From NCBI GenBank assembly GCA_951813535.1, contig OX638345.1, positions 2,291,158-2,355,157 on the forward strand: a stretch of DNA of 64,000 nucleotides, read 5' to 3'. Shown here piece by piece: positions 1 through 64,000 of this stretch (position 1 is its first letter; every line of letters starts with the position of its first letter). The DNA is from an uncultured Dehalococcoidia bacterium (GTDB lineage: Bacteria > Chloroflexota > Dehalococcoidia > Lucifugimonadales > UBA3495). A program made the position numbers and the translations under genes. A model generated the notes under the pieces. The model saw only the letters and a list, made by a program, of their open reading frames with translations. It was not told the origin of the DNA and did not search any database.

Positions 1-277
1 CGGTGCGGCCCGACAAGTCGATGGGCGCGTCAGCCAGTCCCAGGGCCGGAATCAACTTCTTGGGGTAGTAACCTATGATGACCTCGGCGCCGTCAATGAT
101 GGTCACCGGCGCGGACAGGATGCCGCGCGATTTCAGGTCTTCCCTTGCCGGCTCGTCGGTCAACAGGTCGTGGTGTTCATACTGAACACCGTTGGACGCC
201 AGGAATTCCTCCAGCGTCCGGCAGCTGAATCAACCAGGGTTGGTGTAGACGTGGACTTCTCGCTGTGCGGTTGTCAT
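1..277 (-). CDS. Glutaredoxin-like selenoprotein (UGA-containing, runs off left edge)
   Basis: Reading from the ATG at 277 gives a thioredoxin-fold glutaredoxin/NrdH-type protein: strand VHVYTNPG, then an in-frame TGA (232-230), then FSCRTLEEFLASNG, the cis-Pro region (SAPV) and the IDGAEVIIGYYPKKL C-terminal signature. The TGA sits exactly where the first Cys of C-x-x-C belongs and the second Cys is kept, so the motif reads U-F-S-C. About 92 codons are visible and no other stop interrupts them. A Shine-Dalgarno (GAGGT) lies 9 nt before the ATG. It starts 25 nt after the GMC oxidoreductase stop, so the two are probably co-transcribed. Known: bacterial Sec-glutaredoxins exist, and Sec insertion needs SelA, SelB, SelC and SelD; selA is in this window. 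Inference: a thiol/selenol redox protein. The alternative, a nonsense mutant, is less likely because the stop hits only the catalytic Cys codon. Confidence 0.82.
194..219 (-). promoter_or_regulatory. Candidate bacterial SECIS hairpin after the UGA codon
   Basis: Ten nucleotides after the UGA (232-230, minus strand) GGACGC (219-214) pairs perfectly with GCGTCC (199-194). The enclosed 14 nt can close further through AGG/CCT around an AATT loop. Bacterial SECIS elements are hairpins inside the coding sequence immediately downstream of the UGA that bind SelB. Position and size fit; the primary sequence of the apical loop cannot be checked against this organism's SelB. Confidence 0.5.
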
Positions 278-302
278 GGTTATTTACCTCGCGCTTTTTG
301 GT

Positions 303-1841
303 CTATTCCCCGGAGCGGAACCAGTCGGATTTCCGTTCGGCGATCATGATCGTGGTGCAGTTGGTGTTGGCGCGGATGCAGTCAGGCATCACCGAGGCGT
401 CGGCCACATGGAGGTTTTCCATGCCGTGGACGCGGCAATGCTGGTCGACAACCGCCATGGGATCATCGGCCGGCCCGATCTTGCAGGTGCCGGAGATGTG
501 TTGCGAGGTGCTCACGACCCGCTTCAGCCAATCGTTCAACGCCTCGTCGCTCTCCAGGTCCGCCGGCGACGGGTCCAAAAGTTCGTCTGCGACGTCCCGG
601 TAGTGGTCGCTGTCCAGGAGGTTGACGCACACGCGCACCGCTTCGCGCATCCGCGACAGGTCGAATTCTTCCTGGAAGTAATTGTAGTTCAGATTTGGCT
701 GGTCCTGCGGGTCGGTACTGGCCAAGCGCAATTGCCCTGATCCGATTGCGAGCTCCAGTATGCAGGTGAAGCGAATGCCCTCGGCCTCCAGCGGGTCGCC
801 GGCGATCGGCGACGAGAAGGAAGATTGCATGATCTGGATGTCGTTGCGCAGGTGGCTGCCGGAGGCGGTATAGCGGAGGCACACCTGGGTCCGTGGGGCC
901 GATGGGTCCAGCGGGAAATCGTCCTTGACCTTCACAGGCACGCGAATGTTGGGATGGTCCCGCAGATTCTGGCCGACGCCCGGGAGTTCATGCACCACTG
1001 GGATGCCCATCTCACGCAGGTGATCGGCCGGACCAACGCCCGACAGCAGGAGCAACTGTGGCGAAGCGATCGCCCCGGAGCTCAGGATGATGTCGTCGGC
1101 TTCCACGGTGAACACCTCACCGCCGCTTTCCACCTCAACGCCCACTGCCTTCTTGCCTTCGAAGATGATCCTCCGGCAGGTGACGTTGGGACGGATGGTC
1201 AGGTTGAGTCGGTGCCTCGCCTCGCGAAGGTACGTGATCGACGTGCTCATGCGCACGCCGTTGGGGTTGTTCATCGGCACGGGACCAACGCCACCCGAGT
1301 CCGGGTTGTTCATGTCCGGGTCGTGAGGATGGCCGGCGTCGCGGCACGCGTTCCAAAAGGCCACCTGAGCGGGCAGCCAATCTTCCTGGCGGTGCCGTCG
1401 CACCGGAATGGGTCCGGTATTGCCGTGGAAGTCGTCGCTGATGTCAACGTCTGTTTCCATCTTCCGGAAATAGGGCAGGCATTCAGTGAACTTCCATTCG
1501 TCGTTACCCAGCGCCGCCCAGGCGTCATAGTCTTCGGGGAGGCCACGGAGCAGCACCTGGCCGTTGATGGCAGACGACCCGCCGACCACTTTGCCGCGTG
1601 GGACAGGCATCGGGTTAGCCTGGCCTGGGTTCTGCGCCCAGAAGGTCCAGTTATGGGGCGCGTCTACCGCAGAAGCGGTCTGGTCGTATCCGTACTTCAG
1701 ATCATCCGGATAGAGTTCAAAATCGGGATAGTCCGGTCCCGCCTCAAGCAGGAGCACGGACCGGTCTGGATCTTCGGTCAGCCGCGCCGCCATGGTGCAG
1801 CCGGCGGAACCCGCGCCGATAATGATTACGTCGTACTTCAT
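303..1841 (-). CDS. GMC family FAD-dependent oxidoreductase
   Basis: A 512-residue flavoenzyme of the glucose-methanol-choline family, which oxidises alcohol groups and passes electrons to oxygen or another acceptor. The N-terminal FAD motif IIIGAGSAGC (residues 5-14) is followed by VPRGKVVGGSSAING, the second family signature, and LSSGAIASPQLLLLSGVGP in the middle. The C-terminal substrate domain carries the active-site histidine region (STSQHISGTCKIGP) and NTNCTTIMIAER. The ATG at 1841 is chosen because AGGAGG lies 8 nt upstream and the FAD strand starts there. It is followed 25 nt later by the Sec-glutaredoxin. A paralogue of the same length is at 26381-27931. Substrate cannot be told from sequence. 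Confidence 0.9.
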   Translation of the reverse strand: MKYDVIIIGAGSAGCTMAARLTEDPDRSVLLLEAGPDYPDFELYPDDLKYGYDQTASAVDAPHNWTFWAQNPGQANPMPVPRGKVVGGSSAINGQVLLRGLPEDYDAWAALGNDEWKFTECLPYFRKMETDVDISDDFHGNTGPIPVRRHRQEDWLPAQVAFWNACRDAGHPHDPDMNNPDSGGVGPVPMNNPNGVRMSTSITYLREARHRLNLTIRPNVTCRRIIFEGKKAVGVEVESGGEVFTVEADDIILSSGAIASPQLLLLSGVGPADHLREMGIPVVHELPGVGQNLRDHPNIRVPVKVKDDFPLDPSAPRTQVCLRYTASGSHLRNDIQIMQSSFSSPIAGDPLEAEGIRFTCILELAIGSGQLRLASTDPQDQPNLNYNYFQEEFDLSRMREAVRVCVNLLDSDHYRDVADELLDPSPADLESDEALNDWLKRVVSTSQHISGTCKIGPADDPMAVVDQHCRVHGMENLHVADASVMPDCIRANTNCTTIMIAERKSDWFRSGE

Positions 1842-2063
1842 GGCGTTACGCCTCCTGGTGAACGCTCGGATCAATGCTTTGAGCCGGATTATCGCCCTTA
1901 TCGCCGCCGCCGGCAAGGGGCCAGTCCGGGAGCGACGGTTTATAATCGCACGCGCCGCGCTTGGGGGCTGGAGTGGCCCGAAGTGCGGTCACTTTATCAT
2001 CGGCCGCACGACTTCGGTTCGGTAACCAGGCTCTCACTGAGTTGGGCTTGCGTAGAGGAAAAT

Positions 2064-2546
2064 ATGACCACCCAGACACGTTCCCAGAAAGTCGCCGCCT
2101 TTGGTTCCGCCTATGAAACTCTCATTGCGGGACTGGAAGATTTCCCGAAAGAGATGTGGGACTTCCGAGATGAACACGGCTGCTGGAGTATCCACGAGCA
2201 TCTGGTCCATATCGCCGACAGCGAGGCCAACAGCTACATCCGTTGCCGCCGCTTCATCGCCGAGCCGGGCAAACCCCTGATGGCCTACGACGAAAACGGC
2301 TGGGCCAGCGCCCTGGGCTATGCCGACCGGTCGGTGAGCGAGGCCCTGGAACTGTTCCGGATCCTCCGGCAACAGACTTATGACCTCATAAATGCCCTGC
2401 CCGAATCGGCCTGGGCCAACACCTGTTACCACCCCGAGAACGGGGACATGACGCTGGACGACTGGCTGGACGTGTACGCCGTCCACATCCCGGAGCACCT
2501 CCAATACATGCGGGAAAATCACAACGCCTGGCTCGCCTCACGCTAA
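2064..2546 (+). CDS. DinB-fold metal-binding protein
   Basis: A 160-residue four-helix-bundle protein of the DinB/YfiT superfamily. Family features seen: WSIHEHLVHIADSE (residues 41-54), with the conserved His of helix 2, and a C-terminal VHIPEHLQYM helix that supplies two further His ligands for a divalent metal. Members are often thiol-dependent S-transferases or uncharacterised stress proteins; no specific reaction can be given. The ATG has GAGGAAA just upstream. It is divergent from the GMC oxidoreductase; the 222-nt gap contains a TATAAT at 1941-1946 without a clear -35 box. Confidence 0.8.
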   Translation: MTTQTRSQKVAAFGSAYETLIAGLEDFPKEMWDFRDEHGCWSIHEHLVHIADSEANSYIRCRRFIAEPGKPLMAYDENGWASALGYADRSVSEALELFRILRQQTYDLINALPESAWANTCYHPENGDMTLDDWLDVYAVHIPEHLQYMRENHNAWLASR

Positions 2547-2714
2547 GCGGTTGGATGGCGCTCCCCGCCTCATCCGGGGTTCGCCAACAGGAGGCGATTG
2601 CGCTATACTGCGGCCAATACTCGGTTCGTGCCCCGGGGCGCATTTCGTACTATTCCCGGCGGCGGATAACCGGAAGCGGGCGACCCCGCGACTTCGCAGC
2701 ACAGGAGTTTTGCC

Positions 2715-3899
2715 ATGCAGTTCGGCTTGCTTTACGAATGCCAGCGCCCTTTCGAGGGCACTGAGATCGATTGGAACGCGCTATACAAGGAAACGCTCGA
2801 ACAGTGTGAGTTGGCCGACCAGGTGGGCTTCGACAACCTATGGTTCGTCGAGCATCACTTCCTGACCGGCTTTTCCGGTTCGCCCTCGCAGGATGCCATG
2901 TTCGGCGCCCTGAGCCGTATCACCAAGCAGATTCGCATTGGGTACGGCGTCTGCATCCTGCCCTATCACCATCCGGTTCGCGTGGCCGAGCGCGTGGCGC
3001 TTCTTGACCAGTTGACCGACGGTCGCATCGAGGTCGGAACGGGCCGTTCCAACGCCTACGAGCAGACCGGTCTCGGCATCGACCCCCGGCAGACCCGTGA
3101 TCTGTGGAACGAGTCCATCAACATGCTCCCCAAGATCTGGACCTCGGACGAGTACGAGTACGAGGGCGAAAACTGGAGCGTGCCCAAGCGGCGCGTGCTG
3201 CCCAAGCCCTACCAGCAGCCGCACCCGCGCCTCTACCTGGCCTGCACCTCCGAGGACAGCTTCCGTCTGGCCGCGCAAAAGGGCATCGGTGTGCTGTCTT
3301 CCGCTTCATACGCGGTGGAGGTGTTGAAGGAGAAGGTGCAGATTTATCGGGACGCCCTCAAGGACTGCGAGCCGGTCGGCGAATTCATCACCGAGTTCTG
3401 GGGCAACAACGTGCACGGCTTCTGCGACGACGATGACGACTATGCCAAGGAACTGGCGGCTGAGTCGATGAAGACGTTCTTCGGGCCGGACAAGCCTTAT
3501 ATCGCCGGTCGGATCGGCGCCTACGAGGAGTTGCTGGAAGCCTGGGGAGGCGTCCCGGAGCACCTTTCTGCCGACTTCAGCCGCTGGCTTCGCCAGTCCG
3601 ACGAGGAGCACCAGCAGTTGGCGGAAGAAGTTGGCCTGTCCCTGGACGCCGGCCCCGGCGCGGCTCGGGCGGCCATCGCCCAGCTTGATGGCAAGACCCT
3701 GTCGGATCGCGGCGTGATCATTGCCGGCAACCCCGAGTCCTGCATCAAGACCTGCCAGATGTACGAAGACATCGGCGTAGACCAGGTCATGTTGATCATG
3801 CAGACCGAGACCATCCCCCACGAAAAGGTGATGGCCTCCATCGAGAAATTCGGCAAGGAAGTGATCCCACACTTCCGGAACGGCAACGGCGCGAAGTAG
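2715..3899 (+). CDS. LLM class flavin-dependent oxidoreductase
   Basis: A 394-residue protein of the bacterial luciferase-like monooxygenase superfamily (TIM barrel using FMN or F420). Family features: MQFGLLYE strand 1, WFVEHHFLTGFSGSPS (residues 38-53), RIGYGVCILPYHHPVRVAE, and GRIEVGTGRS in the middle of the barrel, where luciferase-like enzymes hold the flavin phosphate. AGGAG lies 8 nt before the ATG. A TATACT at 2604-2609 may be its -10 box. A second, more distant LLM protein follows after a hairpin, so the two may be transcribed together or separated by termination. Substrate unknown; alkanes, sulfonates and other recalcitrant compounds are typical for the superfamily. Confidence 0.88.
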   Translation: MQFGLLYECQRPFEGTEIDWNALYKETLEQCELADQVGFDNLWFVEHHFLTGFSGSPSQDAMFGALSRITKQIRIGYGVCILPYHHPVRVAERVALLDQLTDGRIEVGTGRSNAYEQTGLGIDPRQTRDLWNESINMLPKIWTSDEYEYEGENWSVPKRRVLPKPYQQPHPRLYLACTSEDSFRLAAQKGIGVLSSASYAVEVLKEKVQIYRDALKDCEPVGEFITEFWGNNVHGFCDDDDDYAKELAAESMKTFFGPDKPYIAGRIGAYEELLEAWGGVPEHLSADFSRWLRQSDEEHQQLAEEVGLSLDAGPGAARAAIAQLDGKTLSDRGVIIAGNPESCIKTCQMYEDIGVDQVMLIMQTETIPHEKVMASIEKFGKEVIPHFRNGNGAK

Positions 3900-3922
3900 T
3901 CCCGTTCACATCGGGTTCCCTT

Positions 3923-3955
3923 GTAGGGGCGAATGATCATTCGCCCCTACATTTT
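3923..3955. repeat. GGGGCGAAT palindromic hairpin, copy 1 (terminator-like)
   Basis: GTAGGGGCGAAT (3923-3934), loop GATC, ATTCGCCCCTAC (3939-3950), then ATTTTTC. A perfect 12-bp stem followed by T5 makes it a plausible intrinsic terminator between the two LLM genes. Copies with the same stem core and different loops are at 14647-14674 and 46534-46571. Confidence 0.85.
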
Positions 3956-3968
3956 TCAGGGTGACGCC

Positions 3969-4931
3969 ATGGCAGCGACTGCGAACCAACCGCCGGTCAA
4001 ATTCAACGTTCGGATTAACCAGTACCGGTACTCGTACGAGGACCTCCTGCGCATCTGGCAGGAAGCCGATCGCCTCGGTTACTACTCGGCCAGCCTCTTC
4101 GACCTGCTCACCGTGGACGCGCTGGAATGCTGGACCACCCTCACCGCGCTTTTGGCGCAAACCGAGCAGATTCGAGCCGTGCCCATGGTCCTGGCCAATC
4201 ACTACCGCCATCCGGTGTTGACAGCGAAGATGGCGGCGACGCTTGACGTGATCAGCGGCGGCAGGGTCACCCTCGGCATCGGCGTCGGCGGCAGCCGGAG
4301 CGACACGGTGAACAGCGGCCTGCCGTTTCCACCGACCCGACAACGCTGCGAAATGCTGGAGGAAGCGATCGCGATAATTCGCGGTTTGTGGACTGAATCT
4401 TCGACCGACTTTGTTGGTCGGTATTATCAGGTTTCTGGTGCGTCCGTCGAACCGAAGCCGACCCAACGACCGTCCGTGCCGATCCTGGTCGGGGGCCACG
4501 GTCCGCGTTACGTGCTTCCCACCATTGGACGCACCGCCGACATCTGCAACGCCGGGTCAAACGACACCGTGGACCAACACCGCGTGCACGCTGACATTGT
4601 TCGCCGGTCCGCCGAAGCAGCGGGACGGGATCCAGATAGCATCGAGTTCACCCACAACGCCAATTGCGTCCTAGCACCCACCCAGCGCGAATACGACCGG
4701 CTCATTGCCCAACTTGCCGAACAGGCCGGCAAGACCGTCAGCGCCTACCAATCGGAAAACCTGCGCAACACGCTTTCCGGCACGCCGGAACAGGTCTGCG
4801 ACCGCATCCAAGAATATGCCGAGTTCGGTATTCGGTACTTCTTCGTCGTCTTCCCCGACCCGGCGCCGTCGGAGACCCTGGCCCTGTTTGCCCGGGAGGT
4901 CATGACCCGGTTTGACCCTCCGCCAGTTTAG
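3969..4931 (+). CDS. LLM class flavin/F420-dependent oxidoreductase
   Basis: A 320-residue luciferase-like TIM-barrel oxidoreductase, more like the F420-dependent subgroup. Seen: the FNVRINQYRY strand, GYYSASLFDLLTV, AVPMVLANHYRHPVLTAKMA and GRVTLGIGVGGSRSD (FMN/F420 phosphate site), then PSVPILVGGHGPRYVLP near residue 180, which is typical of the superfamily. An in-frame ATG at 3933 lies inside the upstream hairpin, so I use 3969, preceded by an AGGGTGA sequence. Its stop overlaps the convergent MFS stop by 3 to 4 nt. Cofactor choice (FMN or F420) cannot be decided from sequence alone. Confidence 0.85.
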   Translation: MAATANQPPVKFNVRINQYRYSYEDLLRIWQEADRLGYYSASLFDLLTVDALECWTTLTALLAQTEQIRAVPMVLANHYRHPVLTAKMAATLDVISGGRVTLGIGVGGSRSDTVNSGLPFPPTRQRCEMLEEAIAIIRGLWTESSTDFVGRYYQVSGASVEPKPTQRPSVPILVGGHGPRYVLPTIGRTADICNAGSNDTVDQHRVHADIVRRSAEAAGRDPDSIEFTHNANCVLAPTQREYDRLIAQLAEQAGKTVSAYQSENLRNTLSGTPEQVCDRIQEYAEFGIRYFFVVFPDPAPSETLALFAREVMTRFDPPPV

Positions 4932-6190
4932 TCGTCAACGGCATGCGCAAGCTGGGACGGCGACAGGCGGGGGTTGCCCAGGAACAGGAACAGCAGCGCT
5001 CCCGCCGCGCTCACCGCCGCTGCGGTGGCCAGAGGCAGAATCTGGGTGCCGGCGCTCTTGTACGTCAGGGCGACTGATACCGGAGCTATGCCAAGCATCA
5101 AGCCGGCGGGTATCGCGGCGATGCCGATTATCGTGGCAAAGTTGCGGCGTCCGAAATAGAGGCCGACCATGGCAATATTCACCGGCGTTCGACCACCAAG
5201 GCTGATGCCCATCAAAACGGAAAATATCCAGATCATCGGCAACGTATTGCCGAGCAGCAAAAAGCCGATGGCAATGGATTGCAGGAGCGAAAAGACGATG
5301 ACGGCCCAGCGGATGGGAACGCGATCTCCTACCATACCGCCCACCAAGATGAAAGGGATGGATACGAGACTCCCTACGGCCTCCACCAGGCCTATTTGCA
5401 GCGTCGGCAACCCGCGCTCCACCATCAGCAAGACCACAGCAATCGTCGCGCCTCTTCTGCTGCTGACCGAACCGGCGCTGCCCATGGCCATAAGCCAGAA
5501 TGTTCGCGAGCGGACGGCCTCCTTCCACGTGTAGTCAGGGACCACGGGGTTGTCCTCTGCGGGTGGAACGCCGTCGGGATACTGATCGTGGTCCTCGGGG
5601 TCGGTACGCGCTAACCTCGATAGGGGCCAGGCAGCCGCCAGAATGACCGCTCCTACCGTCAGCGATACAGCCGCTGCGTTGGAGACTATCGATAACCCGG
5701 CCCCGGTCAACACCGGGATCAAGAAACTAGCCAGAGTGAACGGCATGATCACGACGGCAATCGCAGTGGCGAGCCGCCGCCGGAACCAGTTGTTCACCGC
5801 CGCCGTTACCGGCAGCAGCCCCCCAATCGCTCCGACAATGCCCAACACGGCGATGGATAAATAAGACACCGCCGTGATTTGGGCGCCGGCGAGCAGCATA
5901 AAACCGCCGCCCAATCCAGCCAACAACCCGAGCGCCATGCGGCGCGCACCCCATCGGTCAACGGCCCATCCGATAAACGGCAAGAGCAGCACCCCGCTGG
6001 TGAACCACGCCACGCCGGCGCCGCCAGTCTGCGCGTCGTCGAAAAACCAGGCAATTGGCGGGAGATCTCCCCCATTGCCGATGATGGCAACAATGAAGGC
6101 CCCGACCCAAACCAGCCGCCAGCCGTAGAACCGCCGGCGTCCGGTTTGCTCCGGTAGGGCGCCGGGTGTCGGGCCGGGGTCAGCCGTCAT
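4928..6190 (-). CDS. MFS transporter (second gene of a coupled pair)
   Basis: A 420-residue major facilitator with about 12 hydrophobic segments. The cytoplasmic loop 2-3 motif is recognisable as GWAVDRWGARRMALG. A charged central loop (RTDPEDHDQYPDGVPP) separates the two halves, and FYGWRLVWVGAFIVAIIGNG opens helix 1. The start overlaps the stop of the upstream MFS gene (TGATG), so translation is coupled. The two proteins share landmarks (YGW start, PEDxxQxPDG loop, SLGGRTPVN or FGGRTPLT near helix 10), which shows a tandem duplication. The family resembles oxalate/formate or monocarboxylate carriers; substrate unknown. Confidence 0.85.
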   Translation of the reverse strand: MTADPGPTPGALPEQTGRRRFYGWRLVWVGAFIVAIIGNGGDLPPIAWFFDDAQTGGAGVAWFTSGVLLLPFIGWAVDRWGARRMALGLLAGLGGGFMLLAGAQITAVSYLSIAVLGIVGAIGGLLPVTAAVNNWFRRRLATAIAVVIMPFTLASFLIPVLTGAGLSIVSNAAAVSLTVGAVILAAAWPLSRLARTDPEDHDQYPDGVPPAEDNPVVPDYTWKEAVRSRTFWLMAMGSAGSVSSRRGATIAVVLLMVERGLPTLQIGLVEAVGSLVSIPFILVGGMVGDRVPIRWAVIVFSLLQSIAIGFLLLGNTLPMIWIFSVLMGISLGGRTPVNIAMVGLYFGRRNFATIIGIAAIPAGLMLGIAPVSVALTYKSAGTQILPLATAAAVSAAGALLFLFLGNPRLSPSQLAHAVDD

Positions 6191-7575
6191 CAGTTATCGG
6201 CGGACGTGCTGGCTCCCTGCGTGACCAACCGCTGCACATCCGCGCGCCGCCGCTGGGAGGGCGACAGGCGCGGGTTGCCCAGGAACAGGAACATGATTGA
6301 CCCCACGGCGCTGACCGCGGCGATGGAGGCCAGGGGCAACGTGTAACTGCCGGTGATGAACTCCTGCATCCACGCCACATAGGGAACCACCACAATGAAC
6401 ATTATGTTCATCGGTATCATGGAGATTCCCGTGATCCTGGCGAAGTTGCTGCGCCCGAAATAGACGCCGCGAATCGCGGTGGTCAGTGGCGTTCTGCCTC
6501 CGAACCCGATGCCCATCAAGACGGTGAACAGGTAAAACATCGGAAGCGTTTCGGCGGTCAGCAAAACGACCATGGCGAGGGATTGCAGGAAAGAGAAGCC
6601 GAAAATGGCCAATCGTATGGGAACGCGGTCGCCAATTATCCCTCCCACCAGGATAAAGGCGGTGGATACCGCAGTCTGCGCTGAGATGACCCCGCTAATT
6701 TGCCCCAGCCCGAAGCCCCGTTCCACCATCAACAAGCCCAAGTAGAACATCACGCTGATGATGATGATGGATGAGCTGGCGTGCCCCATGGTAATCAGCC
6801 AGAAAGCTCGCGTTCGAATCGCTTCCTGCCAGGTGTAGTCGGGCGCTACCGCCGCGCTGCCGTTGGCGGTGCGCCGCGCGCCGGTCGAGGTGGTTGACTC
6901 CGGATCGATGCCGTCCGGATGCTGCCCGTAGTCCTCGGGACTGTTCCGGACCAACAGGGCAAGTGGCACAGACGCCACCAGGCCGACGGCGCCCACCAAC
7001 AGCGCCGTGTTTTGCCAGCCGAGGCGGCCCGGTATCTCCACGCCGGCTTTGACGTCCCAGCCCATGGCCCACGCCATCAGCGGCACGACGAATACGCCGC
7101 CGATGCCAAACCCGAGCATGGGTATGGACATGGCGGTTGACCGGCGCACCCGGAACCAATTGTTCAATGCCGTGTTGGCCGGAAGCCACGAGCCCAGGCC
7201 CGCTCCCAAGCTGACCACCACGAATGCCAGGTAAAACATCCACAGGCTGTCGGTCCGACTGAAAATAACGAATCCGGCGGCGAATATTACGAGACCAATC
7301 GCCACCATCCTGCGCGGCCCCAGCTTATCCACACCCCATCCCGCAATGGGCCCCATCACCGTGCCTTCCACTCGCGTCAACGTGAATGCCCATGACAATT
7401 GGAAGGGCGTCCAACCGAAGTTCTGCGACAAAACCGGCAACCACAATGACAGCGCCTGGAACAGCGGCACCGTGCCGATGACCATGATCACGGCGCCGAT
7501 GACGGCCAGCCACCACCCGTAGAACATCCCGCGCGCCAACCGGATCGGATGGGCCAGCTCGCTCGCCTGAATCAA
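6190..7575 (-). CDS. MFS transporter (first gene of a coupled pair)
   Basis: A 461-residue 12-TM major facilitator. It opens with FYGWWLAVIGAVIMVIG (helix 1), has GWGVDKLGPRRMV as the loop 2-3 signature (residues about 80-92), and a polar central loop NSPEDYGQHPDG followed by an alanine/threonine-rich stretch. It is a tandem paralogue of the following gene, which starts on its stop codon. A TATAAT on the minus strand at 7649-7644 gives a leader of about 60 nt. Substrate unknown, likely an organic anion. Confidence 0.86.
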   Translation of the reverse strand: MIQASELAHPIRLARGMFYGWWLAVIGAVIMVIGTVPLFQALSLWLPVLSQNFGWTPFQLSWAFTLTRVEGTVMGPIAGWGVDKLGPRRMVAIGLVIFAAGFVIFSRTDSLWMFYLAFVVVSLGAGLGSWLPANTALNNWFRVRRSTAMSIPMLGFGIGGVFVVPLMAWAMGWDVKAGVEIPGRLGWQNTALLVGAVGLVASVPLALLVRNSPEDYGQHPDGIDPESTTSTGARRTANGSAAVAPDYTWQEAIRTRAFWLITMGHASSSIIIISVMFYLGLLMVERGFGLGQISGVISAQTAVSTAFILVGGIIGDRVPIRLAIFGFSFLQSLAMVVLLTAETLPMFYLFTVLMGIGFGGRTPLTTAIRGVYFGRSNFARITGISMIPMNIMFIVVVPYVAWMQEFITGSYTLPLASIAAVSAVGSIMFLFLGNPRLSPSQRRRADVQRLVTQGASTSADN

Positions 7576-7643
7576 TTATCTGCTCCCCTTGCGTTGCGAT
7601 AATCGCAATCCAACTCACCGAAGCGGCGAATTCGGACTTGCCA

Positions 7644-7696
7644 ATTATACTCCACCCGTCCGCGGTATCCGTGTTTCAAATATGTTAAACGTTTTG
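7644..7696 (-). promoter_or_regulatory. Candidate promoter and LacI-like operator for the MFS pair
   Basis: Minus-strand TATAAT at 7649-7644 stands about 70 nt before the MFS start; no convincing -35 is spaced correctly. Upstream, CAAAACGTTTAA (7696-7685) has a palindromic AAACGTTT core with a central CG, the pattern bound by LacI/PurR-type repressors. The surrounding stretch is unusually AT-rich for this window. No LacI-type regulator is encoded nearby. Confidence 0.3.
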
Positions 7697-7794
7697 ATAT
7701 TGCCATATTATTCTGTATTCGCGAAGGCGAAGTAGACACCGGGTGGCATGGGGATCCGGACCCGACCTCGGCGATTGACCGTGGCTAACACTAC

Positions 7795-7825
7795 AAAACC
7801 GGCTCCGGTAGCTACCCGAGCCGGT
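7795..7825 (-). terminator. Intrinsic terminator after the ABC ATPase pair
   Basis: ACCGGCTC (7798-7805) pairs with GAGCCGGT (7818-7825); read on the minus strand the stem is followed by TTTT (7798-7795). It lies 37 nt beyond the stop of the ABC ATPase at 7862. Confidence 0.65.
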
Positions 7826-7861
7826 GTTGTTGCCGCAACGGTTCCCGGTTGGGCCAATGCG

Positions 7862-8899
7862 CTAGCAGGTGTTGGCGTCTCCCTCGTTGTATAGATGGCA
7901 CGCGGTGGAATGCCCGGGTGTGTATTCCGTCAGGACCGGTATGTCCAACGAGCAGCGTTCCATGACGAACGGACAACGAGGGTGGAAGGTGCATCCCGTA
8001 GGGGGGTTCAACGGCGACGGAACCTCTCCGGCCAGCACTATCTCCTCGCGCTGGCGTCTGGGGTGGGCCGGCAACGAGGCCGAGATCAGCGCGCGAGTGT
8101 ACGGATGCTGGGCGTTGGTGAACAGCTCGATGGGCGGCGCTTCTTCGACGATCTTGCCCAGGTACATCACCCCCACCATATGGCTCATGTAGCGCACGGT
8201 GGCCAGGTTGTGGGCGATCAGCAGGTAGCTAAGCTCATAGGTGGACTGCAATTCCTTGAGCAGGTTCAATATCTGCGCGCGTATTGAGACGTCCAAAGCG
8301 GACACTGGCTCGTCCAGTACGATCAGCTTGGGACGGGTTGACAACGCCCGGGCGATGGCGATTCGCTGGCGCTGCCCTCCGCTGAACTCGTGAGGGTATC
8401 GTTCGGCGTGGAACGGGTGCAACCCGACCACTTGCAGCAGTTCCTGCACCTGCGCGCGCACGGCAGACCGGCTGAGGCGCTGGTGGGTGATCAGCGGCTC
8501 GGATACGATCTGGTCGACGCGCATCCGGGGATTCAAGGAACTCCACGGGTCCTGGAATACGGCCTGAACCGATGCCTTGAAGTTCCGTCGTTCTGCCCCC
8601 GAAAACTGGTTCATCGGCCGATCGTCGAAATAGATGTTGCCTTCCGTGGGTTGGTCGGCCATCAACAGCAGGCGGCTGGTGGTGGTCTTGCCGCATCCCG
8701 ATTCGCCGACCAGACTGTAAGTCTCGCCCGGCATGATACTGATCGAGATGCCATCAACGGCTTTGACGGTTCCGGTTCGCCTGCGGAGCAAGTTGCCCCG
8801 AAAAACCGGGAAGTGACGACGGATGCTCTCCAATCGAACCAGGGGGTGTTCGCCGTTGACGGCTGCCGTCCCTGCCGTTTCCGCAACAGTGGTAACCAT
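7862..8899 (-). CDS. Oligopeptide/dipeptide-type ABC transporter ATP-binding protein (OppF/DppF-like)
   Basis: 345 residues. Walker A GESGCGKTT, signature FSGGQRQRIAIARAL, Walker B LIVLDEPVSALD and the switch His (LLIAHNLA) are all present. The C-terminal oligo_HPY domain with GCTFHPRCPFVMERC is the hallmark of peptide/nickel importers. The in-frame ATG at 8899 is chosen because it overlaps the stop of the upstream ATPase (TAATG), although the frame stays open to 9007. No permease or binding protein is adjacent, so this pair must serve permeases encoded elsewhere. A terminator follows at 7795-7825. Confidence 0.9.
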   Translation of the reverse strand: MVTTVAETAGTAAVNGEHPLVRLESIRRHFPVFRGNLLRRRTGTVKAVDGISISIMPGETYSLVGESGCGKTTTSRLLLMADQPTEGNIYFDDRPMNQFSGAERRNFKASVQAVFQDPWSSLNPRMRVDQIVSEPLITHQRLSRSAVRAQVQELLQVVGLHPFHAERYPHEFSGGQRQRIAIARALSTRPKLIVLDEPVSALDVSIRAQILNLLKELQSTYELSYLLIAHNLATVRYMSHMVGVMYLGKIVEEAPPIELFTNAQHPYTRALISASLPAHPRRQREEIVLAGEVPSPLNPPTGCTFHPRCPFVMERCSLDIPVLTEYTPGHSTACHLYNEGDANTC

Positions 8900-9864
8900 T
8901 ATTCCACCCTCCAGCATCGCGATACATGACCCGGCGCCACCGTGAATTCCAGGGGATATACCTGGCAGCGGTCCCACGCGTGGGGACAGCGGGGCGCAAA
9001 CGAGCAACCTTCGGGCAGGGCGTCCAGGGACGGTGGCTGACCCACGATAGACGGCAGCATGTCGACATCGGTGTCAAGGTCGGGAACGGATTCCAACAGA
9101 GCTTCAGTGTAGGGGTGGGCGGGCCGGTCGAACATGTCCTCCACATCGGACTGCTCCACGATACGCCCGGCGTACATGACGGCCACCCGGTCGCACATCC
9201 TGGCCACGATACCGAAGTCGTGGGTGATGAATATGATTGCGGCGCCCGTCTGTTCCTGGATGTCCTTGAGCAGGCGGAGATACTGCAACTGGATGGTTGC
9301 GTCCAGAGAGGTAGTCGGCTCGTCGGCGATCAACAAATTAGGGGCACGCGCAATGGATATCGCTCCGACTACGCGTTGGCGCATCCCACCGCTCATCTGG
9401 TGCGGAAAGTTGGTCAAGCGATCCTCGGCCGCCGGTATTCGCACATTTTCCAGGAGCCTGATCGCCCGGTCACGCAGTGATCGCCGGGGCTCGTTGTATT
9501 CCACACGCAACGTTTCGACCAACTGATCCCCCACGGTGAATACCGGATTGAGGGAGGTGAGCGGGTCCTGCATTACCATGCAGATACCCGAGCCGCGGAT
9601 GTCGCGCATCTCGCCGCGGCTCTTTTCCAGCAGGTTTTCGCCCAGGTAATTGATGCTCCCACCCACGATCCGGCCCGGGTGCGGAACCATGCCCAGGATC
9701 GACCATGCGGTCATGCTCTTGCCGGAGCCCGATTCGCCTACGATCCCCAGTGTCTCGCCGCGCTTCAGTTCAAAGCTGATGCCGTCCACCGCCTTGACCA
9801 CGCCGGTACGCGTGAAAAAGTGGGTCTGTAAATCCTGCACCCGCAGGATTGCGTCCTCTGTCAT
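8899..9864 (-). CDS. Oligopeptide/dipeptide-type ABC transporter ATP-binding protein (OppD/DppD-like)
   Basis: 321 residues with the start taken at 9864, where GAAGGTGA precedes the ATG and the ABC fold begins (ILRVQDLQTHFFT). Walker A GESGSGKSM, signature MSGGMRQRVVGAISIA, Walker B LLIADEPTTSLD and His-switch ITHDFG are intact. The C-terminal GCSFAPRCPHAWDRC motif marks the oligo_HPY family. The frame stays open upstream to 9984 without family similarity. It forms a coupled pair with the next gene; this D-then-F order is usual in opp/dpp operons, but here the transmembrane and binding components are missing. Confidence 0.9.
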   Translation of the reverse strand: MTEDAILRVQDLQTHFFTRTGVVKAVDGISFELKRGETLGIVGESGSGKSMTAWSILGMVPHPGRIVGGSINYLGENLLEKSRGEMRDIRGSGICMVMQDPLTSLNPVFTVGDQLVETLRVEYNEPRRSLRDRAIRLLENVRIPAAEDRLTNFPHQMSGGMRQRVVGAISIARAPNLLIADEPTTSLDATIQLQYLRLLKDIQEQTGAAIIFITHDFGIVARMCDRVAVMYAGRIVEQSDVEDMFDRPAHPYTEALLESVPDLDTDVDMLPSIVGQPPSLDALPEGCSFAPRCPHAWDRCQVYPLEFTVAPGHVSRCWRVE

Positions 9865-9979
9865 CCACTCACCTTCTAATTCGGAAGCCGTGTGAGAATT
9901 CGAGCGCCGTTCCGTCGCAGCTGCGCCTCTCGTCATCACGTTTTTGCCAGGGAAGACGCAATATGTCATCGCGTGCAGT

Positions 9980-10008
9980 ATCATAAACGAGCGAACGCGC
10001 GCCGTAAA
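9980..10008 (-). promoter_or_regulatory. Promoter for the ABC ATPase pair
   Basis: On the minus strand TTTACG (10008-10003), a 17-nt spacer and TATGAT (9985-9980) match a sigma-70 promoter at 4/6 and 5/6 positions. The predicted start lies about 110 nt before the chosen ATG. Confidence 0.45.
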
Positions 10009-10476
10009 AACGAATAGCCAGCACCCATTAAGGTGATGGCCAGCCCATTAAAAAGACGCATCCGCGATGGGTCCGTAATCGCTTCCAGCCTGCCGACAAA
10101 CATTATACCGTAAGGCTGCACAAGCGGAGATGAGCCGGGATACGGACACTACCCTGGCAGGGGATTTGCAGGCCGTTGATCTCGCGTGTCAAGCAGTGCA
10201 TCCCGACCCAAACCGTTTGAACGCATCGCGTCCGTATTGCCCGGTCGCTCCTGCAGCCGCTTAGGCTTCCGAGAGCAAGGGGTCGCGCCGCCGTTTCGCC
10301 ATACCTGAGCAACGGTTGCGAGACATGACACCGGCGCATCGAGAAGACGAATACATACTCCGGTCCCTTTGCTCGCTTCCGGAATTCAGTCGCGCCGGTC
10401 TCGGCGCGAAACGCCTCGCAAGGCCGATGCGAATTGCCGGCAAACGGGCGACCGAGGTCCGGGCCACGGATGCGGA
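10009..10476. other. Intergenic stretch without recognised gene
   Basis: Between the ABC promoter and the mtaB stop. A 125-codon minus-strand frame (10480-10103) exists but resembles no family, has no good ribosome site and overlaps the mtaB end, so I do not call it. I see no tRNA, repeat or clear terminator here. Confidence 0.5.
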
Positions 10477-11850
10477 TCAATCGTTCAGTACTACTGCTTG
10501 CAGCACCTTGCCGGTCAAATCCCCAAGCCGGGCCCGGGTTATATTATTTCCCAGTTCCGTATTACCCTCGGTCGACACCCGTACATAGTTGTCGGTGAGC
10601 CCGCTCCACAACATGGTTCCATTTCCGACTGGTCTAGCCGTTTCCCACAAGACCGGGCGAACGTTGCCCCTCATTCGGGCGCGGAACAGGTTAAACCCGA
10701 CCTCGGCCGCGGCCGTGATCTCGTTTGCACGCCGGCGTTTGTTCTCCGGGGCGACTTGGTCATGCATATGGTGAGCCGAAGTACCAGGGCGCTGCGAGTA
10801 GGGGAACACGTGCGCGTCAGCGAACCCTATTTCGCCTACCAGAGTCAGACCCTTCGCGTGATCCTGTTCCGTTTCCCCCGGGAAGCCCGCGATCACGTCG
10901 GTGGTGATCGCCGCGTCGGCCACCCGCTCTCGGATGGTTGCCACGGCCCTGCGAAACGTGTCCGTATCGTAACGGCGCCGCATGGTTTTGAGCACGTCGT
11001 CGCTGCCGCTTTGCAATGGTACGTGAAAGTGCGGGCACAATCGGGGGTCTTCCCATCGCTTCAGCAACGCGGAGCTGATTTCATGGGCCTGCAACGACGA
11101 AACCCGCAAACGGGGCAGTTCCGTTCCGCCCAAGATCCGATCAAGCAACCCGGGCAGGTCTATGCCATCCAAGTCGAACCCGTATGTACCCAGCTGAGTA
11201 CCCGTCAGCGTGATTTCCTTGAATCCGGCGGTTACATGGCGTCGCACGGCCTCAACGATTTGGCCGGGAGGAACACTGCGTTCCCGACCCCTCACTTTGG
11301 GTACGATGCAATATGCACAGACCTGGTCGCAACCCTCTTGTATCTTGACCATCGCCCGGCTACGGCGAAGGATTCCGGGCTGCACGACGGCGTCCGACTG
11401 CGGCCGCCGGTGAGACTTGGTCCCACGGCGCTTGGCGCTTTCGGATATGGCCATCTCCACCAAATCCGGTTTGGCCCGGTTGCCCAGCGCCAAGGTAACC
11501 TCGGGGATGCGGCGGATTTCCTCCGCGTCCCGTTCCGGGTAGCATCCAGCGGCAACAACCACTGCTTGAGGATTGGCGCGGTATGCTGCCCGCAAAGCCT
11601 GGCGGGCCTTTGAATCTGCGGTGGCGGTCACTGTGCATGTATTGACAACGATGATGTCGGCATCCTGGCGCCGGTCCACCAACCTGTAACCGGCTCGCGC
11701 AAACTCCTGCGCCAATACCATGCTGTCCGCCTGGTTCAATTTGCAGCCGTGGGTCTCAATCGCGACGGTTCCCGCTTCGGCCCCGGTTGCGGGGATGGGC
11801 CGACCGGTTGGGATTTGGGGCATGACCTGCAGAATATCGTCCACGGACAA
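10477..11850 (-). CDS. mtaB: tRNA threonylcarbamoyladenosine methylthiotransferase MtaB
   Basis: 457 residues. A radical-SAM methylthiotransferase that converts t6A37 to ms2t6A37 in tRNAs reading ANN codons. The N-terminal domain has the three cluster cysteines C36 (THGCKLNQAD), C72 (NTCTVTA) and C103 (AAGCYPE); the radical-SAM motif CDQVCAYC gives C174, C178 and C181. The GCKLN sequence distinguishes MtaB from MiaB and RimO. The C-terminal TRAM-like region ends at residue 457. The start is either TTG at 11850, three nucleotides after the upstream stop, or ATG at 11823. It lies in an operon with the small protein ahead of it. Confidence 0.9.
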   Translation of the reverse strand: MSVDDILQVMPQIPTGRPIPATGAEAGTVAIETHGCKLNQADSMVLAQEFARAGYRLVDRRQDADIIVVNTCTVTATADSKARQALRAAYRANPQAVVVAAGCYPERDAEEIRRIPEVTLALGNRAKPDLVEMAISESAKRRGTKSHRRPQSDAVVQPGILRRSRAMVKIQEGCDQVCAYCIVPKVRGRERSVPPGQIVEAVRRHVTAGFKEITLTGTQLGTYGFDLDGIDLPGLLDRILGGTELPRLRVSSLQAHEISSALLKRWEDPRLCPHFHVPLQSGSDDVLKTMRRRYDTDTFRRAVATIRERVADAAITTDVIAGFPGETEQDHAKGLTLVGEIGFADAHVFPYSQRPGTSAHHMHDQVAPENKRRRANEITAAAEVGFNLFRARMRGNVRPVLWETARPVGNGTMLWSGLTDNYVRVSTEGNTELGNNITRARLGDLTGKVLQAVVLND

Positions 11851-11853
11851 GTT

Positions 11854-12318
11854 TCACCCGCCCAGGTCGGCAACGTCGTCGTCGGGGTCGGCGGACGGGA
11901 GGGCTTCATCGCCTCCGGGTATGCGGGCTACCAACCGGTCAATGCCCTCGTCAAGATCGTCCATCGCGAGGATCAAATAGTCAACGCGGGTCCGCCTTTC
12001 GCGCACTCGCTCGGCGGCATCCGCCAGAGCCGACAAGTGGTCAAACGCGTCGCGAATGTAACGGTCTTTCTCATCCTCCCCGACGCGTCTGACAAATTCT
12101 TTGAGCTTGGCGTCGTCGCCGGGATCCTCTCCGTACCACAACGCCACACCGCGCGCAGCCGCAACCAGGCTGCCCCAAATCAGATCTTCCGCCTGGCTCC
12201 ATTGCCCGCGCTGCATCGCGACGCGCGCCGAATCCTGCAATCGCAAGGCTTGGCTCCGGTATCGGGCCAACCGCGCCGGCAGTGATCGAGAGGATGATGT
12301 GGATCGTTGTGCAGCCAT
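11854..12318 (-). CDS. Small helical protein, HEPN/PaREP1-like
   Basis: 154 residues, predicted all helical. The stretch QRGQWSQAEDLIWGSLVAAA followed by an acidic, charged second half resembles PaREP1/HEPN-type proteins, but this is a pattern judgement and not a firm assignment. The C-terminus is strongly acidic (ADPDDDVADLGG). Only 3 nt separate its stop from the TTG start of mtaB, so they are co-translated. Divergent from the iron-ADH-like gene. Function unknown. Confidence 0.6.
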   Translation of the reverse strand: MAAQRSTSSSRSLPARLARYRSQALRLQDSARVAMQRGQWSQAEDLIWGSLVAAARGVALWYGEDPGDDAKLKEFVRRVGEDEKDRYIRDAFDHLSALADAAERVRERRTRVDYLILAMDDLDEGIDRLVARIPGGDEALPSADPDDDVADLGG

Positions 12319-12428
12319 GTCACGGAACAGATTTTATCAGACCTTCGTGGCGAGGCCGCAACGCAGGTAGTACACTGATTGCCGCCGGCCGCACGCTCCC
12401 GGCATACAAATTTCTACCAGGTTGGATT

Positions 12429-13631
12429 ATGACAACAGTAGCCCCTTTCCGCCATGTGTCCCACCCCGTCCGCGTTTTCGCCGGCGATGGGGCCTTGTCT
12501 AACCTGTCGGAAGCAGTGCGTCGCGCCGAAGCGGAGCGGCCGTTCGTGGTTTGCGGTCAATCCGTCGCCACGCGCACGGACTTGCTGGAGCGGGTGACTG
12601 AAGCGCTCGGGCGACCGCCGGTCGGCGTGTTTGATGGTGTACAGGCAGGATCGCCAGTCCCCTCGGTCATGACAGGCACGTTGATGGCTCGCGACGCGGG
12701 CGCCGACCTCATCATTGCTGTGGGCGGCGGCAGCGCGGTGGTCACTGCCAGGGCCATCATCATCATGCTGGCGGAGGGCGGCCACCCACGAGATCACGCT
12801 ACCAAGTACCCTGAGGAACAGCCTCCGGTGAGCCCGCGTTTGGTGGCGGCCAAAATTCCCAACATCCTCGTGTTGACCACGCCAACCACCGCAGCCACGC
12901 GAGCCGGGACTGCTGTGATCGACGCCGACACGGGTCATAGGCTGGAGATGTTCGATCCCAAGACCCGCCCGGCGGCCGTCATCTGGGACTCCGAGGCCCT
13001 GCTGACTGCTCCGGCGGACCTGTGCGTTAGCGCATCAGGCTCTTTGTTCAGCGGAGTGGTGAGCGCGCTTCAGGCCCCGCGTGTCAACGCCATGGCCGCT
13101 GCTGACCTGCTGTCGTCCCTGGGATTGTTGGTGGAAAATCTCCCGTTGGTTCGTAAAACCAATGACGACGGCACCGCCCGCGTGAACCTGTGTGCTGCGT
13201 CGTTCATGTACAACCGCGCGTGGGACACGGGAGCCAGCGGGTCGGCCCTTGGCGTGGTCAGCGCCCTGGCCCACAGCCTGGACACACGCTATCCCGATTG
13301 CGACCACGGGGCGGCGTATTCGATAACCACCGGACCCGGGATGCGTTTTAATCGCGACTTCAATACCGGCGGGCAGGCGCGGGTCGCCGACGCTTTGGGC
13401 GTGCGCGAGCCCGGCGACAACGATCAGGAAGCCGCCGATTCGGCTGCTGCTGCGATAACCGGGTTTTTCGAGGCCATCGGTCTTCCGGTACGTTTGCGCG
13501 ACGTCGGCGTCCCGGCGGAGGGCATCTCGCAGATCGCCGAAGACGCTTTGACCGATTTCGGCCTGCATCGGAACGTGCGGCCGATCAACGGAGCCGAAGA
13601 ATTGGAGCTTTTGCTGCGCTCGGCCTGGTAG
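12429..13631 (+). CDS. Iron-containing alcohol dehydrogenase-fold protein with degraded metal site
   Basis: 400 residues of the type III (iron) ADH/maleylacetate reductase fold. The NAD-binding GGGS is at residues 99-102 and TPTTAATRAGT fits the cofactor/substrate cleft. By alignment to FucO, the metal ligands Asp and His of GxDALTH are replaced by Gly204 and Ser208, and the third ligand His by Ser278; only the last His (H293, in CDHG) and the catalytic His (H282) remain. It is therefore likely to be metal-independent, closer to maleylacetate reductases. The start ATG at 12429 follows CCAGGTTGG; the frame is open further upstream. It converges on pyrD with a 5-nt gap. Confidence 0.8.
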   Translation: MTTVAPFRHVSHPVRVFAGDGALSNLSEAVRRAEAERPFVVCGQSVATRTDLLERVTEALGRPPVGVFDGVQAGSPVPSVMTGTLMARDAGADLIIAVGGGSAVVTARAIIIMLAEGGHPRDHATKYPEEQPPVSPRLVAAKIPNILVLTTPTTAATRAGTAVIDADTGHRLEMFDPKTRPAAVIWDSEALLTAPADLCVSASGSLFSGVVSALQAPRVNAMAAADLLSSLGLLVENLPLVRKTNDDGTARVNLCAASFMYNRAWDTGASGSALGVVSALAHSLDTRYPDCDHGAAYSITTGPGMRFNRDFNTGGQARVADALGVREPGDNDQEAADSAAAAITGFFEAIGLPVRLRDVGVPAEGISQIAEDALTDFGLHRNVRPINGAEELELLLRSAW

Positions 13632-13636
13632 CGCGG

Positions 13637-14617
13637 TCAGTCCGATGGCGACCCGGGCTCTCCCCACCAGGCGGCGCCGATGATTTGGCGCACGCTTTCC
13701 ACTTCCCAGCGGGCGAGCAGTTCTTCGAGTTCGGCCAATATGCGGAACGGAGCGTTCAGATCCGCCAGATTTGCGCTTCCAACCTGAACCGCCGTCGCAC
13801 CCGCCATCAGGTACTCGGCCGCGTTGCGCCCCGTCATAATGCCGCCGACTCCTATGATGGGCACGTCCACCGCCTGAGCAGCTTTGTGTACGAGGGCCAT
13901 GGCGATCGGGCGCAGCGCCGGGCCCGACAAGCCTCCGTACCCGGTACCCAGCACGGCCTTCCCCGTCTCCGCGTCGACGTGCATGGCGGGGATCGTGTTG
14001 GATATGGTGAGCGCGTCGGCGCCGGCTTCAACTGCGGCATGGGCGATTTCGATGATGTCCGGCACATTCGGGGATAGTTTGGCCCATATCGGGAGGTCAG
14101 TCTGGCGTCGGACTCCGCTGACGGCCGCCTCGGTCAGTCGCGGGTAATGGCTGAACATAGCGCCGTCGTCCACGTTCGGGCAGCTCAGGTTGAGCTCAAT
14201 CGCCGAGAACCCTTCGACCCCCCGCGTGAACGCGGCCATCTCTTCCCATTGTTCGATCGAGTCGCCGGCCATGCTCATTACGAAGTTCGCGTCCGAGTCG
14301 GCCCATCGCGGCGCCAGGTCCGCCATCGCGGCTTCGATGCCCGGGTTGGTGAGGCCGACCGAGTTCAGCAAGGTAGTTTCGCCGGCCTCCAGGCCTTCCC
14401 GGAATGATTCGGGAAACCAGCGAGGTTCCGGGTTTCCGGTTCGCGGGTAACGGGTGAAGGTCTTTGGCAGCACGGCCCCCAACGACCCCAGAGGAGCGTC
14501 CGCGCGGAGCCCGCGCCCGTATCCGTCATAACCGAAGGTACCCGACGCGATCATCATAGGGTTCCCCAACGCCAACCCTTCAGATTTGCACGGTGCCAAG
14601 TCGACCGACAAGTCCAT
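13637..14617 (-). CDS. pyrD: Dihydroorotate dehydrogenase-like protein (class 1)
   Basis: 326 residues, FMN-binding TIM barrel of the PyrD class 1 type, oxidising dihydroorotate to orotate in pyrimidine synthesis. Seen: NPMMIASGTFGYDG (N-terminal strand), LLNSVGLTNPG (orotate loop), ELNLSCPN with the catalytic Cys (about residue 150), and IIGVGGIMTGRNAAEYLMAGA, the FMN-phosphate site. No N-terminal membrane helix, consistent with a soluble class 1A/1B enzyme; no PyrK partner is nearby. The ATG at 14617 lies 29 nt after the GGGGCGAAT hairpin that closes rpoC. Confidence 0.85.
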   Translation of the reverse strand: MDLSVDLAPCKSEGLALGNPMMIASGTFGYDGYGRGLRADAPLGSLGAVLPKTFTRYPRTGNPEPRWFPESFREGLEAGETTLLNSVGLTNPGIEAAMADLAPRWADSDANFVMSMAGDSIEQWEEMAAFTRGVEGFSAIELNLSCPNVDDGAMFSHYPRLTEAAVSGVRRQTDLPIWAKLSPNVPDIIEIAHAAVEAGADALTISNTIPAMHVDAETGKAVLGTGYGGLSGPALRPIAMALVHKAAQAVDVPIIGVGGIMTGRNAAEYLMAGATAVQVGSANLADLNAPFRILAELEELLARWEVESVRQIIGAAWWGEPGSPSD

Positions 14618-14646
14618 CGTCTTCAGGTTCCCCCTTCAACATGAAC

Positions 14647-14674
14647 GTAGGGGCGAATCACGATTCGCCCCTAC
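14647..14674. repeat. GGGGCGAAT palindromic hairpin, copy 2
   Basis: GTAGGGGCGAAT, loop CACG, ATTCGCCCCTAC, lying 26 nt past the rpoC stop and just before pyrD. Stem identical to copy 1 at 3923, loop different. No U-tract follows on the minus strand, so termination here would be weaker than at copies 1 and 3. Confidence 0.85.
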
Positions 14675-14699
14675 CCGATTGCCGAGGATTCTCAGCTGA

Positions 14700-19904
<5,205 letters not shown>

Positions 19905-19907
19905 AAT

Positions 19908-22900
19908 CTAGTTGACCTCCGCGGTGAAGAGATAGTCGTCTTCGCCGGGCAGACCCAAACTGCCGTCCTCCTGCTCCTCTTCGTCCTCCAGTCTCACGTT
20001 CAGCCCCAGGCTTTGGAGCTCCTTGAGCAAGACATTGAAGGATTCAGGGATGCCGGGTTGGGTTATCGGATTGCCCTTGACGATGGATTCGTAAGTATTT
20101 ACCCGACCGGTTACGTCGTCGGATTTGATTGTCAGCACCTCCTGGAGGTTGTGCGCCGCCGAGTAGGCTTCCAGGGCCCAAACCTCCATCTCACCGAAAC
20201 GCTGGCCACCGAATTGAGCTTTTCCGCCCAATGGCTGCTGCGTAATCATGGAGTAGGGGCCGGTGGACCTGGCGTGGATCTTGTCTTCCACCAGGTGTAT
20301 CAGTTTCAGCATGTAGATGCTTCCCACGGCGACCGGTTGGTCAAAGGCCTCGCCGGACCTGCCGTCGTAAAGCTGGAATTTTGCGAAGGTGGGCGGTGAG
20401 ATGAGCTTGTCGCGATGCACGTCCAGCGCCATCTGATGGAGTTCAGCCAAGCTCCGTCCATCAGGATCCTCGCCGGCCACGTCCCGCAGCCAGAGGTACA
20501 GGCAAGCGTGCCGCGCCATGCCTTGCAGGGACTCGTCGTAGATGGCTGTAGGATCGAATCCTTGATCCCGCAACCAGGCGTAGACCTTCGCCAGATCGAT
20601 TTCTCCTTCGGGCCCGGCGCTGTTGTCGGCGGCCTTGGCTTGCTCAGCGAACCACCAGCGCGCCAGGGAGTCTTCGATGTTGTTGTCGTCGGCTCCTTCG
20701 AACACCGGGGTCAAAGCCTGGAAGTTCAAACTCCGAGCCGCCCAACCCAGGTGGCTTTCCAACACCTGGCCCAGGTTCATCCGCGAGGGCACGCCAATCG
20801 GATTCAAGATGATGTCGACGGGCGTTCCGTCCGGCAGGAACGGCATGTCTTCTTCCGGCAGGATGCGTGACACAACGCCCTTGTTCCCGTGCCGCCCGGC
20901 CATTTTGTCACCGACTGAGATCTTGCGGGTTTGCGCGACCCACACGCGAATGGCCTCGTTAACATCGGGAGGCAGTTGATCGCCGGGTTGCTCGTCGCCC
21001 CGCTTTTCGCGGCTCAACGCCTTCACGCCAATCACCTTGCCGCGTTGACCGTGCGGGACTCGCAGTGACGTGTCTCGGACGTCCTTTGATTTTTCGCCGA
21101 AGATGGCGCGCAGCAGGCGTTCCTCGGCGGTCATTTCTGTCTCGCCTTTCGGTGTGACTTTCCCGACCAGGATGTCCCCCGGTCCAACGTCGGCGCCGAT
21201 CCGGATGATGCCGCGTTCGTCCAGGTCCCTCAGGTTACCTTCGCCAACGTTGGGAATGTCTCGGGTGATTTCCTCATCACCCAGCTTCGTCGACCTGCTT
21301 TCGACCTCGTACTTTTCGATATGCACGGAAGTGAACTGGTCGTCCTTGACCAGCCGCTCACTGATAATGATGGCGTCCTCGTAGTTGTAGCCTTCCCACG
21401 ACATGAACGCCACCAGCACGTTCTGGCCCAAAGCCAACTCGCCACCGTCGGTGGAAGAGCTATCGGCCAGCGTGTCTCCCGCGTTAACGTGGTCTCCCTT
21501 CTGGACGACGGGACGCTGGTTCAGACAGGTGCCTTGGTTGGTCCTCGCGAACTTGATCAGCCGGTGCGCGTGCCCCCGGCCAGCATCGTCCATCACCGTA
21601 ATTTCGCGACCGTTCACGGATATCACGGAGCCTCGGACCCGAGAGAGCAATACCTGACCGCTATCTCTCGCCACGCGGCTCTCTATGCCCGTGCCGACGA
21701 TGGGCGCCTGGGGTTGGAGCAGGGGCACCGCTTGCCTCTGCATATTGCAACCCATCAGAGCGCGGTTGGCGTCGTCATGCTCGAGGAATGGGATCAACGC
21801 GGCCGAAACGCTCATGATCTGTAGCGGCGAAACGTCGGCGTATTCCACCGTGGCCGGCGGAGCCAGACGATAATTGTCGCCCTCACGCACTTCAACCAAC
21901 TCGTCGGTGAATTGGTACAAATCGTCAAAACCGGAGTTTGCCTGCGCAATGCGGTACTGCTCTTCCGAGTCGGCGGTCAGGTATTGAACGCTCTCGGATC
22001 GCGTGTCCACGAACGGCGCCACGTCTATCGCCAGGTCGCCGGACAAGCGTCGGAGCCGGCGCCAATCCTGCGTCGTGATCTTGTCACCCGCTTTGACGAT
22101 CACTTCGCCTTTGCGCGTCTTCACGTCGGTCGCCACAACGTGGCCGATCGGGTCGAAATATCCCGGCAATCCGGGAGTGCGGCAGTCTCCAAGCCATAGC
22201 TGCTTGATCACCGGCCAGTACGGGGTCTCGATGAACCCCAGGCGGTCGATGCGGGCGTAGGCGGCCAGACTGCTCAGCAGGCCGATGTTGGCTCCTTCGG
22301 GGGTTTCGATGGGGCAGATGCGACCGTAGTGCGACGCGTGGACGTCTCGCACGTCAAACCCCGCCCGCTCACGGGTGAGGCCGCCGCGACCCAGCGCCGA
22401 CAGGCGGCGCTTGTGGGTCAACTCCGCCAATGGGTTGGTCTGGTCCATGAACTGCGATAGCTTGTCCCCGCCGAAGAACTCCCTGATAGCGCCAGTCACC
22501 GGTCGGACGTTCACCAGCTTCGCCGGTACGGCGTCTTCGGGTTTTTCGAGGCGTCCCACCCGGTCCTGGAACATCCGGTGCATGCGCAGCAGACCGATAC
22601 GCACCTGGTCGCGCATGAGTTCACCGGCCACACGTACTCTGCGGTTGCCCAGGTGGTCAATGTTGTCACGGGGTTCGCCGTTGGCCACGTGCTGCGTGAT
22701 CAGCGCTTCCAGCGTGTCGATGATGTCCATCAGATCGAGTACGCGGCGTTCGTCCAGTTCGATGCCTGGCAGGTTGAATCGCACGCGGTGCATATTGCCG
22801 TTGGGACCGCAGTTCACCTCGGTTACCACGCCGACAATGCGCGAAGCCCGCGCACGGACGGGAGTCAAACGCCAGGATTGGAGCGGACCCTGGCTGACGC

Positions 22901-24464
22901 GCTCAGCGTAGATCAATTGACCCGCTTCCACGATGCTGTCATCGGCCAGGAAGCGGTTCTTCAGGATGGAGACTTCGCCACGGCTGATGGCGTCGTCCGA
23001 TGCCGAACCGCCGAATATGGGTTGGGTGGCGATTGCCACCGGATCACCCAGGGTTTCCGTAACCTGCTGCTGGACGCGAACCGTGCGGGTGCCGTCTTCC
23101 TGGTTTCCAATGAGAGAAAGGACCGTTCCACCGTTAGCCGCGTCGTAAGTCTCTACGCGTACTGTTTCCTCGTCGGCCGACTGCCCCTCAAACAGGTCAA
23201 CGGGTATTATCCGTCGGTCCGCCCGGCGCGCCAGGTAGCCGTAGTTGATCAGAGCGTCGACATCACGGTCTGACAGTATGCGGTGCTCGCGACCCGACGC
23301 CTCGAAAATGTCCGCAGGCGTGATTCCGTCCTCTGTTTCGGCACGGTTGCGGACGAGGTCAAGTATCTTTTTGTGGTGCTCGGATAGAATCTGCGAGGCG
23401 GACCGCCCGAGGCGCTGGTCAACCTTGATGCGCCCAACTTCCCCGAGGTCGAAACGTCGACCATCGTAGAAATGATTGAGCACGAACGTGCACGCGGCAT
23501 CCACCTGTACGGCCGGTTCGCCGGGCCGCAGCCACTTATACAGGTTCCGTTGCGCCAGGCCGATCCGGTAGGCCTGTTGGCTGTCGAATTCGCGATCGGG
23601 ATGTATGCGGTCCCATAGAGACCTGAGTTCCTCGTCTCGCGGATTGTAATCACGGTCTTCCGCCGGTTCTGATCCGGCAACGAAACGCCGGCAATCGTGG
23701 TTGTCTACGTTTTCAAAGAGCGCCCTCATCTCCTCGGCGTTGACGATACCAAGGGCGTAAAGGAACGTGGACACGCCCATGCGGCGGCGTCGGTCCACGC
23801 TGACGGTAATGGTTTCCGGCAGGTTCCGGCGGCGCGCGTAGTAATGAGTCCAGGTTGACAATTCGATGCGAGCGCCGCGGCTGGCCGATATCCGCGCTTT
23901 GTAGTACCAGTTTTCCAGTTTTCCGCACTCGGGACACGCAGGATCCTGCGAAGGCTCCCGTTCGAAGTACACGCCGGGGGCGCGTTGAAGTTGGCTGACG
24001 AGTACGCGCTCAGCGCCGTTGATAATGAACGTGCCAGTGTCGGTCATCATGGGCACGTCGCCAAAGAAAATGTCCGACTCGGTGATCTCGCCCGTTTCCT
24101 GGTCCCGCAACTGGGCTTTGACGTACAGCGGCTGGGAAAAGGTGATCTCCCGCTCCCGGCATTCTTCGGGACTGAACTGCGGTACGTCGAACCAGTGATC
24201 CAGGAAATACAGTTCGAACCGCTCAGCGCGACGCGACGCCTCGCCATTGGCGAAACGCCGGGTAATACCGGCGACGATAGGTGAGCAGTCCCGGAAAGTC
24301 TCTGCTAGTCCATTTGTTTTGAACCAGTCGAAAGACTCGACCTGGCTTCGGATGAGGTTGGGCACGTCCAGAACGTTCGCGATGCTCGAATCCGAGTAGG
24401 TTTTCACATCGCGAGCGGACAGACCGCGCTCGTTCCTGCCTGAGCGTTTACGGGTCAAGACCAT
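19908..24464 (-). CDS. rpoB: DNA-directed RNA polymerase subunit beta
   Basis: 1518 residues, against 1342 in E. coli. The rifampicin pocket ([23 protein letters not shown], near residue 675) has the residues of sensitive enzymes. The catalytic-region segments [13 protein letters not shown] and [19 protein letters not shown] are intact, as is the C-terminal clamp [20 protein letters not shown]. Extra length includes a CPEC-containing insert near residue 173, after the GVYFERE strand, and a longer block around residues 400-560. AGGAGGG precedes the ATG by 8 nt. No ribosomal protein genes (rplL-type) precede it here. Confidence 0.98.
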   Translation of the reverse strand: [1518 protein letters not shown]

Positions 24465-24663
24465 GAAACGACCCTCCTGACGGGTGCGCGGGGGTTGGTT
24501 AACGGATTTTGCCTGCTCCGCTGCCGTTCACGAGCAGACACTAAGACACGGCCAACCGTTCCCGGCAGGCCGCATCAATAGGTCAGTTTAGAACTGAGGG
24601 AGCAGGCGAAACTTCAAAAAATCAGGGCGATCAGCATTCTGCGCATATATGGTAAGTACTTGG

Positions 24664-24693
24664 ATGGTAAACGATTTGGAACGGATTTGTCAA
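24664..24693 (-). promoter_or_regulatory. Candidate promoter of rpoBC
   Basis: Minus-strand TTGACA (24693-24688), 18-nt spacer, TACCAT (24669-24664). The -35 is perfect and the -10 matches at four positions. It would give a leader of about 190 nt before rpoB. The rest of the 423-nt gap to fumC (24465-24887) shows no gene. Confidence 0.45.
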
Positions 24694-24887
24694 ACGCAAC
24701 GCGTCGATCATTCGGGCGATATCGTTTCATGAACCAGCCGGAAGCATCCCGAGCGAGCGTAAACGGGCTTCGATTTTTTGATACTGACGTCGGATACGCC
24801 TTTCACGTAATGCCTGGGATGCTTTCCCCTGATTGGCCCTGGATGCACAGGGTTCGGATGGGCCCGGACCGTGTTCGACCGGCAGTT

Positions 24888-26303
24888 CTAACCGCCGCCG
24901 CCCCGGACTTCCAGGCTCGGTTTTGTCATCTCTTCCGGGTTGAGCAGCGCGTCCAGTTCCGCTTCGCTGAGCGAAGTGTCGGTGCGAGCGATTTCCCGGA
25001 TCGTCCGTCCCGTTTCGGCCGCCTTTTTGGCGATCCCGGCGGCAGCGTCGTAACCGATAGAAGGCGCCAATGCCGTGCCCAGCATGAGGCCTTTCTCCAC
25101 CATCGCCGGGCCGGTCTCCGTAGCGGTGATTCCCACCACGCACTGGTCCGCGAAATTGCTCGCCGAAGCGGCTAACAACGACACCGATTGCAGCAGGTTG
25201 TACGCTGCCAAAGGCATCATGGTGTTCAGCTCGAAGTATCCCCCGGCTCCGGCGAGGGCAACGGCAGCGTCGTTGCCCACGACATGCGCCGCGACCTGGA
25301 TCACCGACTCGGAAATAACCGGGTTCACCTTGCCGGGCATGATACTGCTGCCCGGCTGGACCTCGGGCACGTTGATTTCCCCCAGGCCAGCCCGCGGACC
25401 GCACCCTAGGAACCGGATGTCGTTGGCGATCTTATGGAGGCTGATGGCTACGGTTTTCAACTGTCCGCTGGCCTCAACTATCCCGTCCAGCGTGGACTGC
25501 GCCTGGAAGTGGTTGCCGGTTTCTCGGATGGAAACCCCGGTCATCTCGGCCAATCGCGCGCACGTCCGCTTCGAGAACTCCGGATGCGTATTCACGCCGG
25601 TGCCGACCGCCGTTCCACCGAGCGCCACTTCCGCCAGGGCTTCCTGAGCGCGACGTACTCGCGCCACACTGTATTCCGCCTGTCCGGCGTAGCCGCTGAA
25701 TTCCTGCCCCAGGCGAACCGGCGTTGCGTCCTGCAGATGGGTGCGTCCCGTTTTTACAATGGGCCAGAACTCGTCGGCCTTTGCCTGCAGAGCTGTCCGC
25801 AGCGATTCCAGAGCCGGCGCCAGGTCCTCTTTGAGACCGAGGAGCGCAGCAAGGTGGATCGCCGTCGGGATCACGTCGTTGGAAGATTGACCGAGGTTGA
25901 CGTTGTCGTTGGGATGTACCAATCGCGATCCCAGGTCGCCGCCCAGAATCTGTGACGCTCGGTTGGCGATCACCTCGTTCGCGTTGGTGTTGGTGGAAGT
26001 GCCCGATCCGGTCTGGAAGATGTCCAGAACAAAATGCTCGTCGTGCTTGCCGTCCGCGACTTCCTGGGCCGCCTCGACGATGGCATTACCGGCCGTCCGG
26101 TCAAGGACGCCCAGGTCCATGTTGGTCTGTGCAGCGGCCAGTTTTATGAGTCCTAGAGCCCGTATGAACTGCCTGGGAAAACGAAGGTCGCTGATGGGGA
26201 AGTTCAAGACTGCCCTCATGGTAGACGCGCCGTATAGAGCGTCCGCCGGGACGTTCATCTCGCCCATGGAGTCGCGTTCGATCCGAGTTGCGGAAGTAGT
26301 CAT
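24888..26303 (-). CDS. fumC: Class II fumarate hydratase
   Basis: 471 residues of the fumarase/aspartase superfamily, interconverting fumarate and malate in the TCA cycle. The superfamily signature GSSIMPGKVNP is present, along with QTGSGTSTNTNANEV, SSNDVIPTAIH (site B/active site) and GRTHLQDATPVRLGQE, which carries the catalytic His. LGGTAVGTGVN supports fumarase; aspartase is the main alternative because the two share these motifs. The start ATG at 26303 has GAAGG upstream; the frame is open to 26384. It lies 77 nt after the second GMC gene, in the same direction. Confidence 0.87.
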   Translation of the reverse strand: MTTSATRIERDSMGEMNVPADALYGASTMRAVLNFPISDLRFPRQFIRALGLIKLAAAQTNMDLGVLDRTAGNAIVEAAQEVADGKHDEHFVLDIFQTGSGTSTNTNANEVIANRASQILGGDLGSRLVHPNDNVNLGQSSNDVIPTAIHLAALLGLKEDLAPALESLRTALQAKADEFWPIVKTGRTHLQDATPVRLGQEFSGYAGQAEYSVARVRRAQEALAEVALGGTAVGTGVNTHPEFSKRTCARLAEMTGVSIRETGNHFQAQSTLDGIVEASGQLKTVAISLHKIANDIRFLGCGPRAGLGEINVPEVQPGSSIMPGKVNPVISESVIQVAAHVVGNDAAVALAGAGGYFELNTMMPLAAYNLLQSVSLLAASASNFADQCVVGITATETGPAMVEKGLMLGTALAPSIGYDAAAGIAKKAAETGRTIREIARTDTSLSEAELDALLNPEEMTKPSLEVRGGGG

Positions 26304-26380
26304 CGCTTGGTGCCTTCCTGTTTCCTTGGTTTGCTGTGTGAAAATCGTGGTTCGGGTTCCGGTCAGGCGGAGGACCAGCG

Positions 26381-27931
26381 TCACTTGCCTTCCCTGATGA
26401 AGTCCGCGACGCGCTCGGCGATCATTATCGTAGTGGCGTTGGTGTTGGCGCGGATAACGTCGGGCATGACCGAGGCGTCAACCACTCTCAGGTTCTCCAT
26501 GCCGTAGACCCGGCAATACTGGTCGACCACTGCATCCAGGTCCGAGCCGGGGCCCATTTTGCAGGTGCCCGACGAATGGTGCTGGGTGTACGCATTGCGC
26601 AACATCCAATCGTCCAGCGCCGCGTTTGAGGCCAGGTCTTCGTCCGTCGGGGACAGACGCTCTGCCACAAACGCTCGGAACGTCGGTTGCTCGGCAATCT
26701 GCAGGCACAAACGAACCGCGGCGCGGAGGCGCTGGCGGTCAACCGGGTCGGACAGATAGTCATAGAACAGGTCCGGCTGTACGTGTGGGTCGGTCGACGT
26801 CAAACGCAGGCGCCCGGCGGTGCCCGCGTTCTGCAGCGCGGCGCTGAACCCGAAGTGGAAATCGTCAGTTTCGATGTTCACGCTGGCCGGGCGATGCTCA
26901 CTGGTCATCAGTATCGGCGAGACTTGGATGTCCCCGCGCGTTCCCGTGCCTTCTGGGCTGTACCGCAATCCTACCTGGATGCTGGGCGCCTCCAGGTCAG
27001 GCGGGTCGCCCACGCCGCGGAAGAGGCTGAACACCGCCGGATGGTCGCGGAGATTCTCGCCTACTCCGGTGAGCTCGTGCACCAACGGTATTCCCATATC
27101 CCCGAGATGGTCCGCCGGTCCCACTCCGGAGAGCAGCAGGATCTGCGGAGACCCGATTGCCCCCGCGCTCAGGATAATCCGGTTGCCGTATACCTCGAAA
27201 ACTTCGCCGCCGCTCTCGGCCTCTATGCCGACCGCGGTCTTGCCCTCAAAGAGGACGCGCCTGGTCACCACGTTGCCGCGAACGGTCAGGTTCATGCGAT
27301 GGCGGCACAGGGACAGATAAGTCAACGAAGTGCTCATCCGCACCCCGTCGATGTTGTTCAGCGGACGTGCCGCCACTCCAACGGAGTCCGGGTGATTCTG
27401 GTCAGTATCTTCCGGAAACCCCAATTCCCGGCAACTGTCGTAAAACGCTTCTGCCACCGGCAACCACTCATGACGCTTGTACCGGCGCACCGGGATCGGG
27501 CCTGAGTTTCCGTGAAAGTCGTCCCCGCCGAAATCCAGATCGTTTTCGAGGCGGCGGAAATAAGGCAGCACCTTGGTGAACGACCATTCGTCGTTGCCCC
27601 AGATCGCCCAGTTGTCGTAGTCCTCCGGTACGCCTCGGAACAGCACCTGGCCGTTGATGCTGGATGAACCGCCCATGGCTTTGCCGCGCGGGATGATGAT
27701 GGGCTCGTCCTGTCGCGGTGTTCCCTGGGCGAGGTAACCCCAGCTGTGCGGGCCGTAGGCTGATCGCCACACGTTGTTCCCGTTTTTCAGGTCAATCGGC
27801 AGGTGTTCGAAATCAGGGTAGTCGGGCCCGGCTTCCAGGAGCAGGACCGACACATTCGCGTCTTCCGTCAGGCGCGACGCCAGCGCGCACCCGGCTGATC
27901 CTCCTCCGACGATTATGTAGTCATACTGCAA
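26381..27931 (-). CDS. GMC family FAD-dependent oxidoreductase (second paralogue)
   Basis: 516 residues with the same architecture as the gene at 303: YIIVGGGSAGC FAD motif at the very N-terminus, IPRGKAMGGSSSINGQ, LSAGAIGSPQILLLSGVGP, the QHHSSGTCKMGP active-site His region and NTNATTIMIAER at the end. The start is a TTG at 27931: GGGAGGTG stands 4 to 5 nt before it, and the FAD strand begins right there; the next ATG upstream (27949) has no ribosome site. Substrate unknown. The two GMC genes probably arose by duplication but are well diverged. Confidence 0.88.
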   Translation of the reverse strand: MQYDYIIVGGGSAGCALASRLTEDANVSVLLLEAGPDYPDFEHLPIDLKNGNNVWRSAYGPHSWGYLAQGTPRQDEPIIIPRGKAMGGSSSINGQVLFRGVPEDYDNWAIWGNDEWSFTKVLPYFRRLENDLDFGGDDFHGNSGPIPVRRYKRHEWLPVAEAFYDSCRELGFPEDTDQNHPDSVGVAARPLNNIDGVRMSTSLTYLSLCRHRMNLTVRGNVVTRRVLFEGKTAVGIEAESGGEVFEVYGNRIILSAGAIGSPQILLLSGVGPADHLGDMGIPLVHELTGVGENLRDHPAVFSLFRGVGDPPDLEAPSIQVGLRYSPEGTGTRGDIQVSPILMTSEHRPASVNIETDDFHFGFSAALQNAGTAGRLRLTSTDPHVQPDLFYDYLSDPVDRQRLRAAVRLCLQIAEQPTFRAFVAERLSPTDEDLASNAALDDWMLRNAYTQHHSSGTCKMGPGSDLDAVVDQYCRVYGMENLRVVDASVMPDVIRANTNATTIMIAERVADFIREGK

Positions 27932-27975
27932 GGGGCACCTCCCGATCATCCATACACGGTCCGGCCAACAGCCCG

Positions 27976-28401
27976 CTACAGGCCGCAACTGGCCAGCAGG
28001 CAATTGAAGAAATCGACATCGTCCATGCCGCCGAGGGTTTCATCGTGCCGGTCCGCCAGGTGCCTCATAATGCGCGGCGTGTTCATCGGGATCAGCAGGG
28101 CGGTGGCGTTGATGCTGATGATCCCGATCATGGGATACGCCGTGAAACGGCCAGCCGCCTGCGATTGCTGCTCGCAGAGCAAGCACCGGACCGTGATTTC
28201 CTCGTCGCGTTGGTCATAGATCAGCCGGATCAGCGGAGCCCCGTCAAGTTGGGCGTCATACATTTCGCCGTTACCGAATTGGTCGGGACCTATGAATTCC
28301 GCGGCCAGCGAGTTCGTCCACCCTTCCGGCGGGTACACGACCCGATTGCTGTCCCTGGGCATGACCGGCACCTCGAAAACCAGGTAGAAAAAGCGTGGCA
28401 C
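27976..28401 (-). CDS. Conserved-looking hypothetical protein
   Basis: 141 residues, GTG start preceded by a GGGG ribosome-site candidate. No family recognised. It contains a CLLC motif (about residue 75) and a C-terminal DDVDFFNCLLASCGL. The mid-region RFTAYPMIGIISINATALLI is hydrophobic and could be a single membrane pass or a buried core. It lies 44 nt upstream of the GMC oxidoreductase, so co-transcription is likely. Confidence 0.5.
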   Translation of the reverse strand: MPRFFYLVFEVPVMPRDSNRVVYPPEGWTNSLAAEFIGPDQFGNGEMYDAQLDGAPLIRLIYDQRDEEITVRCLLCEQQSQAAGRFTAYPMIGIISINATALLIPMNTPRIMRHLADRHDETLGGMDDVDFFNCLLASCGL

Positions 28402-28671
28402 GATTTTACCCCATCGCTATTGCGATCCGCCACGCCGGGCAGCCCGAACGCGTGCCTCCGGTTGCCGTTGTGCTGGCCCCGACGCTGCGGCTCAGGTTTC
28501 AGCGGGCTAACCGGCTCGCCTAACCTGGCGTTCGCCGTGAACCGCGCCGCAGACGCCAAGGCAAATAACTGTTGGCCAGTGGTTGCCGCGCACCTATGAG
28601 TGTGGCACCATGAGTTCGATTAGTTGTACGGAGATTGCTAGAGTGTGTTCGACGCCATCAGGAGTGGACCG

Positions 28672-29466
28672 ATGAGTTTGAATATCTTCGACGTCAGCGG
28701 CCAGAAAGTGCTGCTGGTCGGTGCCGGTCGCGGCATCGGCAAAGGTATCGCCCTGGCGTTCGCTCAGTCGGGCGCGGACGTAGCGGTAACGGGCTTGACC
28801 TCCACCGGCGTGAACCGGGTTGCCGAGGAAATCCGGGCCATGGGCGGGACTTGCCTTCCGCTCACGGGCGATGCGACCACCGCGGCCGATACTGATGCCA
28901 TTGTCGGTCGTACCATCGCCGAGTTCGGCCATATCGACACGCTGGTCAACTGTGTCGGCGACGCGATTCGGAAGCCCGTTGTCCAATTGCCCGGCAGCGA
29001 CATCCCGGGTATGACCGAAACCGAGTGGCACAGCATCGTCGACATCAACCTGACCGAAGCATTCCAGGGTTGTCGTGCCGTGGGAGCGCACATGCTGGAA
29101 CGTGGAGAGGGTAACGTCATTAACATCAGCGGCTGGGCCTCCTTTCGCGGGCGCCCGATGTCTGCAGCCTATGACGCTGCCAAGGCCGGCCTGATGCGTT
29201 TCACCGAATGCGTGGCCCAGGAGTGGGCGCCCTTCGGCATTCGCTGCAATGCGATTGCCCCGGGAAGCTTTCCCGACCCGGAGCAGATGTCCGAGGAAGC
29301 TTTCGCGGCCCGCGACGCGTCCGCCGGCGAAACCATTCCCCTCGCCAGGGTTGGCCGCCTCATTGAGGTGGGCTATCTAGCCGTGTATCTCGCGTCGCCA
29401 GCCGCCTCTTATGTTACCGGCCAAACTTGGGCAATCGATGGCGGCGTCAGTATCAAGCATCCGTGA
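28672..29466 (+). CDS. SDR family NAD(P)-dependent oxidoreductase
   Basis: 264 residues. Classical short-chain dehydrogenase: GAGRGIGKG (cofactor loop, residues 17-25), LVNCVGDA, a catalytic Ser in NVINISGWAS, the active-site YDAAK, and the C-terminal YVTGQTWAIDGGVSI. Likely a 3-oxoacyl/alcohol-type reductase or dehydrogenase. The ATG at 28672 has AGGAGTGG upstream; the frame opens at 28645. It is followed by an acyl-CoA ligase and may act on the same substrate, but that is inference. Confidence 0.88.
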   Translation: MSLNIFDVSGQKVLLVGAGRGIGKGIALAFAQSGADVAVTGLTSTGVNRVAEEIRAMGGTCLPLTGDATTAADTDAIVGRTIAEFGHIDTLVNCVGDAIRKPVVQLPGSDIPGMTETEWHSIVDINLTEAFQGCRAVGAHMLERGEGNVINISGWASFRGRPMSAAYDAAKAGLMRFTECVAQEWAPFGIRCNAIAPGSFPDPEQMSEEAFAARDASAGETIPLARVGRLIEVGYLAVYLASPAASYVTGQTWAIDGGVSIKHP

Positions 29467-29593
29467 TCAGTTGTAGGAACCGGGGCCAAATCGGGCCTTC
29501 CAGTGCGAACATTCCCGCTTCTCAGAAACCCAATATCAGGAATTCCACGTCCTATGGCATGCAAACCGCGAGATCAGTGGCAGGAGGTTCGCC

Positions 29594-31207
29594 ATGACGA
29601 TGCATTACGAATTGCTGGCTACCCGTATTTTGGAACACGCGGCAACCCACTTTCCGAACAAGGAAATCGTGACGCGCGTAGGTGAGGACACCCACCGCTA
29701 CACCTACACCGACATGTTCACCCGCACGTCGCGTCTGGGCAACGCCCTGCGCGAATTGGGGGTCGGCCGCGGCGACCGCGTTGGCACTTTCGCCTGGAAC
29801 AACTACCGGCACCTGGAGGCCTATTTTGCCCCCGCCACCATCGGGGCGGTTACGCATACGATCAACATTCGTTTGGCGCCCGACGACATGGTGTTTATCA
29901 TCAACCACGCGGGTGATAAGGTGCTGTTGATCGATCCGGACCTTGCGCCCCTGATTGAAGCCATAGCTGATCGTCTGACCTCGGTGCAGCACTTCGTCAT
30001 CCTGGGCGAGCCGGACGAAATGACCACGGCGCTTCCCAACGCCGCGTGCTACGAAACCCTGTTGGCCGCAGCCTCGTCTGAGTACAGTCCGGCCGACGTT
30101 GACGAGTATTCGACCATGGGTCTCTGCTATACATCCGCTACTACAGGCCTGCCCAAGGGCGTGGCCTACTCCCACCGGGCGGTCTATATCCACTCGCTGA
30201 CCTCCGCCGCCTCAGATATGATCGGAGTGTTGGAACGCGATCGAATTATGGCGATAGTGCCCATGTTCCACGCCAACTGCTGGGGCTTTCCCTACACGGC
30301 CACCATGTTCGGCGCGTCCCAGATTTTCCCGGGCGTGCGACCAGACCCGCGCGTCATCTGCGAAATGATCGAGCGGGAGAAAGTGACCGTCAGCGCCGGT
30401 GTGCCGACCATTTGGATTGGCGTTTTGGACTATCTCCAACGCTCCGGTGTTGAGTACGATCTGTCCTCGTTGCGGCAGGTAGTCAGCGGTGGTTCGGCGG
30501 TTCCGTTGTCGGTATGGCAGGCTTACCGGGACCGGCTCGGCGTCGAAATAGTCCACGCCTACGGCATGACCGAGGCCACCCCCTTGATCTCGGTCAATCG
30601 GCGACGCAGTTGGCTGGACCACCTGTCCGACCAGGAACGGGTCGAACTGAACGCCAGCCAGGGCGTAGTTGCCCCGGGCATCGATATGAAGCTCGTTGAC
30701 GAAAACGGCGACGCCCTGGCGTGGGACGGTGAACAGCGCGGGGAACTCTGGTTCCGCGGCCCATGGCTGGCTGACGAATACATTGACGACGAGCGCAGTG
30801 CCGAAACCTTTATCGACGGCTGGTACCATAGCGGTGACATCGCCACCATTGACGCCAACGGCTATATCCAGATCGTTGATCGCGTCAGGGATATGGTGAG
30901 AAGCGGCGGCGAGTGGATATCCTCCGTGGACCTGGAGTCCGCGATCATGGCTCACCCAGACGTGCTGGAAGCGGCGGTCATCGCGGTACCTCATCCCCGG
31001 TGGCAGGAGCGGCCCCTGGCCTGCGTGGTATCGCGCTCGGAGGCGGCAGACCCGTTGACCAAGGACACCATATTGGACTTTATTCGACCCGACTTCGCCC
31101 GTTGGTGGCTTCCGGACGACGTGGTCTTCATCGACGAAATACCGAAAACCAGCGTCGGCAAATTCGATAAGAAAGTCCTCCGCGAGCGGTTCGAAACCCA
31201 CGCCTGA
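29594..31207 (+). CDS. Acyl-CoA synthetase (AMP-dependent ligase)
   Basis: 537 residues, ANL superfamily. It activates a carboxylic acid as acyl-AMP and then forms the CoA thioester. The P-loop is YTSATTGLPKGVAYSHR (residues about 177-193), with Ala in place of the usual Gly of TSGTTG. Also seen: HAYGMTEATPL (A5), SGDIATIDANGYI (A7), DRVRDMVRSGGEWIS (A8) and PKTSVGKFDKK, whose Lys is the catalytic residue of the C-terminal subdomain. AGGAGG lies 7 nt before the ATG. It most resembles long/medium-chain fatty-acyl-CoA ligases. The ccm cluster starts 10 nt downstream. Confidence 0.9.
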   Translation: MTMHYELLATRILEHAATHFPNKEIVTRVGEDTHRYTYTDMFTRTSRLGNALRELGVGRGDRVGTFAWNNYRHLEAYFAPATIGAVTHTINIRLAPDDMVFIINHAGDKVLLIDPDLAPLIEAIADRLTSVQHFVILGEPDEMTTALPNAACYETLLAAASSEYSPADVDEYSTMGLCYTSATTGLPKGVAYSHRAVYIHSLTSAASDMIGVLERDRIMAIVPMFHANCWGFPYTATMFGASQIFPGVRPDPRVICEMIEREKVTVSAGVPTIWIGVLDYLQRSGVEYDLSSLRQVVSGGSAVPLSVWQAYRDRLGVEIVHAYGMTEATPLISVNRRRSWLDHLSDQERVELNASQGVVAPGIDMKLVDENGDALAWDGEQRGELWFRGPWLADEYIDDERSAETFIDGWYHSGDIATIDANGYIQIVDRVRDMVRSGGEWISSVDLESAIMAHPDVLEAAVIAVPHPRWQERPLACVVSRSEAADPLTKDTILDFIRPDFARWWLPDDVVFIDEIPKTSVGKFDKKVLRERFETHA

Positions 31208-31216
31208 ACCGATTGG

Positions 31217-31942
31217 ATGAGCCACGCATCGTCTGGTCCGTCAGCCATATCGGGCGTCGGTCTGCGCAAGGACTACGGTGACCGCAGCGTCCTGAGGGGA
31301 GTCAACATCGCTGTGCCGTCGGGCCAGATCGCGGTCCTCTTCGGAGCCAACGGCGCGGGCAAAACCACGCTGCTCCGAACCCTCGCCGGCCTCTCTCGAC
31401 CCGATGCCGGCGATGTGCATATCGCCGGACTGCGGATGCGGAGGTCGGGCGGTCGCGCTCGCGACCTGGTCGGTTTCGTCGGTCACCAGACCCTGCTGTA
31501 CAACGACCTGACGTGCCGCGAAAATCTGGTTTTCTACGCGAAGCTCTACGGGGTCGCGCGTCCTGAACGACGCATCGAAAGTATCCTCGCCCGATTGAAC
31601 CTGGCTGACCGGGCGGATCGACGCGTGCGCACGCTGTCCCACGGCATGCAAAAGCGCCTGTCCGTAGCCAGAGCGATTCTGCACGAGCCGGCCGTCTTGT
31701 TGTTGGACGAACCGGAGTCAGGGCTTGATACCGATTCGGTCGCGTCTCTGGGCGAATTGTTGCAGGACTGGTCGTCGTCGGGTAAAACCGCTCTTTTGAC
31801 GACGCATAGCTCTGAAATCGGACAAGCCTGGGCGGACCGCGTGCTCACGTTGAACCGCGGCCGACTGGTAGAACAAACGCATGCTCACCGCGATGGCGTG
31901 GGCGCCAACGATGCCTCAAATGCCGATCCGGCTTCGGGCTGA
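31217..31942 (+). CDS. ccmA: Heme ABC exporter ATP-binding protein CcmA
   Basis: 241 residues. ABC ATPase of cytochrome c maturation System I, working with CcmB and CcmC to release heme-loaded CcmE. Walker A GANGAGKTT (about residues 38-46), signature LSHGMQKRLSVARA, Walker B LLLDEPESGLD. Its identity comes mainly from the following ccmB, ccmC, ccmD and ccmE. The C-terminus is a charged, low-complexity tail. Spacing of 10 nt after the acyl-CoA ligase suggests readthrough from that gene. Confidence 0.88.
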   Translation: MSHASSGPSAISGVGLRKDYGDRSVLRGVNIAVPSGQIAVLFGANGAGKTTLLRTLAGLSRPDAGDVHIAGLRMRRSGGRARDLVGFVGHQTLLYNDLTCRENLVFYAKLYGVARPERRIESILARLNLADRADRRVRTLSHGMQKRLSVARAILHEPAVLLLDEPESGLDTDSVASLGELLQDWSSSGKTALLTTHSSEIGQAWADRVLTLNRGRLVEQTHAHRDGVGANDASNADPASG

Positions 31943-31966
31943 GCCACCCCGGTTGGACCGTCGCCC

Positions 31967-32641
31967 ATGCGGCTGCTGAGCGCGACCTTCGCAATAGCGT
32001 GGAAAGACGTACGTCTCGAGTTCCGATCGCGCGACACGATCGTATCCGCGCTGATTTTCGGGCTCATCGTGGTGGTGGTGTTCAACTTCGGGCTCAACCG
32101 CGCCCCGGGTAGCCTCGGCCCGGCGGCGCCGGGTCTGCTGTGGGTAGCCTACGCCTTCGTGGGGGTGCTCGCGATGAACCGCGCTTTCGCCCGCGAGTTG
32201 GAACAGGGCGCATTGGACGGTCTGTTGGCCGCCCCCGTCAGCCGAGACGCCGTTTTCCTGGGTAAAATGCTCGGCACTTTGGCTTTCATGGTGCTCATCG
32301 AGGCCATATTGCTCCCAGTCTTTGCGGTAATGCTGGACCTGCCGGCGCTGTCTCCCGTGTTGGGGCTGATCATCCTGCTGGCGACGATCGGCTTTGCCAC
32401 CGTGGGGACCTTCTTTGCGGCTATCGCGGCCCAAACGCGCTCCCGTGAAATCCTGTTGCCCGTTCTCTTCTTCCCGGTCATCGTGCCCGTGATCATCGCT
32501 GCAGTCGAGGCCACGGCCCTGGCGCTTCAGGGCGGGCCCATGCTGCCAATCTGGACCCGGTGGCTGCCCCTGCTAGTGGTGTTCGACGCGGTGTTTTTGG
32601 TAATATGCCCGTGGATATTCGGGTTTGTGTTCGAGGGATAA
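31967..32641 (+). CDS. ccmB: Heme exporter protein CcmB
   Basis: 224 residues with six hydrophobic segments. The N-terminal AIAWKDVRLEFRSRD and the RELEQGALDGLLAAPVSRD loop are typical of CcmB, the permease subunit of the CcmABC complex. It lies 24 nt after ccmA and 6 nt before ccmC. Confidence 0.88.
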   Translation: MRLLSATFAIAWKDVRLEFRSRDTIVSALIFGLIVVVVFNFGLNRAPGSLGPAAPGLLWVAYAFVGVLAMNRAFARELEQGALDGLLAAPVSRDAVFLGKMLGTLAFMVLIEAILLPVFAVMLDLPALSPVLGLIILLATIGFATVGTFFAAIAAQTRSREILLPVLFFPVIVPVIIAAVEATALALQGGPMLPIWTRWLPLLVVFDAVFLVICPWIFGFVFEG

Positions 32642-32647
32642 CGCATT

Positions 32648-33382
32648 TTGGCGGCGATAGCGGGCCGTGGGCCGACGGACTCCACCCTACGTGTTGTTAT
32701 CCGCGATTTCCGGCTGTGGGTGCTGTTCGCGACGGCAGCGCTGACCATCGTCGACGTTTACCTGATATTCGTTGTGGCGCCCACGGATCAGGTGCTGGGC
32801 CACATCCAGCGCATTTTCTACATCCACGTCCCCATCAGCATCCTATCCTTTCTTGGATTCCTGGTTTGCGCGGTGGCCGGCGTCGGGTATCTCATCCGGC
32901 GTGGAGAGATTTGGGACCGCGTGGCTCATGCGGCCGCGGAAGTCGGTGTCGTATTTGTCACCCTGGCGCTGGTAACCGGCGTCATTTGGGCCCGTCCGGT
33001 GTGGGGTGTCTGGTGGACCTGGGAGCCGAGGCTCACCACGACCCTGATCCTGTGGCTGATCTACGTCGCTTACTTGATGATCCGCCATTACGCCCCCACG
33101 CCGCAGCAGGGTCGGGCGTGGTCGGCTGTCGTCGGCATCATCGGTTTTGTCGATGTCCCAATCGTGTACTATTCCGTCCAGTGGTGGCGATCCATCCATC
33201 CCGTGCAGGTGATCGGGCCCGAGGCGGCTGATGACGCCCTGGAGCCGATCATGGCTCGAATCCTGATTTTTTCATTGGTCGCGATGCTGGCGCTGTTTGC
33301 GTATCTGCTGCTGGAACGGGTAGCCCTGCGGGGAACCGAGGATGCCGTTTCCGTTATACGCCGGCAAGGAACCTACGACTAG
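32648..33382 (+). CDS. ccmC: Heme export protein CcmC
   Basis: 244 residues, six TM segments. The tryptophan-rich periplasmic loop WGVWWTWEPRLTT is the family signature that binds heme. Axial His candidates are in YIHVPISIL and RSIHPVQVI on either side of it. CcmC transfers heme to CcmE. The start is a TTG at 32648, seven nucleotides past the ccmB stop. Confidence 0.9.
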   Translation: MAAIAGRGPTDSTLRVVIRDFRLWVLFATAALTIVDVYLIFVVAPTDQVLGHIQRIFYIHVPISILSFLGFLVCAVAGVGYLIRRGEIWDRVAHAAAEVGVVFVTLALVTGVIWARPVWGVWWTWEPRLTTTLILWLIYVAYLMIRHYAPTPQQGRAWSAVVGIIGFVDVPIVYYSVQWWRSIHPVQVIGPEAADDALEPIMARILIFSLVAMLALFAYLLLERVALRGTEDAVSVIRRQGTYD

Positions 33383-33383
33383 A

Positions 33384-33578
33384 ATGACTGTACCTCCGAA
33401 CAATTTGCCTTTCCTGTTCGCCGCTTTCGCCGTTGCGTGGGCGGTGTTCTTTATCTACGCCGCGTACATGTCCTGGCGGCGCCAGTCTATCCAAAGGGAC
33501 CTGCGGGAACTCCAGTCGACGGTAGAACTGGATCCGGACCCCGATGGGGACGAGGAAGAGCGCATGGGGTCGGTATAA
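33384..33578 (+). CDS. ccmD: CcmD-like small membrane protein
   Basis: 64 residues: a single TM segment (FLFAAFAVAWAVFFIYAAYM), a basic stretch with SWRRQS, and an acidic tail. The size, topology and place between ccmC and ccmE match CcmD, which stabilises CcmC with CcmE. The ATG at 33384 follows the ccmC stop by one nucleotide. The frame is open from 33342, inside ccmC. Confidence 0.8.
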   Translation: MTVPPNNLPFLFAAFAVAWAVFFIYAAYMSWRRQSIQRDLRELQSTVELDPDPDGDEEERMGSV

Positions 33579-33616
33579 TGGTATGGGCCATTCAAACCAC
33601 TCCACACTGAGTTGCC

Positions 33617-34171
33617 ATGCAGACCGATCCATACACTGGACCCGTGCCCGTCGCGGAGCACACTGTTGACGCCGAGTCGGAGCGTTCCGCATGGCGTACG
33701 CATCGCGCGCGTCTCCTGATCCTGGGCGGTGTGGTCGCCCTCGCGGTGGCATATATGGTGTACGCCGCTTTCCCGGGGAACACTCTGTATTTCGTCACCG
33801 TCAGCGAATTCCTGGATGATCCCAAGCTCCACGATGGCCAGACCCTGAGGGTGGCTGGCGCACTGGCGCCCGACACATTCCGCCGGGACGACGGGTCCAC
33901 GCTTTCACGCTTCAGATTGGGGGACAAGCAGCCGGACGTCCCCGGCGCTGCGCCCGGCAGTCCGCAGATGGAAGCCAGTTACGTGGGTGTTCTGCCGGAC
34001 CTCTTTTTCAACCCCCATTCGGAGATCATCCTCGAAGGGCACTACGACGGCCACGAGCAAGTTTTCGCGACCGACAATATCCTCGTCAAATGTCCGTCCA
34101 AATATCAGTCGATCCAGGCCGAGAACCCCGACCTCGTACCAGGCGCGGTGGCCCCGGCGCAGACTTATTGA
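33617..34171 (+). CDS. ccmE: Cytochrome c maturation heme chaperone CcmE, CxxxY type
   Basis: 184 residues. A short cytoplasmic part, one TM helix (residues about 31-52, LLILGGVVALAVAYMVYAAF) and a periplasmic OB-fold domain. In classical CcmE heme is attached covalently to His in an H-D-E-N-Y motif; here the place reads ILVKCPSKYQ, that is Cys-x-x-x-Tyr. This variant is known from archaea and some sulfate reducers, the so-called System I*, which lacks CcmH. ccmF and ccmH do not follow; a bidirectional terminator does. Confidence 0.88.
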   Translation: MQTDPYTGPVPVAEHTVDAESERSAWRTHRARLLILGGVVALAVAYMVYAAFPGNTLYFVTVSEFLDDPKLHDGQTLRVAGALAPDTFRRDDGSTLSRFRLGDKQPDVPGAAPGSPQMEASYVGVLPDLFFNPHSEIILEGHYDGHEQVFATDNILVKCPSKYQSIQAENPDLVPGAVAPAQTY

Positions 34172-34235
34172 CCTACCGCTGTGCTTCCTACAGCGCACAT
34201 CGCGGTAGATCCTTCGGAACCCGCAATTAAACGAA

Positions 34236-34267
34236 ATGATGCCGACGTCGCGCGACGTCGGCATCAT
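34236..34267. terminator. Bidirectional terminator between ccmE and korB
   Basis: ATGATGCCGACGTCG (34236-34250) and CGACGTCGGCATCAT (34253-34267) form a perfect 15-bp stem with a 2-nt centre (so about 13 bp after loop opening). It lies between convergent genes, with CTT on one side and a purine run on the other, so it may serve both. Confidence 0.6.
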
Positions 34268-34294
34268 CTTGCGCTCTTGAGTCGGGGCGAACGT

Positions 34295-35161
34295 CTAGAA
34301 CGCGTAGGCGTCCATCAACTGTTCCATGGACCGAGAGCGCGCCTTGGCCCGTATTGATTCCATGTTGCCTTCCAGCGAAGCCCGGCTCTCATCCTTATAG
34401 ATAACGCCAACTGGCAGGCCCCCTTGCTGCACCAACTCGTAGGCCGCCTGTTTGCTGGAAGGATCGTGGTCCTCGGGTATGTCCCAAAGCGCCGGGGCGA
34501 TACCTTCCCTGGCGTTGCCCTTGATCAACTGGAACGTATCGTTATAGGTCACGCACGGCGACTGAACGTGGATCATCGACATTCCGTCGTGGTTCATGCC
34601 CTCGTTGATCAGCCTGGCGAGCACGCGAGGCTGACCCGAGAACCCGGAAGCGATGTACGAAACGCCCAGCGTCAGGTACAGCTCCAGCGGGTCAAGGTCC
34701 TCCTCGATCTTGCCGAACGGTGTGCTGCTGGTGACAGCGCCCATCTCCGTCGTGGGCGAACTCTGGCCCTTGGTGAGGCCATACACCCCGTTGTCCATGA
34801 TCACCGCGGTCACGTTCACGTTGCGCGCCGCCTGCGGGGCGATATGCTCGCCGCCAATGCTCAGGAAGTCGCCGTCGCCGGCCACGATGACTACGTTCAA
34901 CTCGGGACGGGCCATCTTGACGCCCATGGCGACCGGAAGTGTTCGCCCGTGGATCCCGTGGATCCCATAGGGTTGTTCGCCTTCCAGCAGGTGGACGAGG
35001 TTGCCGCTACAGCCTATGCCGGCAACGACCACGTTGTTCTCGATGGGCAGGCCGGTTTCCTCCAGCCGATTGATCATGGCAACTTCCAGCGCGCGCCGCA
35101 CGCCGAAGTCCCCGCACCCGGGGCACCATTTGAAGTCGTATTCCGGGTTCTTCTTGCTCAT
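34295..35161 (-). CDS. korB: 2-oxoacid:ferredoxin oxidoreductase subunit beta
   Basis: 288 residues. Thiamine-diphosphate and [4Fe-4S] subunit of a 2-oxoacid oxidoreductase that converts a 2-oxoacid and CoA to acyl-CoA, CO2 and reduced ferredoxin. Cluster Cys candidates are C13 and C16 (KWCPGCGD), C51 (GIGCSGN) and the Cys in SPCVTYND. The TPP motif is VIVAGDGDFLSIGGEH, with MDNGVYGLTKGQ continuing it. The length and the KWCPGCG start fit KorB, the 2-oxoglutarate type. The start overlaps the korA stop by 4 nt (ATGA). Confidence 0.9.
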   Translation of the reverse strand: MSKKNPEYDFKWCPGCGDFGVRRALEVAMINRLEETGLPIENNVVVAGIGCSGNLVHLLEGEQPYGIHGIHGRTLPVAMGVKMARPELNVVIVAGDGDFLSIGGEHIAPQAARNVNVTAVIMDNGVYGLTKGQSSPTTEMGAVTSSTPFGKIEEDLDPLELYLTLGVSYIASGFSGQPRVLARLINEGMNHDGMSMIHVQSPCVTYNDTFQLIKGNAREGIAPALWDIPEDHDPSSKQAAYELVQQGGLPVGVIYKDESRASLEGNMESIRAKARSRSMEQLMDAYAF

Positions 35162-36867
35162 GCCCGTGCTTCCTCCTTCTGTTCTGCCATGATCTCTTTG
35201 ACCTTGCTCACCAAGTCACTAACTTTGAAGGGCAACCCGGTGTATTGCGTGATCGGCGTCGACGCAACCCGGTGGAACCTGAGGATGTTGGCCCACTGCC
35301 CCTGGTAGTTCAGTTCGGGAACGATCACTAACTCTTTGGCCCGCAACTCGTCCCTCAGCTTCGGAGGAATCGGGTGCAGGAACATCGTGTAATACCACGC
35401 GATGTCCACCCCTTCTTCCCGCAGGGCGTCGTACGCCTCGCGAACCGGTCCTTTGGACCCGCCCCAAGGCATCAGCGCGATGCTGGCGCCGGTATTGTCG
35501 CTCTCGTAATTTTCTTCTTCCAGCAGCTTGAGCTTGCCGAACCGTCGCTCCGTCATCTGGATATGGCGGCTCGGCAGGTGGGTGGTGTCGCCCATCTCGT
35601 CGTGTTCGCTGCCGTTGGCCACGTAGGCGCCGGGGCCGCCTGGCAACGGCATCGGCGACAACTCGTTGCCAGAATAACGATGGTAGCCGTTCCCGCCTTC
35701 GTAAGTCAGGCGGTCTTCCACCGGAACCTTGCTCAGGTCGGGCTTCCGGATGTTCTGCACCCGCTCGGCCATGGACATTTCGCTCATCAGGATCACCGGA
35801 CCCTGATACCGTTCGGCCCAGTTGATCGCGTGCACTGCTCCGAAGAAGCACTCTTCCACCGAGCCGGGGGCGATGATAGGCATCCGCACGTCGCCGTGGG
35901 CCGGGAACAGGCATCCCATGAGATCTGATTGCTCGGTCTTCGTAGGCAGTCCCGTCGCCGGGCCGCCGCGCTGCACGTCGACCACGACCAGGGGGATCTC
36001 CGCCATCCAGGCGAGACCCAATCCCTCGCTCATCAGCGATACCCCCGGTCCCGCTGTCGCCGTCATGGCCTTCTTGCCGGCGTACCCGGCTCCAAGGATC
36101 GCCGTGATCGCCTCAATCTCCGACGAAACCTGGTACGCGAACTTGCCCTCGCCGACCAGGTTGCGCTCCATCCATAGCAGGATGGTGGTTGCCGGTGAGA
36201 TCGGGTATCCCGCGTAGAACTGGACGCCCGCGTGGGTCGCTCCCAGAGCGATCGCCTCGTTACCCTTGAGCATCAGTTGCTGGTAGTCCGGAGGATTCGG
36301 CGGCGCCAGGTCGCCCAGCACGAAACCGCTCTCCGCCGCATTCTGACGACCCAGGTGCATCGCCTCGATGTTCGAGGAGATGATTTCGTCGTCGTTGTCG
36401 CGCCCCCGGCGGAACCGCGCCTCGACGAAGTCTTCGAGGTATTCCTGGGGCATGTGCACGAGCTGGGCCAACGCACCGATAACCACCATGTTCGCAGCCC
36501 GGTTGTTGCCGGTCGAGCGGGCCAGTGTATCGACGGCCAGGCCGAAAGACCGAGGGTCCGTCATGGTGAAGTCGTCAGCGTTGTAAATGATCACGCCGCC
36601 TTCCCGAACCTCTTCGGCGTGGGTCTCGTACGCCTCCTCGTTAAAAGCGACCAGCACATCTACCTGGTCGCCGGAACTGAGAATGGGTTCGGTACATATC
36701 CTGGCCTGGGTCCACGTGGGTCCGCCCAGGATCTGGGAAGGAAACGTCGCGTAGGTCAGCGCGTGATACCCCACCTGCGTAGACGCCTGGGCTAGTCCTT
36801 CAGCCGAAGTGACGACGCCCTGCCCGCCTTCACCGGCGAACCTGACGACGAAGTCGTTCATTAGCAT
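35158..36867 (-). CDS. korA: 2-oxoacid:ferredoxin oxidoreductase subunit alpha (gamma-alpha fusion)
   Basis: 569 residues. The N-terminal gamma domain (GEGGQGVVTSAEGLAQ, residues about 12-27; PSQILGGPTWTQARI) is fused to the pyrimidine-binding alpha domain, which starts around residue 200 (GNEAIALGATHAGVQFYAGY) and continues with QVSSEIEAITAILGAGYAGK and PTKTEQSDLMGCLFPAHGD. This is the two-subunit layout of KorAB enzymes. 2-oxoglutarate is the likely substrate; pyruvate is possible. Two in-frame ATGs (36867 and 36861) follow GGAGGAACCTCC. Confidence 0.9.
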   Translation of the reverse strand: MLMNDFVVRFAGEGGQGVVTSAEGLAQASTQVGYHALTYATFPSQILGGPTWTQARICTEPILSSGDQVDVLVAFNEEAYETHAEEVREGGVIIYNADDFTMTDPRSFGLAVDTLARSTGNNRAANMVVIGALAQLVHMPQEYLEDFVEARFRRGRDNDDEIISSNIEAMHLGRQNAAESGFVLGDLAPPNPPDYQQLMLKGNEAIALGATHAGVQFYAGYPISPATTILLWMERNLVGEGKFAYQVSSEIEAITAILGAGYAGKKAMTATAGPGVSLMSEGLGLAWMAEIPLVVVDVQRGGPATGLPTKTEQSDLMGCLFPAHGDVRMPIIAPGSVEECFFGAVHAINWAERYQGPVILMSEMSMAERVQNIRKPDLSKVPVEDRLTYEGGNGYHRYSGNELSPMPLPGGPGAYVANGSEHDEMGDTTHLPSRHIQMTERRFGKLKLLEEENYESDNTGASIALMPWGGSKGPVREAYDALREEGVDIAWYYTMFLHPIPPKLRDELRAKELVIVPELNYQGQWANILRFHRVASTPITQYTGLPFKVSDLVSKVKEIMAEQKEEARA

Positions 36868-36953
36868 TTGGAGGTTCCTCCGAACCGGCTGTAGTCCTCG
36901 AATTCACGGCCGGCGTTCTCCGTTACCGGATTCTCGCGTTTCGGAACATGGTC

Positions 36954-36985
36954 AAAAAAACACCTACCCACTGGGCTGTGGGAGG
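36954..36985 (-). terminator. Terminator-like hairpin inside the korA leader
   Basis: On the minus strand CCT-CCCAC, loop AGCCCA, GTGGG-(T)-AGG (36985-36963), then TG and seven T (36960-36954). It is an 8-bp stem with one bulge plus a U7 tract, 87 nt before korA and downstream of the promoter at 37085-37114. It could act as an attenuator. No known riboswitch is recognised in the leader. Confidence 0.5.
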
Positions 36986-37084
36986 CGCTATTGGTTGTCA
37001 CCGAAATTATGGGCCACAAACTCGTCGTGCCGCATTCGACATCGTTAATCGCGAACACGATAACGCCGTCTGTTTATCGCACGG

Positions 37085-37114
37085 AATATAGCATCAGGCT
37101 CCGATATCTGTCAA
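37085..37114 (-). promoter_or_regulatory. Promoter for korAB
   Basis: Minus-strand TTGACA (37114-37109), 18-nt spacer, TATATT (37090-37085): 6/6 and 5/6 matches to sigma-70 consensus. The leader would be about 210 nt and contains the terminator-like hairpin at 36954-36985. Nothing else is recognised in the 459-nt gap from 36868 to 37326 except the -10 box for the divergent gene. Confidence 0.6.
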
Positions 37115-37311
37115 TTTTGCGCGGGCGCTTGTGCCTGGCTCCCTACGTGAAATTGTCGCCGCTGGCATACCAAATCGGCTTGGCCAGCGGTGGACGCGAC
37201 GAATGCGTTGCACGCGGACCTCCGGTCGCTCAGCCATCCAAGCACGGAGACGCGACAATGCGGACGTGGATTGAAACCATTTTTGATCGGTCTCGCCCAG
37301 GCGCTTGTTGC

Positions 37312-37317
37312 TATAAT
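37312..37317 (+). promoter_or_regulatory. -10 box just upstream of the GT2 gene (possible leaderless start)
   Basis: TATAAT at 37312-37317 ends 9 nt before the ATG at 37327 and no ribosome site lies between. Transcription would then begin at or next to the start codon. A correctly spaced -35 is not visible. Confidence 0.4.
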
Positions 37318-37326
37318 GTCTCAATT

Positions 37327-38079
37327 ATGCAGCCCAGCCTTGATGTGATCATTCCCTGCCTGAACGAACAACGTGCGTTGCCCGAGAGTGTTTGTCGGCT
37401 TCACGAGTTTATGTCATCCAACATGGGTGGATACTCGTGGAACATAGTCGTCGCCGACAACGGGTCAACGGACGGCACACTCGAAGCGGCTGACCGTCTC
37501 GCCGAGCGTTTCGCCGAGGTGCGGTATATCCGGCTCGAGCAGCGCGGACGCGGCAGGGCCCTGCGCCGGGCATGGACCGAGAGCGCAGCGGACGTAATGG
37601 TCTACATGGATGTCGACCTTTCCACAGACTTGGCGCACCTGCCCGACCTGGTGTCCGCGGTGGCCGACGATGGATATCACCTTGCGATCGGCTCGCGCCT
37701 GTTACCCGAGTCACGCGTGATTGGACGGACTTTAAAGCGGGAGATCACCTCGCGTGGGTACAGCCTGCTGTTCCGTTCGATGTTTTTCACTCCGTTTCGT
37801 GACGCCCAATGTGGGTTCAAAGCCATCAGCCGAGAAGCTGCTCACGATCTGGCTCCCCTGGTGATAGACAACGGCTGGTTTTTTGATTCGGAGTTGCTGA
37901 TCCTCGCGCAGAAGTGCGGTTTTCACATTCGGGAACTGCCGGTGCGCTGGACTGACGATCCCGATACCCGCGTCCGCATCATTCGTACCGCGTGGGAGGA
38001 CGTCAAAGGCCTCCTGCGGCTGAAATTCGGTGGTGTCGGCAAGGTGCGACATCAGCTGCGCGCCGCCGACAAACTTTAG
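37327..38079 (+). CDS. Family 2 glycosyltransferase (dolichol-phosphate mannosyltransferase-like)
   Basis: 250 residues. GT-A fold: VIIPCLNEQRALPESV (N-terminal nucleotide-sugar strand), VVADNGSTDGT, the metal-binding VYMDVDLSTDL and CGFKAISREAA are typical of polyprenyl-phosphate sugar transferases such as DPM1. No C-terminal membrane helices, so a soluble or peripheral enzyme. The ATG at 37327 is taken because all family similarity starts there; the frame is open from 36991. Likely transfers a sugar to a lipid carrier for envelope glycans. Confidence 0.85.
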   Translation: MQPSLDVIIPCLNEQRALPESVCRLHEFMSSNMGGYSWNIVVADNGSTDGTLEAADRLAERFAEVRYIRLEQRGRGRALRRAWTESAADVMVYMDVDLSTDLAHLPDLVSAVADDGYHLAIGSRLLPESRVIGRTLKREITSRGYSLLFRSMFFTPFRDAQCGFKAISREAAHDLAPLVIDNGWFFDSELLILAQKCGFHIRELPVRWTDDPDTRVRIIRTAWEDVKGLLRLKFGGVGKVRHQLRAADKL

Positions 38080-38163
38080 ACAACTCATTCAGCAACCTAA
38101 CCCGAGGCCGCTTCACCCGGGTCAGCAGTTGCGGCCGGCCGCGCTGGCCTGCCGGAGGTCTCT

Positions 38164-39018
38164 GTGCTCGACCTGATTATCGAGCCGATGCAGTATGGGT
38201 TCATGCAGCGCGCGCTGCTGGTTTCCGCGCTGGCCGCGACCGCCTGCGGCATCGTCGGCACGTTCGTCGTCCTGCGCGGCATGGCTTTTCTCGGCGACGC
38301 CATAGCTCATTCGTCGCTGACCGGTATGGCCGCAGCGTTCCTTTTCGGCGCCAACATATTCCTCGGAGCCCTCTGCTGGGCGGTTCCCGCTTCGCTGGTG
38401 ATTTCGGCCCTGTCGCGCCGCTCGGGTATCCGCATCGACGCCATCATCGGCGTGATGTTTGCCGGCGGTTTTGCCGTCGGTGTCATCATCATCAACTCGT
38501 TGGCCAGTTATGCCGGAGACCTGCTGGGGATCCTGTTTGGCAACGTCCTGGGGGCATCCTGGCTCGACGTGCTGAGCGTAGGCATCCTCGCGCTCGGGGT
38601 GATGGGAGTGGTGTGGGCGTTCTACAAGGAGCTGGTGTTCACCACCTATGATGCCGCCGTCGCTGAAGCGGCCGGAGTACCCGTACGATTCCTCGAATAC
38701 ATGCTGCCGCTCCTGGTGGCGTTGACCACGGTCGCTGCCATCAAGACAGTGGGCAACGTCATGGTCATGTCCCTGCTCGTCGTGCCGTCGGTAACCGGCA
38801 CCCTGCTGGCACAACGGCTGTCGTCCATCATGGCGGCCAGCGTCGCTTGCGCCCTGTTGGCAGTGATAGTCGGCCTGTATTGCTCCTATTATTTCGATCT
38901 CCCCACGGGCCCCACCATCGTAGTGGTATCCGTCGGACTGCTCCTGTTGGTGGCCGGGCTGTCGCCGCGCCGGGGCTTTCTGGTGTCCTGGGTCCGCCGG
39001 GACCGCTCGGCCGGCTAG
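38164..39018 (+). CDS. Metal ABC transporter permease (ZnuB/MntB family), plus-strand copy
   Basis: 284 residues with about eight TM helices. GMAFLGDAIAHSSLTGMAAAF (residues about 39-59) is the ABC-3 permease signature, and FAGGFAVGVIIINS follows. The GTG start at 38164 has GGAGGT upstream. Its stop shares CTAG with the stop of the convergent permease at 39015, so two related permeases face each other tail to tail. Whether both work with the same ZnuA/ZnuC is unknown. Confidence 0.86.
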   Translation: MLDLIIEPMQYGFMQRALLVSALAATACGIVGTFVVLRGMAFLGDAIAHSSLTGMAAAFLFGANIFLGALCWAVPASLVISALSRRSGIRIDAIIGVMFAGGFAVGVIIINSLASYAGDLLGILFGNVLGASWLDVLSVGILALGVMGVVWAFYKELVFTTYDAAVAEAAGVPVRFLEYMLPLLVALTTVAAIKTVGNVMVMSLLVVPSVTGTLLAQRLSSIMAASVACALLAVIVGLYCSYYFDLPTGPTIVVVSVGLLLLVAGLSPRRGFLVSWVRRDRSAG

Positions 39019-39878
39019 CGGGAGGGCTCGCCCCGCCGACCGGCGCTGGCGAACCGGGTGACGCCCTGCTTCCACGCCAGCGCCGTGATGAAACAGAAGG
39101 TGGTCACCAGTGCCATCACCGGGCCTGAAGGCAGGTTGAAGTAGAAGGACAGGTATAGCCCGCCGAAGGCGGCGACAACTCCCAATGCCACCCCAAACAG
39201 CAACGCCCGGTAAAAGTTGCGCACCAACAGCAACGCGGTGGCCGCCGGCGTTATTAGCATAGACACCACCAGCACGATGCCCACGGCTTGAAGCGAAATC
39301 ACGGTTACCACCGCCAGCAGGACCAGCAGCGTGTACTCCAGCAGGTTGGTGGGCAACCGCATGACCAGCGCACCGGTGGGGTCGAAGTTAGCGAACAGCA
39401 GCTCCTTGCGGATGACAAACACCAACGCCAATACCACTCCCGCCAGGGACAGGGTGACGTAAACGTCGGTTTGCGACACTCCAAGAACCTGGCCCAGGAG
39501 AATGTCCTCCAGGTTCACCGGCAGTCCGCGCGCGGCGGTCAACATGACCAGTCCCAGGGCGAATAGCCCGGCAAAGGTGATGCCTACCGAGGTGTCCTCG
39601 CCGACGCCAACGCGCTTGACCAGGTAGCCGATCAGCAGCGCTACGCCGACGGCCACCGGAATGGTGCCGGCGAAAGGGCTGAATCCGAGCATGAAGGCGG
39701 CCACCATCCCTGGCAGCACGGAGTGGGCCAGGGCGTCTCCCACGAAGCCCAGCCCTCTGGTCACCACGTACACGCCCAGCACCGGACACATCACCCCCAC
39801 CAGCAGGGACACCACCAGCGCCCGGCGCATGAAACTGTACTGGAAAGGCCCCCAGAGTCCTTCGATTATGGCATCCAT
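39015..39878 (-). CDS. znuB: Zinc/manganese ABC transporter permease
   Basis: 287 residues with the start at 39878 (AGGGTCGG ribosome site); an alternative start at 39938 would overlap the ATPase gene. Eight or nine TM segments; GLGFVGDALAHSVLPGMVAAF is the ABC-3 signature, and GITFAGLFALGLVML follows. Third gene of the znuACB operon, imports zinc or another divalent metal. Confidence 0.88.
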   Translation of the reverse strand: MDAIIEGLWGPFQYSFMRRALVVSLLVGVMCPVLGVYVVTRGLGFVGDALAHSVLPGMVAAFMLGFSPFAGTIPVAVGVALLIGYLVKRVGVGEDTSVGITFAGLFALGLVMLTAARGLPVNLEDILLGQVLGVSQTDVYVTLSLAGVVLALVFVIRKELLFANFDPTGALVMRLPTNLLEYTLLVLLAVVTVISLQAVGIVLVVSMLITPAATALLLVRNFYRALLFGVALGVVAAFGGLYLSFYFNLPSGPVMALVTTFCFITALAWKQGVTRFASAGRRGEPSR

Positions 39879-39927
39879 GACCGACCCTGCCCGAGCATCG
39901 ACGTGGGAGAGAATACTGCCTGCCCGG

Positions 39928-40650
39928 TCATGTCCCAACCGGGTAAGGAGGCTGGAATTGCTGCCGTCGTAGATTGATTCGCTCCAGGGCCTCCGGCTCG
40001 CAATTCAGGGGCAGGTAATCGTCGCAAATCTCGAACATCTGGATAATGTCGTGAGATGACATCAGGATGGTGTGACCGTCGTCCCGAAGCCTGAGCAATA
40101 CACCCAGCAGCGCAGACTGAGAGGGGATGTCCACCCCGGAAAAGGGCTCATCCAGCAGCAGGATGCTGGCGCCCTGGGCCAGGGCGCGGGCGATGAAGAC
40201 CCGTTTGCGCTGCCCGCCGGACATCTCGGCAATCTGGGCATTGCTGAATGGCGACATCTCAACTGTTTCCAGGGCACGGCGGACGATCTCCCGGTCCGAC
40301 CGGCCCGGCCAGCGGAACCAGCCGATCTCCCGCACCCTGCCCTGCATCACCACGTCCCATGCGCTCATGGGTATACGGGTGTTGATCCGTTCGTACTGCG
40401 TCATGTAAGCGACCTGGCCCCGCTCCTCCTCCGGCGCGCGGCCGTTGATCAGCACCCGCCCGGAGGTGGGACGCATCAACGATGCGATGGTATTGAACAG
40501 GGTGCTCTTCCCCGATCCATTGGGACCCAGTACGCCCAGCAAGCATCCGGGACCGACCTCAAAACTGATCCGGTCCAGCACGAGTAGCCCGTTGACGTGA
40601 ACAGTCAGGTCCTCGAAGGCCAAGCGGGGCGCCGATCCATCCGCGGCCAT
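39928..40650 (-). CDS. znuC: Zinc/manganese ABC transporter ATP-binding protein
   Basis: 240 residues. Walker A GPNGSGKST (about residues 42-50), signature MSGGQRKRVFIARAL, Walker B ILLLDEPFSGVD, switch His SSHDI. MTQYERINTRIP, just after the Walker A domain, matches the Q-loop region of ZnuC/MntB-type ATPases. Lies 2 nt after znuA; only 49 nt separate it from znuB. Confidence 0.9.
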   Translation of the reverse strand: MAADGSAPRLAFEDLTVHVNGLLVLDRISFEVGPGCLLGVLGPNGSGKSTLFNTIASLMRPTSGRVLINGRAPEEERGQVAYMTQYERINTRIPMSAWDVVMQGRVREIGWFRWPGRSDREIVRRALETVEMSPFSNAQIAEMSGGQRKRVFIARALAQGASILLLDEPFSGVDIPSQSALLGVLLRLRDDGHTILMSSHDIIQMFEICDDYLPLNCEPEALERINLRRQQFQPPYPVGT

Positions 40651-40652
40651 GA

Positions 40653-41720
40653 CTACTTCATTGCCTCCACCATGACGCCGACGTTGTGGCGCATGAACCC
40701 CAGGTAGGTGCCGGCCGCGCTCCCCGGCTCATCCAGAGAGCTAGTGTGCAGAGCCGAAACTATCTGCACGCCGGTCTCTTCTGCGATCCTCTGTGAAAGC
40801 CGGGGCGCGAAAATGTCCTCGGTGAAGATCGCAGGAACGCGTTCTTCCTTGATGTGCTCCACCAATTCCGTCATCTCCTGGGCGGTCGGTTCTTCCTGGC
40901 CGGAGGGCGGTTTGACCGCTCCCACGATTTTGAAGCCGTAACGGTGGGCAAAGTACCGCAGGCTGTCGTGGGAAGAAACCAGTAGCCGACGCTCCTCGGG
41001 CACCGCCGCAACCTGCTCCTCAATCCAGTGGTGGAGCGCGTCCAACTCGGCAACGTAGGCGGCGGCGTTGGTCTCGTATTCAGAGTGGCGGTTGGGGTCG
41101 GCTGCTGCCAGGCGTTCGGCGATGCCGCCCACCGCATCCTTGACCCGCAGGGGGTCGAACCAGAAGTGCGGGTCCAGTGGCCCGTGGTCGTGGTCCGCGT
41201 CGCCATGGTCGTGATCGGCATTGCCATCGCCATGGTCGTGATCGTCCTGTTCCTCCTCGTCGTACTCCAGAAGATCGATGTATTGGTTCAAGGACACGAT
41301 GGCGTCGGTGTCCTTGGCTACCCTGGAAACGAGGTCGTTGACCCACTGATCCTCCAGCCCCTGTCCGATGGTGACCACCAGGTCGGCATCGGCTACCCTG
41401 GCGACGTCCTGGGCGCCGGGCTTGTAATTGTGGGGGTCCGCGTCGGCCGGCAACAGAGACGTGACCACCACCCCGTCGCCGCCCACGACCGCCACCCAGT
41501 CGGCGACGATGTTAAGGGTGGTCACGACGGTGAGCTTGTCGGTTTCGGCGGGCTCTGCCCCGGCAGCGGGCGCCGGTTCGCCGGGCGCCGCGCCGGCACA
41601 GGCCAGGGCGGTAAGCATCAGGCCAAGAAGCAAGGCCGGCAGCGTCAACACGTGGCGCACGGAACCTGTTGGCTTTGCCGGCCGGAAGACGCTGGCTGCG
41701 TGCCTGATGCTCAGTATCAT
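40653..41720 (-). CDS. znuA: Zinc-binding lipoprotein ZnuA
   Basis: 355 residues. N-terminal signal with lipobox LTALAC (about residue 41), then the cluster A-I substrate-binding fold. Metal ligands are visible: DPHNYKPG, DPHFWFDP, SSHDSLRYFAHRYGF and FTEDIFAPRLSQ. Between the first two lies a His/Asp-rich loop (DDHDHGDGNADHDHGD) that in ZnuA acts as a zinc sensor or chelator. This favours zinc over manganese. AGGAG is 11 nt upstream of the ATG. First gene of znuA-znuC-znuB. Confidence 0.92.
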   Translation of the reverse strand: MILSIRHAASVFRPAKPTGSVRHVLTLPALLLGLMLTALACAGAAPGEPAPAAGAEPAETDKLTVVTTLNIVADWVAVVGGDGVVVTSLLPADADPHNYKPGAQDVARVADADLVVTIGQGLEDQWVNDLVSRVAKDTDAIVSLNQYIDLLEYDEEEQDDHDHGDGNADHDHGDADHDHGPLDPHFWFDPLRVKDAVGGIAERLAAADPNRHSEYETNAAAYVAELDALHHWIEEQVAAVPEERRLLVSSHDSLRYFAHRYGFKIVGAVKPPSGQEEPTAQEMTELVEHIKEERVPAIFTEDIFAPRLSQRIAEETGVQIVSALHTSSLDEPGSAAGTYLGFMRHNVGVMVEAMK

Positions 41721-42391
41721 CGCTTGGGTCGCTCCTGGGCGTGCTATTCCAAATCGCCAGGGTGACGGCGGTTGAATTCCTTATCGGTCAGTGTGCGTAC
41801 GAGATTAGTCGGTGCGCATACGAACGGCTATTTGATCATTGCGATCGGGCCCTAATTCAGTGTCCGGCATGAGGGTGAAAAGTATATTGAATGTATGTTG
41901 CGCAGCACGCGCTTCAACCACGTTGACAGACGAATCGGTTGCGCGCGAAGCGTAACAATGGGCGGCCTTACCAGTCAACTGGACGGACATACTGTAACCC
42001 GCAAGAATTGGCGGGTTTGACCATCGCCATCGGCGCGGCGGTTGCACTGCGGCAGTAGCGGTTGGCCGGGCCCACGGGGTTGCCACTTCGCTTTCGCTCC
42101 TCGCTATGGCGATCGAAAACATGGCGTCAATCTGTCAGGGCAATCGCATTACAAATGTTCTACAAGGGTTTCAGCGCCGGCCAGACCGCCGAAAACCGTT
42201 GGGTGAGGGAAATAAGGACGACCTTGAAAGGTTTGGGCGTTGGAACCCGACAAATGTCGGCATAATGGCGGTGCAGTCACCCGCAACCTTCTGGTTCTGG
42301 ATGGAAGCAGCATCTGACCTCTCAATAATCTGAGGCGTCCATTATGCCAAATACGCTAAATGCGATTGCCCTGGTCAATCTGTGGCTGACG
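41721..42391. other. Intergenic region upstream of znuA with a two-copy direct repeat
   Basis: No convincing gene. GTGCGTACGA (41793-41802) is repeated with two changes as GTGCGCATACGA (41812-41823), spaced about 19-20 nt (two helical turns) and 73-103 nt upstream of the znuA ATG, the position of an operator. A Zur site is possible but the sequence does not match a consensus I know. The rest is featureless. Confidence 0.3.
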
Positions 42392-42420
42392 TTGAGCGTT
42401 CATTCTATGTCTGATACAAT
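42392..42420 (+). promoter_or_regulatory. Promoter for the M24 aminopeptidase
   Basis: TTGAGC (42392-42397), 17-nt spacer, TACAAT (42415-42420): 4/6 and 5/6 to consensus with ideal spacing. Leader about 55 nt. Confidence 0.6.
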
Positions 42421-42482
42421 TCCGTCGGCCAAAACGCAAACGACCTACCGATCACGACCACTGGCAGTGAGTCTCTTTCACA

Positions 42483-43811
42483 ATGAGTGCTGACGTTCTG
42501 GCAACCGGGCCCCGCGAGTTCAACAGCCGCCGCAGACGGCTGATGGAATCCCTGTCAAACGGCGCGATTATCGTCGCCGCAGGCCATGAAGCTGCTCGAA
42601 ATAACGATGTGGATCACGAGTACCGGCAGCCATCCACCTTCTGGTACTTGACTGGCTTCGACGAACCCGATGCCGTGGCGGTGCTGCGTCCCGGTTCCCA
42701 CACTCCGTACACGCTTTTTGTGCGCCCGTACGACCCCACTTTCGAGATATGGGTGGGTTACCGTGCCGGCGTTCGGGGCGCCGTCGGCCCCCTCGGAGCA
42801 AACGCCGCGTACTCCGTCGACCAGTTGGACAGTCAGCTTCCCAAGCTGCTCGCTGAGTATGACACGATCCACTACGCCCTCGGCTCCGATGAACGCGTTG
42901 ACGGCATTGTTTCGAGCTTGGTCAAGCGTCGGCGCGGCATGGCCCAACGGGGAGCAAAGGCGATTCGGCGTATCGAGGACCCGACCTCGCAAATCGACCT
43001 CATGCGTCAGATCAAGTCCGATGAGGAAATCGGTCTTCTACAGCGAGCCATTGACATCACCGCCCACGGGTTTGACGCAGCGATGCGTACCGCGGCCCCA
43101 GGCGTGCACGAATTCGAGGTCCAGGCCGCTCTTGAGCGCCCGTTCCGGCAACTGGGTTCGCCCCGGAACGGCTATCCTTCGATAGTTGCCGGTGGTGCCA
43201 ACGGTTGCGTCCTGCACTATATCCGGAACCGGGACGCCCTTGGTCCGGAAGACCTTCTGCTGATAGATGCCGGCGCTGAGTATGGCTTTTACACCGCCGA
43301 CGTCACGCGGACCTGGCCCGTTTCCGGCAAATTCACCGCTCCGCAGCGCGCCATTTACGAGCTGACCCTGGAGTCGCAACGCAAGGCTATTGCGGATGTG
43401 AAGCCCGGCGCCGGTTTCGACGACGTGCATCGGACTGCCACCCGAACGCTGATCCAGGGTCTGGTTGATCTGGGCATCATGTCCGGCAGCGTTGACGGAA
43501 TCATGGAACAGCAGTCCTACCGCGACTACTACATGCACGCCACCTCGCATTGGCTGGGCTTGGACGTGCACGACTGCGGTCCTTACCGGGACGATCGGGG
43601 CCAGGTGCGCCTGCGTCCGGGAATGGTGTTGACCGTCGAGCCCGGCCTCTACTTCGGCCCTCAGGCCAAGCAGACCCCTGACATCTATCGCGGCATTGGC
43701 ATTCGCATTGAGGACGATGTGCTCGTCACGGAAGACGGGTGCCGCGTCCTGTCGGAAGCCATTCCGAAAGATCCGGATGAGCTCGAAGCCATCGTGGCTG
43801 AGTCCCGCTGA
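42483..43811 (+). CDS. pepP: Xaa-Pro aminopeptidase (M24B)
   Basis: 442 residues. An N-terminal AMP_N domain (residues 1-150, QPSTFWYLTGFDEPD) is followed by the pita-bread metallopeptidase. Metal ligands: Asp pair in LLIDAGAEYGFYTADVTRTWP, His in HATSHWLGLDVHD, Glu in TVEPGLYF and Glu in GIRIEDDVLVT. It removes N-terminal residues preceding proline. Transcribed from the promoter at 42392-42420 and ended by the terminator at 43982-44010. Confidence 0.92.
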   Translation: MSADVLATGPREFNSRRRRLMESLSNGAIIVAAGHEAARNNDVDHEYRQPSTFWYLTGFDEPDAVAVLRPGSHTPYTLFVRPYDPTFEIWVGYRAGVRGAVGPLGANAAYSVDQLDSQLPKLLAEYDTIHYALGSDERVDGIVSSLVKRRRGMAQRGAKAIRRIEDPTSQIDLMRQIKSDEEIGLLQRAIDITAHGFDAAMRTAAPGVHEFEVQAALERPFRQLGSPRNGYPSIVAGGANGCVLHYIRNRDALGPEDLLLIDAGAEYGFYTADVTRTWPVSGKFTAPQRAIYELTLESQRKAIADVKPGAGFDDVHRTATRTLIQGLVDLGIMSGSVDGIMEQQSYRDYYMHATSHWLGLDVHDCGPYRDDRGQVRLRPGMVLTVEPGLYFGPQAKQTPDIYRGIGIRIEDDVLVTEDGCRVLSEAIPKDPDELEAIVAESR

Positions 43812-43906
43812 GATCGTTGCCTCTCGATAGCATGTCCGACACGCCGTTGATTGTGGATCCTATCGTGATGAAATTGCCAAATGAAGGACTGTTGTCCATC
43901 GCACCT

Positions 43907-43974
43907 CTTGCGGTGGGCGCGGCGTCGGTGTTCAACCCACCTGCCGCAAGTGATCCGAGCGAAGGCTCGCTTTT
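43907..43974 (+). other. Two hairpins between pepP and its main terminator
   Basis: CTTGCGG (43907-43913) pairs with CCGCAAG (43944-43950), with inner TGGG/CCCA pairing. A second hairpin CGAGC-GAAG-GCTCG (43956-43969) is followed by CTTTT. They lie in the pepP 3' region together with the main terminator. Confidence 0.5.
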
Positions 43975-43981
43975 CCAAACC

Positions 43982-44010
43982 ACGGGGGATTCGTCCCCCG
44001 TTATTTTTTT
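43982..44010 (+). terminator. Strong intrinsic terminator after pepP
   Basis: ACGGGGGA, loop TTCG, TCCCCCGT (43982-44001), then TATTTTTTT. An 8-bp GC-rich stem with the stable UUCG tetraloop and a U-tract; textbook rho-independent terminator. Confidence 0.9.
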
Positions 44011-44030
44011 GCCCGCCACAGTTCAGGCTG

Positions 44031-44150
44031 CTGAGCCGTTAGGCTCAGTAGAAAGGGGCAAGCTACCAATTGCACCCGCCGCGCTCATGGGAGCGGCGGG
44101 ATTCGCTCTCACTAATTTCCAGCGAAATCGAAAGATTTCGCTCTTTTTTT
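44031..44150 (+). ncRNA. Structured leader or small RNA ahead of the double PstS gene
   Basis: Three hairpins in a row: CTGAGCC-GTTA-GGCTCAG (44031-44048), CCCGCC...GGCGGG with inner GCTC/GAGC (44075-44100), and AGCGAAATC-GAAA-GATTTCGCT (44121-44142) followed by CTTTTTTT (to 44150). The last is a perfect 9-bp stem with a GNRA loop and U7, a second complete terminator 71 nt before the next ribosome-bound start. Either a free small RNA lies between the two terminators, or this is a transcription-attenuating leader. No known riboswitch class is recognised. Confidence 0.5.
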
Positions 44151-44221
44151 GCCGTTCCAACCGTGAAGTTGGCTCCGTCAGCTGTTTGGAATCTCGCGGA
44201 GAACATGAGGAGGTACGCCTA

Positions 44222-44326
44222 TTGAACACAGCGATGTTCGGCCAGTGGTGGCCGCGATTGGCAAGCGCCAATTTTCTCAATCCACAGGAAAACCGACTCA
44301 CCTTCCACTTGCAGGAGGATCAATGA
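44222..44326 (+). CDS. Short upstream ORF coupled to the PstS-like gene
   Basis: 34 residues starting at a TTG with GAGGAGGT 7 nt upstream: (M)NTAMFGQWWPRLASAN...HLQEDQ. Its TGA overlaps the ATG of the next gene (ATGA), and the AGGAGG for that gene lies within its last codons. No family recognised. It may be a translated leader that controls the phosphate-binding protein by coupling. Codon-level evidence is limited by size. Confidence 0.5.
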   Translation: MNTAMFGQWWPRLASANFLNPQENRLTFHLQEDQ

Positions 44327-46515
44327 TTTCCGCCACGATGGCTACTCTAAAGCAAATTCCATTTCGGTTGCTGTTGGCCGTTGCCGCGATGGGCTGCGCC
44401 GCCGTTCTGATGGGCGCCGCCTGTAGTGCCGCGGACCAAGCGCCCGCCACGCAGGCCGGCTCCGGCGCCGCTGCGGGTTCTGCGGCGGCCGACAACACAA
44501 CCTCCGGGAGTACTACTGCGAGCAGTTCTGCCACCACAACCTCCGGGAGTACGACTGGAAGCAGTTCCGCCACCACCGGATCTACCGGTTCAAGCGCCGG
44601 TCAGGCGGAAAAGGCAGTCGACCCCGGCATGTACGCATCACTGTCCGGCGACATACCGATTGACGGTTCGTCCACGGTGTTCCCGATCACGGAGGCGGTC
44701 GCCGAAGAGTTCGGCGGCCTGACCGACGACAACGTTCGCGTGGTGGTGGGCATTTCGGGAACGGGCGGGGGCTTCAAGAAGTTCTGCGCGAACGAGACCG
44801 TGATCTCCGACGCGTCGCGCCCCATCAAGCAGAAGGAAGTTGATCTCTGTTCCGCCGCTGGCGTGGAATACATCGAACTGCCGGTGGCCATCGACGGCCT
44901 GTCCGTCGTGGTGAACCCGCAGAACGATTTTGTGGACTGCCTGTCGGTTGAGCAGCTGAACCAGATCTGGAGCCCGGAGTCCGAGGGAGTGGTGACGCAC
45001 TGGAACCAGGTGAACCCGGAGTGGCCGGCGGAGGAGATCAAGATGTACGCGCCGGGCGTTGACTCCGGAACGTTCGACTACTTCACCGAGGCGATCAACG
45101 GCGACGGTGGCGTTTCCCGTGGCGACTTCGTAGCGTCGGAGGACGACAACGTGCTGGTGCAGGGAGTGTCAGGCGACAAGTACAGCATCGGTTACTTCGG
45201 CTACGCGTACTACGTGGAGAACAAGGACAAGGTAAAGGTGGTGCCGATCGACGGGGGCAACGGCTGCGTTGCGCCGACGGATGGGGCCATCAACAACGGG
45301 TCGTACGCGCCGCTGAGCCGGCCGTTGTTCATCTACGTGCGGTCTGACGCTGCGCAGCAGGAACACATAGCGGAGTTCGTGCGGTACTACCTGAGCCCGA
45401 GCGGCCAGGAGTTGGCGGCGTCGGTGGGATACATCCCGTTCCCGCAGGATGTTTATGAGCTCGGCTTGACCAAGTTCAATTCGGGGACAGTCGGAACCGT
45501 GTTCGGCGGCGACGACGCCTTCAAGGGATCCGTTGTCGACGGGTTGTCCGGTGGCGCCATGACGGAAGACAAGATGACCCACATGGTCGATTACGCGAGC
45601 CTCTCGGGCGACATTCCTATCGATGGATCGTCCACGGTGTTCCCGATCACGGAAGCGGTTGCCGAGGAGTTCGGCGGCCTGACCGACGACAATGTCCGCG
45701 TGGTGGTGGGCATCTCCGGCACGGGCGGCGGTTTCAAGAAGTTCTGCGCCAACGAGACCGTGATCTCCGACGCGTCGCGCCCCATCAAGCAGAAGGAAGT
45801 TGACCTGTGTTCCGCCGCTGGCGTGGAATACATCGAACTGCCGGTGGCCATCGACGGTCTGTCGGTGGTGGTGAACCCCAGCAACGAGTTCGTGGATTGT
45901 TTGACGGTTGAGCAGCTGAACAGGATTTGGAGTCCGGAGTCTGAGGGCGTGGTGACGCACTGGAACCAGGTGAACCCGGAGTGGCCGGCGGAGGAGATCA
46001 AGATGTACGCGCCGGGCGTTGACTCCGGAACGTTCGACTACTTCACCGAGGCGATCAACGGCGACGGTGGCGTCTCGCGCGGCGACTTTGTGGCGTCGGA
46101 GGACGACAACGTGCTGGTGCAGGGAGTCGCTGGTGACAGGTACAGCATCGGTTACTTCGGCTACGCGTACTACGTGGAGAACAAGGACAAGGTAAAGGTG
46201 GTGCCGATCGACGGGGGCAACGGCTGCGTTGCGCCGGCGGATGAGGCGATCAACAACGGGTCGTACGCGCCGCTGAGCCGGCCGTTGTTCATCTACGTGC
46301 GGTCTGACGCAGCGCAGCAGGAACACATAGCGGAGTTCGTGCGGTACTACCTGAGCCCGAGCGGGCAGGAGTTGGCAGCTTCGGTGGGATACATCCCGTT
46401 CCCGCAGGAAGTGTATGACCTTGGCTTGACCAAGTTCAATTCGGGGACAGTCGGAACCGTGTTCGGCGGCGACGACGCCTTCAAGGGACCCGTTACCCAG
46501 GGGCTGATGAAGTAA
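44323..46515 (+). CDS. pstS: Double-domain phosphate-binding (PstS-like) lipoprotein
   Basis: 730 residues: signal peptide with a cysteine after LMGAA, a Ser/Thr/Gly-rich linker (about residues 45-100), then two PBP domains of about 320 residues (residues 104-423 and 424-730) that are nearly identical. Each has the phosphate-site motifs [34 protein letters not shown] and DSGTFDYF. A single PstS is usually about 330-400 residues. It binds phosphate (or a related oxyanion) outside the membrane. No pstC, pstA, pstB or phoU is nearby. AGGAGG lies 4 nt before the ATG, overlapping the short upstream ORF. Confidence 0.9.
44497..44574 (+). repeat. Two 39-bp tandem repeats in the linker of PstS
   Basis: Units 44497-44535 and 44536-44574 both start ACAACCTCCGGGAGTAC and end CCACC, with four or five changes. 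They encode the TTSGSTT-x-SSSAT repeats of the flexible linker between lipid anchor and binding domains. Confidence 0.8.
44632..46495 (+). repeat. Intragenic 960-bp duplication (two PstS domains)
   Basis: Unit 1 is 44632-45591 and unit 2 starts at 45592, an offset of exactly 960 bp. Long tracts are identical (44990-45113 with 45950-46073; 45181-45276 with 46141-46236), separated by tracts with many silent changes (for example around 44881-44988 with 45841-45948). Such a mosaic is expected from duplication followed by gene conversion. Confidence 0.9.
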
Positions 46516-46533
46516 CCCCAGGCGCCAATCAGC

Positions 46534-46571
46534 AAAACCTAGGGGCGAATATTCATTCGCCCCTAGGTTTT
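46534..46571. repeat. GGGGCGAAT palindromic hairpin, copy 3 (bidirectional terminator)
   Basis: AAAACCTAGGGGCGAAT (46534-46550), loop ATTC, ATTCGCCCCTAGGTTTT (46555-46571): a perfect 17-bp stem with A4/T4 ends between the convergent pstS and HpaB-like genes. The core is that of copies at 3923 and 14647. Confidence 0.88.
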
Positions 46572-46614
46572 AATGGTCGATCCCCGGATACCTCAGCGAA
46601 CACCCCGTCACTAG

Positions 46615-48072
46615 TCAGTCGCGTTCCAGGAACTCGCGCACCTGTTGCTCCAGCGGCTCGCGGTCATAGACGCCCAGCAACAGCGCCGCGTTGCGCATCC
46701 AGTCTCCCTGGAAGTAGCGCTCATAGAGCACCTGCCGGCCGGCGAAAGAGCTGCACGCGGCGTCCCAAGCGAGCCGGAACAGCCTGACGCGTTCCTGAGC
46801 GCTCGCGGTATCCGTGTCCAGGTAAGCGTCCAGGACTTCGGCCATCGGCCCGCCGAAGTCGCCTTCCGATGGCAGGGCCATGAGGCTGCTGGATCCGAGC
46901 AATTGGATGATCTCCGCCATCCTCGGGTACATCTTGATGAACAGGTTGCGCGCCACGTTCAGCGGCACCCGGTCCGGCAGCATCACGCCCCAATCATCGA
47001 TCTTCGCATTGACCTCAGATTGAGTCAGCAGTGCCTTGGTGATCTCCAGGTTCTCCACCAGTTCGGCCAGGAGTCCTTGCACTTGCGGGATCTCGCCGTT
47101 GCCTAACGTCTTCACCATGAGGCTGGCGATCCCAGTGACGAACTCGCACTTGGCCACGTTCTTGGTTACGACCTGGTGGCCCGTGTGCACGTACTGTCCG
47201 GTCTCGTTGGACATGTTGTTGCACTTGTGTCGGTCCCCGTACATGAAGACCCGCTCCCACGGCACCAGTACGTCGTCGAAGAAAACGATGGCATCCATCT
47301 CCTCGAACCGCGATCCCAGCGGATGATCGAAGTGAGACTTCCCCAGGTCGAAACTCTCCCGGCAGATGAACTTCAACCCGTCTATGCCGCAAGGCACCGA
47401 GAAGGCGAACGCGTACTTGTGGGCATCCTCATCCCGCGCCAGCAGTGAGGAGCGCGTCGGATACACCATGATCTCGTCGGACAGCGGCCCCAGAGTCGCC
47501 AACACCCGCGGGCCCCGGATCACCAACCCGGCGCCCGTTTCCTTCACGACGTGGAGCGCGACGTCCGTGCTGTAGTTCATGGAGGTGGCCGACGGCGCCC
47601 GGTTTCGCTGTAGATTCACCAGCGTGTGGGTCATGCAGATATCGTTTTCCCGAACGTACTCGTAATAATTGACGACGTTGCTTTTGAACTCCGGCCGGTT
47701 CTCCCCGAAGAAGTCCCCGGCGGCCGCCATCGCCATGACGGTCACGTTCAGGAAATCCGGCGTCCGTCCCATCATCCCGTAACTCGCGTGCGCCCACTGG
47801 GACATCATCTCCCGCCGCCGCGCCAGGTCATCCGCGGACTTGGGTACGATGAACGACAGCCCGACCGGGTCGCCCGTGGTCGGCGAGTCGTATGTCATGG
47901 AACAACTGGCCGTCGCCCGGTGCTGCAAGTCATACAGCTCCGCGATGGATCGCGCTCCATTGGCCAGTCCTGGGAACTCGGTCACGTCGTTGACCCGTTT
48001 CCCGTCCAGCCAGATCTCCCGTTTTTGCTCTTTCAGGCCTGTTAGATATTGTGCCCCGGTTCTTGCCGGCAT
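46615..48072 (-). CDS. 4-hydroxyphenylacetate 3-hydroxylase-family flavin monooxygenase (HpaB-like)
   Basis: 485 residues. Large, FADH2-using component of a two-component aromatic hydroxylase. Family features: RTGAQYLTGLKEQKREIWLDG at the N-terminus, MTHTLVNLQRNRA (flavin site, about residue 147), RGPRVLATLGPLSDEI, and FFDDVLVPWERVFMYGD (about residue 268). GGGAGG precedes the ATG. No flavin reductase partner is adjacent. Members also include 4-hydroxybutyryl-CoA dehydratase, which needs Cys/His cluster ligands; I do not see that set clearly. Substrate likely a phenolic compound. Confidence 0.87.
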   Translation of the reverse strand: MPARTGAQYLTGLKEQKREIWLDGKRVNDVTEFPGLANGARSIAELYDLQHRATASCSMTYDSPTTGDPVGLSFIVPKSADDLARRREMMSQWAHASYGMMGRTPDFLNVTVMAMAAAGDFFGENRPEFKSNVVNYYEYVRENDICMTHTLVNLQRNRAPSATSMNYSTDVALHVVKETGAGLVIRGPRVLATLGPLSDEIMVYPTRSSLLARDEDAHKYAFAFSVPCGIDGLKFICRESFDLGKSHFDHPLGSRFEEMDAIVFFDDVLVPWERVFMYGDRHKCNNMSNETGQYVHTGHQVVTKNVAKCEFVTGIASLMVKTLGNGEIPQVQGLLAELVENLEITKALLTQSEVNAKIDDWGVMLPDRVPLNVARNLFIKMYPRMAEIIQLLGSSSLMALPSEGDFGGPMAEVLDAYLDTDTASAQERVRLFRLAWDAACSSFAGRQVLYERYFQGDWMRNAALLLGVYDREPLEQQVREFLERD

Positions 48073-48138
48073 GCTATCTGCCTCCCGCTCCCCATTTGGC
48101 CTTCGCGAAAAGTTATGTCATGGTCTGTCGCTGACAAC

Positions 48139-49020
48139 TCAGGTGCCCAGGTATCGCTTGAGCCAGTTCATTGCGTGCACGTTGAAATCGGTGCACGGGC
48201 TGTGCGTCAGGTCCGGATATACCAGCAGCGACTTGTGCGCCTCGATGCGGTCGAACACCGGCATGATCGTCTCGTACGGGCAGGTCGTATCCGCCATCCC
48301 GATGTTAACCAGAGTTGGACACTCGATTGCGTCCGCCAGGGTCAGCGTGTCAAAGTAGTGCAGCGTGTCCAGCATCCCCTGACGCTGCTCCGGGTGTTCC
48401 TGCACGTAGGTTCGCAACTCATGGTACGGTCGTGTGTCGATGTCAATGGCCACCGGATAGTTGCACATGAACGGCTCTTCCGCCACCGCTGCGGCCACCC
48501 TTTGGTCCAGCGCCGCTGTCGCCAGCGTGAATCCGCCGCCCTGGCTGCGGCTCCACATGCCGATGCGACTGGCATCCACCTCATCCCGTTCGGTAAGGAA
48601 ATCCACGCCACGGACGCAGTCCATGTACCCCGCCCGGTAGTAGTAGTTGTCGCGGTCGGTCACGTTGTAGGTCAGCTTGGTCCCGTGGGGCAGATCCCAT
48701 TCCGGTATGCTTTCGCCCTGCGCCCGTGGAAACAACGTCAGGACGGCAAAGCCGTGCAACACGACGTGGAACGGGATCTCCTTGGCGCCCCCGTAGCCGG
48801 GAACCGCGAGCATCGCCGGAAACTGGCCCGATGGCGGCAGATCGCGAGGCGCGGTGTAAAACCCTCGCAGGCGCTGTCCGCCATAGCTCCGGAGGGCCAC
48901 GTCCCAGGTTTCGTACTCCCGCCCGCTGAGTTCCTCGTTGGGGGATAGTTCGGCTCCCACCGACGTTTCGTTCAGGATCGCCCGGGTGGCGTTCCAAAAG
49001 TCCCTAACCGCCTGGTCCAT
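48139..49020 (-). CDS. Acetylxylan esterase/cephalosporin-C deacetylase-like hydrolase
   Basis: 293 residues, alpha/beta hydrolase of the AXE1 family. Nucleophile Ser in WSRSQGGGF, the Asp in GMADTTCPYET and the His in YPDLTHSPC form the triad. RGFYTAPRDLPPSG and DYNYYR-like stretches (DNYYYRAGYMDCVRGVDFL) fit the family. It would remove acetyl groups from sugars. AGGAGG lies upstream of the ATG. It follows the HpaB-like gene in direction (66-nt gap), and the sulfotransferase lies downstream on the same strand, 164 nt away. Confidence 0.85.
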   Translation of the reverse strand: MDQAVRDFWNATRAILNETSVGAELSPNEELSGREYETWDVALRSYGGQRLRGFYTAPRDLPPSGQFPAMLAVPGYGGAKEIPFHVVLHGFAVLTLFPRAQGESIPEWDLPHGTKLTYNVTDRDNYYYRAGYMDCVRGVDFLTERDEVDASRIGMWSRSQGGGFTLATAALDQRVAAAVAEEPFMCNYPVAIDIDTRPYHELRTYVQEHPEQRQGMLDTLHYFDTLTLADAIECPTLVNIGMADTTCPYETIMPVFDRIEAHKSLLVYPDLTHSPCTDFNVHAMNWLKRYLGT

Positions 49021-49184
49021 TTTCGGCTCCTCCTGCTTGGGTTAATGGTAGCCATCGCGCGGGGATCAGGCCCGCCGTGGGTGGGGTGGCACCGGGTGCG
49101 ATTGCAAATCGGTACATGCCTCTGTTCTGCTGGCGCGCGCTCGTGCCCGAGAGCCATCTCCGTTCAAATGTTATCACGCGCCGT

Positions 49185-50402
49185 TCAGGCGCCGCCGCCA
49201 CGCTCCACTCGCGGGTCATAACCGTATTCTTCGACCAGGAAGGGGACGTACTCGTTAACGGCCTCGATCACCCGGTCGCTCACGTGGGACGGGTTCTTCT
49301 CGAATCCCTCTATCGACGCCACGTACTCCGTCAGATGCTGCTCGAATTCGGCGTAGCCTTCCAGGTCCAGCGCGTCGTAGATATGCTTGACCTGGGCCAC
49401 CTTGTCCTGGTCCAACTCCTCGTATCGTATCTCCACGAGACGCCCTTCGGGGATCAGTTCCCGCTGTTCCAGATAGGCCATGGCCATGTCCCGGTACACC
49501 TCGAGCTGTTTTACCAACAGCTCGTCGATGTCCACCCGCTGCAGCGCATGCCAGTCGTTCATTAGTCTGATCAGGTGTTCGTAGGAACGCACCGTGTCGT
49601 AAGGGTCCCGCTGGAGGTACACGAACCTTGCGTTCGGGAACAGTTCCAGCAGCGCCGTTATCCGGCTGGTGTTGGAGGGAGACTTGAGAAGCAATGGCTT
49701 GCCGCCCATGTGATAGCTGGCGGTCTTCAGCAATTTGATGAAGTCTCGCTGCCATTCGGCCTGTTGGCGCTCGTCCAGCCGCTGCTTGACGAAGAGGTAA
49801 TCCAGCGCGTCAACGGCCGTGCGCGGGAAATGCAGGAAAGCGTATGGGCTGAGGCCTGAGGTGCACATCATCGCGATCTCTTCTTCCTGGGGCATCGCGA
49901 AGTCCACCGGGATGTTGTCCACGCCCCGGTTGGGCGGAAGGCTCTTTTCGATCATCCGCCGTACCCGGTTCTGGCCGGCCAGGAAAACATCCGGCATCGC
50001 GGCCTGGTACGTGTTCACGAACCCCCAACGCGGGTCCATGGACAACAGGTTGTGCAGCAGCGTGGTGCCCGAGCGCCAGAATCCCAGCAGGAACAGCGGC
50101 TCCGGGTGCAGTTCCTCGCGGTTGATCCGGCCGCTGTACGCCACGGTCTGCCACAACCGCATGGGAGCAAACAGCGCGTCGCAAAACAGGAGCCCGAGAT
50201 ACCGCGTCATAAACTCGCGGTCCACGCCGTGTTTGAACCCCAGGCGCAACGCCAGGGACAACCTACCCGTGGTCAGGAAACTGTTGAATCCGGAGGCAAA
50301 TGTCGCCGATTTGTCGGGCTCGCCAGGACGATACCCCACCCGACGGAGGCGCCACAATCGGCTGGTCTCGGACCGCTCATTGGTCAGTCGTGGGCTGGCC
50401 AT
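49185..50402 (-). CDS. PAPS-dependent sulfotransferase
   Basis: 405 residues. The 5'-phosphosulfate loop LLGFWRSGTTLLHNLL and the 3'-phosphate motif RDPYDTVRSYEH mark the sulfotransferase_3 family, which transfers sulfate from PAPS to hydroxyls. No signal peptide or TM helix is clear. The ATG at 50402 is chosen because CAGGAG lies 8 nt upstream; an open frame reaches 50483. Acceptor unknown; envelope lipids or glycans are typical. Confidence 0.85.
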   Translation of the reverse strand: MASPRLTNERSETSRLWRLRRVGYRPGEPDKSATFASGFNSFLTTGRLSLALRLGFKHGVDREFMTRYLGLLFCDALFAPMRLWQTVAYSGRINREELHPEPLFLLGFWRSGTTLLHNLLSMDPRWGFVNTYQAAMPDVFLAGQNRVRRMIEKSLPPNRGVDNIPVDFAMPQEEEIAMMCTSGLSPYAFLHFPRTAVDALDYLFVKQRLDERQQAEWQRDFIKLLKTASYHMGGKPLLLKSPSNTSRITALLELFPNARFVYLQRDPYDTVRSYEHLIRLMNDWHALQRVDIDELLVKQLEVYRDMAMAYLEQRELIPEGRLVEIRYEELDQDKVAQVKHIYDALDLEGYAEFEQHLTEYVASIEGFEKNPSHVSDRVIEAVNEYVPFLVEEYGYDPRVERGGGA

Positions 50403-50755
50403 GTTTCCGGCTCCTGCGTGATCGAACCCCGTGCTTTCCTCGCGCGTGTGAAGCGATGATATCGGCCTCGCAATTGTTGTCAAACCCCCATCCGCGGTAC
50501 ACCAGAGTTGGGTTCTCTCATTCGCCCGATGCAGCAGGTGCGCACAGGTCTCGCGGGCACGACTGCAGCGTCCAACCCGATGATCCGCTGTCCTCGCGAG
50601 CCGGGTGAGGCTGCGAGGAGCTTCACGGGATCAGCGCCCGTCGCTCCCGTTTTTCACTTTGCGCCGTCGCGGCGCAACTACGCCCCCCTCATGGTTGACG
50701 TGTAAAATCCCCCTCGTGCTCGCGGGCCACACTCCGCCGGCGCGGAGTGTTTTGC
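50403..50755. other. Intergenic stretch with a -10-like box
   Basis: Divergent region between the sulfotransferase and an MFS gene. A TAAAAT at 50703-50708 could be the -10 of the MFS gene (a similar TAAAATCCC occurs before the nth gene at 52143); no good -35. I see no gene, tRNA or larger repeat. Confidence 0.35.
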
Positions 50756-52057
50756 ATGGCACGCTTTGGCGTCCGACCCACATCCCCGATGCTTGAGGTT
50801 CTTGGCAACCCGGGTTTTCGGTCGATCTGGTACGTGGTCAACGTCGCCGAGTTGACCCGCTGGATGGAGCTCTTCGTCGCCAGTGTGCTCGTCTACTCCC
50901 TAACCGACTCCGCCCTCATGCTGGGTCTGGTGCTCGGCTTCGAAAACCTTCCCCGGCCCTTCCTGTCCCCGTTCACCGGAATCATCGCCGACCGGTTCGA
51001 CCGCAAAAAAATCTGGATCATCTCCCTGGCCATTAAGCTCTGCGCCGCCTTCGCCCTGTTCTTGTTGCTGGTCACCGGGCAAATCGCTGCCTGGCACGTC
51101 TTCGCCGCCATGCTGCTGCAGGGCGTGAGTCGCGCCCTGGAGGATCCCGCCCGGCGCACCGCCGTGTTCGATATCGTCGGCGAGCGCCGCATCGTCAACG
51201 CTCTGTCCATCGATTCCATCAGCATGACCATAGGCCGAATGGCCGGTCAGCCCATCGGCGGTTTGCTGATCCAGCACGTCGGCTTATTTTGGCCCCACTA
51301 CCCAGGCTACACTTGGGCCTTTATGGGGATTGCCATCATGCACCTTGCTGCCGTGCTGCTCGCCTTCCGGGTCCGCATTCCCAAAATGGAACGCGAGTGG
51401 CGCGTCGAACCCATCTGGGACAGCCTCGGAGATGTGGTCCGTGCCGCTTTCGGCCACCGCCAGTTGCTTGGGATGTTGTTCATCACCATGGTGATCAATG
51501 GCCTCGCCTTTCCGGCCCGTCAGTTCGTGCCCGCCATCGGCCGCGATCACCTTATGGTTGGAGAGGCGCTGGTGGGAGTCCTCGCTGCCGCCGAGTCAAT
51601 TGGACAACTCGTCACCGCCGGCGTCATCGCATCCATGGGCTCCATCAGCTACCACGGTCGGTATTTTGCCGCCGGCGCATTCGCCGTGATGGTTACGTCG
51701 ATCATATTCGTGTGGCTGCCCTGGTACGGCGCCACCTTCGCGATTCTGATCGCCAGCGGGATCGGCCTATCCTGTTTCGGCACCATGCAGAGCACCATCA
51801 CGATGCGTTCGTCTCCCCCGGAGATGCGCGGGCGCATGGTGGGCATGATGAGCCTGTGCATCGGGCTGGGAACCCCGCCGGGAGTGCTGCTCATGGGCTG
51901 GCTGGGCGACGTAATCGGCATCCAGTGGTCTGTTACGTTCAACGCCCTGGCCTGCATCGCCATATCGCTGCCTGCCCTGTTCTTGACCCCGTTGGTGACC
52001 CGGCCTTCCCAGCCGCCTCCCGAAACTCGTCCCCAGTCTCAGCCCCGTCCCGCCTGA
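50756..52057 (+). CDS. MFS transporter (EntS/DHA3-like)
   Basis: 433 residues, 12 hydrophobic segments. Loop 2-3 motif GIIADRFDRKKIW; EDPARRTAVFDIVGERRIVNA between helices 4 and 5 and SPPEMRGRMVGM near helix 10 are typical of the DHA3/EntS group of drug or siderophore exporters. ATG at 50756 with CGGAG 8 nt upstream; a GTG at 50747 is also in frame but has no ribosome site. Proline-rich C-terminus. Nearly adjacent to nth but probably separately transcribed. Confidence 0.85.
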   Translation: MARFGVRPTSPMLEVLGNPGFRSIWYVVNVAELTRWMELFVASVLVYSLTDSALMLGLVLGFENLPRPFLSPFTGIIADRFDRKKIWIISLAIKLCAAFALFLLLVTGQIAAWHVFAAMLLQGVSRALEDPARRTAVFDIVGERRIVNALSIDSISMTIGRMAGQPIGGLLIQHVGLFWPHYPGYTWAFMGIAIMHLAAVLLAFRVRIPKMEREWRVEPIWDSLGDVVRAAFGHRQLLGMLFITMVINGLAFPARQFVPAIGRDHLMVGEALVGVLAAAESIGQLVTAGVIASMGSISYHGRYFAAGAFAVMVTSIIFVWLPWYGATFAILIASGIGLSCFGTMQSTITMRSSPPEMRGRMVGMMSLCIGLGTPPGVLLMGWLGDVIGIQWSVTFNALACIAISLPALFLTPLVTRPSQPPPETRPQSQPRPA

Positions 52058-52176
52058 CGCCCTCTGCCGTAGAAAGACCGTTCCTGCGGCGGGATGCGGC
52101 CGGTCGCACGTGCGCGTGCCGCTGACCACGCGTGCGCTGTGCTAAAATCCCGTTGTTGCACTTGCGGAAACCCACT

Positions 52177-53052
52177 ATGCCTCCCAAAGCCGCCACCAAA
52201 ACGCGCCGTTCTCGCCGGTCCAAGAAACCCGGCGTCACCATATCTGACGCGATTCGGCTGCTCACGGAACAGTATGGTCCGTTTGAAAACGAGCCGCGCT
52301 TGGACCCAGCCCACGAGCTGGTCTTTACCATCCTTTCCCAGCACACGTCGGACCGGAACTCCGAGCGCGCGTTCCGGAATTTGATGGACACGTTCAGCAC
52401 TCTCGAGGCCGTCGCGGCAGCCGACGTAGCGGATATCGAAGATGCGATCTCCGGCGGCGGACTAGCCCGTATCAAAGCTCCTCGCATCAAGGAAGTGTTG
52501 GGCATGATTTTGGACCTGAATGACGGGTCCCTCGACCTCCACTTCCTCGCGGAAATGCCCATGGACGAAGCCCGGGCCTGGCTGCGACAACTCCCCGGCA
52601 TTGGTCCCAAGTCGGCCGGCATCATCTTGAGTTTCTCCCTCGGAATGCCCGCCATGGCGGTGGACACGCATATCTACCGCGTCAGCCAGCGGCTGGGCAT
52701 CATCGGGCCGAAGGTCAACGCCGATAAGGCCCACGAGGTACTCGAGGCAGCCATGCCGCCCGAGGACGTGTATCCCTTCCATGCCGCTTTCATCACCCAC
52801 GGCCGCCAGGTGTGCAAGGCCCAGCGACCCCGTTGTGGCGATTGCGTCGTGAACTACGGTTGCCCGGCTCGCGACGAGGAGGCGATCCGGCAGGCCACTG
52901 CCGTCGTCGAATCCGCTGCTCCCGACGCTCCCACCCACGATACTGCCGATACCGACCAGCCTGACGGCCAGGCTCCAGGACGGAGGCGACGGCGCAAGGA
53001 TGCCCCCACTCCTGTTCCCCACACCCAGGTCGTCAAGGAGCTCCAACCGTGA
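52177..53052 (+). CDS. nth: Endonuclease III-like DNA glycosylase
   Basis: 291 residues. Helix-hairpin-helix LPGIGPKSAGIIL with the catalytic Lys, and VDTHIYRVSQRLG with the catalytic Asp. The [4Fe-4S] ligands have the Nth spacing C-x6-C-x2-C-x5-C (CKAQRPRCGDCVVNYGC). Basic N-terminus (residues 1-20) and an extra Ala/Pro/basic C-terminal tail of about 60 residues beyond the cluster. It removes oxidised pyrimidines. A TAAAAT at 52143-52148 lies 28 nt before the ATG. The stop overlaps the argC GTG. Confidence 0.9.
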   Translation: MPPKAATKTRRSRRSKKPGVTISDAIRLLTEQYGPFENEPRLDPAHELVFTILSQHTSDRNSERAFRNLMDTFSTLEAVAAADVADIEDAISGGGLARIKAPRIKEVLGMILDLNDGSLDLHFLAEMPMDEARAWLRQLPGIGPKSAGIILSFSLGMPAMAVDTHIYRVSQRLGIIGPKVNADKAHEVLEAAMPPEDVYPFHAAFITHGRQVCKAQRPRCGDCVVNYGCPARDEEAIRQATAVVESAAPDAPTHDTADTDQPDGQAPGRRRRRKDAPTPVPHTQVVKELQP

Positions 53053-54077
53053 AAGTCGGAATCATCAACGTCACCGGATACGCCGGCTGCGAACTCGTCC
53101 GCATCCTGCGCCATCACCCCGAGGTGGAGATAGCCTCGGTTACCGGACGCAGCGCGGCCGGTCAACCTCTGGGGGAAGTGTTCCCTCACCTGGACAACAT
53201 GGACCTCGATATCACCGCCGACCTGTGCGATGACCTCGACCTCGTCTTTTCCGCCCTGCCCCACAAGGCCAGCGCGGAGGCCTGCATCCCGTTGCTGGAA
53301 CAAGGGGTCAAGGTAGTCGACATTTCCGCGGATTTCCGCCTCAAGCAGGCGGACGTTTACAGCCAGTGGTACGGTGTCGATCACCCGGATCCCACCTATT
53401 TGGAAGAGGCGGTGTACGGGCTCACCGAGCTCAACCGCGACGCTGTAGCCGACGCACGGCTGGTAGCCAACCCGGGTTGCTATCCCAGCAGCGCCATCCT
53501 GGCCCTGGCTCCGGCCATCGAACACGGTCTGATCGGCAGCGACATCATCGTCGACAGCAAATCCGGTGTTTCCGGCGCCGGCCGCACGCTCAGCATGACC
53601 ACCCACTTCTCCGAGGTCAATGAGAACGTGATGGCCTATTCGGTCAACGGCCATCGCCATCTGCCCGAGATCAGCCAGGAACTGGATTCCATAGCTGACG
53701 ACCCGGTCAATCTCACCTTCCTGACCCACCTCATACCCATGACCCGCGGCATCCTGAGTTCCTGTTATGCGCCGCTCCAGGGTGACATCGCCCAGGACCC
53801 GGACGCCAACGCGCGTATCCGCAAGGTCTACGAGGAATTTTACCGCGACGACGCCTTCGTACAGGTGACCACCGCGCCACCGCAAACCAAGCAAACCCTG
53901 GGCAACAACCAGTGCCTCGTCTACCCGGTGGTTGACCAGCGCACCAACCGTCTCATCGTGATCAGTTGCCTGGATAACCTGGTCAAAGGCGCCGCCGGTC
54001 AGGCCGTCCAGAACATGAACCTCATGTGTGGCTTCCCCGAAGAGATGTCCCTGGAAGCGCTGGCCGTGTACCCGTAA
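53049..54077 (+). CDS. argC: N-acetyl-gamma-glutamyl-phosphate reductase
   Basis: 342 residues. NADPH-dependent reduction of N-acetylglutamyl phosphate in arginine synthesis. N-terminal Rossmann (GIINVTGYAGCELVRIL), FSALPHKASAE, the catalytic Cys in NPGCYPSSAIL, and GNNQCLVYPV near the end. GTG start overlapping the nth stop by 4 nt (GTGA). No other arg gene is next to it, although LysW-type variants exist; the sequence reads as standard ArgC. Confidence 0.92.
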   Translation: MKVGIINVTGYAGCELVRILRHHPEVEIASVTGRSAAGQPLGEVFPHLDNMDLDITADLCDDLDLVFSALPHKASAEACIPLLEQGVKVVDISADFRLKQADVYSQWYGVDHPDPTYLEEAVYGLTELNRDAVADARLVANPGCYPSSAILALAPAIEHGLIGSDIIVDSKSGVSGAGRTLSMTTHFSEVNENVMAYSVNGHRHLPEISQELDSIADDPVNLTFLTHLIPMTRGILSSCYAPLQGDIAQDPDANARIRKVYEEFYRDDAFVQVTTAPPQTKQTLGNNQCLVYPVVDQRTNRLIVISCLDNLVKGAAGQAVQNMNLMCGFPEEMSLEALAVYP

Positions 54078-54127
54078 TTTCGACCCCTGTGGTAAACTGG
54101 TTCAATGTGGTAATCACCACGCCATGC

Positions 54128-54206
54128 GCCCCGGTCGTCTAGCCTGGTCAAGGACGCCACCCTTTCAAGGTGGAGATCATGGGATCGAAGCCCATCCGGG
54201 GTACCA
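54128..54206 (+). tRNA. trnE: tRNA-Glu (anticodon TTC)
   Basis: Acceptor GCCCCGG (54128-54134) pairs with CCGGGGT (54196-54202), with a G-U at the first pair. Anticodon stem CCACC/GGTGG with loop CTTTCAA gives anticodon TTC. T-stem GGG-ATCGAAG-CCC pattern and an encoded CCA after discriminator A (54203). Promoter-like gtaaac sequences upstream are weak. Confidence 0.93.
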
Positions 54207-54218
54207 GCAAATTAAAAC

Positions 54219-54241
54219 GCCCTCCGCCTCAGGCGGGGGGC
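54219..54241. terminator. Terminator shared by tRNA-Glu and the zinc-ribbon gene
   Basis: GCCCTCCGCC, loop TCA, GGCGGGGGGC (10-bp stem with one U-G). Followed by TTAATTG on the plus strand and GTTTTAATTT on the minus strand, so it can work in both directions. Confidence 0.75.
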
Positions 54242-54272
54242 TTAATTGTTGACACAGTGTAACGCTACCAGG

Positions 54273-54491
54273 CTACCCGCCGGCGAAGAAATCAACCACG
54301 TTGCCCAGGGTAGACGTGCTTCCCTTGTAAATCTCGGTGTATCCGCACTGCTTGCAGGACACCGTCGTGAACTTCTTGTTCTGCACGTCGAAAATCTTCG
54401 CGAAATTGCCCCCGGTGGCCCGAAATTCATCCATGTCGCACTTGGTGTGTTGGCATTTTGCGCATACGTAGGTCGCGGTTGTGATCACCAT
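54273..54491 (-). CDS. Small zinc-ribbon protein
   Basis: 72 residues. Two Cys pairs, CAKC (residues 10-13) and CKQC (46-49), form a zinc ribbon; the end KGSTSTLGNVVDFFAGG matches the zinc-ribbon family (DUF2082-like) of nucleic-acid-binding-type proteins. No function is known for the family. Terminated by the shared hairpin at 54219-54241. Confidence 0.8.
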   Translation of the reverse strand: MVITTATYVCAKCQHTKCDMDEFRATGGNFAKIFDVQNKKFTTVSCKQCGYTEIYKGSTSTLGNVVDFFAGG

Positions 54492-54864
54492 AGCTGCTCT
54501 CCGGACTTCGCTGATTCTTGGCCGCTAAGTCTAAACCTTCGGGCTCGTTAACTTCACTACGAATCCGCACAGGATTTGGACTGATCTCCTGATAGGCCGT
54601 CGCTGCTCCGTGCCGGGGCCAGCCGGGGCAGTGTATGAATGCAGTCTACGCCCGGCCATCCGCAAATTCGACGGTCGTAACTCGTCAACCCGGAAATGCG
54701 AAGGGTCCCGCGTCGCCGGATGGGAGGGCAACCTACTCTGGACCCCGAGCGTCCAGCATCAATCACCGGTTGAACTACCCTGCCCCGTGCGGCTATCCTA
54801 TGCCGGCGCGCCAGCGACCCGGCTGAGCGCCAAAACCAATCCCACCCACCAGGAGTTTTAGACT
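54492..54864. other. Intergenic stretch, nothing recognised
   Basis: The divergent gap between the zinc-ribbon and the 63-residue gene. Short open frames on both strands lack ribosome sites and family likeness. No repeat or RNA gene seen. Confidence 0.4.
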
Positions 54865-55056
54865 ATGGCCGGCACCAAAACCGCACTCACCGTGGACGTA
54901 AACGCCGAACACATTGGCCTGATCAATTCGTCCAAGGAAAAGTACAACATCGCCGACGAGGGCAAGGTCCTTCGCATCGTCATGGACTACATACTCGTGA
55001 ACCCGGACATCCACGACCGGGTGTTCAAAGACGTCCGCTGCCTGCGCTGCGAATAG
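54865..55056 (+). CDS. Small protein with C-terminal CxxC
   Basis: 63 residues, AGGAG 10 nt before the ATG. A beta strand (TALTVDVN), two helices (HIGLINSSKEKYNI; EGKVLRIVMDYILV) and the C-terminal CLRCE. The strand-helix-helix order is reminiscent of ribbon-helix-helix regulators, but this is weak. No family recognised; a real gene is supported by its ribosome site and by codon use like its neighbours. Confidence 0.6.
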   Translation: MAGTKTALTVDVNAEHIGLINSSKEKYNIADEGKVLRIVMDYILVNPDIHDRVFKDVRCLRCE

Positions 55057-55074
55057 ACCAGCCCGGACGGGACA

Positions 55075-55503
55075 CTATCCGACGGTTTGTTTCACCGCCT
55101 CCATGGCCAGATAGTATCCGTACACGCCGAACCCGTAGACGCATCCTTTGCTGACCGGCAACACGGCCGACACCGTGCCGCGAGCCGTAGGGTTACTGGC
55201 GTGTACTTCGATCACCGGCATGGGCACCTGCTGTATCGCGCCCCTCAGCGGCCCATTCACAGTGGTGTACCCCGCCGGATTGATCAGGCAGGCATCGTAG
55301 CCCTCTTCCCACGCGTCGTACAGCGCGTTCACCACCTCGCCCTCCAAGTTGGAATGGACGATCTTTACGTCGACACCCAAACTCTCGCCGTAGCCACGAA
55401 TCTGCTCGTTCATCTGCTCCAGCGTGTTCGGGCCGAAGATCTCGACCTGCACCTTCCCGCGCATGTTCATCCCTGCGCCCTGAATCACCAGCACCTTGGT
55501 CAT
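55075..55503 (-). CDS. AroQ-fold protein lacking key catalytic residues
   Basis: 142 residues with the type II 3-dehydroquinate dehydratase fold: VLVIQGAGMNMRG, INPAGYTT (Asn75 kept), PVIEVHASNP with His101 and GVYGYYLAM. Against the M. tuberculosis enzyme, the catalytic Arg19 and Tyr24 positions read Val18 and Phe23 (GKVQVEIFG), and His81 is Thr81. So a normal shikimate-pathway dehydratase is doubtful; it may act on another substrate. The ATG overlaps the protoglobin stop by 4 nt. No other aro gene is nearby. Confidence 0.8.
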   Translation of the reverse strand: MTKVLVIQGAGMNMRGKVQVEIFGPNTLEQMNEQIRGYGESLGVDVKIVHSNLEGEVVNALYDAWEEGYDACLINPAGYTTVNGPLRGAIQQVPMPVIEVHASNPTARGTVSAVLPVSKGCVYGFGVYGYYLAMEAVKQTVG

Positions 55504-56174
55504 TGTCCGTCTCCTTGAGGTTGCTCGGAAGCGCCGTTGGCGTTCCCGTTGCTCCGATTGCTATCCAGGATGTTAGTGAGCACCCGTCGCATACCCTCGG
55601 GTTCGTCGTCCGACCGGTCATCGTTGGGTGTAGGCGGCTCCGTTGCCGGCATGGGTGTTTCCGTCACGTAGCCCGCGAGAAGTACATCCAACTGCAGCAT
55701 CAGCAGTTTGTTCCACGCGGCGGAGGTTCGCAGCGCCTGCGCCGGATCGGCCATCTCCTCCAGCAACACGCCGGCGATGGCCGTCTGCGCGAACGACATC
55801 GTGCCGATGATGAACCGAGCCGGTACCGAGCCCAGGTAACCGCGCTCCAGTGAAGGGTTGCTGTGAACGACGCCCATCGCCAGCAGGAATACCGGGAATT
55901 GCTCGTCCAGTTGGAAATCTATGCTGTGCCTCAGCCAGCGGGCCAGGCTGTGCTTGCGACGGTCCAGACGAGTCTGGTCGATTTCGCCGTCCGGGGTCAG
56001 AAAGAACTGTGCCGTCTGGGGGAACCTCAGGAAATGGTCGTACACGGCTGAGGTCAACTCGTCCGCCCGGTCCAGAAGGAGCGGGCCGCTCGCCCGGACC
56101 ATCTCCAGGTCCTCCTCGGAGAAACCCATGAAATCGGCCATCTGCTGCATCCGGACCGGCCAGTCGAATATCAT
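55500..56174 (-). CDS. Stand-alone protoglobin-domain protein
   Basis: 224 residues. A globin-coupled-sensor/protoglobin domain covers residues about 5-170: FMGFSEEDLEMVRASGP, YDHFLRFPQTAQFF, the proximal-His helix RRKHSLARWL, and GYLGSVPARFIIGTMSFAQT at the end. There is no attached kinase, cyclase or MCP domain; the rest is a polar, disordered-looking tail (ending GNANGASEQPQGDGQ). The ATG at 56174 follows GAGGACG; the frame is open to 56315. Heme-based gas binding is the family role. It is translationally coupled to the AroQ-fold protein. Confidence 0.8.
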   Translation of the reverse strand: MIFDWPVRMQQMADFMGFSEEDLEMVRASGPLLLDRADELTSAVYDHFLRFPQTAQFFLTPDGEIDQTRLDRRKHSLARWLRHSIDFQLDEQFPVFLLAMGVVHSNPSLERGYLGSVPARFIIGTMSFAQTAIAGVLLEEMADPAQALRTSAAWNKLLMLQLDVLLAGYVTETPMPATEPPTPNDDRSDDEPEGMRRVLTNILDSNRSNGNANGASEQPQGDGQ

Positions 56175-56397
56175 CAGTGCGTCCTCGCGGCGCCGTGTTC
56201 GGCGAACAGCCAGACTATACGCCGCGCGTTCAGTCCGGGCAACCCGGCAAAGGTTGACCCAGGGCTGACGCCTTTGACGTGGGCAGTAGGATGCGGGCTT
56301 CCCGCTGACCCGCACTGAAGGCGCAGAACCGTTGGGATGATGCTTTCAAAGCGCCGCCGCATGCGCTGGTTACCCAGCGCGAAACGCAGCCGGGAGA

Positions 56398-57288
56398 TCA
56401 GCTCTCGCCGCCTCCCATTCTTTCTGCTCTCAAGAAGCGTTCCAAATCACGAACCAGGTCTGCCGGGTCTGGCATTTCGGCGGCGCCGACGGACGAATCG
56501 TATTTCTCTTCCAGGGTGAGGATGTAACTGCCAAGTTGTTCATCATCGGCGATCACCTTCTGCACCTCGCGGTCGAAAGCCTCGGCCATCACGGTCAGTT
56601 TGTCCAGGTTAACCGGCAGGCCCAACATATCCGACAGGTTCTGCGCCAGCCCCAAACCGACGCGGAAATTGGGCGTCGCGTGCAGGTAGTGGGCAACATG
56701 CCCCCACAACGACGTGTAGCTGATGCTGCGAGCGGCCAGGGACTCTGACACCGGCAACGTGATCCCGGACGGGCCCTGGTAGTTGGACGTGCGCACGTTC
56801 GACCGGTCAAACGCCGCCTGGATCCGTTGGTTAGTTGACGTCCCGCTGAATTTGGTCACGCGCGTGTGAGGAACCGCGTCCAGCAGGGCGCCGATATGCA
56901 CCACAGATTTGACCCCGCATTGCCGCGCCAAGTCACCGACCAACGAAGCGAACGTACGCCACTTGAGATGCGGTTCCGTACCCAGGTAAAACACCACGGG
57001 AGCTGCTTCCCCTGCTCCCGGCCACAGGTAAAACTCGTTGGCCGGCCACTGCAAATGCCTGATCCCGTCTTTGCTGCGAGTCGACCGTGGACGTTCCTGA
57101 GCGAAATTAAAGAATTCTTCCGGATCGATTTCCGCAAATTTCTCCGCTCCCAATGCGGCAAGCATGTAATTCAGGGTTGCTGTGGCTGCGTCTCCCGCGT
57201 CAGGCCACCCCCGAAACGCTGCGATCATGCGCTCGACCGGTTGCTCCGGGAACTGGCTCACCAAAACGTAATCGTCAAACGAGGGCAT
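56398..57288 (-). CDS. PAC2 family protein
   Basis: 296 residues. PAC2 (proteasome assembly chaperone 2-like) domain: MIAAFRGWPDAGDAATATLNYML near the N-terminus, FYLGTEPHLKWRTFASLVGDLA and VVHIGALLDAVPHTR. C-terminal region with acidic helices. Bacterial members are found with actinobacterial and chloroflexal proteins but have no settled role. AGGAT upstream of the ATG; transcribed from the promoter at 57345-57373. Confidence 0.85.
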   Translation of the reverse strand: MPSFDDYVLVSQFPEQPVERMIAAFRGWPDAGDAATATLNYMLAALGAEKFAEIDPEEFFNFAQERPRSTRSKDGIRHLQWPANEFYLWPGAGEAAPVVFYLGTEPHLKWRTFASLVGDLARQCGVKSVVHIGALLDAVPHTRVTKFSGTSTNQRIQAAFDRSNVRTSNYQGPSGITLPVSESLAARSISYTSLWGHVAHYLHATPNFRVGLGLAQNLSDMLGLPVNLDKLTVMAEAFDREVQKVIADDEQLGSYILTLEEKYDSSVGAAEMPDPADLVRDLERFLRAERMGGGES

Positions 57289-57595
57289 GTTTTCATCCTG
57301 ATGGATTATGTCGAGTAGGCTCTTGTATATTCAGAACGTCCGGCATTTTAGCACCGGTATCCCGGCCGGGCAACGATGCTATTTCGCCCCCTTGCGCACG
57401 CCCCGTGCTGGGGGTGTCATCCTCCCCATACAAACCCTTCCAGTCGCAGACCCGACCGACAAAAATAAGACGTTGGACGTTCGTTATGTCATTGGCTGGC
57501 CGACGATCAACCTTCGGGAACTGAATGAGCCCGATCAAGCGCTGCTGCGGCAACCTTGACTGCCCAAGGCTCCGGATGTGTTCAACCTGATCTGT
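57289..57595. other. Intergenic region with the PAC2 promoter
   Basis: Holds the promoter at 57345-57373; open frames on both strands here have no family likeness. Nothing else seen. Confidence 0.4.
57345..57373 (-). promoter_or_regulatory. Promoter for the PAC2 gene
   Basis: Minus-strand TTGCCC (57373-57368), 17-nt spacer, TAAAAT (57350-57345): 4/6 and 5/6 to consensus. Leader about 50 nt. Confidence 0.5.
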
Positions 57596-58252
57596 TTAAA
57601 TCTGGATCCGTAGCTCTCCGTACCGCGCGAGAAAATTCTCCTGCAGGGTCGCGAACTTTTCCCGGTAGGCGGCCGTGTGAATCGGATCGGTGGTCATTAT
57701 CACTGCGTCTTCCCGATTGTCCGCGTAATAGTTTTTGCGTATGCCCACTTCGTTGAAACCGTATTTGTCGTACAGCCTTTGCGCCACAAAGTTGGACACG
57801 CGGGCTTCGAGAGTTACCTCCGCCAAAGCTTGCTCGTAGGCAACACGCAGCGTTCCGATAATCAGGAGTTCACCAATCCCACGCCCGCGAAGTTCTTCCC
57901 GAACGGCTATTTCCGTGATGTGCGCCTGATCGCCCTGCAGCCAGATGCCAACATATCCAGCCAGGTCGTCCACCTCATCGTGCCGACTGATCCCGAACGC
58001 GGACCGGACTCCGGTAAGCATTCGCCCCCAGAGTGATTCATCGGCCGCGCCAGACCGTGGCTGGTATTCGTCTGCGCCGGGTTCGTCGCGCTCGATCCCG
58101 TCGGGGTGGTACGCCACGAGGAATCTCGTGTAGCGGCTGTTCAGCTCACGCCGAAACGGCGTTCCGACCCAGCCGGGTGAGAACGCCTCCTTTTCGATCT
58201 CGATGACCTGCGGGATATCGTCGGCCCGCATCCGGCGCAATGCAATGTCCAT
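57596..58252 (-). CDS. GNAT acetyltransferase, RimI-like
   Basis: 218 residues. N-terminal MDIALRRMRADDIPQVIEIE start, a central acetyl-CoA motif (VREELRGRGIGELLI, about residues 118-132), and ARVSNFVAQRLYDKYGFNEVG. This order matches RimI-type N-terminal acetyltransferases. An insertion of about 50 residues lies between helix 2 and the acetyl-CoA motif. Start at 58252 chosen by family alignment; ribosome site weak (an ATG at 58282 is possible). EndoQ lies upstream, 99 nt away, on the same strand. Confidence 0.82.
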   Translation of the reverse strand: MDIALRRMRADDIPQVIEIEKEAFSPGWVGTPFRRELNSRYTRFLVAYHPDGIERDEPGADEYQPRSGAADESLWGRMLTGVRSAFGISRHDEVDDLAGYVGIWLQGDQAHITEIAVREELRGRGIGELLIIGTLRVAYEQALAEVTLEARVSNFVAQRLYDKYGFNEVGIRKNYYADNREDAVIMTTDPIHTAAYREKFATLQENFLARYGELRIQI

Positions 58253-58351
58253 GACCGCCGCTTCCCGGATAGATTGCGCCATTCTAACAAACAGTCGCGC
58301 CGGCCTCGCGATATTCGGCTGTTGCAACGCGATCCTACGGTTCCGAACCGA

Positions 58352-59590
58352 CTACCGGCCGGTCAGCGAAATTGAGCCGTACTGCCCGTCAAACCCAGGG
58401 GTTACCCGCACCTGACCAGTGCGCGCCCGCATGATCGCCTCCGCGACCTCTTCGTCGGCAACCGCTACGAGATCACTCGAGGAGGCCCACAGCAGCGCAG
58501 TGAGTTCATCGCCGATCGTATCCGTGATGGAGCAGTATTCCCGCATCACCGTCCGCGTGTTCACCCCCACTCCTTTCACCGCCGCGATGATCTCTCGCAA
58601 CGGGATCAAACGCGCGTACGGCGGAACGTCACCATCGCTGCGCACGAAGCCGTCCGCTTCTGGCTCCCATTGGTCGACGGTCCGGCGGCCCGAAACCTCG
58701 TTGACCCGGTGCAGCACTCCCAGTGTCAACTGCCGCCCGCACACTGGGCAATCCGATCCGTATCGGTCCAGCTCAGCGGTGCCATACGACACGCCGCACT
58801 TGCGGTGCCCGCTGTAATGGTACTTTCCCTCCTCCGGATAAAATTCAACCGTGTACGCCACTCTCGCTTCCGCAACCGCATTCGCCAACCCATCCCAAGC
58901 CAGCGGCCCCAAAAACGCGGTTACTTCCCTTCCCAGGTTCCCCAGCGAATGGGCGTCTGAAAATGACACCACCACCCGTTGATTCAGCTCATCGATCGCA
59001 CGATTCATCGCCGGGTCCGACGACAGCCCGGTTTCCACAGCCCGGACCAGAGGAGCCAGATCGCCAAAACATTCTTCCAGACTGTCGAATCCGGCTTTCG
59101 AACCGTATACGCCGTACCATGGAGTCCAGGCGTGTGCGGGAATGACCAGCGAATCGGGGCAGCAGTCCAGAGCCGTTTCCAACAGTTGCCGGGCAGATAG
59201 ACTGACGGTGGGTCGCCCGTCGCTTTGCAGTTTTCCGTAGCCATCCAATCGACGGGTGAATGCGGCCGCGGATTCAAGTGTTGGCATCAAGACCAGGAGG
59301 TGGATGCGGCGCGTGCGTCCGTCCTGCCGGTATACGCAACTGATCTCGGTGCCGGGCACGAAACGAACCCCTCCGTACTCGTAGAGGCCGTCGTTCGCAG
59401 CCGCCAGTTGCGAATGCAAGTCGGCTGCCCAGGTCGGGTGCGTAAAGTCGCCCGTCGCCAGGAGGTCAATCCCCTTGCGGCGCGCCCAAATCGCCAGGTT
59501 GTCCAGCGTCAGCTCTTTGCTGCACGCAAATGCGTACGGGGAATGGATGTGCAGATCGGCGACGAACGAACCCGCCAGGCCGGCGGCCAT
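58352..59590 (-). CDS. Endonuclease Q-like PHP-domain nuclease
   Basis: 412 residues. The PHP metal motif is DLHIHSPYAF (His14 and His16), with TGDFTHPTW, VIPAHAWTPW and FSDAHS as further ligands. A central zinc-finger-like segment HRKCGVSYG...CPVCG is the EndoQ hallmark. EndoQ cleaves DNA 5' of deaminated bases (uracil, hypoxanthine). It was described first in Thermococcales and a few bacteria. The start is 1 nt after the alpha/beta-hydrolase stop (TGACATG). Confidence 0.86.
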   Translation of the reverse strand: MAAGLAGSFVADLHIHSPYAFACSKELTLDNLAIWARRKGIDLLATGDFTHPTWAADLHSQLAAANDGLYEYGGVRFVPGTEISCVYRQDGRTRRIHLLVLMPTLESAAAFTRRLDGYGKLQSDGRPTVSLSARQLLETALDCCPDSLVIPAHAWTPWYGVYGSKAGFDSLEECFGDLAPLVRAVETGLSSDPAMNRAIDELNQRVVVSFSDAHSLGNLGREVTAFLGPLAWDGLANAVAEARVAYTVEFYPEEGKYHYSGHRKCGVSYGTAELDRYGSDCPVCGRQLTLGVLHRVNEVSGRRTVDQWEPEADGFVRSDGDVPPYARLIPLREIIAAVKGVGVNTRTVMREYCSITDTIGDELTALLWASSSDLVAVADEEVAEAIMRARTGQVRVTPGFDGQYGSISLTGR

Positions 59591-59591
59591 G

Positions 59592-60347
59592 TCACGCCGC
59601 CAAAAGGGTTTCCGCCAGTTCTCGTGGCCTTTGCACGGTGACCTGGTGTCCCGAATCCAATTGCACCACCGTGGCCCCGGGTATTCGTGATGCCATGGCC
59701 TCCTGCCGGCTCGCGCTGATCAATCGGTCGTCGTTGAGCACCACATATGTCACCGGACAGGGCAGAGAGTCCAGGCTGAGCGTCACCGGTTCCGTCAGCA
59801 TCCTGAGGGGCAACGGACCGAAATGCCCGATGGTTTGTATCCGGTCCATCGGGTCCAACCCGCCGCACCGGTAACGGTTGATCGCCTCCAACGGCGCCGG
59901 TATGTCTCTGCCGGTTGCTGCGCCCAGCGTTTTGCACAGACGCACCAGCAACCGAACCGGGGTCGGGTACGTGGTGACTGCGGGCTGTCCCGAAGCCGGC
60001 ACGATCCCGCACACGAGCACGACCCGTCGGGGCGCACGCGGCAGTTCGCTCAATGCCTGTAGCGCTACCGTTCCTCCCAGTTCGTGACCCACGAGGGTGT
60101 AGTCGGAAAAGCTCTCCTGCTCCGCCACCCGAACAACCGACTTCACCGCCTCCGCCAGGTCGATCATGCCGGCGTCGCGGGCGGCATCCGCTCCATGACC
60201 GGGTAGGTCGACTGCCCGGACGCGGACGGCCTGCCGGGCCCGGTAGAGTGGCGGCGGGTGCTGCTCTGGAGCCGTCATGTGGCCCCAGACCTTGCCCCAA
60301 CTCTTGGCTCCCTGCCCGGCCCCGTGCACTAAAAGAAAATCCGACAC
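59592..60347 (-). CDS. Alpha/beta hydrolase-fold protein with Glu at the nucleophile position
   Basis: 251 residues from a GTG with AGGGGC upstream (an ATG at 60413 would overlap the selA end). The fold is clear: FLLVHGAGQGAKSW (oxyanion loop), RAVDLPGHG, VGHELGG (nucleophile elbow, residues 86-92), LNDDRLIS and the catalytic His in DSGHQVTV. The elbow is G-x-S-x-G in hydrolases; here Ser is Glu89. The remaining acid and His are in place. It sits between EndoQ and selA. Confidence 0.8.
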   Translation of the reverse strand: MSDFLLVHGAGQGAKSWGKVWGHMTAPEQHPPPLYRARQAVRVRAVDLPGHGADAARDAGMIDLAEAVKSVVRVAEQESFSDYTLVGHELGGTVALQALSELPRAPRRVVLVCGIVPASGQPAVTTYPTPVRLLVRLCKTLGAATGRDIPAPLEAINRYRCGGLDPMDRIQTIGHFGPLPLRMLTEPVTLSLDSLPCPVTYVVLNDDRLISASRQEAMASRIPGATVVQLDSGHQVTVQRPRELAETLLAA

Positions 60348-60390
60348 GCTCTGCCCCTGCGTCGCTCTTTGGTTGCCTGCTGTCTGGCCG

Positions 60391-61773
60391 TTACCGCGCC
60401 AACACCGCTGCAACAGCGTTTATTACGTCGTCGTCCTGTTCTGGCAGCACGGTCCTGGGATCGAGCCGCACCGTATCTTCTTCGATCCTGGCTACGACCG
60501 GAGTTGGTTGTCCACGCAGGGCCGACAAAATTGCTTCCGGCGTACCGTTTGCGGACGGATTGATTGCCAATGCCCAGGACGGCAATGTCTCACCGGGCAG
60601 GCTCCCGCCCCCTATCGCCGACCGAGCCGGCTCAACACCCGCTTCGACCTGGTGATTTGCCAGGGTAACGCGCCATTTGTCCGCCCGTGCCCTTACATCT
60701 TCCGCAGTCGCCGATATCATGCGCCAAACGGGCACCCTCGTTTCGGCCTCGCCCATGACGTAGTGCGCCAACGTTGCCGTCAAGCTGGCCAGGCTAATTT
60801 TGTCGATCCGCACCGCGCGCGCCAACGGATGTCTCTCCAGCTGCGCGACCAGATCCCGTTTGCCCACTACGATCCCGGCCTGGGGACCACCCAGCAACTT
60901 GTCACCTGAGAAGAACACCAGGCCGACCCCCGCCGCAATGCTTTCCTGTGGGGTCGGCTCATGGGCCAAGCCATATCGTTCGGTCGGCAGCAATGCTCCG
61001 CTCCCGACGTCGTGCAGCACTGGGACGCCCGAGGTTTCTCCCAGCGCCACAAGGTCGCGCTCGTCCACAAACGCGGTGAAACCCTCCACCCTGAAGTTGC
61101 TGGCATGCGCTTTGAGAAATGCTCCGGTCTGATCGTTCATTGCATCGGCGTAGTCCCGCACGTACGTCCGGTTGGTGGTCCCCACGTCAACCAGGGTGCA
61201 GCCGCTTTGCCGCAGTACGTCCGGTATCCGGAAACCGCCGCCAATTTCGACCGCTTCGCCCCGGGAAACTATGACCTCACGGCCAGCAGCCAAAGCCGAC
61301 AACCCCAGCAGTAGGGCCGAGGCGTTGTTATTCACCGCCAGCGCCGCTTCCGCCCCGGTGAGGCGACGCAGCAGCGATTGCAGGTGTGCCTGACGTGACC
61401 CTCTTCGTCCGGTACCGAGATCGATTTCCAGGTCCGAATATCCCCGGCCCACCGCGTCGGCAGCAGCCAGCGCGGCATCGCTGAGCGGCGCGCGACCCAG
61501 GTTGGTGTGGATGACAACGCCCGTCGCATTGATGACCGGGCGGGGCGACGGCTCAGACAGGCCTGCTATCAGGTCAAGGACCGCTTCCGCAATCTGGAGT
61601 CCTGGCGGCGCTGCGTTGCCGGCCAGCACACTTTTCCGGATTCCGCCCAGCACCTCTCGGGTTAGTTCCACCACTACTTCGCGTCCGTGGGCGTCCACGG
61701 CGGCGGACAGCATCTCACCGTTGACCACGCGCTCGACGCTGGGCAGGTTGCGGAGTTCGGTGCTGATTGTCAT
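60391..61773 (-). CDS. selA: L-seryl-tRNA(Sec) selenium transferase
   Basis: 460 residues. PLP enzyme that converts Ser-tRNA(Sec) to Sec-tRNA(Sec) with selenophosphate. Seen: VINATGVVIHTNLGRAPL (signature, about residue 88), GTGRRGSRQAHLQ, VNNNASALLLGL, VDVGTTNRTYVRDY and FSGDKLLGGPQAG with the PLP Lys. The start at 61773 is set by family length; in-frame ATGs lie at 61839 and further upstream, and no strong ribosome site decides. selB, selC and selD are not in the window, but the UGA-containing glutaredoxin is. Confidence 0.93.
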   Translation of the reverse strand: MTISTELRNLPSVERVVNGEMLSAAVDAHGREVVVELTREVLGGIRKSVLAGNAAPPGLQIAEAVLDLIAGLSEPSPRPVINATGVVIHTNLGRAPLSDAALAAADAVGRGYSDLEIDLGTGRRGSRQAHLQSLLRRLTGAEAALAVNNNASALLLGLSALAAGREVIVSRGEAVEIGGGFRIPDVLRQSGCTLVDVGTTNRTYVRDYADAMNDQTGAFLKAHASNFRVEGFTAFVDERDLVALGETSGVPVLHDVGSGALLPTERYGLAHEPTPQESIAAGVGLVFFSGDKLLGGPQAGIVVGKRDLVAQLERHPLARAVRIDKISLASLTATLAHYVMGEAETRVPVWRMISATAEDVRARADKWRVTLANHQVEAGVEPARSAIGGGSLPGETLPSWALAINPSANGTPEAILSALRGQPTPVVARIEEDTVRLDPRTVLPEQDDDVINAVAAVLAR

Positions 61774-62018
61774 GGAATGCCAGGACCCGATGGCGACGAC
61801 CGACGTGGCGACCCCAGCGGTCGGCTGGTATTCTACCATCTCACCGTACGGTTGCTGATGCCGTTGGAACGGAATCGGTTGCCGGGCTGCACCCCGCCAC
61901 CAACCATTATGGCGATTGTGCCTGTCGATCCGGCACAGCGCATTCCTGCGACGCCCCGGATGCGCTATCATAGATGCCGTTGAACCGTGCAGCAAATTGG
62001 CGGTTGGAACGGAACATC

Positions 62019-62225
62019 ATGAGACGCAAGATAGTAGGCATCGGCGTTATTGTCGTACTGGCAGGGGCTATCCTCTTTGGAACCGTCGGTTCGGTGATGG
62101 AAGTCGTCGCTGCGACGTCCACTGCATCCGCGACGACCCAAACCGAGTCAGTGGCGCGGCTGGCCCCGTCCCCGGTTGAAAACCCGGCCCTGGAAGCTCT
62201 GAAATACGCGTGTCCGTTCCATTAG
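62019..62225 (+). CDS. Small exported or membrane protein, unknown
   Basis: 68 residues. Basic start MRRK, one hydrophobic segment (IVGIGVIVVLAGAILFGTVG) and a Thr/Ala-rich tail ending YACPFH. Looks like a signal-anchored small protein. GGA 6-9 nt before the ATG and a TATCAT at 61968 are weak expression signals. It is divergent from selA. Confidence 0.4.
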   Translation: MRRKIVGIGVIVVLAGAILFGTVGSVMEVVAATSTASATTQTESVARLAPSPVENPALEALKYACPFH

Positions 62226-62334
62226 CGGCCGCCGCGAACGCAAGCTTTCCCTTTCCTCGCCGGGGCGTCGCTGGGTCACCGATGAATCGAGCGCTGCGTG
62301 TGCGTGACCCGGATCATACCGACCAGGAGAAAAC

Positions 62335-63573
62335 ATGACCCCGGATATCGGTTTGCCTCCCGAGCTTGACGCTCTCAAAAACACCGTCCGTCAGATCATC
62401 CGCGACGAATGCGTCCCTCTCGAACCGGAGTATCTGGCGCACCCTCCGCAGGAAGGCGAGCCGGAAAACGGAGCTCCCCGCGGTGTCCTGGAAACGGTGC
62501 CGGGCGTACTCGGAACCCTTTCAGAGAACCAGTGGGGGCGGCTGCACGATGTGTCGAAGCAGACCGGAATCTACACTTCGTTCGTCCCCGAGGAGTACGG
62601 AGGAGGCGGAATGGGCGCCCTGGGCCACCTGGTCCTGGAGGAGGAGGTGCATCGCAGCATCGTTCATCTGCCCACCTCGCCGGTGCCCATGTTCATGATC
62701 GGCGCTTGCACTCCGGAACAGGAAGCCCAGTACCTATACCCCGCCATCAATGGCGACCTGTACTATTCCTTCGGCCAGACCGAGCCCCAGGCCGGTTCGG
62801 ACCCGGGTGGCATGATGCAGACCCGCGCCGTACGCGACGGCGACGACTGGATCCTGAACGGAACCAAGATGTTCATCTCCGGCGCCGCTTCAGCGGACTT
62901 TCTGCTGGTTCAGGCGGTGACCGACCCGGAGAAGATGCAGCGCGGCGGCATCACCATGTTCATCATCGATAATCCCACGCCGGGCGTCACGTTTGAGCCC
63001 ATTCGCGTGTGGATTGTCCCCACCAAGGCCCAACAGCATTACATCCACATGGACAACGTGCGTGTCCCGCAGACCCAGGTCCTGGGCGAGGTTGGGGGAG
63101 GGTTCACTCTTGGACAACAATGGCTGGTTCACCACGACCGGCTCCTCCGTGGCGCCATGGCTCTCGGTATCCTGACGCGGGCCCTCGAGATGGCGATAGA
63201 GTGGTCCCAGCAGCGCGTCACCTACGGGCGGCCGATTGCCGACCGGCAGGCCATCCAGTGGATGCTCACCGACGTATACATGGACATCGTCGCGCTGCGC
63301 TCAGTTGCCCGCGAAACCGCAGCCCGCGCCGATGCCGGGGAAGACGTCCGCGTGGAGGCGTCGATGGTCAAGTACGCCGCCGGCGAATGGGGTTGGCGCA
63401 GCATCGATAAGGTAATGCAGGTCTTCGGCGGCATGGGCGAAACCCTGGACCTGCCCATCGCCCATTGGTATCACATGCTCCGCCACGCCCGCATCGGGGG
63501 CGGAACGTCCGAAATACACAAATTTGTAATGGCCCGGGCTCTCCTCGGGGGCAGGGTCAACTTCCAGGGATAA
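62335..63573 (+). CDS. Acyl-CoA dehydrogenase
   Basis: 412 residues of the flavoprotein family that introduces a 2,3-double bond in acyl-CoA. Seen: YYSFGQTEPQAGSDP, NGTKMFISGA (FAD/substrate middle domain), GRPIADRQAIQWML, and QVFGGMGE followed by IGGGTSEIHKFVMARALLG. The base Glu lies in the last segment in the general ACAD position. AGGAG is 7 nt before the ATG. Chain length of the substrate unclear. Confidence 0.9.
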   Translation: MTPDIGLPPELDALKNTVRQIIRDECVPLEPEYLAHPPQEGEPENGAPRGVLETVPGVLGTLSENQWGRLHDVSKQTGIYTSFVPEEYGGGGMGALGHLVLEEEVHRSIVHLPTSPVPMFMIGACTPEQEAQYLYPAINGDLYYSFGQTEPQAGSDPGGMMQTRAVRDGDDWILNGTKMFISGAASADFLLVQAVTDPEKMQRGGITMFIIDNPTPGVTFEPIRVWIVPTKAQQHYIHMDNVRVPQTQVLGEVGGGFTLGQQWLVHHDRLLRGAMALGILTRALEMAIEWSQQRVTYGRPIADRQAIQWMLTDVYMDIVALRSVARETAARADAGEDVRVEASMVKYAAGEWGWRSIDKVMQVFGGMGETLDLPIAHWYHMLRHARIGGGTSEIHKFVMARALLGGRVNFQG

Positions 63574-63587
63574 AGGGAAGATTTTCA

Positions 63588-64000
63588 ATGAACAAATTAT
63601 CCAAACGCTCCGTCATATTTTTTTTGGTCGCGTCATTCGCGATCGTGGGCGCGGCGTGTAGTTTCCCAACGCCCGCGGCGTCTCTGTCCGGCGGACCCGT
63701 CATCGGCGCGTCCGATCCGGTCTCTCAGGTCGCGGTGTACCCATATGACGCCATTGTCGTGGCCGGGTTTGGCAGCGCCAGCGCGCCGCCGGATCTCGCC
63801 CGGCTGTCGCTGGCCGTGTCGGTCACCGACGATACTGTGGCCGACGCCCGGGAAACTGCCGCTGAAGCGATGACCGATGTCAGAGCCGCCATCAAGCGCC
63901 ACCGTATCCTCAACTCTGACATCGCCACCAGCCATTTCCGCATCCATCCAGAGTACGAGTACGGGCCAGATGGCCGCGAGCAAATTGGTTACACGGTCAG
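63588..64000 (+). CDS. SIMPL (DUF541) domain lipoprotein, cut by right edge
   Basis: At least 137 residues visible. Signal peptide and lipobox VGAAC (Cys24), then IVVAGFGSASAPPDLARLSL, the SIMPL/DUF541 start, with FRIHPEYEYGPDGREQIGY. Members are exported proteins of unclear function (e.g. YggE). The ATG has GGGAAG upstream and the ACAD stop lies 15 nt before. Continues beyond the window. Confidence 0.82.
   Translation, partial: MNKLSKRSVIFFLVASFAIVGAACSFPTPAASLSGGPVIGASDPVSQVAVYPYDAIVVAGFGSASAPPDLARLSLAVSVTDDTVADARETAAEAMTDVRAAIKRHRILNSDIATSHFRIHPEYEYGPDGREQIGYTV

Follow-up and report, generated by a model that had tools for sequence, protein, structure and literature searches.

A probable selenocysteine glutaredoxin-DinB fusion protein of uncultured Chloroflexota encoded across an in-frame UGA codon

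The gene that begins at position 277 of the window (the whole stretch of 64,000 nucleotides analysed here, G000:C1:2291158-2355157) most probably encodes a 259-residue selenoprotein in which a selenocysteine glutaredoxin is joined to a DinB-type domain, with a putative role in selenium-dependent thiol transfer; we put the probability of this reading at about 0.93. The whole gene extends over G000:C1:2290655-2291434 (259 codons) and has its stop at L006:9498 (G000:C1:2290655). From its ATG on the minus strand the product starts with MTTAQREVHVYTNPG-U-FSC and the frame contains just one TGA, which falls, as the first-pass annotation had claimed, on the first cysteine of a CxxC motif whose second cysteine is kept; the proposed ribosome-binding site in front of the ATG is present as well (Table 1). 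That annotation had described positions 1-277 as a glutaredoxin. The glutaredoxin domain has held up, but the supposed end of the gene is the edge of the window, and the DinB-type domain, which was missed because the window stops inside the gene, formed no part of the claim. The label of a glutaredoxin is therefore incomplete, since the gene is a glutaredoxin-DinB fusion. It had also been predicted that a plain gene caller would miss or truncate the gene, and indeed the mechanical list of open reading frames opens it at an internal TTG 3' of the UGA, leaving 221 amino acids.

Table 1. Features at the putative selenoprotein gene and related features of the window (window coordinates).
Feature	Position	Strand	Remarks
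Putative Sec glutaredoxin-DinB gene, first 92 codons	1..277	-	rest of gene past window edge
Second hairpin, GGUGUUC-AGUAU-GAACACC	172..190	-	nt 43-61 from UGA; nearly unchanged in clade A
SECIS-like hairpin	194..219	-	nt 14-39 from U of UGA; paired changes at columns 18-35 and 19-34
TGC codon 19, second (resolving) cysteine of UxxC	221..223	-	invariant in all members
TGA codon 16, probably read as selenocysteine	230..232	-	opens the U-F-S-C redox motif
GAGG, ribosome-binding-site-like	287..290	-	9 nt 5' of ATG; read from sequence
GMC oxidoreductase	303..1841	-	25 nt upstream of fusion gene; probable start 1841 (MKYDVII), ORF in list opens at 1916
selA, L-seryl-tRNA(Sec) selenium transferase	60391..61995	-	Pfam SelA 443.7 bits

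SelA, SelB, SelD and tRNA-Sec jointly insert selenocysteine at a UGA that is accompanied by a suitable hairpin. All four components are encoded in the host genome. The selA gene had already been noticed in the window and is matched well by its Pfam model; the search for the others, which had been proposed as a check, yielded selB (G000:C1:705707-707563; 354.8 bits, cut-off 242.25), selD (L057, G000:C1:1105770-1106690; 370 bits) and the selC product, a tRNA-Sec with anticodon TCA (G000:C1:2115010-2115102; 66.4 bits). The selD gene has one TGA of its own, within the motif CAGUAAK, which is the known selenocysteine site of this protein, so that SelD of the host appears from its sequence to be a selenoprotein itself. 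A strong tRNA-Sec with TCA anticodon was found in all 12 tested genomes that have a UGA glutaredoxin, compared with 9 of 22 control genomes in which no such glutaredoxin had been seen (tRNA-Sec above 60 bits; Fisher p = 6.5e-4, the window's genome counted in). The in-frame UGA also aligns with the Cys/Sec position of a redox family. The reading of codon 16 as a probable selenocysteine is strongly supported.

To see which residue relatives carry at this site had likewise been suggested. The 197 genomes of the class contained four further full-length fusions with a single TGA apiece, and a search of the phylum added three more from other classes (G318, G283 and G262), which have TGA at this site too. 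A scan of contigs, which was based on a three-sequence alignment and relied on two short motifs, returned 50 fusion loci, nearly all of them named SAR202, Dehalococcoidia or Chloroflexi. TGA stands at the same codon in 49 of the 49 loci that cover the site (L135 was left out, its sequence being cut before it) and Cys in none, which exceeds chance by far, the loci being related and thus not representing 49 independent events. Cys versions were not selected against, as one of the two motifs ended in Cys, and none was found among these 49 loci; Cys fusions may nevertheless exist outside the Chloroflexota, as the scan rested on two short motifs. Random residues at the site and further stops behind it, which would have marked a decaying gene, are absent: the TGA is kept, and a further stop occurs in L150 only. 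This locus, the fusion of Bacterium HR23, might contain a frameshift, encode a shortened protein or reflect an assembly error.

The fusions fall into two clades, A (UFSCRTLEEFL; 38 rows including that of the window) and B (UFTCGRTKEFLSS), both of which are present in several assemblies; the tree is unrooted and has long branches on some deep rows. Two clade A genes come from assemblies titled Mesorhizobium and Proteobacteria (L123 and L134), which are probably mislabelled or contaminated bins; the L123 protein is identical to one from Dehalococcoidia. Stand-alone glutaredoxins of the phylum carry either TGA or TGT/TGC at the active-site codon. Many of them have TGA at the first active-site cysteine followed by a hairpin that often encodes KEFLS (L019, L020, L023, L026, L032, L039, L041, L042, L044, L066, L067, L080 and L087).

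The hairpin that had been reported behind the UGA proved to be real. The 63 nt from the UGA onwards fold with -26.2 kcal/mol (z = -3.9), none of 200 shuffles being as stable, and paired changes among relatives are seen in the stem. A bacterial SECIS element is a hairpin directly after the UGA with a loop-opening G 16-37 nt away. At about 21 nt from the UGA, a G opens the apical loop of the first hairpin; no SECIS-type Rfam family matched in the window at gathering thresholds. Over the 38 clade A rows, 87.9% of the cells of the two-hairpin structure are paired, and neither the paired fraction nor the covariation score was reached by any of 500 shuffles, which do not remove relatedness, or by any slid version. 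The second hairpin, with 96.3% of cells paired, is better conserved in clade A (L102-L141) than the SECIS-like one and is absent in clade B. Nowhere in the gene is synonymous variation lower than at codons 27-38, and at codons 13-17 it is low as well. In an independent set, the 42 nt after the active-site codon fold more stably in 25 UGA glutaredoxins than in 31 Cys glutaredoxins (-12.9 versus -8.0 kcal/mol, p = 1.3e-5, base composition being unmatched).

Purifying selection acts on the frame before as well as behind the UGA. The 11 closest sequences give pN/pS values of 0.17 for the part that precedes the UGA, 0.05 for codons 17-42, 0.10 for codons 43-90 and 0.19 for the DinB part. At codons 17-42 the low pS does not inflate the ratio of 0.05; pN and pS are both low there, which fits a double constraint on protein and RNA.

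Several other explanations of the in-frame stop have to be weighed against these data. A bare stop within a frame might simply belong to a pseudogene that acquired it by chance, or the TGA might be an error of sequencing or assembly, yet the same codon recurs throughout independent assemblies from many studies, the RNA structure is conserved and selection acts on the protein before and behind the TGA; on the grounds of codon conservation and purifying selection downstream we rejected this explanation, which is hardly credible. It is also very improbable that the UGA is a real stop, with the DinB part alone made from an internal TTG or GTG and the 15 codons and hairpins serving as a regulatory leader. 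Such a leader would be in keeping with the two conserved hairpins, in which synonymous change is suppressed, and with the internal TTG frame; however, both the second cysteine and the residues that precede the TGA are conserved as protein, Cys codons occupy the exact site in stand-alone homologues, and a protein started at the TTG, which lies after residue 38, would lack the first strand and helix of the glutaredoxin fold. These Cys codons could in turn suggest a recoded genome in which another tRNA reads UGA as Cys (or Trp). TGA is however a normal stop elsewhere, ending 11 of the 28 long open reading frames of the window, whereby genome-wide recoding was rejected, and in addition the full selenocysteine machinery with a Sec-containing SelD is present and the hairpin is placed where a bacterial SECIS is expected, so that this possibility too is very slight.

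Both domains of the predicted selenoprotein are recognised by Pfam, Glutaredoxin (PF00462) at residues 8-63 with 36.3 bits (cut-off 22.9) and, with modest scores, DinB-type domains at residues 111-241 (DinB_2 30.3 bits, cut-off 24.8; DinB 29.7 bits, cut-off 23). Over 54 rows G15, U16, C19, L26, P57, G69, H135, H220 and H224 are invariant, the last three being the histidines of the DinB metal site. The structure was predicted for the L102 protein, which is 95% identical and has C in place of U (pLDDT 89.8, pTM 0.83). Residues 7-80 of the model superimpose on cGrx1 with Z 14.0 and an rmsd of 0.8 A over 73 residues, and the thioredoxin fold with its active-site pair and cis-Pro position (P57) is present. 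Residues 89-242 match DinB-type folds with Z up to 15.8 and the mycothiol S-transferase of Mycobacterium tuberculosis with Z 12.5; since helical bundles reach Z of about 13 by their common arrangement, the DinB assignment is carried by the sequence and the histidines. A kinship to glutathione S-transferases was considered and discarded, the matches in the fold list having an rmsd of 5-16 A, which we take as a shared layout of thioredoxin plus helices. In BstA of Bacillus subtilis the metal is bound by H67, H160 and H164, which follow the same i, i+4 pattern (PMC5815605).

From these sequence features we infer a selenium-dependent enzyme of thiol transfer or dethiolation. The selenolate of Sec16 would attack a disulfide or a mixed disulfide in which a thiol is bound to a protein or small molecule, and Cys19 would resolve it. 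The metal-bound DinB domain might activate a small thiol, which would then be passed to an electrophilic substrate or taken off it, whereby transfer and reduction would be combined on one chain. A serious alternative, to which we give somewhat less than an even chance, accepts the selenoprotein and sees in the DinB part a metal-bound binding or hydrolase domain, the protein being a tethered disulfide reductase. In line with it, none of the markers of bacillithiol, mycothiol or glutathione synthesis that were searched for reached its cut-off in the host genome: the models for BshC and GCS2 (gamma-glutamylcysteine ligase) had no match, and that for MshC gave only matches below cut-off which may be cysteinyl-tRNA synthetases. 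Moreover, the activities within the DinB superfamily are varied, with mycothiol-dependent maleylpyruvate isomerase, ClbS and EgtB/OvsA-type folds among the fold matches. On the other hand, the three metal histidines are invariant, and all eight Bacillus DinB-type proteins that have been tested are metal-dependent bacillithiol transferases (PMC5815605), which argues for thiol transfer. A narrower version of the transfer enzyme, which we consider unlikely, is that of a Sec-obligate family in which the glutaredoxin selenolate would serve the DinB-type metal centre of its own chain as built-in selenol/thiol partner; if this was the case, no free bacillithiol, mycothiol or glutathione would be needed for transfer or removal.

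The GMC oxidoreductase that had been noted directly before the gene is indeed there. Across the family, 27 of the 38 clade A loci that were fetched, and none of clade B, have a GMC oxidoreductase within 4 kb of the fusion, in three arrangements (on the same strand either upstream or downstream, or on the opposite strand upstream). With 17 GMC genes in a genome of 4.38 Mb, about 3.7% would be expected by chance per locus, the loci being related. This linkage supports a functional neighbourhood and, at most, a putative partnership; the possible redox link to the GMC enzyme that had been proposed has gained a recurrent genomic association. The recurrent flavin oxidoreductase suggests that the substrates might be related to products of alcohol or aldehyde oxidation. 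A PAC2-family gene is linked to the fusion in 17 loci. Just past the GMC oxidoreductase, at 2064-2546 (+) of the window, lies a stand-alone DinB-family gene which is also found in the nearest relatives. Elsewhere in the window (44245-46515, +) a substrate-binding-like protein of 756 amino acids is encoded that contains the same domain of about 300 residues twice in tandem.

The fusion would add a conserved, apparently selenocysteine-only enzyme of two domains to the bacterial selenoproteins, in a lineage (SAR202-type) which is abundant and uncultured and occurs in ocean and sponges. As the stop is kept in every relative found, ordinary gene callers would probably truncate the gene, which could hide a conserved family of selenium enzymes, and its members may sit in databases as truncated DinB proteins. 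In sponge symbionts SelA and SelB have been reported to be common while missing in most close references, with no target named (PMC5649159). The closest relative, L102, stems from bin87 of that very study, which makes the fusion gene a concrete candidate client of SelA/SelB. A testable hypothesis on the thiol chemistry of SAR202 is also provided by the pairing of a redox selenol with a thiol-transferase domain.

Selenocysteine glutaredoxins and DinB transferases are each known, and the Sec-only fusion of the two is apparently undescribed: no description of it was found in the open-access literature searched, where the only paper combining selenoprotein, glutaredoxin and DinB was a mercury study in E. 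coli that does not use them in the relevant sense. A review of prokaryotic selenoproteins from 2026 includes a Sec glutaredoxin with UxxC (PF00462), for which it refers to Kim et al. 2011 (Clostridium) (PMC13188914). The likeness lies in the glutaredoxin fold and in the UGA-encoded Sec at the first position of UxxC; the review lists a glutaredoxin only and makes no mention of DinB, whereas the present protein adds the DinB-type domain, with no Cys fusion found in our scan. No NCBIfam model accepts the protein at its cut-off. Over residues 8-76 the best-scoring families are the NrdH/YruB-type glutaredoxins, whose curated cut-offs are not reached (TIGR02194, 43.3 versus 85.75; TIGR02196, 53 versus 88.55) and whose Cys is replaced by Sec. 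The UXX-star families (NF041212, NF041211 and NF041114) are also glutaredoxin-like selenoproteins, but the present protein keeps the second Cys (UxxC), and their models gave 31 bits against a cut-off of 66 (NF041212) and 22.9 against 100. With the S-transferase-like proteins (DinB/YfiT) such as BstA-H of B. subtilis and the mycothiol S-transferase of M. tuberculosis it shares the four-helix fold and the His/His-x3-His triad; these are however single-domain proteins, whereas the protein described here would carry a selenocysteine redox domain at its N-terminus.
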